Assembly: GCA_020721005.1 (NCBI GenBank)
Contig: DYNP01000021.1
Location: forward strand, 1 to 34,701
Direction of reading: 5' to 3'
Source of the DNA: Thiomargarita sp.
Lineage (GTDB): Bacteria; Pseudomonadota; Gammaproteobacteria; Beggiatoales; Beggiatoaceae
DNA length: 34,701 nt
Shown: positions 1 to 34,701 of the stretch, piece after piece
How the letters are laid out: every line of letters starts with the position of its first letter
How positions within the stretch are numbered: position 1 is the first letter of the stretch
The notes under the pieces: generated by a model
Database searches by the model: none
The model's input: only the letters and a program-made list of their open reading frames with translations
What the model was told of the DNA's origin: nothing
Translations under genes and position numbers: made by a program

Positions 1-49
1 AATACTAACTTTTTGAATAAATTGAAAATTAGATTTGAACTGCGTAACT

Positions 50-77
50 CCTATCTTTTTGACTGTGAGAAGATAGG
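50..77. repeat. Small perfect hairpin downstream of the zinc-ribbon gene
   Basis: Eight-base arms CCTATCTT (50-57) and AAGATAGG (70-77) pair perfectly around a 12-base loop, about 40 bases past the stop codon of the minus-strand gene ending at 116. No T-run follows on either strand, so it is at most a weak or Rho-assisted terminator. I see nothing else in bases 1-115. Confidence 0.3.
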
Positions 78-115
78 TTGAGAACCAAGTTGGTATAGCA
101 TTTGGCTTGAGTGCG

Positions 116-538
116 TTAAATTTTATGACAAATTTCTCCTAGAATAGCCCAATTATCACCCAATTGAACCGCTATCTCATCAAAAAAGCCACTGATGTCC
201 ATCGCCCGTTCATCAGGTTTAGCTTCAATCTGTTTGGCTTTAAACCATTGCACCACCTCTTGAAAATTCTCCAATAACGGGGACGAGGAAAGATTGGCAA
301 AGGCATAACCTTTCTGTTGTTGGGTTTGTTTATCACTGGTTGGAGGATTTCGTTGTCTTAACTTGATCAGTTCCTCGTTTAAGCGAAAGGTTTCCTGAAG
401 TAATTCCGTCACTAAGTCCACCGTATCATGCACCAGAATAACTTGTTGACAGGAGGGGCATTTAACCTTCTTACCGATATATTCTTTTTTAAGGATTTCG
501 CACAGGTGTCCGCAGTGTCCACATGCTAAAATAGCCAT
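116..538 (-). CDS. Small zinc-ribbon protein of unknown function
   Basis: 140 residues. The first 31 residues form a zinc ribbon: C6-x2-C9 (CGHC) and C27-x2-C30 (CPSC), with an extra Cys13, so one structural zinc is expected. After a charged, probably helical stretch (about residues 40-62) and a Gln-rich linker, the C-terminal half (about 83-140) is a compact acidic segment rich in Trp and Phe. This half could be a small protein-binding domain, but I do not recognise it. There is no signal peptide or membrane segment, so the protein is probably cytoplasmic. A CGGAG sequence lies about 10 bases before the ATG. It is on the same strand as ribH but separated by 180 bases holding a palindromic repeat, so it is probably a separate unit. 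A zinc-ribbon regulator or assembly factor is plausible but not shown. Confidence 0.7.
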   Translation of the reverse strand: MAILACGHCGHLCEILKKEYIGKKVKCPSCQQVILVHDTVDLVTELLQETFRLNEELIKLRQRNPPTSDKQTQQQKGYAFANLSSSPLLENFQEVVQWFKAKQIEAKPDERAMDISGFFDEIAVQLGDNWAILGEICHKI

Positions 539-578
539 TATTATTCTCCGCCAATAATAATTGAGTTGATGCCCATGG

Positions 579-640
579 CTGGCCGGCTAAAGCCTCCACT
601 CCGGTTAAAATACGTTGGAATGGAGGCTTTAGCCGGCCAG
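579..640. repeat. Palindromic intergenic repeat, family 1 (GGAGGCTTTAGCCGG type)
   Basis: Arms of 24 bases (579-602 and 617-640) are reverse complements at 23 of 24 positions, around a 14-base loop. The right arm carries the core GGAGGCTTTAGCCGGCCAG. The same core recurs at 20490-20542, 20619-20639 and 34649-34672. The copy at the window's right edge also shares the flank beyond the arm (CGGT, then TTGCAA and a GTATG-type end). It looks like a REP/MITE-like dispersed element. It lies between ribH and the zinc-ribbon gene and may also act as a transcript-end hairpin for ribH. Confidence 0.85.
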
Positions 641-718
641 CGGTAGGGATTTGCAACTTAGGTATGGGAGGTGAGTCCCATGAAGAATTTATAACCCACC
701 TATCAACACCATACTTAT

Positions 719-1201
719 CTACTGAGCGGTGGGTAATTTCTGCAGCAAATTAACCATCTCTAAAGCAGATAAAGCCGCATCTGAACCTTTATTACCTGCC
801 TTGGTCCCAGAGCGTTCCACCGCTTGCTCAATGCTGTCCACAGTCAACACGCCAAAGGCCACTGGCAATTGATATTGCAGAGAAACTTGGGCTATGCCTT
901 TGGCACATTCTCCTGCCACATATTCAAAATGGGGAGTACTGCCCCGAATCACTGCCCCCAGGGCAATTAAGGCCGCGTAACGATGACTGCTGGCCAGGCG
1001 TTGAGTGGCTAAGGGAATTTCATAGGCTCCCGGCACCCACACAATGCTAATATTGGCGTGGGGCACGCCGTGTCTTTTCAAAGTATCCAACGCCCCCTTC
1101 AGCAAATTTTCGGTGATAAAACTGTTGAAACGCCCCACTACAATGCCAAAGGTGGCCGCGCCGGCAACAAATTCTCCTTCATAAACTTGATAATTTTCCA
1201 T
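719..1201 (-). CDS. ribH: 6,7-dimethyl-8-ribityllumazine synthase
   Basis: Cytoplasmic enzyme that condenses 5-amino-6-ribitylamino-uracil with 3,4-dihydroxy-2-butanone 4-phosphate to give the lumazine precursor of riboflavin. From the chosen start it has 160 residues, the usual family length. Visible family motifs are GRFNSFIT (23-30), PGAYEIPL (57-64), [11 protein letters not shown] (82-92, with the catalytic-type His91), FGVLT, and the phosphate-binding [10 protein letters not shown] region. The reading frame is open upstream to 1237, but that start would overlap ribBX by 23 bases. The ATG at 1199-1201 has an AGAGAG sequence about 10 bases before it and leaves a 13-base gap to the ribBX stop, so I prefer it. 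With ribBX it forms a two-gene riboflavin operon and uses the product of that neighbour. No nusB or thiL follows, although those are common partners elsewhere; thiL is at 20.75 kb. Confidence 0.97.
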
Positions 1202-1214
1202 GATATGGGCTCTC

Positions 1215-2324
1215 TTATTTATTGACATAATCGACAATTTCTAAACCAAATCCAGAAATGGCATGCATTTTTTTGGGCGCACTGAGCACCTTCATTTTCC
1301 GCACTCCCAAATCGGATAAAATTTGTGCTCCCAGCCCATAGGTTCGCAAATCATAGGCAGAGGAAGAAGTAGGAAGAGTTCTATTCTCTTGATCTTGTTG
1401 ACAACAGTGCCGAATGCGATTGACAACCATTTGAATATCTTCCGGTTGTTGTAGAATGATTAAAATACCGGTCGGCTCTTCGGCAATGCGTTTTAAAGTG
1501 TGGTAAAGCGGCCAACCGCAGCCTTCTCGGATACCCGCTGTCAGGTCACAAAGAGTATTGCGGATGTGCACTCGAACTAAAACCGGTTGTTGGGGGTCCA
1601 GTTGACCTTTGGACAGGGCAAGATGCAGGGTGCTGTCAATACTGTCCTGGTAAGCCGTAAGCTGGAATTCCCCAAACTCGGTCGGCCATCGACAGCTGGC
1701 AATGCGCTCTATAGTTTTTTCGTACTCCACTCGAAAACGAATTAAATCGGCGATAGTGCCTATTTTGAGTTGATGTTGATGGGCAAATTTTTCTAAGTCG
1801 GGACGTCGAGCCATGCTGCCATCTTCGTTGAGAATTTCCACAATAGCCGCCGCCGGTTCAAAACCGGCTAACCGGGCAAGATCACAGCCAGCTTCTGTAT
1901 GCCCGGCTCGTCTCAAAACGCCTCCTGGTTGCGCCATAAGGGGGAATACATGTCCTGGTTGTACCAAATCGGAGGGTTTAGCTTCCTTGGCGACTGCCGC
2001 TTGAATGGTAACTGCCCGATCTGCGGCAGAAATGCCGGTGGTCACCCCCTTAGCGGATTCAATGGAGAGCGTGAAATTGGTGCCATGGGGGGCATAATTG
2101 TGGTTGACCATGAGGGGAAGGTGGAGTTGTTGGCAGCGCTCGGAGGTGAGAGTCAAGCAGATCAATCCACGTCCAAAACGGGCCATGAAATTGATGTCTT
2201 CCGGACGCACTTTACTGGCAGCCATGATCAGGTCACCTTCATTTTCGCGGTCTTCATCATCCATGAGAATGACCATTTTGCCTTGACGAATATCTTCAAT
2301 AATATCTTCTATCTTGTTCAGCAT
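1215..2324 (-). CDS. ribB: 3,4-dihydroxy-2-butanone 4-phosphate synthase fused to a degenerate GTP cyclohydrolase II domain (RibBX type)
   Basis: 369 residues in two domains. Residues 1-200 are RibB, which converts ribulose 5-phosphate to the four-carbon unit used by RibH. It shows the acidic metal-binding loop [11 protein letters not shown] (22-32) and [16 protein letters not shown] (139-154). Residues 205-369 resemble GTP cyclohydrolase II: RVH at 251-253, and [19 protein letters not shown] then [10 protein letters not shown] near the end. The GCHII zinc motif is broken, however. By alignment the three cysteine ligands become Asn256, Glu267 and Cys269, so only one remains. This matches the RibBX variant described in proteobacteria, in which only the RibB half is active and a separate ribA supplies GTP cyclohydrolase II. 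It lies 13 bases upstream of ribH in the same operon. I see no FMN riboswitch in the 149 bases before it. Confidence 0.93.
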
Positions 2325-2473
2325 AGTTGCAAAGTGGAAGCCAGTAAGAGGGTTGTAGAAAATAGGAATAAGTGGAGGGTTTGAAAGGGGAGAGTCAATT
2401 GGGATCGGCAGGCATGATGAGCGGTCTCGTTAGGTTATAGAAAAGGATGATGTCAATTCAAGAATTTGGGGGA

Positions 2474-4066
2474 TTACTCGCACAGGGAAAGACCTTTGGC
2501 AATAATAAATGTAGTATCTGCCCCTGGATGTTTTAAAATTTCGTCCAATCGACTGTAGCCCTGAGAAATGGCCAACTCGTTGACTGCATAGAATTTTTCA
2601 TTCACCCATAAGGTTAAAATGCCTGGAGGGGTGCAAGTCAATTCTCCTTGGGAAATAGTGAATGGCCATTTGTCGTTAAAATCTTCTTCGCGAATGGAGC
2701 CGTTTGATCTTTCTGCCAGTTCATCCAGCCGTCTTTTATAATAGTCATATTTTTTCTTGTACTCGAGATTTTCCGGGAACAGGCTGGTTAAACGGCCATA
2801 TTCGTGTAAATTTTGGGGAATGTTGAAATCAGAAATTTTCTTTAAACGGTTTAAAATCTGAGTTTCTTCAGCAGTGTTAATTTCCAGTTTAATTGCCTCC
2901 GCTTTCTCCTGTAACTGGGGATATTTAAGTTGTTTGGCATAATCGAGTGCCTTGTGAGGTTCCCCAGCTCTCCGTAATTTTTCAACTTGCTCTAGGGCAT
3001 TCTTAATTTCTTCAAGTTCCTTTTTTCGAGATTTAACTCTTTCTGCAGCATTGACTAACCATTTGATTTGGCAGTCAAGATCCAAATAGGGTTGACTTTG
3101 CTCAATCAGTTGGTCATAGTTCCCAGTTTCATATAGAGAACGTAATTGCTCAATTTTTTTCTCCCTTTGATCTTTGGACTTTTCTGCAATTTCTTGCAAT
3201 TCTGAAACCTCTTCAAATCGGGAAGTTAAATGGTAGGCTTCTATGAATTTACCATCTTTCAGCAACTGCGGTCCTTCCCTCAAAGCTCGATTCCTCTCCT
3301 TATCATGCAAGCGTTTTTCGGCTTTTTCCACCCATTCTTTGACTTTAAGATCAAAGTCTTGATAGGGTTTGGCTTTTTCAATCACCTTTGCATAATCTTC
3401 ATGCTCAAACAGAGCTTGCCATTCGGCCATTTTTTGGTCTTGATTGTTCTGGAATTCGATTATCCTTCTTTGTTTTTCCTCAAATTCCTTTCTTTCCCCC
3501 TGATCTTGTGATTTCTCAGTTTGTACACTACTTTTTTCATCCAATAGAAAGTCAGCCAATAAGGATTCCAATTGTTTGTCGTCTTGTTTGTCAAGGGAAA
3601 GGGTGATGAGGAGACAGCTCAGCAGCAGTAAAATCACTTTTTCTGGCGCTTGAAAGGGCAGTTTCAGTTTCAAGCGAATCAGTTGACTGAAGTAGGGAGA
3701 AATGAGTATACCTGTAATAGGGAGCAGACTGAATATCAGGTAACCAGTGTGAGGGAGTTGAACACTTAAGCAGATTGCGCCCCCGATGATCCCCAAGGCG
3801 ATCAAGGATAGGGTGAACATCCAATTCAGGGAAAGGAGAATGTGTTGAGTTAAGATTGTATTCCAATGCCTGATTTTGAGTAAGCTGTTGGTTAGAGTCA
3901 GTGATTGGAAGAAAGTACGTAAAAAAGTGGCTATCTTTAATGGGGAGGGTAATGACTTTATTTTAGTAATATATTTCCGCATTGGGTGATCCATCGTTTT
4001 AGGGTAGTCTTGAAAATTATACCATGCTTGGTTGATACAGAGATGAAAAATCCACTTATAATTCAT
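2474..4066 (-). CDS. Membrane-anchored coiled-coil protein with internal repeats and a DUF2511-like C-terminal domain
   Basis: 530 residues, function unknown. Three hydrophobic segments (about 75-102, 107-126 and 143-157) place the N-terminal third in the membrane. Residues 160-460 are highly charged, Lys/Glu/Gln-rich and helical. They contain a visible internal repeat: about 216-253 and about 306-343 align as L-[FY]-E-x3-Y-x3-[IL]-E-x3-PY-x-D-x-D-x2-[VI]-K-x-[WL]-V-x-x-AE-[KR]. The last 65 residues (467-530) start WPFTISQGELTC, then have WVNEKFYAVNELAISQGY. This pattern resembles the DUF2511 (YebY-like) domain as I remember it: W-P-[FL]-T, a Cys, then a YA-[VL]-N-x-x-A motif. Alternative starts at residues 25 and 29 (MDHPMRKY) are possible, since no strong ribosome-binding site favours the first ATG. 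It stands alone, divergent from desA. Confidence 0.75.
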   Translation of the reverse strand: MNYKWIFHLCINQAWYNFQDYPKTMDHPMRKYITKIKSLPSPLKIATFLRTFFQSLTLTNSLLKIRHWNTILTQHILLSLNWMFTLSLIALGIIGGAICLSVQLPHTGYLIFSLLPITGILISPYFSQLIRLKLKLPFQAPEKVILLLLSCLLITLSLDKQDDKQLESLLADFLLDEKSSVQTEKSQDQGERKEFEEKQRRIIEFQNNQDQKMAEWQALFEHEDYAKVIEKAKPYQDFDLKVKEWVEKAEKRLHDKERNRALREGPQLLKDGKFIEAYHLTSRFEEVSELQEIAEKSKDQREKKIEQLRSLYETGNYDQLIEQSQPYLDLDCQIKWLVNAAERVKSRKKELEEIKNALEQVEKLRRAGEPHKALDYAKQLKYPQLQEKAEAIKLEINTAEETQILNRLKKISDFNIPQNLHEYGRLTSLFPENLEYKKKYDYYKRRLDELAERSNGSIREEDFNDKWPFTISQGELTCTPPGILTLWVNEKFYAVNELAISQGYSRLDEILKHPGADTTFIIAKGLSLCE

Positions 4067-4178
4067 TGTCAGAAAGTCATTTTTTTGAGAAAATAACTCC
4101 TTCTTCAGGTCGATATTGAGAAGAATTGAAACCGATTTTTATTAATTAAATTGATCCACTTATTGGGAGAATAAAAAT

Positions 4179-5360
4179 ATGTTGACCGGTTTATTGGATT
4201 TACCTGTGTGGGGCTTAATCGTCGTCACTTTGGCGATGACTCATCTGACTATTATTGCAGTAACTGTGTTTTTACATCGCTGCCAAGCGCATCGGGCCTT
4301 GGAACTGCACCCTGGGGTCAGTCATATCCTGCGTTTTTGGTTATGGTTGACTACGGGCATGGTGACCAAGGTTTGGGTAGCCATTCATCGCAAGCATCAT
4401 GCCGCTTGTGAAACCACGGAGGACCCCCACAGTCCACAAATTTTAGGCATTCGTAAAGTACTTTGGCAAGGTGCTGAGCTGTACCAACAGGCTTCTCAAA
4501 AAGGGGAGATTCTGGAAAAATACGGTCGCGGCACTCCGGAAGATTGGCTAGAACGTCAGATATATACTCCTCATCATCTACTGGGAATTACTATTATGTT
4601 GGGAATAGATATCCTGCTATTTGGAGTGATTGGTCCCACCATTTGGGCAGTACAAATGATGTGGATTCCCTTACTAGCCGCTGGGGTGATTAACGGAATT
4701 GGTCATTGGTGGGGTTATCGCAATTATGAGTGTTATGACGCGTCAACTAACATTGTACCTTGGGGTATTTTGATCGGTGGGGAGGAATTACACAACAATC
4801 ACCATACATTTGCCGGTTCGGCCAAACTGTCCTCATTATGGTGGGAATTTGATATTGGTTGGCTGTATATTCGCTTATTAGAAATGGTGGGCTTGGCCAA
4901 AGTGAAGAAGGTGGCACAACAACCGATATTGAGTCAAGTGCAAAGACCCGTGGATATCAGTACCTTAAGAGCGGTGGTTGACCATCGGTTCCAAATCATG
5001 GCTATTTACGCTAAAAAAGTTATTATCCAGGTGCATAAGGAAGAATTGCGTCATACCCAAGGGCATTCCCGAAAACTCCTAAAAAAAGTAGGCAGTTTGC
5101 TGATTCGAGAAGAGTCCTTACTCAAACCCCATGACAAACACAAATTGGCCACAGTACTTGCAGAGAGTCAAGCCCTACAAACAGTGTATCACTATCGCCT
5201 GCAATTACAGTCTCTTTGGCAACAAAGTACAGCCAGTCAAGAATATCTGCTACAATCCTTACAAGAATGGTGTAAACAAGCGGAAGAGACTGGAGTCCAA
5301 GCCTTACAGGAATTTGCCATTACCTTAAGACGATATCAAATATCTCCAAATGAAGTTTAA
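4179..5360 (+). CDS. desA: Membrane fatty acid desaturase, DesA-like delta-9 type
   Basis: 393 residues, close to the length I remember for Pseudomonas DesA. Di-iron membrane desaturases insert a double bond into acyl chains of membrane lipids using O2 and electrons. The three histidine clusters are present: HRCQAH (33-38), HRKHH (70-74) and HNNHH (205-209), plus His176 in INGIGHWWGYRNY. Hydrophobic segments lie at about 8-31, 48-66, 135-157 and 160-178. After about residue 255 comes a long soluble helical tail (to 393) with a pattern like Y-x-R-x-L-x-x-[LI]-W and LQEWCKQAEETGVQALQEFA. The same tail occurs in DesA-type homologues and resembles the C-terminal helical part of ISL3-family transposases, as noted from memory. 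A GGGAG site 8 bases upstream supports the start. It is monocistronic, with a hairpin at 5371-5407. Confidence 0.92.
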   Translation: MLTGLLDLPVWGLIVVTLAMTHLTIIAVTVFLHRCQAHRALELHPGVSHILRFWLWLTTGMVTKVWVAIHRKHHAACETTEDPHSPQILGIRKVLWQGAELYQQASQKGEILEKYGRGTPEDWLERQIYTPHHLLGITIMLGIDILLFGVIGPTIWAVQMMWIPLLAAGVINGIGHWWGYRNYECYDASTNIVPWGILIGGEELHNNHHTFAGSAKLSSLWWEFDIGWLYIRLLEMVGLAKVKKVAQQPILSQVQRPVDISTLRAVVDHRFQIMAIYAKKVIIQVHKEELRHTQGHSRKLLKKVGSLLIREESLLKPHDKHKLATVLAESQALQTVYHYRLQLQSLWQQSTASQEYLLQSLQEWCKQAEETGVQALQEFAITLRRYQISPNEV

Positions 5361-5370
5361 TCGTTCACAA

Positions 5371-5407
5371 GTTGACAATTGTTCATTATCCATCGACAAT
5401 TGTCAAC
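5371..5407. repeat. 11-base perfect inverted repeat after desA
   Basis: GTTGACAATTG (5371-5381) and CAATTGTCAAC (5397-5407) pair perfectly around a 15-base loop. The right half contains a shorter perfect palindrome, GACAATTGTC (5395-5404). There is no T-run, so it may be a Rho-assisted 3' end for desA or a regulator site ahead of the torD-like gene at 5494. Confidence 0.55.
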
Positions 5408-5493
5408 CATTACAACCGCTCCTGTTAACCCACCCACGAAATAGATTCAGTGTATTTCAACTTTCAACTACTTATAGCACTTAAGGTCCATTC

Positions 5494-6012
5494 ATGCCAC
5501 CCGAAACTCCGTCTTCTGAACAACTGACCCTGCTTATCAATCTGCTGGCTGCCCCTCAAGAAGACAGTTTGGAAATTCTACAGGAACTGATTTCTGAATA
5601 TCCTTGGTTACAGAATCCAGTCCAACAATTGGGTGACTTACCCCTCGATCATTGGCAGGCGGAACACACCCAACTGTTTGTCAGTGGCTACCCAAAAACG
5701 ATGTGCCCTCCCTTTGAATCAGTGTATCGAAGACGCATTATGAACAGTTCCATCTGCGGCGACATCCTGCAATTTTACCATTCTATTGACTTGGAACCCA
5801 CCAATGAATTGCCGCCAGATTACTTGGGGACTTTGCTGGAATGTGCTCTATTTTTGCGGGAACAGACTCCATTTAACGCAGAAGCTTGGCATGCTTTATG
5901 GGCACAACATTTGAATCCTTGGGTACCACAATTTGCCAAAGATTTGCAACAACACAGCCAATTGCAACTTTATCAACAACTTGGACAACAACTGGTTACC
6001 TTATTCCCATGA
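5494..6012 (+). CDS. TorD/DmsD-family (Tat redox-enzyme) chaperone
   Basis: 172 residues, all-helical and cytoplasmic. Family members bind the twin-arginine signal or the apoprotein of molybdopterin oxidoreductases (TMAO, DMSO, sulfite or polysulfide-type enzymes) and guard cofactor loading before export. The signature region is present: AEHTQLFVSGYP (56-67) followed by PPFESVY (72-78), then the acidic, hydrophobic C-terminal half ending in helical repeats. It is a little shorter than TorD (about 199). Its stop overlaps the start of the next gene (ATGA at 6009-6012), so the two proteins are probably made together. No molybdoenzyme is encoded in this window, so the client is unknown. In a sulfur oxidiser a sulfite- or polysulfide-type enzyme would fit, but that is a guess. 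Confidence 0.8.
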   Translation: MPPETPSSEQLTLLINLLAAPQEDSLEILQELISEYPWLQNPVQQLGDLPLDHWQAEHTQLFVSGYPKTMCPPFESVYRRRIMNSSICGDILQFYHSIDLEPTNELPPDYLGTLLECALFLREQTPFNAEAWHALWAQHLNPWVPQFAKDLQQHSQLQLYQQLGQQLVTLFP

Positions 6013-6596
6013 TTTTTAGAAAAAAAACCCCGGTTGCACCTTGGCAATTTCTCGACGAACACCACAATGATGAAACCGTCATGAATCAAGTCGTGCACGT
6101 TTTTGCCCAATGCTACCAAGACCATTTTAAAGAAGAATTGTTGGTCAATCACCAATTCCCTATTGAAATTCGAGCCTTTCGTCATACCGATATTTGGCGC
6201 ATCTTTCTACTTCTCACCCCCTGGATATTGGCCAGAGTATTTTTGCCCAAACTACCGCCTGACATCCCAATGCCCCCTGGCTGGGCACCAGAAGAACGTT
6301 TGCATATTCCCTTTCAAGTCATTGGTCCCGCATTACCTTTGGCTATTCTGGGTGGCAGGGAACAAGCTCATCTGAATTATCACCCGGAATTGGGGCATTA
6401 TTTCATACAACCCTTAATTCAATCCATGACCCAATTTAACATTCCCGATCAAGCCTTTGAAGCGTGGAATGCCGTGATCAGGACTCGAGATGCAGCCATT
6501 CAAGCCCAACAAAAGCGCTGTGATTGGCAGCAGGAAGTGTCGCGCCGGGAATTTTTTGCCAAAGTCATTCGGCAATCTTCGCCCAAAACAGAATGA
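6009..6596 (+). CDS. HybE-like maturation protein (putative partner of the TorD-like chaperone)
   Basis: 195 residues with no signal peptide. The resemblance to HybE-type [NiFe]-hydrogenase assembly chaperones is by pattern. A strand-rich start (PIEIRAFRHTDIWRIFLLLTPW, about 51-72) leads into TPWILARVFLP (70-80, HybE: TPWxLxxVxxP). Then come a proline-rich loop (PDIPMPPGW), an ELGHYFIQPLIQSM segment (127-140), and a closing SRREFF (178-183), where HybE-like proteins also carry an RR-aromatic tail. E. coli HybE is about 162 residues, so this one is longer. An in-frame open stretch continues upstream to 5886 inside the torD-like gene, but the ATG at 6009 overlapping the TorD stop is the natural start. 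No hydrogenase genes are nearby, so it may serve the same redox enzyme as its TorD partner. It could also be a distinct family that only resembles HybE. Confidence 0.6.
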   Translation: MIFRKKTPVAPWQFLDEHHNDETVMNQVVHVFAQCYQDHFKEELLVNHQFPIEIRAFRHTDIWRIFLLLTPWILARVFLPKLPPDIPMPPGWAPEERLHIPFQVIGPALPLAILGGREQAHLNYHPELGHYFIQPLIQSMTQFNIPDQAFEAWNAVIRTRDAAIQAQQKRCDWQQEVSRREFFAKVIRQSSPKTE

Positions 6597-6616
6597 TTAT
6601 TCCAAATTCCTGGTCT

Positions 6617-6637
6617 ATTCCCAATCTACCGAATAAA
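6617..6637 (-). repeat. Fragment of the composite dispersed repeat
   Basis: The 21 bases reading ATTCCCAATCTACCGAATAA plus A match the reverse complement of 34512-34532 at 20 of 21 positions and then diverge. This is a short relic of the element described at 10196 and 34434, lying in the 69-base convergent gap before gyrB. Confidence 0.55.
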
Positions 6638-6665
6638 TGCGTTCACAGCCTGAGTCGAATTCATC

Positions 6666-9062
<2,397 letters not shown>

Positions 9063-9215
9063 TTATCCAATATAAAGTGGTGACAGAAACCTTCATTTTA
9101 ACACGTTCACTGTCGCCACGGGGAAAATTTTCGTGAAACTCCCCATTAGTTCACTTCATCCAGGCGATTAAACCCCTGATCGCTGAAATATACTACCTTG
9201 GGTTACCCTTAATTT

Positions 9216-9947
9216 ATGCAAACTCAATGTCCTTACTGTCAAACCATTTTTCGCATCACGGCAGCTCACTTGAAAATTGCCGAAGGTCATGTCCGTTGCA
9301 ATCGCTGTCAGAGCGTATTTAACGGCAGCCGCTGTCTGGTCAAAATTCCCCCCAAATCTCCAGTCCCTAAAAGTTACACGCCAATTCAGCATCCTGGACT
9401 GGAAGCAGAATTTCCCGAACTATTTGCTGAAGATTTGAATTACAATCCCCATTCTTGGTATAACCTGCTCTTCTGGATGTTTCTCAGCCTACTATTTGCC
9501 GGTTTACTGGTCCTGCAAGCCACTTGGCTGTGGCGGCCCGAACTCTACTTACAACATCCAGAAGTACGTCCTTGGTTGGAACGACTGTGTTACAGTCTAC
9601 TCTGCCAACTTCCTCCCAGTCGAGATATCAGTTACTTTAAAATGCAGGACCCCCCTTTCATCCGTCTTCACCCAGAACATCCCCATCTTATCAAAGTAGA
9701 TGCAGTCTTTACCAACCAAGCCTCCTTTCCCCAACCCTATCCCAAGGTGTTACTCACCTTTCAAGACACTCGCAATCAGCCCCTTGCTCAAGGATTATTT
9801 AAACCCACAGACTACCTGCCGGAACTGGATCAACGTGAAGTCGTTTCTCCCAATGCCTCTGTGCATTTTCGAATTACACTACACGCTTTACCTACTATGA
9901 TTGAGGGGGGAAAAGTTGCTGTAGGCTACACTTTGGATTTTCAATAA
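9216..9947 (+). CDS. Membrane protein with MJ0042 zinc ribbon and DUF3426 domain
   Basis: 243 residues. An N-terminal MJ0042-type zinc ribbon has CPYC (5-8) and CNRCQSVF (about 29-36), the classic C-x2-C...C-x2-C-x2-F arrangement. A Pro-rich linker follows, then one transmembrane helix (about 87-108, LLFWMFLSLLFAGLLVLQATW). The rest is a periplasmic DUF3426 domain with strand-rich sequence (LLTFQDTRNQPLAQG, RITLHALPT, VAVGYTLDFQ). The zinc ribbon should face the cytoplasm and the DUF3426 domain the periplasm. In other gammaproteobacteria this family usually sits between prmA and dusB-fis, and here it does not. Its role is unknown; bridging an envelope state to a cytoplasmic partner is one possibility. 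It is divergent from gyrB, with 159 bases between the two starts. Confidence 0.85.
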   Translation: MQTQCPYCQTIFRITAAHLKIAEGHVRCNRCQSVFNGSRCLVKIPPKSPVPKSYTPIQHPGLEAEFPELFAEDLNYNPHSWYNLLFWMFLSLLFAGLLVLQATWLWRPELYLQHPEVRPWLERLCYSLLCQLPPSRDISYFKMQDPPFIRLHPEHPHLIKVDAVFTNQASFPQPYPKVLLTFQDTRNQPLAQGLFKPTDYLPELDQREVVSPNASVHFRITLHALPTMIEGGKVAVGYTLDFQ

Positions 9948-9960
9948 CGTGAGTTCTAAG

Positions 9961-9992
9961 TATAGGGCGTAATATCATTAGCGTATTGCGCC
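9961..9992. repeat. Palindromic intergenic repeat, family 2 (imperfect copy)
   Basis: Starts TATAGGGCGTAATA and ends GCGTATTGCGCC. The two ends are imperfect reverse complements around a short loop. It matches the perfect copy at 14731-14765 in both arms and the loop end (GCGT). It lies just downstream of the DUF3426 gene stop. Confidence 0.65.
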
Positions 9993-10089
9993 GCATGTTG
10001 GTCCCAAATTTACGCTTACTCTTTTAATCTCGTTCACCCATAACAATTCAAGAATTGGAAGGGTTGTCTTGTCTATCGTGTTTTCATAC

Positions 10090-10120
10090 GGCGCAATACG
10101 CCAACGCTATTGCGCCCTAT
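10090..10120. repeat. Palindromic intergenic repeat, family 2 (inverted copy)
   Basis: GGCGCAATA (10090-10098) pairs exactly with TATTGCGCC (10108-10116) around the loop CGCCAACGC, and is followed by CTAT. In reverse complement it reads AGGGCGCAATAGCGTTGGCG then TATTGCGCC, the same layout as 14731-14765, so it is a copy in the opposite orientation. Confidence 0.75.
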
Positions 10121-10153
10121 ATTACTGATTCAGCGCCCTATATTACTGATTCA
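10112..10153. repeat. Exact tandem duplication of a 21-base unit
   Basis: The unit GCGCCCTATATTACTGATTC plus A occurs at 10112-10132 and again, without change, at 10133-10153. It starts within the right arm of the family-2 palindrome and copies its tail, which looks like a recent slippage event or a staggered duplication. Confidence 0.9.
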
Positions 10154-10195
10154 GTCGCGTTTTCCTGTGCGGATTTCAAACTGATCCTCATGTCT

Positions 10196-10297
10196 CCAAT
10201 TTGCCGAATGGACACCCCGCGCAACAAAATTATGAAAGTTTGAACACCGCCTTCCTCGATTGATGCGCTTCGCAAAAAACGCTCAGCACATCCTACA
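10196..10297 (+). repeat. Composite dispersed repeat, copy A
   Basis: The last 40 bases (10258-10297, containing GATGCGCTTCGCAAAAAACG and CTCAGCACATCCTACA) are identical, base for base, to the reverse complement of 34434-34473. The preceding part (CCAATTTGCCGAATGGACAC ... CGCGC ... AAAATTATGAAA ... TTTGAA) is homologous but diverged. A further shared motif, TTCTGATTCAGACAA (10311-10325), follows this copy but precedes copy B when both are read in the same direction. No long ORF is present. It looks like a non-coding interspersed element. Together with the two palindromes and the tandem duplication it fills most of the gap 9948-10450. Confidence 0.8.
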
Positions 10298-10382
10298 TAG
10301 GATACGGAAGTTCTGATTCAGACAATTGAGTTTAGACACTCCAATTTACCCCGCTTAATTCAAACACTTAGACAACTGGAAT

Positions 10383-10421
10383 AAAAAAACCTGACAGGTC
10401 TTGCGGAGACCTGTCAGGTTT
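10383..10421 (-). terminator. Strong intrinsic terminator of the PPi-PFK gene
   Basis: Fifteen-base perfect arms, AAACCTGACAGGTCT (10387-10401) and AGACCTGTCAGGTTT (10407-10421), enclose a 5-base loop. Read on the minus strand the stem is followed by a run of T (complement of the A-run at 10383-10389). It lies 30 bases past the stop codon at 10451. Confidence 0.92.
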
Positions 10422-10450
10422 CATTAACTCGAAGAAAGGACGGGACAACC

Positions 10451-11713
10451 TTACTTTAATTGATAAGTAGTACTCAATTTCTTCGGTACCCCAGTATTTT
10501 TTAATTGAACATATTTGGGCAATCCATTCTCATAAGGAGGATAGTCCTCCCCTAAAATGAGGGGTTGCAAATAGCGACGGCAAGCGTCAGTAATATGGAA
10601 ACCATCCGCAGTAATGTATTCCCGAGGCATCTTCTTCTCCACATTGGCAACATCCGCTAAATTAGCAGAGCCAATTTCCCAACGATAAGGATTATCTGAA
10701 AGACGGACCACGGTAGGCATGACGGCATTCTTGCCCGCAACCGCCAATTCCACTGCAGCCTTACCTAAGGCGTAGGCTTGCTCAACATCGGTTTTGGAAG
10801 CAATGTGACGAGCAGCCCGTTGTAAGTAATCCGCTACTGCCCAATGATATTTATAACCCAATTTGTCCTTCACCAGTTGGGCCACGACGGGAGCAACTCC
10901 TCCCAATTGAGCATGACCAAAAGCATCTAGAGTGCCAGCCTCGGCAAGGAATTTGCCTGCGGCATTTTTCACCCCTTCAGAAACTACGATGGAGCAATAA
11001 CCGTGTTGTTCCACAGAATCCTTGACTTTCTTCAGGAATTGCTCCTCGTCAAACGTAATTTCTGGGAATAAAATAATATGCGGACCGTCACTGGGCTTCT
11101 CATTGGCCAAGCCTCCAGCAGCAGCAATCCAACCGGCATGACGTCCCATCACTTCCATCACGAACACTTTAGTCGAGGTTTTAGCCATTGAAGCCACGTC
11201 AAAACTGGCCTCCCGAATGGAAACGGCAATATACTTGGCCACAGATCCGAAGCCGGGACAGTTGTCCGTGATTGGCAAATCATTGTCTACAGTTTTGGGT
11301 ACTCCTACACAAATGATGGGATAACCCAATTTTTCGCCAATTTGAGACACTTTATGAGAGGTATCCTGAGAGTCTCCACCGCCATTATAGAAGAAATAGC
11401 CAATGTCATGAGCTTTAAATACTTCAATTAAGCGCTCATATTCAACTCTACTTTGTTCGAGTCCCTTTAACTTGAAGCGGCATGAACCAAAAGCTCCTGC
11501 AGGAGTATAACGTAAAGCCGCAATATCTGCTGCAGATTCTTGACTGGTGTCAATTAAATCCTCAGTGAGTGCACCAATGATGCCATTGCGCCCCGCATAA
11601 ACTTTACCAATTTTATCAGGATGTTGACGGGCAGTTTCAATAACTCCGCAAGCTGAGGCATTGATAACCGCTGTAACTCCGCCGGATTGGGCGTAAAAAG
11701 CATTTTTAGGCAT
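10451..11713 (-). CDS. pfp: Pyrophosphate-dependent 6-phosphofructokinase
   Basis: 420 residues. It interconverts fructose 6-phosphate and fructose 1,6-bisphosphate using pyrophosphate instead of ATP, so it can run in both directions. Two positions diagnose the phosphate donor. The GGGDS motif (111-115) puts Asp114 where ATP enzymes have Gly, and PKTVDND (139-145) has Lys140 where ATP enzymes have Gly. Other conserved parts are SGGVTAVINA (10-19) and MGRHAGW (189-195). In methanotrophs and sulfur-oxidising symbionts, related enzymes also act on sedoheptulose bisphosphate and so link to the Calvin cycle. That use here is an inference. A GGAGG site 7-8 bases before the ATG fixes the start. The gene stands alone, divergent from pat and closed by the terminator at 10383-10421. 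Confidence 0.95.
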   Translation of the reverse strand: MPKNAFYAQSGGVTAVINASACGVIETARQHPDKIGKVYAGRNGIIGALTEDLIDTSQESAADIAALRYTPAGAFGSCRFKLKGLEQSRVEYERLIEVFKAHDIGYFFYNGGGDSQDTSHKVSQIGEKLGYPIICVGVPKTVDNDLPITDNCPGFGSVAKYIAVSIREASFDVASMAKTSTKVFVMEVMGRHAGWIAAAGGLANEKPSDGPHIILFPEITFDEEQFLKKVKDSVEQHGYCSIVVSEGVKNAAGKFLAEAGTLDAFGHAQLGGVAPVVAQLVKDKLGYKYHWAVADYLQRAARHIASKTDVEQAYALGKAAVELAVAGKNAVMPTVVRLSDNPYRWEIGSANLADVANVEKKMPREYITADGFHITDACRRYLQPLILGEDYPPYENGLPKYVQLKNTGVPKKLSTTYQLK

Positions 11714-11947
11714 AATTTTCCTCCATTATGATGGTTAATAAGTGTTGCCTTCTGTTCATTTCAACTGAATTTAAAAGCATAACATGAGAGTCTAATTCTA
11801 CACAAATTCTAATCTCAATTGACCTGATATTTTCCAAGGGCAACTGGCAATAGGTTTACTATATCGAGAGATAAACCCACAAAACATAGTTCAGTCCTCC
11901 CGTTAAAAAAGAAATCGGGAATCTATTATGTTGCACTGCACAAATTA

Positions 11948-11956
11948 TGCTATAAT
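11948..11956 (+). promoter_or_regulatory. Extended -10 promoter of the pat gene
   Basis: TGCTATAAT is a perfect extended -10 element (TGn + TATAAT at 11951-11956). The expected start of transcription, near 11963, would leave a leader of about 29 bases to the ATG at 11992. No good -35 lies at 17 bases (TTGCAC at 11931 is only 14 away), which is typical of extended -10 promoters. Confidence 0.6.
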
Positions 11957-11991
11957 AAAACTCTCTTTAGACTAACTCAACATTGAGTATT

Positions 11992-14679
11992 ATGAGCCAA
12001 CATTATTTAGAAACCTTATTTTCCCCAAAATCAATTGCGGTCTTTGGGGCCAGCAACACTGAACAATCAATGGGTTATTTGGTTTTTCAAAACTTACTCA
12101 ATCATGGCAATGGCTATTTGGGAAAACTCTATGCCATCAATCCCAAATATGAAAAAGTGCAGGGCCAAACTGCCTACAAATGTTTAAAAGAATTGAGTGG
12201 TGAACCCGTTGATTTGGCAGTCATTATCACCCCAGCAAAAACAGTTCCCTCAATTCTCGAAGCCTGTGGAGAATATGGGATCAAACAAGCCATCATTCTG
12301 TCTTCCGGATTTTCAGAAGTGGGGGAAAGTGGACGACGTTTAGAAAGAAAAATGGTGGCCGTAGCCAAAAAATATCAACTGCGATTCCTAGGTCCCAATT
12401 GTTTGGGAGTACTTCGTCCACATATAGGACTCAATGCCACCTTTTTAAGAGGTCCCGCCAAACCCGGTCACTTGGCACTGGTCTCCCAATCTGGAGCCCT
12501 ATGTGCTGCAGTATTCGATTGGGCAAACAGCAATGATCTGCACTTCTCAACCCTACTGTCCATTGGCAGTTCCGCCAACTTAGATTTTGGCGAAATTTTA
12601 GACTACTTAGTTTCCGATCCACAAACTCATGGCATTTTACTGTACATCGAAGCCATTCAGCACGTCCGCAGCTTTATGAGCGGCCTACGAGCCGCCGCCC
12701 GTATGAAACCAGTCATAGTCATCAAAAGTGGTCGTCATGAAGGCAGCAAAAAAGCGGTCATCTCGCACAGTGGCGCCCTGATCGGCAGAGACGACGCCTT
12801 TGATGCCGCCCTACAAAGAGCCGGAGTAGTACGAGTCTACACCTTTGCCCAACTGTTTGCCGCCGCCAAAACCATTGCCTCCCGTTATAAAGCCCAAGGC
12901 CACCGTTTGGCTATTGTAACCAATGGCGGGGGACCTGGAGTGATGGCCACTGATAAAGCGGGAGACCTGAACATTCCCCTCGCCGAACTCTGTCCAGAAA
13001 CCATAGACAATCTCAATCAACTGCTACCCTCTTGTTGGTCTCACAGCAACCCTATTGATCTCACTGGGAATGCTCAAATTGAACACTATCAACAAACCAT
13101 CTCGATCTGCCTAAAAGACCCTCACATCGATGCCGTCCTGGTTATCTTCAGTCCCCAAGGGACCACTTCTCCTTTAGCAGTAGCTCAAGCACTGATCCAA
13201 CTGGCTGACCAATCCTCTAAACCACTATTGGCCTGCTGGATGGGCGACAGTCAAAGTCGAGAAAGTGGCCGCCTATTGGGACAAGCCAGAATTCCCTATT
13301 TCACCACCCCAGAATCGGCAGTCGAAGCCTTCTATTACCTTTCTGCTTATCATCATAACCAACAACTGCTATTACAAACCCCTGGTCCCTTAGGTCGCTT
13401 TGACCCCCCAGATACGGAAGGAGCGCGCATCATCATTGAAAGCGTATTGGCGGAACGTCGCAAAGTGCTCACTGAAATGGAATCCAAAGCCCTTCTTGGC
13501 GCCTTTCGGATTCCCGTGGTCAGCACTGCCATCGCTCATACCCCTAATGAAGCATTAGTGTTGGCAGAAGCCATCGGCTTCCCTGTAGTCATGAAAATCA
13601 ATTCTCCCGACATTGCCCATAAAAGTGATGTGGGAGGAGTTAAACTGAATTTGACCACTGCTCAAGCCGTTCGGGAAGCCTTTAAAGCCATTATGCAACA
13701 AGTCAAACACCACTGTCCAGACGCTCGACTGGACGGTATCACGGTAGAACGTATGATCCGCAAATCCAATGGCCGAGAACTGATGGTGGGGGTAGTCCGC
13801 GACCCCATTTTTGGTCCAGTCATTACCTTTGGAATTGGTGGGACCATGGTTGAAATCATTGCTGACCAAGCAGTCAGTTTACCCCCCCTAAATCGTTACC
13901 TAGCCAGCACCTTGATCAACCACACCCGAGCTGCCAAATTGCTAGAAAAATTTCGGCAAATGCCAGCGGCCAAACGGGAAACTTTGGAAAGTGTGTTATT
14001 GCGAGTCTCTGAAATGACTTGTGAACTGCCTTGGCTGCAAGAAATGGATATTAACCCCTTGATTATAGACGAAAATGGCATCATCGCAGTAGATGCCAGA
14101 ATTGTCGTTAACTACTATATGCCTTCCCCAGACCGCTATGCTCACATGGCCATCTATCCTTATCCCGTGCACCTAGTCACCCATTGGCAATTGCCTGATG
14201 GGACTGATATCACCATTCGTCCTATTCGTCCGGAAGATGCTGATATGGAAAAAGAATTTGTGAAAAATTTATCCGAAGAATCTCGCTACTTTCGCTTCAT
14301 GCAAACGCTTCAAGAATTGACCCCCACCATGCTGGTGCGGTTTACCCAGATCGATTACGATCGAGAAATTGCGCTGATTGCGGTCACTGAACAAGAAAAT
14401 AAAGAATTAGAAATTGGGGTAGCTCGTTATGCCATCAATCCCGATGGAGAAAGTTGCGAATTTGCCTTAGTAATTTCAGATAAATGGCAACATCGGGGCA
14501 TTGCGCAAAAATTGATGACTGCCCTGATGGAAGCAGCCCGAGCCAAGGGCTTGAAAATTATCCAAGGTGAAGTACTGACTAATAACCATAACATGTTAAA
14601 ATTAATGAATAAATTGGGATTCTCGGCAACTGTAGATGGCGAAGATCGCAATATTACCCAAGTGATCAAAAATTTATAA
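11992..14679 (+). CDS. pat: Protein lysine acetyltransferase of the Pat/YfiQ type (ADP-forming acyl-CoA synthetase-like fused to GNAT)
   Basis: 895 residues, like E. coli PatZ (886). Domain order: CoA-binding Rossmann domain (about 8-135, SIAVFGAS...), succinyl-CoA-ligase-like domains (about 150-460), ATP-grasp domain (about 490-700, AIGFPVVMKINSPDIAHKSD, GGTMVEI), and a C-terminal GNAT acetyltransferase (about 737-890). The GNAT part has SRYFRFMQ, RFTQIDYDREIALIAV and the acetyl-CoA loop QHRGIAQKLM (about 832). This order and the RFTQIDYDRE motif mark Pat-type enzymes, which acetylate lysines of central-metabolism proteins such as acetyl-CoA synthetase. In those enzymes the synthetase-like part is regulatory. 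True ADP-forming acetyl-CoA synthetases lack the GNAT tail, so I prefer Pat. The frame opens at a TTG at 11983, but the ATG at 11992 is the better start. It is divergent from the PPi-PFK gene. Confidence 0.9.
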   Translation: MSQHYLETLFSPKSIAVFGASNTEQSMGYLVFQNLLNHGNGYLGKLYAINPKYEKVQGQTAYKCLKELSGEPVDLAVIITPAKTVPSILEACGEYGIKQAIILSSGFSEVGESGRRLERKMVAVAKKYQLRFLGPNCLGVLRPHIGLNATFLRGPAKPGHLALVSQSGALCAAVFDWANSNDLHFSTLLSIGSSANLDFGEILDYLVSDPQTHGILLYIEAIQHVRSFMSGLRAAARMKPVIVIKSGRHEGSKKAVISHSGALIGRDDAFDAALQRAGVVRVYTFAQLFAAAKTIASRYKAQGHRLAIVTNGGGPGVMATDKAGDLNIPLAELCPETIDNLNQLLPSCWSHSNPIDLTGNAQIEHYQQTISICLKDPHIDAVLVIFSPQGTTSPLAVAQALIQLADQSSKPLLACWMGDSQSRESGRLLGQARIPYFTTPESAVEAFYYLSAYHHNQQLLLQTPGPLGRFDPPDTEGARIIIESVLAERRKVLTEMESKALLGAFRIPVVSTAIAHTPNEALVLAEAIGFPVVMKINSPDIAHKSDVGGVKLNLTTAQAVREAFKAIMQQVKHHCPDARLDGITVERMIRKSNGRELMVGVVRDPIFGPVITFGIGGTMVEIIADQAVSLPPLNRYLASTLINHTRAAKLLEKFRQMPAAKRETLESVLLRVSEMTCELPWLQEMDINPLIIDENGIIAVDARIVVNYYMPSPDRYAHMAIYPYPVHLVTHWQLPDGTDITIRPIRPEDADMEKEFVKNLSEESRYFRFMQTLQELTPTMLVRFTQIDYDREIALIAVTEQENKELEIGVARYAINPDGESCEFALVISDKWQHRGIAQKLMTALMEAARAKGLKIIQGEVLTNNHNMLKLMNKLGFSATVDGEDRNITQVIKNL

Positions 14680-14730
14680 TTCCCTTAAAAATCAGTCATC
14701 ATTAAGAAACATGAGTTCGATGTAAGTAAC

Positions 14731-14765
14731 ATAGGGCGCAATGGCGTGAGCGTATTGCGCCCTAT
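14731..14765. repeat. Palindromic intergenic repeat, family 2 (perfect copy)
   Basis: ATAGGGCGCAAT (14731-14742) and ATTGCGCCCTAT (14754-14765) are perfect 12-base reverse complements around an 11-base loop GGCGTGAGCGT. Related copies are at 9961, 10090 and, partially, 20645. It may serve as a hairpin at the 3' end of pat. Confidence 0.85.
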
Positions 14766-14800
14766 ATTAACTTACACGTTGATGAATTATTTGTAGTTTT

Positions 14801-14840
14801 GTAGGGTGTGTTAGGCGTGTCTTTTGCGCCGTAACGCACC
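14801..14840. repeat. GTAGGGTG...CGCACC inverted repeat
   Basis: GGTGTGTTA near the left end pairs with TAACGCACC at the right end (one mismatch) around a G/C- and T-rich loop. The layout (GTAGGGTGxGTTAGGCG ... CGCCGTAACGCACC) is that of a short intergenic repeat that I recall from many AT-rich gammaproteobacterial and cyanobacterial genomes. It is one of four repeat-like pieces in the 308-base gap 14680-14987. Confidence 0.6.
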
Positions 14841-14845
14841 TTCTT

Positions 14846-14885
14846 GATAAACGCCTTGCGCCACAAAATCATGGAAACTCAAATA
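14846..14885 (+). repeat. Fragment of the composite dispersed repeat
   Basis: The stretch from GATAAACGCCTTGCGCCACA to CATGGAAACTCAAAT matches the central part of copy B (reverse complement of about 34481-34520) and of copy A (about 10208-10243), with roughly 8 differences from copy B. The 40-base core found in the full copies is absent. Confidence 0.6.
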
Positions 14886-14909
14886 TTGCTTTCCACGGCA
14901 GAACCAAAA

Positions 14910-14942
14910 AAAGGAGAGTACCCCTTTAAGGGTCTCTCCTTT
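14910..14942 (-). terminator. Terminator of the sulfur globule protein gene, possibly bidirectional
   Basis: AAAGGAGAGTACCC (14910-14923) and GGGTCTCTCCTTT (14930-14942) form a 13-bp stem with one bulged base and a 6-base loop. On the minus strand it ends in a T-run (A-run at 14906-14912), 45 bases past the stop of the gene at 14988. It could also stop plus-strand transcripts coming from pat. Confidence 0.8.
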
Positions 14943-14987
14943 AATACTGATTCATATTAACAGCTTGACAAAATTACACTGTCTACT

Positions 14988-15470
14988 TTACTTCTTTTCC
15001 CCTTCAGGGGCTTCGCTGTAACCGCGGGGTTCACGAAAACCACGAGGGGGTGGAGGAGGAGCATCGTAGTAATCACTCCAGCCAGGACGTCCGTAGTAAC
15101 CAGGACCAGAACCTTCCCATGGAGCACCACCATAAGGTCCACCACCATAAGGTCCACCACCACCACCATAAGGTCCGTATCCATAACCATCGTAGTAACG
15201 ATTAGAGTTACGTCCATAGCCACGACCATTACCACGACCGCCGCCAGAGATACTGAAAGTGGCATCACCGCCTCCCCAGCCATCCCAAGGACCCCAGTCC
15301 CACTCGTCATAAGAGTCACGACCTGAAGGACCTCCCCAGCCGCCTCTGTCCCAAGGACCCCAGCCACCGCCATCCCAAGGACCACCGCCCCACCAAGCAT
15401 TTGCGGAAGTAGACATTGCTGCAGCACCCAATAGAGCCGACAGCATAATTATCTTGCTGATTTTTTTCAT
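14988..15470 (-). CDS. Sulfur globule-type protein, secreted and Gly/Trp/Tyr-rich
   Basis: 160 residues. A clear signal peptide (MKKISKIIML... ending SANA, cleavage after residue 25) is followed by a mature protein that opens WWGGGPWDGGGW. It continues as Gly-, Tyr-, Trp-, Pro- and Arg-rich low-complexity sequence with repeated GPW, GPYGGG and WGPWD blocks, ending in a proline run and an acidic tail. This composition, and the WWGG.PW start right after the cleavage site, fit the sulfur globule proteins that coat periplasmic elemental sulfur in Allochromatium, Thiothrix and Beggiatoa. No enzymatic motif is expected. The ATG at 15468-15470 is preceded by a strong AGGAGG; the longer frame to 15548 would place extra residues before the signal peptide and is rejected. 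It is monocistronic with its own terminator. An overlapping reading frame of the same repeats (14957-15427) is a shadow. The family call rests on composition, which is less certain than homology. Confidence 0.78.
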   Translation of the reverse strand: MKKISKIIMLSALLGAAAMSTSANAWWGGGPWDGGGWGPWDRGGWGGPSGRDSYDEWDWGPWDGWGGGDATFSISGGGRGNGRGYGRNSNRYYDGYGYGPYGGGGGPYGGGPYGGAPWEGSGPGYYGRPGWSDYYDAPPPPPRGFREPRGYSEAPEGEKK

Positions 15471-16033
15471 GCGATTCCTCCTAATGTCAGGAAATATAAA
15501 CATAATTGCGATTATGCAATAGCAGCCACCTTCCTTAGTGCACCTCAAATTGAGGATTTCAACATATCAAAATCTCAGTCCGCTACAGTAGCAAAACTAT
15601 GATTTCAGCTGAATAACCCCTATTGAATAATCTAAAGCAACGGGATACAGTCAATTATATCCCTCCTCATCTTCCTTGATGGCATAACTTCCACTAACTA
15701 AAGCAGGTAGTCTATGCACTTTTGCTTGCCAACGCAAGTTTTTCTTCCAAAATCGGTCATACATAACTACTTCAAAAACGATATTTAGTTAAGTATTATA
15801 TTATAATATGCTAATATGTCCACATTATGGATGACTACAACCTTTTTTTCAAGAGGGTCCAGCCAATTTTTGAGAAAAAATTTTATCACGTCAATTCATC
15901 GATCTTAGATACGACGTACACTAGGCCCCATCAGGAAATTAAGTTATACTGCCACCTCAAAGTAACCATAAAACTCTGACGTAACTGTCTTCAAAGTATT
16001 CATCCTCATCATTTAACCCAACTGGAGATCACC
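15471..16033. other. 563-base gap between the sulfur globule gene and the periplasmic gene
   Basis: This gap should hold the sulfur globule promoter (minus) and the promoter of the gene at 16034 (plus). A small palindrome CATAAT-TGCG-ATTATG lies at 15501-15516, 31 bases upstream of the sulfur globule start, and could be an operator. A very AT-rich patch with TATTATATTATAATATG is at 15795-15812. A TATACT (15945-15950) is a candidate -10 for the plus-strand gene, but no convincing -35 goes with it. One possible short ORF is listed separately. I see no RNA gene. Confidence 0.4.
15651..15764 (-). CDS. Possible 37-residue protein (unverified)
   Basis: Runs from an ATG at 15762-15764 to a TGA at 15651-15653, reading MYDRFWKKNLRWQAKVHRLP then ALVSGSYAIKEDEEGYN. 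It is basic and aromatic in the first half and acidic at the end, a composition more protein-like than expected by chance. There is no good ribosome-binding site, and the frame stays open only five more in-frame codons upstream before reaching a stop after eight. I do not recognise it. It could be a small protein upstream of the sulfur globule gene, a relic of a longer gene, or chance. Confidence 0.25.
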   Translation of the reverse strand: MYDRFWKKNLRWQAKVHRLPALVSGSYAIKEDEEGYN

Positions 16034-16366
16034 ATGAAACCTATACTTATTTTAACCCTATTCTTCATCGCGAGCAGTGCGCATTGGGCGAAAGCGGCTG
16101 ATGACCCCCAACCCAATGCTCAATCTTCCTTAGATCAGAAGATTCAATTGATTGGCAAGATCACTCGCTCTGCCCAAGGAGTTTACCTGATCAACACCTC
16201 TAATAACGTCTATTATGTGCCCAAAAATTTGCCAGATTTATTCAAGCAGGAAAATCTATGGGTTAAGGCGGAAGGACAATTACTTGAAGAAAAATCCCCA
16301 ATTGGCAAACCCATTCAACTGCAAAAAATCACCTCCGAACCTTGTTTGGCTGATGAAGAAGAATAA
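16034..16366 (+). CDS. Small periplasmic protein of unknown function
   Basis: 110 residues. A signal peptide covers residues 1-21 (MKPILILTLFF... ending AKA, cleaved before ADDPQ). The mature part is a small strand-rich domain: KIQLIGKITRS, GVYLINTSNNVYYVP, LWVKAEGQLLE, IGKPIQLQKI. The alternation of short strands and the V-x-G-x-[IL] pattern resemble a small OB-fold or BOF-like periplasmic protein, but this is impression only. It ends in an acidic tail with one Cys (about 103). A GGAG lies 8 bases before the ATG. It converges on the SMR gene with only 3 bases between the two stops. Confidence 0.7.
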   Translation: MKPILILTLFFIASSAHWAKAADDPQPNAQSSLDQKIQLIGKITRSAQGVYLINTSNNVYYVPKNLPDLFKQENLWVKAEGQLLEEKSPIGKPIQLQKITSEPCLADEEE

Positions 16367-16369
16367 ACC

Positions 16370-16726
16370 TCAATTCAAACCAGTTTGCCAAGACATCAAA
16401 ATAATACCCGCTCCAATCAAACTCATGCCTATAAATTGCAACCCAGTGGGCATTTCTCGAAGCACCACAATGGCCAACAACACCACAGCAACATAACCCA
16501 GCCCCACTGCCAAAGGAAAGGCATAGGATAAACTGTGTTTGGACAAAATATAAATCCAAGTTAAAAAACTCAATCCAAACAATCCGATACCACTCAGTAA
16601 CTTAAAATTCCACCAAACAGCCCAACCTTGACTCCATTCCCCAATCTCTTGAGTACCCATTTTGATCAACAATTGCCCCACTGAATTCAGGAGCACATAC
16701 ATCCCAATCAATCCCAAAAATTTCAT
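16370..16726 (-). CDS. Four-helix SMR/EamA-type membrane transporter (ArnE-like flippase subunit)
   Basis: 118 residues with four predicted transmembrane helices (about 3-21, 40-60, 67-90 and 97-115), the size of EmrE or ArnE proteins. GLxGMYVLLNSVGQLLIKMG near the start and YAFPLAVGLGYVAVVLLAIVVLREMP in helix 3 fit the SMR/EamA fold. Such half-size proteins either export cations as dimers or flip polyprenyl-linked sugars. The lipid-flippase reading is favoured here because the gene is translationally coupled (ATGA at 16723-16726) to a methyltransferase and follows a sugar- or lipid-type FAD oxidoreductase, with no drug-resistance context. The substrate is unknown. Confidence 0.75.
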   Translation of the reverse strand: MKFLGLIGMYVLLNSVGQLLIKMGTQEIGEWSQGWAVWWNFKLLSGIGLFGLSFLTWIYILSKHSLSYAFPLAVGLGYVAVVLLAIVVLREMPTGLQFIGMSLIGAGIILMSWQTGLN

Positions 16727-17385
16727 TGCTCCCCCCCCTTTTTAGCCACAATAAAAGCCTGTTTGCCAAACAATGACCATAACCAAGGCAACCGTAAATA
16801 CCATTTAACAAACCAAGGTCCCTTGGGCAATTGACTCTTAGTCGTGTAGGGCAAAAAACGTGGATAATTATGCACGATTTGCATGCCCAAAACCTGCAAC
16901 ACTTCCACCAAACTGCGATCGCTGAGAGGCGTGTGGTGATCAAAAAAATCCCAATAATTATTCGGCAAAAACCGAATATTAGGCTGTAAAATCAATAACC
17001 TGCCCTCGGGTCGCAAAATCCTTTTCGCCTCTTGCAAAGTCTCAAAAACCTGCTGTTTACTCAACAAATGTTCCAAAAAATTACTCATAAAAACCACATC
17101 CACACTGTCACTGCTCAATGAATGCATAGCCATACAAGACTCATGAATCACAATCACTCCCGGCGCCGCAAACTTCTTAACATCGGGATTCAAATCGATC
17201 GCAATCCTCGTCTGGCAACGAATATGATTGACAAACTCACAATACCCAGCCCCAATATCCACCACAGTATCCCGCTCGCCCACAAAACGATTGAAAAACT
17301 CATGACACAACACCTGCCACAAACGATTCTTCACCTCCAAATCGGTCTCAACAAACCGATTTGCATACATTCTTTGCAAATCCAT
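16723..17385 (-). CDS. Class I SAM-dependent methyltransferase
   Basis: 220 residues, cytoplasmic. The AdoMet-binding motif I is VVDIGAGYCEF (41-51), followed by an acidic residue at the end of strand 2 (IAIDLNPD). Then come VDVVFMSNFLEHL and a motif near RILRPEGRLLILQPN, the usual Methyltransf_11 layout. The C-terminal region is basic and aromatic (PWFVKWYLRLPWLWSLFGKQAF), which suggests contact with the membrane or a lipid-linked substrate. It overlaps the downstream SMR gene by 4 bases and lies 49 bases after the FAD oxidoreductase gene, so the three probably form one operon. The acceptor (sugar, lipid or quinone) cannot be told from sequence. Confidence 0.85.
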   Translation of the reverse strand: MDLQRMYANRFVETDLEVKNRLWQVLCHEFFNRFVGERDTVVDIGAGYCEFVNHIRCQTRIAIDLNPDVKKFAAPGVIVIHESCMAMHSLSSDSVDVVFMSNFLEHLLSKQQVFETLQEAKRILRPEGRLLILQPNIRFLPNNYWDFFDHHTPLSDRSLVEVLQVLGMQIVHNYPRFLPYTTKSQLPKGPWFVKWYLRLPWLWSLFGKQAFIVAKKGGEQ

Positions 17386-17434
17386 AAATGATCTTAATAA
17401 CCTCTCATTTTTTCAATATAATCAAACACTTATT

Positions 17435-18745
17435 CTAGGACATACGATCCATTAAAGCAGCTTTCATCTCAACTGCCAACTGCCGACCCATGTTAACACT
17501 TTCTGAAATCGAACGATCCTCTGGATAATAATGAGTCGTATCAGCCATCAAAAAACCTGCAATTGGCGTTCTCAACGGGGGCAACTGTTGATAAAAATTC
17601 TTTGTACAAATCGGTTGTGCAAACTCATAACGAGACACCTGAGCCGCCAACACCCAATCCCGAGAAAACTGGGGATTAATATTACCCAAATATCCCAGCA
17701 CCTCCTCAATCAAACTCTCATCACTTTGTTGATAATGAGGATGACTGTGAGGTCGATAAAAAGGAGCATACACAATAGAATAAGGCAATGGATAAAGATT
17801 GCTGTATTCAATTAGACCAGGAATACCCATTTTGAGATCATTGATATTGAGCCAAAAATTTTCCGTTAAAGCAGAACTCAGTTTCAAGATAACACAAGCC
17901 ACTCCAGCATTGCGAATATTTGAAATTTTCCCTTTTAAATCAAGAGGTAAATCTGGAACTAAGCGGGGAATATAAGGCAGAGGCACTGTTGAGACCACTC
18001 CTTCAAATAATTGCACATGCCCTGCCACTTGTAAACCTTGCACCTGTTGCTGCTCAACCAATACCCGTTCAATGGGACTGTTTAAATGAATATGTCCACC
18101 CAACTTGAGAACTTGATCTTGGAGGGCATTTAACAACGTTTCTGAACCTCCCTCCAAAAAACCCAAAGTTTCTGTAAATAGAGAACGCCTGGACAAAGCC
18201 ACCCTTTTGATTCGAGTCCCAATCCAAGCTGCTGAAACTGTATGTTTATGCTCATAAAATTTCAACTCAAACAAATAGTCCCACAAAATCGCATAAGCCT
18301 TTTTACCCACCCATCTCTCAAGCCAAGCAATGGCAGACAACTGATCTAATGCGGACCAATCTTGACAACGTTGAGTGACAAAAATGTGAATCGCATACCG
18401 TAATTTAGAAATCAGATCCAAATGTGGAAAAGTCAACAAATGCCAAGGATTGCCCCAACGGTACAATTTGCCCTGATAAAAAAAGCCCATTTTAGTATTT
18501 TGCCAATGCAACTTATCCGACAATTGCAACTCAGCCAACAAATCAAACAAGGGATAATCGGTGCGACAAATAAAATGATAATAGCGTTCGATGGTCAATC
18601 CTGCAAACTCAAACGCTACTGACATTCCTCCTAAACGAGCCCCTTTTTCATACAAATCAACTGCATAACCCTGTTTTAAAAGTTCATAAGCACAGGCCAA
18701 ACCCATGGGACCTGCTCCAATAATTGCTATCTTTCTAGCCGACAT
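17435..18745 (-). CDS. FAD-dependent amine-oxidase/protoporphyrinogen-oxidase-like oxidoreductase
   Basis: 436 residues. The N-terminal dinucleotide-binding fold is clear: IAIIGAGPMGLACAYELLKQGYAVDLYEK (about 6-34), then GARLGGMSVAFEFAGLTIERYYHFICRTDYPL, the GG-doublet motif of the NAD(P)-binding-8/amine oxidase group. Near the C-terminus, FLMADTTHYYPEDRSISESVNMGRQLAVEM is the second FAD-contacting motif. It lacks a signal peptide. Proteins of this type next to methyltransferases and small flippases often occur in glycolipid or polysaccharide gene sets, where they act like UDP-galactopyranose mutase relatives or lipid desaturases. This is suggested by context only. It is the first gene of the three-gene minus-strand unit. 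Confidence 0.82.
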   Translation of the reverse strand: MSARKIAIIGAGPMGLACAYELLKQGYAVDLYEKGARLGGMSVAFEFAGLTIERYYHFICRTDYPLFDLLAELQLSDKLHWQNTKMGFFYQGKLYRWGNPWHLLTFPHLDLISKLRYAIHIFVTQRCQDWSALDQLSAIAWLERWVGKKAYAILWDYLFELKFYEHKHTVSAAWIGTRIKRVALSRRSLFTETLGFLEGGSETLLNALQDQVLKLGGHIHLNSPIERVLVEQQQVQGLQVAGHVQLFEGVVSTVPLPYIPRLVPDLPLDLKGKISNIRNAGVACVILKLSSALTENFWLNINDLKMGIPGLIEYSNLYPLPYSIVYAPFYRPHSHPHYQQSDESLIEEVLGYLGNINPQFSRDWVLAAQVSRYEFAQPICTKNFYQQLPPLRTPIAGFLMADTTHYYPEDRSISESVNMGRQLAVEMKAALMDRMS

Positions 18746-18779
18746 AGTTCATCATCGTGGGTGAATTGATAAAATTTAT

Positions 18780-18808
18780 TTGACATTTATTCTGGTCGAT
18801 ACCATACT
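18780..18808 (+). promoter_or_regulatory. Candidate sigma-70 promoter for cls
   Basis: TTGACA (18780-18785) is a perfect -35, followed 17 bases later by CATACT (18803-18808), which matches 4 of 6 -10 positions. It points at the cardiolipin synthase gene, leaving a leader of about 108 bases. Confidence 0.45.
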
Positions 18809-18923
18809 TTGTACTGAGGTAAAATAAAGTTAATCCTAGATTCTTATCCTCATATAACAAATTATAACACACATTTGCTTACCTACGCAATTTATCAGAT
18901 TTTATCAACAAAAACATTAACTT

Positions 18924-20363
18924 ATGCCATCTGAGCACTATTTAACCATCAGTCTGATTCTCTTCTTTATCGAATTATTAGGGATATTAAATGCCATTCA
19001 TGCCATCTTACATGCGCGATCCCCTCAAGGTGCTATTGCTTGGACATTTTCCCTAGTGATTTTTCCTTTTGTAACTGTTCCCTTATATGTAATGCTGGGA
19101 CGCCATCGATTTCAAGGTTATCTTAAATCACATCGTCGAGCAGAAACTCATTATCAAACGGCAATTCAATGGACTTTTCAAGAAATTGAACGTTGTTTCA
19201 CTGCCCAATTGCCAGAGCATTTAGTTCCTTTACAAACTTTAGCCAGTGAATTGGGGTGGTTACCTTTTTTAAAGGGAAATTCAGTGCAACTGTTGGTTGA
19301 TGGGCAGATTGCCTTTCCTGCCATGCTGGCTGCCATTGCTGCTGCCCAAAATTACATTCTCTTCTGCTTTTACACGGTTCGAGACGATGAATTAGGCCGT
19401 GAGTTTCAAAGAGCTTTGATCAACAAAGCTCAACAAGGAATTCGAGTGTATTTTATATTCGATGACTTGGGAAGCTATGAATTGGAAAACGATTATTTGG
19501 AAGAATTAGAGGCAGCCGGGGTCAATGTGGAAAGATTCACCACGGTAAGAGGTGTTGGAAACCGTTTTCAAATTAACTTTCGTAATCATCGAAAAATCTT
19601 GGTTGTAGATGGCGAAATTGCTTTTTTGGGAGGTATGAATATCGGAAACGAATATCTAGGAAAAAATCCAGAATTTGGCAATTGGCGAGACACTCACTTG
19701 AAACTACAGGGACCTGCGGTGCAAGCGGTACAATTGACTTTTATGGAAGATTGGTATTGGCTAACCGAAGAAATTCCCTTTTTATCCTGGCAGGCCATAG
19801 CTGCTCCTCAAGGTGATGAACACGTATTCATTTTTTCCACGGGACCCGCTGACACTTTGCCCAGTTGCACCCTATTTTTTGTGAATCTGTTCAATCTGGC
19901 TCAAAAACGACTGTGGATTGCCAGTCCCTATTTTGTGCCAGATGAAATCGTGGTCAATGCCTTACAATTGGCGGTGTTACGAGGGGTAGACGTGCGAATT
20001 TTGATGCCCGAAAAAAGCGACCATCGTCTGGTGCAACTGGCTTCATTCTCTTACTACGAAGAAATGTTGACGATTGGGGCTCATCTGTATCGCTATCATG
20101 CTGGATTTATGCACCAAAAAGTGATATTGCTCGACGATCAATTGGCCAGCATTGGGACTGTGAATTTGGACAATCGTTCCTTTCGACTGAATTTTGAGAT
20201 TACCGCATTTGTAATGGCCTCTGATCTGGTGAAACAAGTGGAAAACCTATTATTGAAAGACTTTGAGGAAGCCAATGTTGTGCAAATGGAAAGTGTGTTG
20301 CAGAGAACTTTTTCCCGCCAGATTACAATCCGACTGTCTCGTTTGATGGCCCCTTTACTGTAA
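18924..20363 (+). CDS. cls: Cardiolipin synthase (phospholipase D family)
   Basis: 479 residues, near the 486 of E. coli ClsA. It joins phospholipids (two phosphatidylglycerols, or PG with PE) to make cardiolipin in the inner membrane. Two N-terminal hydrophobic helices (about 8-30 and 37-59, with the ARSPQGAIAW and VPLYVMLGR family motifs) anchor it. Two HKD motifs supply the catalytic site: H222-x-K224-x4-D229 (NHRKILVVDGEIAFLGGMNI), and a second near residue 398 (MHQKVILLDDQLASIGTVNL) followed by RSFRLNFE. Both are complete, so it should be active. The gene is monocistronic. The repeats that follow it (20405-20670) include hairpins that may form its 3' end. Confidence 0.95.
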   Translation: MPSEHYLTISLILFFIELLGILNAIHAILHARSPQGAIAWTFSLVIFPFVTVPLYVMLGRHRFQGYLKSHRRAETHYQTAIQWTFQEIERCFTAQLPEHLVPLQTLASELGWLPFLKGNSVQLLVDGQIAFPAMLAAIAAAQNYILFCFYTVRDDELGREFQRALINKAQQGIRVYFIFDDLGSYELENDYLEELEAAGVNVERFTTVRGVGNRFQINFRNHRKILVVDGEIAFLGGMNIGNEYLGKNPEFGNWRDTHLKLQGPAVQAVQLTFMEDWYWLTEEIPFLSWQAIAAPQGDEHVFIFSTGPADTLPSCTLFFVNLFNLAQKRLWIASPYFVPDEIVVNALQLAVLRGVDVRILMPEKSDHRLVQLASFSYYEEMLTIGAHLYRYHAGFMHQKVILLDDQLASIGTVNLDNRSFRLNFEITAFVMASDLVKQVENLLLKDFEEANVVQMESVLQRTFSRQITIRLSRLMAPLL

Positions 20364-20404
20364 AATTAAAGTAAATCTGTTCGTCAACTCATCCTGCTAT
20401 ACTT

Positions 20405-20446
20405 ACTTCCCTCCTTGGAAAGGAGGAATTAGAGGAGTAATTCCTA
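20405..20446. repeat. Overlapping hairpins after cls
   Basis: CCTCCTT (20410-20416) pairs with AAGGAGG (20420-20426) over a 3-base loop. GGAATTA (20425-20431) pairs with TAATTCC (20438-20444) over GAGGAG. The two stems share two bases and cannot both form fully. There is no T-run. The CCTCC-TTGGAAA-GGAGG layout resembles a widespread intergenic repeat. Confidence 0.55.
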
Positions 20447-20463
20447 AGCCGTGCCCTCCCTTT

Positions 20464-20641
20464 TACTTACCTTGAACTCACTTTAAAATGGAATAGAGGC
20501 TTTAGTCGGTGACCTGATTCTACCGGCTAAAGCCTCCACTCCAAAGTTCTAATATAATGTGAATTCAACATAAATTTATAGAAGAATCACTATACTTACC
20601 TCGAACTCACTTTAAAATGGAATAGAGGCTTTAGCCGGTGA
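20464..20641. repeat. Two 49-base direct repeats 129 bases apart, carrying family-1 arms
   Basis: Copies at 20464-20512 and 20593-20641 differ at only 2 of 49 positions. Each runs from TACTTACC through GAACTCACTTTAAAATGG to a family-1 arm (GAATAGAGGCTTTAG then TCGGTGA or CCGGTGA). Copy 1 is completed by a complementary arm; copy 2 is instead followed by family-2-like sequence (AATGCGCTAACGCCATTGCG, 20645-20664). Together with the hairpins at 20405 they fill most of the 388-base gap 20364-20751. Confidence 0.85.
20490..20542. repeat. Palindromic intergenic repeat, family 1 (second copy)
   Basis: Left arm 20490-20510 and right arm 20522-20542 are reverse complements at 18 of 21 positions, with an 11-base loop. 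The right arm (ACCGGCTAAAGCCTCCACTCC) is nearly the same as the left arm at 579-602. Confidence 0.8.
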
Positions 20642-20751
20642 ACAGAATGCGCTAACGCCATTGCGCTCCGTAGATTACGTCTTAAGCGTTTTTTTACATT
20701 ACACAATACTTATACATTGCATAACATCAGTTACCGTAATCGATTTTTCTA

Positions 20752-21720
20752 TCAAGTCGATTGCATAAAATGTTGATAACCTGTTGATTTTAAAACAGAT
20801 TGATTATCAGGAATTAAACGAAGTCCCAGTTTGTGATCAATTTCTCCAATGCAAGTCAATTGAGAATGAGGTAATGCCATATTTAATTGCTCTTCTTTAT
20901 CGGGTGACACCGTGAAGCACAATTCATAATCATCCCCGGCACTTAATGCTAATTCCCAAGCAGTTTGTAAATCCACAGATTCCTTTAACGACTGAGATAA
21001 GGGCAATTGATTGAGAAATAACGTAGCCCCGACTTGACTGGCTTCTAAAAGATGAGAAAGATCAGCAGCCAAACCATCGGATAAGTCGATAGCGCATTTG
21101 CTGATGCCTAACAAAGAAATTCCCTCTCTCAATCGTGGAGTCGGTCGCGTAAGGCGGCGTTCTAAATAATCTTTATTAGCGGATTGAATCAATATAATGC
21201 GTTGTTGCAGAGAAGCTAATCCCAAACCGGCATCACCTAGATAGCCAGTAACATAAATCTTATCCCCAGGTTGAGCTGCATTTCTGCGCAATGCCAAATG
21301 TGGAGCAACCCAGCCGGCCACCTGTATCGTGACAGTTAACGGACCTTGGGTCAAATCTCCGCCGATCAGGCTGATCTGTGCCTGCTCTGCCAATTCCAGT
21401 AGTCCTTGACGGAAGGCAGTTAACCAAAATTCATCCGCTAAAGGGCAGGTGAGTGCCAAAGTCATCCACGCAGGAGTCGCACCCATTGCCGCCAAATCAC
21501 TTAAATTGACTGCCAAAGATTTGTATCCAAGATCGTACGGGGAAGTATTGTGGGGAAAATGGACGTTTTCTACCAAAGTGTCCATGGAAATTGCAAGAGC
21601 TTGATCAGGAAAAACTTGACAAAGTGCTGCGTCATCTCCCACTCCTAATATAACCTCAGATCGCTGCGGAAAACCGTCTTTAAAGTATTTTCTAATGATC
21701 TCAAATTCAGTCACGGACAT
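20752..21720 (-). CDS. thiL: Thiamine-monophosphate kinase
   Basis: 322 residues. It phosphorylates thiamine monophosphate to the active cofactor thiamine pyrophosphate, using ATP. Family motifs are all visible: GVGDDAA (26-32), MDTLVENVHF (46-55), NLSDLAAMGA (72-81), GGDLTQG (120-126), IDLSDGLAADL (211-221) and SAGDDYEL near the C-terminus. These are the metal- and nucleotide-binding Asp residues of the PurM/ThiL superfamily. An AGGA site lies about 10 bases upstream of the ATG. In many gammaproteobacteria thiL follows nusB and ribH and precedes pgpA. Here it is alone, far from ribH, divergent from the LutC-like gene with 90 bases between starts. I see no TPP riboswitch; the space is too short for one plus a promoter. 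Confidence 0.97.
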   Translation of the reverse strand: MSVTEFEIIRKYFKDGFPQRSEVILGVGDDAALCQVFPDQALAISMDTLVENVHFPHNTSPYDLGYKSLAVNLSDLAAMGATPAWMTLALTCPLADEFWLTAFRQGLLELAEQAQISLIGGDLTQGPLTVTIQVAGWVAPHLALRRNAAQPGDKIYVTGYLGDAGLGLASLQQRIILIQSANKDYLERRLTRPTPRLREGISLLGISKCAIDLSDGLAADLSHLLEASQVGATLFLNQLPLSQSLKESVDLQTAWELALSAGDDYELCFTVSPDKEEQLNMALPHSQLTCIGEIDHKLGLRLIPDNQSVLKSTGYQHFMQST

Positions 21721-21810
21721 GAAAAATTCCTAGGAAAAAAAGGTGTAATTTTGGGGGCGATCAGATTATAATTCTGAGCCCATAATTAGAAGTTATTCGA
21801 GAGGTCATAT

Positions 21811-22458
21811 ATGAATTCCGAACGTGCCAAAATCTTTGCTCATCTGCACCAATCGTTAAGACATTCCCAATCGGAGCAGGAGTTGCTTGATCATTTGAAA
21901 AAGAGGTCAACTTATCAACAACCTCTATTGTCACAACCTTTGGTACCACAATTTTTTGCCCAGTTAAAAAAAGTGTCTGCTTCTGTTGAAACTTTGTTCA
22001 CTCTCAATGATCTTCCCTTTGCCATCGTTGATTTTCTTGAACGTTATCAATTAGTTAAGGAGATTGTTGTCAGTGAACATTTTAAAAATTTGATCTGGCC
22101 CTATCGCTTACAAATCCACTGTCGACCCATCCAAAAACAGGATGCCACCAGTGTCACCTTGGCTTTTGCTGGCATTGCAGAAACCGGTAGTGTAGTACTA
22201 TTATCCGGTCCTAAAACTCCAAATAGTTTGAATTTTTTGCCAGAAAATCATATTGTGGTTTTATTCAAAAATGATTTAGTCACTTATATGGAAGATGTTT
22301 GGCACCGTTTGCGTTTTCGTTCGATGCCCAGGGCAGTTACTGTGGTCACGGGACCGTCTAGGACTGCAGACATTGAACAAACTATTCAGTTGGGCGCTCA
22401 TGGTCCACGACGCTTACATATTATTCTGGTTGAAAAAGGAGAAACTGAATGGTCATGA
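21811..22458 (+). CDS. lutC: LutC/YkgG-family LUD-domain protein
   Basis: 215 residues, cytoplasmic. LutC belongs to the LutABC iron-sulfur system that oxidises L-lactate. The LUD-domain core is well conserved: FAGIAETGSVVLLSGP (119-134), LNFLPENHIVVL (140-151), and GPSRTADIEQTIQLGAHGPRRLHIILV (181-207). The first 110 residues are the usual variable helical part. The partner genes lutA and lutB are not here, so either they are elsewhere or this copy works alone, as LUD proteins sometimes do. It overlaps the following peptidase gene by 10 bases. A GAGAGG sequence before the ATG supports the start. Confidence 0.85.
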   Translation: MNSERAKIFAHLHQSLRHSQSEQELLDHLKKRSTYQQPLLSQPLVPQFFAQLKKVSASVETLFTLNDLPFAIVDFLERYQLVKEIVVSEHFKNLIWPYRLQIHCRPIQKQDATSVTLAFAGIAETGSVVLLSGPKTPNSLNFLPENHIVVLFKNDLVTYMEDVWHRLRFRSMPRAVTVVTGPSRTADIEQTIQLGAHGPRRLHIILVEKGETEWS

Positions 22459-23261
22459 ATTTTGAAAATCAGTTTTTGAAATTAGGGGATACCGGTCCCT
22501 TAGTGGAAGAAGTGCAATTGCGCTTGGCCGGTTTTCAAGGCAGTGTTTGGGATGGTGTATTTGGGACTCATACTGAATTGCAAGTACAAAATTTCCAAAA
22601 AGATTATATGAAAAGGTCCGTTCCCAGCAAAATTGTTGATGCTGAAATTTTTGCCGCAATTTTGGAATTCTCTCAAGCATTTCCCATTGATTTCAATATG
22701 TTACCCTGTCCAGATTGTCGTTGTCCCGGTCAAGGGTTCGGTCAAAATCGGTTTGCCAATGAATATTTATCAAATCATCAAGGGGAACAATATCATAAAC
22801 GAGAATATCCAGGTATTCACAAAGCTATTTTGTATACTTATCAAGCCGCCCAATTTTATCTTAAAAGTGCGGGACTGCCTGATTTAACTATTACTTCTGG
22901 CTATCGCTGTTGGTTAAACAATGAGCAAAAGGGACGGAAAAGTACCAATCACATGGGAAAAGCCTTGGATTGTGTGCCCATGTTGAAATCGGAGGGGCAT
23001 GAAAAAAGGAAAACTGTATTGCAGGCTGCGCGAAGCATTTTGATCCAAAAGTGTGGTTTTCAAATGGGGTGGTCAACTTCCAATACCAAGTCTTTGGAGC
23101 CTCCAGAATGGGCGCCCACTTGGTTGCACATGGATGTGCGAAGTTATGCACCTCAATATTTGGCTGATCGTTATTTTGTGAAAACAGGGGCCGAATTGTT
23201 GGAAATGACAGCCAGTACAACCGATGAGATTAAAGAAGTGATACCCACCCCTTTATGGTAA
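22449..23261 (+). CDS. Peptidoglycan-binding domain plus M15-type D,D-carboxypeptidase-like protein
   Basis: 270 residues. Residues 8-75 are a PG_binding_1 repeat (LKLGDTGPLVEEVQLRLAGF ... WDGVFGTHTELQVQNFQ). Residues 85-245 resemble peptidase family M15 (M15_3 subtype). They have a Cys-rich opening (CPDCRCPGQGFG, 87-98), TITSGYRC (147-154), NHMGKALD (167-174) and WLHMDV (225-230). His168, Asp174 and His227 would be the zinc ligands. It would cut D-Ala peptide links in peptidoglycan, yet no signal peptide is present. It may therefore be released by lysis, use another export route, or derive from a phage endolysin. A GGAG site 7 bases before the ATG at 22449 favours this start, which overlaps the LutC gene by 10 bases and implies translational coupling. 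No other phage genes are nearby. Confidence 0.82.
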   Translation: MVMNFENQFLKLGDTGPLVEEVQLRLAGFQGSVWDGVFGTHTELQVQNFQKDYMKRSVPSKIVDAEIFAAILEFSQAFPIDFNMLPCPDCRCPGQGFGQNRFANEYLSNHQGEQYHKREYPGIHKAILYTYQAAQFYLKSAGLPDLTITSGYRCWLNNEQKGRKSTNHMGKALDCVPMLKSEGHEKRKTVLQAARSILIQKCGFQMGWSTSNTKSLEPPEWAPTWLHMDVRSYAPQYLADRYFVKTGAELLEMTASTTDEIKEVIPTPLW

Positions 23262-23288
23262 TATCGTGCTATTTCAATCTTTTATCTC

Positions 23289-24014
23289 CTAAAATCGATA
23301 ACTTAATGCCACCCGGTAAGATAAAATTTGTTCTGAAATGTCCCAAGAAAATTTATCAAAATCTTGATAGTAATAGTCATGGCGAATTAGGGTGAAATCG
23401 TAATAAAAATCAGAGGTTAAAACACCTTTCCATTGCACGCTTAAACTGGTTCCCGAGGCATCACCTTTGGCTGTTCCATAAGATAAATCTTGATAATTGG
23501 CTTCCATATTAGCATAGGCAGCACTGAATGACAAAAATCCCCAATTTTCAACGGGCCAACGTCCCCCAGCCCCAATGAATGGACCTTTCCCACTCAAGGT
23601 AATTTTGGCTCCAGAAAATGGAGATGGGAATAGAGCGGTGATGGTTGATTGACCGTATTTATACCCAGCAAAAATACTGATCGCATCCGTTAAGGCATAA
23701 CCAGCAGCCGTTGTTATATCCGTGCGTTCAAAATTTACTCGATCGGTCTCTAACAAATTATCCGTGGATTCTTCAGAAGCCTCAATATTCCTCTCTCCTG
23801 ATAAATCCACATAGAATCGCCGGTAGACCCCACTGATCCCAAGCCCCAAAGATTGGATTTGCCCATCTACTCCTCCATTGTACACAGCATAAGCAAATTG
23901 GCGAGTGGACAAAGCCACGCTGGAAATCAACTCTAAATCTTCACTGGCATAGACAGTTATTGACCCATTAATGCTGACAAACACCATCAATAATGCTAAA
24001 CTCAATCGTATCAC
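23289..24014 (-). CDS. Outer-membrane beta-barrel protein (porin-like)
   Basis: 241 residues. The signal peptide covers residues 1-23 (ends VYA, cleaved before SED). The remainder shows alternating short strands of aromatic and small residues (FAYAVYNGG, SLGLGISGVYRRFYVDLSG, DITTAAGYALTDAISIFAGYKYGQSTI, FIGAGGRWPVENWGFLSFSAAYANM, SLSVQWKGVLTSDFYYDFTLIRHDYYYQDF). It ends in YRVALSYRF, with the terminal Phe typical of BAM-inserted barrels. About 8-10 strands fit an OmpA/OmpW-like barrel, but I cannot assign a substrate. It is monocistronic and divergent from holB. Confidence 0.78.
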   Translation of the reverse strand: MIRLSLALLMVFVSINGSITVYASEDLELISSVALSTRQFAYAVYNGGVDGQIQSLGLGISGVYRRFYVDLSGERNIEASEESTDNLLETDRVNFERTDITTAAGYALTDAISIFAGYKYGQSTITALFPSPFSGAKITLSGKGPFIGAGGRWPVENWGFLSFSAAYANMEANYQDLSYGTAKGDASGTSLSVQWKGVLTSDFYYDFTLIRHDYYYQDFDKFSWDISEQILSYRVALSYRF

Positions 24015-24091
24015 TTTAAAATCACCCCTCCAAAACCCATCAGTCTATACCATAAAATCACCAAAGTCCAAATGCAACCTCCACTTGTCGT

Positions 24092-25102
24092 ATGATGACA
24101 CTCACTTCCAACTCATTTCCCTGGCAACAGACCGTATGGCAAACTCTGATGCACGCTTGGCAACAACAACGACTCCCGCATGCCCTGTTATTAGGAGGGG
24201 CACTCGGAATGGGAAAATTGTCACTGGCTCATCAACTGGTGTCTACGCTGCTTTGCAATAATCCCAGTATTGACGGAATTCCCTGTCAACACTGCAAAAG
24301 TTGTCACCTTTTGCGAACACATAACCATCCTGACTTCACCCAAATCCAAGCCTTAGAGAATAGCAAACAAATCACTGTCGATCAAATTCGAGACCTGATC
24401 CAATTTTGTGGACTGACCAGCCATTATGGGGGCCATCAACTGGCCATTATTTTCCCAGCAGAAGCCATGAATCGCAACGCCGCCAACAGTTTACTCAAAC
24501 TATTGGAAGAACCTCCTCCAAGTACTCTATTAATTCTCATCAGCCACCGACCTATGACCCTACTCCCTACAGTGCGCAGTCGTTGCCAACTCCTAAACTT
24601 CAATTATCCTCCTTCCAAACTGATTCGAGACTGGCTACAACCCCAAATTCCTCCAACTTTGGATGCCCAATTTCTACTCAATCTCACTGCCCAAGCTCCC
24701 TTAGCTGCCTTGCAATTGGGACAACAAAGCGAACACCTGGCCCAGCGACAACTACTATTTGAGACCAGTTACCAACTGCTGATTGGACAACAAGAGCCTC
24801 TTGAAATTGCCGAACAATGGTCCAAGTTGGACAACTTACAAACTTTCAAATGGCTACTCAGTTGGACCACCGATCTTATTCGCTTTCATCTGACCCTACA
24901 AACCCAATTCTTAACCAACCAAGATCAAAAAACCAAGATCCAACACATAGCACCTCAATTGAACATTCAAAAACTCTTCAAACTCCTGGACTTACAAAAC
25001 ACTGCTTACCAACTGCTTGAAACCGGAACCAATGTTAAAATTCAAGGATTACTGGACTCTATTGCTCTCACCTGGAGCGAATTACAACCCACTAAATCCT
25101 GA
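24092..25102 (+). CDS. holB: DNA polymerase III subunit delta'
   Basis: 336 residues. It is part of the clamp loader that opens and places the beta sliding clamp. Visible features are a P-loop region GGALGMGK (35-42), a zinc-binding set Cys55, Cys65, Cys68, Cys71 (CQHCKSC), VDQIRDL, an AANSLLKLLEEPPP segment, and the SRC motif of clamp-loader AAA+ proteins (RSRCQLLNF). The last residue of the P-loop differs from the usual T/S (GMGKL), as in delta' proteins that do not hydrolyse ATP. It is followed 48 bases later by pilZ and then tatD, the same order as in Pseudomonas. Two ATGs are adjacent at the start; either may be used. Confidence 0.93.
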   Translation: MMTLTSNSFPWQQTVWQTLMHAWQQQRLPHALLLGGALGMGKLSLAHQLVSTLLCNNPSIDGIPCQHCKSCHLLRTHNHPDFTQIQALENSKQITVDQIRDLIQFCGLTSHYGGHQLAIIFPAEAMNRNAANSLLKLLEEPPPSTLLILISHRPMTLLPTVRSRCQLLNFNYPPSKLIRDWLQPQIPPTLDAQFLLNLTAQAPLAALQLGQQSEHLAQRQLLFETSYQLLIGQQEPLEIAEQWSKLDNLQTFKWLLSWTTDLIRFHLTLQTQFLTNQDQKTKIQHIAPQLNIQKLFKLLDLQNTAYQLLETGTNVKIQGLLDSIALTWSELQPTKS

Positions 25103-25150
25103 TTTCACCCCAAATTAACCCTTTTAACCCCATTTTTGGAAAATTCGACT

Positions 25151-25510
25151 ATGAACATGAAACGTCCAGGCGGCATGAAAAAAAACATGCTGCAATTGCA
25201 TCTGGCTGATGAACAAGCCCTTTACAACTCCTATCTGCCCTTTCTCAAACAAGGAGGACTTTTTATTCCCACTGACAAAACTTACAAATTGGGTGAAGAA
25301 ATTTTTCTCCTGATCAGCCTGTTCAAAGACGGTGATAAAGTCCCAATCGCTGGCAAAGTGGCCTGGATCAATCCCAAAGGCGCTCAAGGCAGACGCCCCC
25401 CTGGCATTGGCATTCATTTCACAGAAGCAGACAAGGGAGTGCTTCGCAGCAAACTCGAAAAATCCCTGGGTGCCCTCATTAAATCTGATAAAAACACCTA
25501 TACCATGTGA
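25151..25510 (+). CDS. pilZ: Type IV pilus assembly protein PilZ
   Basis: 119 residues from the ATG at 25151; P. aeruginosa PilZ has about 118. It is needed for type IV pilus assembly and twitching, working with PilB and FimX-like proteins. The PilZ fold is recognisable by GGLFIPTDKTYKLGEEIFLL, PIAGKVAWINPKGAQG, RRPPGIGIHF and the conserved C-terminal TYTM. This non-canonical PilZ lacks the RxxxR and D/NxSxxG motifs that bind c-di-GMP. An upstream in-frame TTG at 25136 is possible but the ATG is preferred. It lies between holB and tatD. It implies pili, and so gliding or surface motility, as expected in filamentous sulfur bacteria. Confidence 0.93.
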   Translation: MNMKRPGGMKKNMLQLHLADEQALYNSYLPFLKQGGLFIPTDKTYKLGEEIFLLISLFKDGDKVPIAGKVAWINPKGAQGRRPPGIGIHFTEADKGVLRSKLEKSLGALIKSDKNTYTM

Positions 25511-25594
25511 AACTCACGAACCTAACCCTTGAATTGCCAATCACAGCGCATAAAATTTGCATACCGATCCCCCCAGCCCATCCCGAGACCAGAG

Positions 25595-26431
25595 ATGTTA
25601 AACGCACCACCCATTGAATTCACTGATTCCCACTGTCACCTCAACATGATTGACTCCACTTCCCCGGAAGAATTGGTTCAAACCGCTCAGTCCCAAGGTG
25701 TCCATCATCTGCTATGCGTTTCAGTAGACCTTGACACCTTTCCAACCGTCCTTGCTATCGCACAAAACAATCCCGGAGTCTTTGCCTCAGTCGGCATTCA
25801 CCCCAACACTCCGGAGAAACATACCTGTGATTTCAATACCTTAGTCGATCTGGCCCAACAATCCTCGGTGGTTGCCATTGGAGAAACTGGACTTGACTAT
25901 TATCGAAGCCAGGGTCCCTTGAACTGGCAACAACAACGCTTTCGACTCCATATCGCTGCTGCCAAACACACCCAAAAACCCTTGATCATTCACAATCGCC
26001 AAGCGGCTGCAGATACTTTAGACATTTTGCGAACTGAACAAGCCTCAGAAATTGGAGGAGTTATGCACTGTTTTGTCGACGATTGGGAAACCGCTCGCCA
26101 AGCCTTAGACTTGGGTTTCTACATCTCCTTTTCCGGCATTGTCACTTTTAAAAATGCTCAAAATTTACAAGCGGTAGCCAAAAAAGTACCCAGCGATCGT
26201 TTACTGATAGAAACAGACGCCCCCTATTTAGCCCCGGTTCCTCACCGTGGAAAAATCAATCAACCTGCCTATGTTGTTCATATTGCAGAATTTTTAGCCA
26301 ATCTACGCAATGAATCTTTGGAACATCTGGCCCTGGCCACCACCACCAACTTTTTTCAACTCTTTCAAACTGCCCGCACTGCCACCATGACTCATTCCCC
26401 ACCCCATCTTCCCCAACCTGTCCACATCTAA
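25595..26431 (+). CDS. tatD: TatD-family metal-dependent deoxyribonuclease
   Basis: 278 residues from the ATG at 25595 (TatD of E. coli is about 260). It is a TIM-barrel metal-dependent hydrolase with 3'-5' exonuclease activity on DNA. Metal-site motifs are all present: DSHCHLN (11-17, with His13 and His15), GETGLDYY, IIHNRQA, GGVMHCF and ETDAPYLAP. The C-terminal residues after about 260 (TATMTHSPPHLPQPVHI) form an odd Pro/His-rich tail. The upstream in-frame TTG at 25529 would add 22 residues with no family match, so I use the ATG. It is the last gene of holB-pilZ-tatD. Confidence 0.93.
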   Translation: MLNAPPIEFTDSHCHLNMIDSTSPEELVQTAQSQGVHHLLCVSVDLDTFPTVLAIAQNNPGVFASVGIHPNTPEKHTCDFNTLVDLAQQSSVVAIGETGLDYYRSQGPLNWQQQRFRLHIAAAKHTQKPLIIHNRQAAADTLDILRTEQASEIGGVMHCFVDDWETARQALDLGFYISFSGIVTFKNAQNLQAVAKKVPSDRLLIETDAPYLAPVPHRGKINQPAYVVHIAEFLANLRNESLEHLALATTTNFFQLFQTARTATMTHSPPHLPQPVHI

Positions 26432-26485
26432 TTATTATGGGGACCATTCATCATTCTCTAAATACCAAATTATGGTATCTTAACA

Positions 26486-27838
26486 ATGTATCCCATCTTA
26501 AAAAGCGACTATCTACACAAACCTAAATTCATTGGAAAACACCGCATCACTCTGCGTCGAAAAAACTCGGCTACATTATGGCGAACCTTAGCCATCGGTT
26601 TGCTAATCCTTGTTTTTCTACTTGTTGGAAGCTTTATTCTGGGAAAAGACTCTTTTTTCAAAGAATTTTGGGGGAAGTCCGCCCAATTATTACTACATCA
26701 ATGTGATGCTCATTTGGAACAACAAGCCTTTGAACAAGCCAAACAATGTTATCAGGAACTGTTGAGCTTAGACAATCAACATCCAATTGCCAAAACCCGT
26801 TTGGCTGAAATTCAGAATCGATCCAATTTGTCAAAAATTTCCAATGAACCTAACATCAATGAGCCCAACACAAAACCGGCTTCTCTAACCACAAATTCCC
26901 CAATTCTCGAACAAAGCCAGCATGAGTTACCCAAAGCATCTTCTGAACCACTGAGCAACAATGTTCCTTCCATGACCTCAGCTTCCGAAACTTATCAATT
27001 ATCCTCTATTGAGCCAACAAACAGTTCCCAACTGTCCACTAAAAAACTGCACTCTCAACCAAATCAATTAAAAAAAGAACCTAAAATTCAAGCAATTGCA
27101 GTTAATTCAACAATTACGATTGATCCAATAATTGCAGTTGATCCAATAACTATTCAATTACAAAATTGTCTAAAACATTTCAAAGCCAATCGTTTAACCT
27201 CCGGACAACCGGAAACCGCATTTGACTGTTATCGAGATGTTTTGAAACAGCAGCCTCACAATATTCAAGCCAAAGCCGGTTTGAAAAAGATTGAACAGCG
27301 TTATCGAACTTGGGCAAAGCGGGCTCTCAATCAGCGACAATTGGACAAAGCAGCTCATTATTTACAAAAATTACAACAAGTTAACCCTAATGCTTCTGAC
27401 TTAAATCAATTGCGAAAACAATTGGATCTCTTAAAAATGGCTCCTCCTGCCCCAAGCCCAAGCCACAATTCCGCTCGCCAAGAAAAACGGCCATCCACCA
27501 ACACGGTCTCTCAAGAATCAGCCAAACCATCAGAGGTCCATTCTCGTGAAAAAAATGAGGGGGCTCAACCCAAGGTAGAGAAAAAGGCTCAACCCACAGT
27601 TTCTCCAACACCCAAGACAAGGCTTCCTCCTGTTCCCAAAACATTATCTTTGCCATCTAATGTGCCTAGCAAACCAGCAACAGGGGAACAACCTGAGCAT
27701 TTTAAGCCAAATCTTCCCCAAAAGCAAACTATTCCCACACAACCTGCTCGTTGTGGAGAAATTTTTACTCAGGAATCTTTAGGAATTCAACCCTTAACTA
27801 ATGAACAGAAGTTTTTTAAAATTGAGTATTGTCATTGA
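26486..27838 (+). CDS. Membrane-anchored protein with two TPR-like cores and low-complexity linkers
   Basis: 450 residues. A basic N-terminus (KHRITLRRKNS) is followed by one transmembrane helix (about 32-53), so the rest is probably periplasmic. A TPR-like pair of helices (about 66-110, HLEQQAFEQAKQCYQELLSL) is followed by a Ser/Asn/Pro linker. A second TPR-like core lies at about 225-315 (FDCYRDVLKQQPHNIQAKAGL ... QLDKAAHYLQKLQQVNP). Then comes a Pro/Lys/Ser-rich stretch to about 425 and a short conserved-looking end with two Cys (CGEIFTQESLGIQPL ... YCH). Both TPR cores carry a Cys in the first helix (QCDAHLEQ, LQNCLKHF). I do not recognise the family. It starts 54 bases after tatD and is followed 94 bases later by a secreted protein, which may be its partner. 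The genes are probably not part of the holB operon by function. Confidence 0.65.
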   Translation: MYPILKSDYLHKPKFIGKHRITLRRKNSATLWRTLAIGLLILVFLLVGSFILGKDSFFKEFWGKSAQLLLHQCDAHLEQQAFEQAKQCYQELLSLDNQHPIAKTRLAEIQNRSNLSKISNEPNINEPNTKPASLTTNSPILEQSQHELPKASSEPLSNNVPSMTSASETYQLSSIEPTNSSQLSTKKLHSQPNQLKKEPKIQAIAVNSTITIDPIIAVDPITIQLQNCLKHFKANRLTSGQPETAFDCYRDVLKQQPHNIQAKAGLKKIEQRYRTWAKRALNQRQLDKAAHYLQKLQQVNPNASDLNQLRKQLDLLKMAPPAPSPSHNSARQEKRPSTNTVSQESAKPSEVHSREKNEGAQPKVEKKAQPTVSPTPKTRLPPVPKTLSLPSNVPSKPATGEQPEHFKPNLPQKQTIPTQPARCGEIFTQESLGIQPLTNEQKFFKIEYCH

Positions 27839-27932
27839 GGGTAAAGTCTCATACTACCTGCCATCCATTCAATTTCCAAGTAAGGGGAAATGAATAACTT
27901 CCTTTTTCAGTTTCAACTCTGAGAAATTCACC

Positions 27933-29645
27933 ATGTTACCCAAAATTTTCAATTTTATCCCATTCTCGTTGCTACTCATTACCACTGTGAGCACTGCCGA
28001 GCCAATTAAAATAGTGCACTGGGGAGATGCTTACTTACCTCTCAAAAAAGAGCAAACTGTACGTTACAGCTATCGTTCAGAAAGTCCATTATTTCTTCAA
28101 TATCAAGATGTTAATAGAGATGGGATTTATAACGATGCCATTATCTGGTATCCTTTTAGTTTACAAGTCCCATTAAATCCATTACCCCCAACTGCTGAGA
28201 ATAATAAAAATTGGTATGGGTATCGAATTCATCGGCCCAGTGCTCGATTTTATGGAGGATTAATTGCTCGTTTTGCACAGGTTTCCCATCTGACTAAAAG
28301 AAACAGTAAAGGAGATATGGTGCCCATTTTCGATGGCTTTCAACAAGCCTCAGTGCAACCAGAAGAGGGTGCCAGACCTTGCTCTTATTCAACTAAATAT
28401 CCAAATAATATCGGTAGATCTTGGACTTATGAAGATTATCCATGGTTAAAATGGGCAGACATGACGATCATGGTTGTGAATGCGGGTGGAGATTGTTGTC
28501 CAATTTCTGAGGCTTTTTGGAAAGCAAAAACAGCTATGGTTAATTTTACCACTTTGTTTGTTTGGAAAAAAGCAGATTTTATCAATCGGGGACAGGAGAT
28601 CGATAAAGTTTATTTTGATTCCGAAAGTCGATTTTCTGTTGATCTGACTCGTTTTGTGGAAAATGTGGAAGAGGTTCGGTTTGTAGTGCAAGATGGACAG
28701 CAGTGGTGGATCAGTGAGGCGAGTCTGCAAAAATTGGGGGAAGAACAGAGTGGGCAAGCGGGTATGGAGGTTCAAAATTATAAATTTGGTTTGACGGTTA
28801 TGTTAAGTCCATTAAACAGTCGTTGGTCTCCTTATTCCCCAGAGGAGACCGATGAAATGCTTTATCAAGAGTTACAACAGGCCAATTTTAACCCTAAAAA
28901 GGCTTCTCCTGAAGAGATACAAAAATATCAGCAAAATAGTGATCGTTTATTAAGTAATCTCAATCAGTTGGAATTTAATCCTGAGCAAGCCGAATTTGTG
29001 GAGACCCATTTTGAAGATGTTCAAGCTGTGGGAATTTATGCTGCCACTCGCCCTTTTTCAAGGGAAATCACCCAATTGGTCTTTGATAATTTTCAGGTTT
29101 ATGCCGAAGGGCAGGTGCCTGCCAAACCAGGACTGGAATTTGATTCTCAAGGAGCATCCAATTTTACTGAAACTCGTTTAACAGGAGGAATTTCAGTCAA
29201 TTGCGATCCATTTGAGGAGACTGTACGAGAATGTTTGTGTGACCGGGTGAATGTGGTAGGTAATTTGGAAGTGGCACCTTCCCAGGTGGGAAAATTGGCG
29301 GATATTTTTGTGTATGCCGTTTCTAAATCTTCACCAGAATCGAATGAGACCACTTATTATATGTTGGATAAACAGGGGGGAATTCAGGTTTGGGATCAAC
29401 AATTGTCGAATTTGGTCCCATTTATGGAGAATGTCACCCTACAGTCTCAACAATCTGTGGAAATGTATAAGGGTCAATTTTTGTTGCCGGGGTATTTACA
29501 GGTTTTTTTTGGTTATCGGCTGAAAGAAAATAACCAGTTTGTGATCAGTCAGGAAGCGATTGAGGTGAATATTCAGCCTATTAATGAGGATAGAATGAAT
29601 GAAATGCCTTATTGTGAAAGTCCTGCAGTTAAAGTGTGTCCATAA
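27933..29645 (+). CDS. Large secreted protein of unknown function
   Basis: 570 residues. A signal peptide covers residues 1-22 (ends VSTA, cleaved before EPIKI). The mature protein has a mixed N-terminal region (about 23-410) with paired Cys (GGDCCPISEAFW) and acidic helices near residues 290-350. The C-terminal domain (about 440-548) reads VGKLADIFVYAVS, YYMLDKQGGIQVWD, LVPFMENVTL, VEMYKGQFLLPGYLQVFFGYRL and ISQEAIEVNI. That domain, with its GxxADI start and FFGYRL, resembles a domain I associate with secreted proteins of Beggiatoa-like bacteria, from memory only. It is preceded by cysteine motifs (NCDPFEETVRECLCD) that may form disulfides. A GAGA site precedes the ATG. It follows the membrane TPR gene and is likely its periplasmic or surface partner; no enzyme motif is seen. 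Confidence 0.6.
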   Translation: MLPKIFNFIPFSLLLITTVSTAEPIKIVHWGDAYLPLKKEQTVRYSYRSESPLFLQYQDVNRDGIYNDAIIWYPFSLQVPLNPLPPTAENNKNWYGYRIHRPSARFYGGLIARFAQVSHLTKRNSKGDMVPIFDGFQQASVQPEEGARPCSYSTKYPNNIGRSWTYEDYPWLKWADMTIMVVNAGGDCCPISEAFWKAKTAMVNFTTLFVWKKADFINRGQEIDKVYFDSESRFSVDLTRFVENVEEVRFVVQDGQQWWISEASLQKLGEEQSGQAGMEVQNYKFGLTVMLSPLNSRWSPYSPEETDEMLYQELQQANFNPKKASPEEIQKYQQNSDRLLSNLNQLEFNPEQAEFVETHFEDVQAVGIYAATRPFSREITQLVFDNFQVYAEGQVPAKPGLEFDSQGASNFTETRLTGGISVNCDPFEETVRECLCDRVNVVGNLEVAPSQVGKLADIFVYAVSKSSPESNETTYYMLDKQGGIQVWDQQLSNLVPFMENVTLQSQQSVEMYKGQFLLPGYLQVFFGYRLKENNQFVISQEAIEVNIQPINEDRMNEMPYCESPAVKVCP

Positions 29646-29727
29646 ATTACGAGTGTTGAATTGGGTTAGAGAGATTTCGGGGGTGTTTTCAATATTATTT
29701 TAAACTAACTGATTGATTTTAAGGCGT

Positions 29728-31920
29728 TCAAGCTATTTTAAAAAATAAAATTTGTTCCTTTAAGTGTTGCACTTGTTCTCGTAAACAGGCACTGGCCACT
29801 GTGGCTTGTTGAACCATGGCAGCATTTTGTTGGGTCATTTCGTCCATTTGAGTAATGGCCTTATTGATTTGTTGAATGCCGGCTGATTGTTGTTGACTGG
29901 CCGCAGCAATTTCGATGATGATATCACTGACTTCTCGCACTGCTTGAATGATGTTTTCTAGGGTTTCTCCCGACTGATTGACCAATAGGGTGCCTTCTTC
30001 TACTTTTTTAACACTGTTTTGGAGCAACCCTTTGATTTGTCGAGCAGAATGAGCACTGCGTTGGGCTAAATTACGCACTTCTCCTGCCACCACTGCAAAT
30101 CCTCGGCCTTGGTCTCCAGCTCTTGCCGCTTCCACTGCAGCATTTAGGGCTAACAAGTTGGTTTGAAAGGCAATTTCATTGATGAGGGTGATGATTTCTG
30201 AAACTTCACGACTGCTTTGGTTGATTTCATTGATTGCCGCGACTGCAGAATTGACGATTTGGCCGCCTTGCAAAGCTTTTTCGCGGGCTTTCATGGCTAA
30301 ATGGGTTGCTTTTCTGGCATTTTCGGTATTTTGCTGAACTGTGCTGGTAATTTGTTCCAAACTGGAAGCGGTTTCTTGTAAAAAAGAGGCTTGTTGTTCA
30401 GTGCGTTGACTTAAATTGTGATTGTCTTCAGTCAATTCTTCCATGGCTTGGTTGAGGGTGTGCGTGGTTTGTTGTAAGGTATCAACGGTGTGTGAGAATT
30501 GACTAACTGTGGTGTTGACATCGAATTTGATAGTTTCAAAGGTGCCTTGGTAATTTTTGGTGATGGTTTGGGTCAAGTCTCCTTTAGCTAACCCGGAAAA
30601 AATCCGCATGATTTCTTGTAGCAAGGCTTGTTTATGAGCCAAGGTCTGGTTAATACCTTGACTGATTTTCAGAAAAAATCCGTCTTTGTTTTCAAGATCA
30701 ATGCGTTGTTTATAATCGCCTTGAGTAGCAGCAATGACAACTTTGTCAATTTCTTGTTGGATGGTGGTTTCTAAGGAACGATCGGTAAATTCGGTTACCC
30801 ACCCCAAACGATGTTGCTGAGGGTCAAAAACTGGATTAATTTTGGCTTCAATGGCCAAGTTTCCCAATTGGATAAAAGTTTGATAGGTTTGTGTGAGATT
30901 GCATAATAGGTTTTCTTTTTTTTGAATATCGCGGTGAAATTGGTGAATTGAGGAGTTTAACAGTTGTTTTGGATCAAATTGGGGTAAATATTCTTGAATA
31001 ATTTTTTGATTTTTAAGGAAGAGTTGTGCCGCAGCGGGATTGATATAGATGATTTGGTAGTCAGTGTCGGCAATTAACACGCCCGTGGAAACATGGTGCA
31101 AGGCTTGGTTGATGCGTTGAGAGGTTTCAAGCAGGGTTTGGTGATCAAGCAGGCGTTGTTTGAGTTGGGACTGCATTTCTTGAAGGGCATGAAAAAATTG
31201 TTCAATTTCGGAATAGTTGGTGGAGGGGAATGGGTTATCTAAGTTACCTTGGGCAATGGTGTTGGCAATTTGTGCGGCTTGTCGTAAGGCTTGAAAGATG
31301 ATTTTAAGGAATAGAATAATTAAGATTATGATGGTTAGAGCTGCCAGGTAGTTGGTAATGAAAATTTGCAAAGTTAGAGTGGTGGATTGTTGATTCCAAT
31401 ATTGGTTGGGTAGGGTTAATACGAGAGTAAAATGAGAGTTTGTGTGTGGATGAATAAATGGGGTCCCATATGAGATTTCCGTGTCTTTAAATAATAAAAA
31501 GGGTTGTTTTTGGTGGATATGTTGCAGCAATTGTTGGTTTTGAGCAGTTTGTCGAGTGTCCGGGGTATCTTTGCCGATAAAAACAAGGGTGTCGTTTAAG
31601 TAAAGGGTAGTGTAGGCTTGTTCAAAGTTTGGGATTTCTAATTTTCCTATCAGTTGTTGTAAAGTTTGGTGAATTTTTGGGTCGGTAAATGGAAGGTTGG
31701 AGGGGGATGATTGAGTGGGCAGGGTTTTAAAAAATTCATCTTCAATCAGATGTTGATAGTGATGAGTTAGGCTTTCTGTAATGAGTCGGATATCTACATT
31801 TCTTAGGGTTTGAATGTGGTGATTGATGATGAAAGCGGCAATGGAAATGGTTAAGGCAGCGGTTAAACTGGTTAGTAAAATAATTCGGGTTTGTATAGAG
31901 GAGGTGAGTTTTGTCATCAT
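29728..31920 (-). CDS. Methyl-accepting chemotaxis protein with PAS domain
   Basis: 730 residues. It is an inner-membrane chemoreceptor that controls CheA. N-terminal helix 1 (about 13-32) and helix 2 (about 186-209) flank a periplasmic sensor of about 150 residues. HAMP 1 is at about 210-256. A PAS domain (about 268-380, [28 protein letters not shown]) suggests a second, cytoplasmic input. HAMP-like segments at about 391-470 lead into the methylation and signalling helices (about 480-720). The hairpin tip [42 protein letters not shown] (582-623) is fully conserved, so it should couple to CheW/CheA. The PAS domain has no obvious haem or FAD motif, so its ligand is unknown. The start has no clear ribosome-binding site; two ATGs are adjacent. 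No che genes are nearby. Confidence 0.95.
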
Positions 31921-32114
31921 TGTTCGCAGGGAGTTAATTTTGATGGCGCCAAATTACTCACGGACTGTATAGACCAGAATGATTTGACTTTTTGGGAAGG
32001 TGGAATGGTTGAGAGAGGGGAAGGGATTTGGGACTCACACAAGAACCATTTTGGCCAGGGGAATTGCCAGGTGTAAGATAATTGCATGAGTTTCAAGTTC
32101 AGGTCCCAAATAGC

Positions 32115-32813
32115 TTATTGAGGTGCATTATGTTTGGTTTTGCCTTTATTGAATTCAGTTTGAAAGTATTCCCGAACTTTTTCAGGATTAAAGGTTAGGA
32201 AAGTACCTCCGGATTCAAAATGTTGAATGAAAACTCTGGAAATGGCATATGTGGCAGCGACTCCAAATGTGGCTACGCTGACAGCTCCTCCAATTTGACC
32301 GATCAAGGGAACGCTTTTTAACCAACTGGAGACAACAATACTTCCTCCTGTAGGAAGGATACTGCCAAGTAAGGAGCTGATCAGGGATTTTCCCAGTTCT
32401 TTTGAGAAGGGAATGTCATAAATTTCAGCCAAATGATGTAGCATTTTCAATTGGATGGCAATCAGGGCAGCCAGGTCTAAGGTAGGTATAGGTATGATGC
32501 CTACGGCGGCTGAACCAAGGGAATAGTTTTTAGCAACTTGGTGGGCATGAATAAATCGTTTTGTATAGTCAGTGGGAGGAATGGTCTCTGGAGCAGGGGT
32601 ATTCATGTCAGTTTCCTCTGTTTTGAGAAGGGTAGGTTGAGGGTTATCCTGAATTTCAGAGGTCGGAGATTTGGGAAATTCGAGGGGGGGATTTGAAGGG
32701 TCAGTAACTGTAAGTTCCGAATTATCAGGGGGATTAAGGGGATCGAGGGTTGCTATCGGCTTAAAATTGTCAGTTGATTCTGGTTCTGAAGTATTTATCA
32801 TTGTTCTGTCCAT
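32115..32813 (-). CDS. DUF697-domain membrane protein
   Basis: 232 residues from the ATG at 32813. The first 85 residues are acidic, Pro/Thr/Ser-rich and probably disordered. Residues about 90-225 are the conserved DUF697 core: NYSLGSAAVGIIPIPTLDLAALIAIQLKML, ELGKSLISSLLGSILPTGG, GQIGGAVSVATFGVAATYAISRVFIQHFESGGTFLTFNPEKVREYF. This has two hydrophobic hairpins. Related domains accompany small GTPases (YcjF-like) or stand alone. Its function is unknown, with membrane stress or transport suggested for relatives. An upstream TTG (32816) opens the frame, and an internal ATG at 32801 is also possible. It is monocistronic, with a promoter-like pair 22-50 bases upstream. Confidence 0.82.
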   Translation of the reverse strand: MDRTMINTSEPESTDNFKPIATLDPLNPPDNSELTVTDPSNPPLEFPKSPTSEIQDNPQPTLLKTEETDMNTPAPETIPPTDYTKRFIHAHQVAKNYSLGSAAVGIIPIPTLDLAALIAIQLKMLHHLAEIYDIPFSKELGKSLISSLLGSILPTGGSIVVSSWLKSVPLIGQIGGAVSVATFGVAATYAISRVFIQHFESGGTFLTFNPEKVREYFQTEFNKGKTKHNAPQ

Positions 32814-32834
32814 CAATTAAGTGTTGAAAGGGTC

Positions 32835-32863
32835 ATTTTAGCTTGCAATTGGTTAAAAAACAA
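32835..32863 (-). promoter_or_regulatory. Candidate promoter of the DUF697 gene
   Basis: On the minus strand TTGTTT (32863-32858) is followed after exactly 17 bases by TAAAAT (32840-32835), a reasonable sigma-70-type pair, 22 bases before the ATG at 32813. Confidence 0.4.
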
Positions 32864-33061
32864 GGTTTTTTGAGAGTAATTTTTTGAGGAAGTGATGGAG
32901 AGAGGTCATTGTAATCGACAATGGAGGAATAGATGCAAAAAAAATATATCTATTTTGATCGCTTGGATAAGGGTAAAATTGAGAATTATTAATTTTTCAA
33001 GGCAGGGAATGTTATACTTGAATGATTACAATGAGTTTTGATTGAAGGTGGGGAATCCGTT

Positions 33062-34282
33062 TTAATCTGTTGTCAATTTAAAGGTGGCTTTAATGGCTTG
33101 CAGACGACGCAAATACAGTTGTTCACTGATCGTTGCGCCAGAAAATCCTTCAGCAATGATGGTTTTGACTTCGATTTGATTGGCTATTTTTAAGAGTTGT
33201 CGAAAAAAATCTGCTTGAGGATAAGGGTGTTGTTCAAAACCTTGACGACCTTGGGCATCGGCTTGACAGGCTAATAGATAGTGTTCAAAACGTTGTGGAC
33301 GTCGGAAAGCATCCAGATGATACAGGGTTTTTAATATGGTTTTGGGATTGAGTTCATAAATTCGATGGCAATGGCTGTGGTAACGGGCCACTGCAGTGGC
33401 AAGTTCTTGATAATGCGTGGGTATTCGGTAACGTTGACAGAGGTTTTTTAATAGGGTGACACTGCGTTCCTCGTGTCCAAAATGATGGGGCAATTGTGTT
33501 GGATCGCTATTTCCTTTGCCCAAGTCATGGGTTAGCACCGCAAACATAATTTGAGGATCATCAGTCAGTTGGCGGGCTTGCTGTAAGCACAGTAACAAAT
33601 GTTGCCCTGTGTCTATTTCCGGATGATGTTGAGCGGATTGAGGAATGCCAAACAATTGATCAATTTCAGGAAAAATGCGGGCCAGTGCTCCACAGTCTCG
33701 TAAGGTTTGAAAGAAACGAGCGGGATACAATTCCCCCAAGGCTCGCCCAGTTTCTTGCCAAACTCGCTCTGCCACTAGAGCATCCACTTCTCCTGCAAGG
33801 ACCATGTGTTTCATCAATTCCAAGGTCTCGGGAGCTATTTGAAAATTCAAACGGGCGGCAAAACGAGCGGTGCGTAAGATTCGCACTGGATCTTCCCGAA
33901 AGGCGGGGGAAACGTGCCGCAAAATGCCCATTTGCAGGTCTTTTAATCCCTCAAAAGGATCGTAAAGTTGTCCTTGTTCGTCCTCGGCCATGGCATTGAT
34001 GGTCAAGTCTCGGCGACGCAAATCGTCTTCTAAACTGATATCTGGAGCAGCATAGACTGTAAAACCAGTGTAACCTGGGGCAGTTTTACGTTCTGTTCTC
34101 GCCAAAGCATATTCTTCGTGAGTGGTGGGATGCAAGAAGACGGGAAAGTCGCGGCCAACTTGTAGGTAACCCATGGATAACATTTTTTCCGGGGTTGCCC
34201 CCACCACTACCCAGTCTTTATCTTGATGGGAATGTCCTAAATATTTGTCTCGAACTGCTCCACCCACTTGATAGATTTGCAT
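33062..34282 (-). CDS. cca: CCA-adding enzyme (tRNA nucleotidyltransferase, multifunctional)
   Basis: 406 residues, like the 412 of E. coli. It adds or repairs the 3' CCA of tRNA without a template. The nucleotidyltransferase head shows GGAVRD (7-12), the catalytic acids DKD (21-23) in HQDKDWVVVG, and RRRDLTINAMA (89-99), followed by the neck EDPVRILRTARFAAR (130-144). The C-terminal HD domain (about 228-340) has THDLGKG (251-257), the metal-dependent phosphohydrolase motif of the gammaproteobacterial multifunctional class. A GGGA sequence about 8 bases before the ATG fits the start. It is preceded by the repeats at 34403-34533; the gap 34283-34701 contains no gene. Confidence 0.97.
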   Translation of the reverse strand: MQIYQVGGAVRDKYLGHSHQDKDWVVVGATPEKMLSMGYLQVGRDFPVFLHPTTHEEYALARTERKTAPGYTGFTVYAAPDISLEDDLRRRDLTINAMAEDEQGQLYDPFEGLKDLQMGILRHVSPAFREDPVRILRTARFAARLNFQIAPETLELMKHMVLAGEVDALVAERVWQETGRALGELYPARFFQTLRDCGALARIFPEIDQLFGIPQSAQHHPEIDTGQHLLLCLQQARQLTDDPQIMFAVLTHDLGKGNSDPTQLPHHFGHEERSVTLLKNLCQRYRIPTHYQELATAVARYHSHCHRIYELNPKTILKTLYHLDAFRRPQRFEHYLLACQADAQGRQGFEQHPYPQADFFRQLLKIANQIEVKTIIAEGFSGATISEQLYLRRLQAIKATFKLTTD

Positions 34283-34402
34283 ATATTGTTCCCTTTTTTG
34301 AAAGTGAGTGACTGATCGGTATCAGTGTGTTAGATTGTGATTGACAGAGTTCATATTGAATTGATATAGTTAACGAAATATAAAAAGAGACCGCATGTCC
34401 TG

Positions 34403-34449
34403 TGTAGGATGTGCTGAGTCCCATGTAGCCCCATGTAGGATGTGCTGAG
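34403..34449. repeat. Partial direct duplication at the edge of composite repeat B
   Basis: TGTAGGATGTGCTGAG occurs at 34403-34418 and again at 34434-34449, 31 bases apart, with CCATGTAG lying between. The first is a truncated start of the element whose full copy begins at 34434. Confidence 0.75.
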
Positions 34450-34531
34450 CGTTTTTTGCGAAGCGCATCAATCAGTCCTTATTCAAATTTCCATAATTTT
34501 ATGGCGCGAGGTGTTTATTCGGCAGATTGGG
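34434..34531 (-). repeat. Composite dispersed repeat, copy B
   Basis: Inverted relative to copy A at 10196-10297. Bases 34434-34473 are identical to 10258-10297 reverse-complemented. The rest (to GGCAGATTGGG at 34521-34531) is homologous to the first half of copy A with scattered changes. The motif GTTGTCTGAATCAGAA (34545-34560) is the counterpart of 10311-10326 but lies on the other side of the body, so the order is permuted. No ORF of note. Confidence 0.8.
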
Positions 34532-34633
34532 AATATAAGGGTCAGTTGTCTGAATCAGAATTTGCAGAATAGACTTCTTGTAAAAGTATGCGATCATGAA
34601 GAAATGAGAGTTGCCCCTCAGTTAAGATAAGTT

Positions 34634-34701
34634 GGAGTGGAGGCCCTTGGAGTGGAGGCTTTAGCCGGCCAGCGGTCGGCCCTTGCAATTTGTGTATGTG
34701 G
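34634..34701 (+). repeat. Palindromic repeat, family 1 (right-edge copy, cut by the window end)
   Basis: GGAGTGGAGGC at 34634-34644 and again at 34649-34659, the latter leading into CTTTAGCCGGCCAGCGGT. Bases 34649-34672 match 617-640 at 23 of 24 positions. The flank that follows (TTGCAATTTGTGTATGTGG) resembles the flank at 651-668. The rest runs off the window. Confidence 0.75.

Follow-up and report, generated by a model that had tools for sequence, protein, structure and literature searches.

A TorD and HybE-like gene pair of Thiomargarita sp. as the probable maturation module of a PhsA/PsrA-like molybdoenzyme

Which enzyme is served by a TorD-like chaperone and a HybE-like protein that are encoded side by side, with no candidate client in their vicinity? 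We asked this question for a gene pair in a stretch of 34,701 nucleotides from Thiomargarita sp. (contig C83), which we call the window. Proteins of the TorD/DmsD family recognise Tat signals and molybdoenzymes in their apo-form. HybE guards hydrogenase-2 in E. coli, to whose precursor it binds; HoxT and HupJ are synonyms within the HybE family. The torD gene (ORF 1, 172 aa) lies at 5494-6012 on the forward strand, and the HybE-like gene (ORF 2, 195 aa) extends on the same strand from the ATG at 6009 to 6596. Stop and start codon overlap in an ATGA at 6009-6012 (forward strand), as can be read directly from the sequence, and this suggests that the two genes are translationally coupled. The initial annotation had described them as translationally fused: the overlap is there, but no fused protein results, and two separate proteins are encoded. 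Close spacing of the two genes is usual, not fixed; with start codons chosen mechanically, 27 of 36 loci have a gap between -14 and +35 nt, and nine fall outside this range. Downstream of the pair there is a convergent gyrB-like gene (the name was read from the sequence), and upstream, on the same strand, a desaturase-like ORF. Whole-genome profile searches for molybdoenzymes (PF00384) and hydrogenase large subunits (PF00374) gave no match on C83; the earlier remark that no cognate enzyme is found nearby was therefore correct.

The family membership of ORF 1 is straightforward. With 63.9 bits against a gathering score of 22.2 (E = 2e-17) it belongs to PF02613, as its description as TorD-like implied. 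It stays far below the equivalog cut-offs of both TorD proper (NF003442, 27.7 versus 132 bits) and DmsD proper (NF008632, 35.8 versus 162 bits), and it is a TorD/DmsD-family chaperone of the kind found in the A-B-C-TorD-HybE gene runs described below. Our TorD profile (A3) matches the PDB entry 2o9x (E = 7e-13) and DmsD structures.

ORF 2 scores 49.8 bits against the PF11939 gathering score of 25 (E = 4.5e-13) and covers positions 3-146 of the 147 in the profile. Since it reaches only 27.2 of the 78.5 bits that the NCBIfam hydrogenase model demands (TIGR03993, hydrog_HybE), we regard it as a divergent member of the HybE family. Alignment of its profile with that of classic HybE by hhalign gave a probability of 98.7% over 162 columns. 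A profile made from 12 diverse relatives (A5) has a single PDB match, which is E. coli HybE (2kc5, E = 0.0015, 64 residues); this entry was recovered neither by the single sequence (phmmer against the PDB returned nothing) nor by the narrower profile A2 (one meaningless weak match). The proposed similarity to HybE has thus held up. An AlphaFold2 model of the protein, calculated from eight rows, has a mean pLDDT of 41.

With the HybE/HoxT/HupJ family (PF11939, TIGR03993, 2kc5) the protein shares a nearly full-length profile match, the LTPW core and the C-terminal RR motif. It differs in its low score with the hydrogenase model, in forming a tree group of its own, and in being linked to a molybdoenzyme rather than to a hydrogenase. 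In a tree of 53 PF11939 proteins, the HybE-like proteins (30 rows, the one from the window included, support 98/92) and the classic ones (21 rows, 100/98) form separate groups, in a tree that has long branches (L125, L171) and a bootstrap that had not settled, and in which the classic and NnrS-linked groups are possibly joined falsely. This tree uses 21 of 39 classic proteins and omits near-copies and fragments (L024, L044, L046, L054, L051, L028 and L030). The same division is seen in the PF11939 scores of the 42 genomes of the order: six genomes have scores of 130-169 bits and 15 have scores of 49-62 bits (one of these with an additional 37-bit fragment). The two profiles that sort HybE-like from classic proteins were built partly from the very rows they sort; the PF11939 scores are independent of this. 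A low PF11939 score is insufficient as a marker of the subfamily, as G275, G161 and G403 score 42-55 bits and are not matched by A2 at E <= 1e-10; the match in G403 contains an in-frame TAG.

A third kind of HybE, with the RR tail present, was seen directly after an NnrS gene (L168, 7000-8598, in G275; L169, 7554-9443, in G161). NnrS was called by a Pfam match (PF05940) in L168 and by eye in L169. Possibly, this kind serves another class of clients.

To find out which enzyme accompanies the pair, we looked at its gene neighbourhood in other genomes. Relatives have a run of five genes in which the pair comes last: A, a molybdoenzyme with a Tat signal; B, a 4Fe-4S protein; C, an NrfD anchor; then TorD and the HybE-like protein. 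Scanning public genomes with the HybE-like protein gave ten loci, namely three from Thiotrichaceae, five from Thiomargarita sp. (one isolate contributing two), one from Candidatus Thiomargarita nelsonii and one from an unplaced gammaproteobacterial MAG. TorD is located directly upstream in nine of them, and the tenth starts inside the HybE-like gene. In three of these loci (L022, L025 and L029) the pair directly follows ABC, with an A of about 930 aa.

Within the order, 15 of the 42 genomes have the HybE-like gene and 14 have A (E <= 1e-100), all 14 being among those 15. The association is strong (Fisher p = 3e-10; counted by genus, 10/10 versus 0/15, p = 3e-7), with p values that are descriptive and overstate independence, because the genomes share ancestry and many are drafts. 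A TorD match stands directly upstream of the HybE-like gene in all 15 carriers (partial in G018, split over contig ends in G007), and the pairing is therefore not due to chance; the 1.5-kb flanks of the six classic HybE genes of the order contain no TorD match. The pair adjoins ABC in six of the 14 genomes (G014, G018 (divergent), G023, G031, G039 and G040) and is on a different contig in the other eight, among them the genome of the window. As for the pair in a genome without either enzyme class, G033 (99% complete) carries it and, through either loss or an assembly gap, has no A ortholog (best match 123 bits), yet other, distant molybdoenzyme matches are present.

Hydrogenases show no such pattern. 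A [NiFe] large subunit (E <= 1e-60, a threshold that omits weaker types such as the HoxH-like match on contig C67 of the window's genome) occurs in 26 of the 42 genomes, that is, in 6/15 with the HybE-like gene versus 20/27 without it, and PF11939 matches are absent from 14 of the 26. Within the order, strong NiFe-hydrogenase matches do not follow the distribution of the HybE-like gene; of the two enzyme classes whose co-occurrence with the pair was in question, it is the A enzyme that the pair tracks.

The five-gene run is not restricted to the order. In a sample of 369 genomes from the class, the HybE-like gene (E <= 1e-10) was found in six and A (E <= 1e-60) in seven, with both in six; in the seventh A genome (G247) the 4.5-kb contig ends inside TorD. 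The run A-B-C-TorD-HybE is present in all four class members outside the order (L077-L080); in L079, 400 nt separate the HybE-like gene from the gene that precedes it. In a sample of 398 genomes from the phylum, which was entered via A alone, A occurs in 16, of which 15 are outside the class; in 13 of these 15, matches to all five genes of the run follow one another (in G550, A is cut by a contig end), and contig ends cut the other two. The class and phylum searches with A scored about two first-look candidates per genome and may thus have overlooked some A genes. Two genomes, G124 and G280, have a classic HybE in addition to the HybE-like protein of the operon.

In the genome of the window, an orthologous ABC is located on another contig, C67 (L018). 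Its A is 77-79% identical to A of L022, L025 and L029, and behind it we found no remnant of TorD or HybE (best E = 0.03). The best NCBIfam model among those listed for A is PhsA (NF012032), with 314.6 bits against an equivalog cut-off of 694; for this reason we call A PhsA/PsrA-like and not a member of PhsA. Among PDB entries, 2vpw matches A best (E = 5e-68), and A has a cysteine aligned to chain residue 173 of that structure (counted by hand), the position of the Cys ligand to Mo in PsrA. A search of plasmid records with A gave 687 records, all below 60% identity; where a gene name was given among those listed, it was phsA.

The signals for export are found on A. The Tat consensus is S/T-R-R-x-F-L-K, and A on C67 bears the motif SRRTFLK; a pattern search found (S/T)RRxF(L/M/I) or a close variant at the N-terminus of A in 26 of 28 loci, the two exceptions being L138, which is cut before the start, and L132, in which the frame starts too far upstream for the 90-residue limit of the pattern. 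B begins at its first cluster motif and has no visible export signal, and C matches NrfD (PF03916). The enzyme resembles PsrABC/PhsABC (Thermus, 2vpw) in its A-B-C build, its Tat signal, the Cys at the Mo-ligand position and the NrfD anchor; unlike it, A has 934 residues here versus 765 in 2vpw_A, scores far under the PhsA cut-off, and is accompanied by TorD and the HybE-like protein. Judging from these sequence features and from the gene neighbourhood in relatives, the likely client is a molybdoenzyme of the PhsA/PsrA-like type that has a 4Fe-4S subunit and is anchored by NrfD; it may act on a sulfur compound such as thiosulfate or polysulfide. A polysulfide-type enzyme had been suggested as a possible client at the outset, and the enzyme on C67, together with its counterparts beside the pair in relatives, supports this suggestion.

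In a tree of TorD proteins, the TorD of the window is nearest to the TorDs that lie inside ABC operons, at a support of 87/76, which is moderate and below the starred level, and the two other TorDs of the same genome are far away on long branches. Near-copies and fragments were left out of this tree (L024, L044, L046, L054, L051, L028 and L040). One TorD of the genome, distant from that of the window, is an orphan of about 257 aa on contig C79 (L020, 12703-13476, reverse strand); perhaps it serves the DmsA-like enzyme on C81, which has no matched TorD next to it.

We consider it probable that the pair is a dedicated maturation module of the Tat-exported, membrane-anchored PhsA/PsrA-like molybdoenzyme (A, B and C), and that it is detached from ABC in the genome of the window. 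That the pair matures one redox enzyme had been put forward before, and both its tracking of A and the five-gene runs of relatives speak for it. Co-location, co-occurrence, orthology and family membership are observed directly, and from them we infer which partners bind and in what sequence the steps follow. As in other members of the TorD/DmsD family, TorD would bind apo-A and its Tat signal, keeping A ready for cofactor insertion. Because B has no visible signal, assembly of A with B is expected in the cytoplasm, followed by a joint exit like that of the two subunits of a hydrogenase, so that B would hitchhike out with A. Given such a joint exit, we propose cofactor loading and signal protection of A as the task of TorD, and a checkpoint on A-B assembly as that of the HybE-like protein, which may block the export of A until B has docked, by analogy with HybE guarding hydrogenase-2 in E. 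coli. Against the module stand G033, which has the pair without A, the separate contigs in eight of the 14 genomes, and DmsABC and related enzymes, which manage with TorD/DmsD alone. The initial annotation saw in the pair a meeting of hydrogenase and molybdoenzyme maturation; this finds no support, and the HybE subfamily looks, from its sequences and their genomic company, re-assigned from the hydrogenase to the molybdoenzyme.

How could a HybE protein hold back export? Nearly all HybE-family proteins that we examined, HybE-like as well as classic, end in (S/T)RRx(F/L)(F/L), which resembles the signal of the client. EVSRREFF is invariant at the C-terminus of the HybE-like proteins in alignment A2, and the codons for SRREFF (residues 178-183) are found at 6540-6557 of the window on the forward strand; the classic tail is similar, for example SRRDLLRG, and hhalign aligns the two kinds of tail with each other. 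The pattern RRx(FLMI)(FLMIHV) occurs in the last 45 residues of 34/34 HybE-like and 36/39 classic proteins, compared with 8/693 other ORFs and 2.7% of shuffles, in counts that include near-copies and are thus not independent. The HybE-like rows counted are those whose locus includes a stop codon, and two of the 34 are NnrS-linked; L030, which is cut by a contig end, was set aside. The three classic proteins that the pattern missed are L139 (which ends in NRRDVLRG), L170 (no such tail) and L171 (none).

A speculative and, in our view, rather unlikely interpretation is that HybE C-termini are decoy Tat signals: the tail would fill the signal-peptide site of a partner, either the TorD of the adjacent gene or TatBC, until it is displaced by a true precursor, which bears the motif as well; this would amount to a general export checkpoint by signal mimicry for [NiFe]-hydrogenases and for the sulfur molybdoenzyme. 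In titles and the beginnings of abstracts, a search outside of which most subscription papers lie, we found no description of a Tat-like motif at the C-terminus of HybE; it may be in print elsewhere.

L171 (7798-8319, reverse strand, in G050) is a HybE-family protein that has neither the TPW core nor the C-terminal RR motif. By our own reading of the sequence, its gene heads an apparent soluble HoxFUYH operon. A HybE without a tail in the context of a soluble, non-exported hydrogenase of the Hox type agrees with what the decoy interpretation predicts, as a single case.

Other roles of the pair can be weighed against the same data. The HybE-like protein might act on the membrane side, helping the NrfD subunit C to fold or insert, and not on A or B. 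A subunit of the NrfD family, HybB, is also part of hydrogenase-2 in E. coli, the third kind of HybE adjoins the membrane protein NnrS, and PF11939 is lacking in 14 of the 26 order genomes that have a strong NiFe match, counted over all anchor types together. On the other hand, many classic HybE proteins serve hydrogenases whose anchor is not NrfD, and the C-terminal Tat-like motif points to the signal-peptide machinery; we therefore consider a membrane-side role improbable.

Alternatively, the pair could be a shared hub of redox maturation that serves the PhsA-like enzyme, two DmsA-like enzymes (C132, C81), a type-II/NarG-like one (C126) and a hydrogenase. The genome of the window does have five PF00384 matches (one of them NuoG by context) for three PF02613 matches, and the pair is unlinked from ABC there. 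Yet the presence of the pair follows one enzyme, G020 and G041 contain other molybdoenzyme matches but neither an A ortholog nor a PF11939 protein, and the DmsA-like enzyme on C132 has a TorD of its own. Such a hub thus has little probability. Finally, that the HybE-like protein has remained a chaperone of hydrogenases, serving the [NiFe]-hydrogenase on C133 next to an incidental TorD, might be expected from the name of the family, from its being the sole PF11939 match of a genome that matches the NiFe large subunit strongly and from such strong matches in 6/15 HybE-like genomes, but is very improbable given that 9/15 lack any NiFe large-subunit match as strong as E <= 1e-60, that 14/26 NiFe genomes are without PF11939, that G124 and G280 keep a separate classic HybE, and that the HybE-like gene closes the ABC run in three samples; on the co-occurrence in the order genomes we rejected this reading.

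Parts of the dedicated module have been described before. TorD/DmsD chaperones (the NarJ subfamily) were linked to nrfD-hybA-bisC operons by Bay et al. 2015 (PMC4464133), which likewise combine such a chaperone with a molybdoenzyme, a ferredoxin and NrfD; unlike in our runs, no HybE partner is mentioned in the main text, where HybE appears once, as a separate chaperone of hydrogenase-2. For Candidatus Thiomargarita nelsonii, a "Polysulfide reductase-like operon (phsABC)" was reported (PMC4853749), which, judged by its description, is possibly of the same enzyme family; the main text of that paper contains neither "TorD" nor "chaperone". Further, psr/phs genes are known from large sulfur bacteria (PMC5421297), another molybdoenzyme cluster contains TorD (PMC12998232), and HybE is listed among hydrogenase neighbours (PMC12727194). 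In the parts of these five papers that we could consult, HybE was not found combined with TorD and an ABC operon.

The HybE family is thus apparently not exclusive to hydrogenases, as one subfamily travels with a molybdenum enzyme of sulfur bacteria and beyond. Because of this subfamily, a PF11939 match in such genomes should not be taken as a sign of hydrogenase maturation. For the production of a PhsA/PsrA-like enzyme, TorD and the HybE-like protein are likely the accessory genes to co-express. The shared C-terminal Tat-like motif offers a concrete idea of how HybE chaperones might restrain export, and it bears on hydrogenases as well.

We add some observations on the surroundings of these genes. 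Outside the class, an ankyrin-repeat protein (Pfam) is encoded 3' of A-B-C-TorD-HybE in L132 (7109-8296, forward strand) and L138 (2292-3278, reverse strand), and by eye similar C-termini are seen in L124 and L126-L129; several loci outside the class have a regulator-like gene flanking the operon at its opposite end. In the window, a 393-aa ORF at 4179-5360 (forward strand) is a chimera: residues 10-213 form a fatty-acid desaturase domain, which continues in frame into a fragment of a DDE_Tnp_ISL3 transposase (residues 270-387) that an insertion sequence may have left behind. About 90 nt 5' of torD, at 5372-5406, there is a palindrome (TTGACAATTG...CAATTGTCAA) which occurs as a single copy in the window and could be an operator, a terminator or a small mobile remnant.
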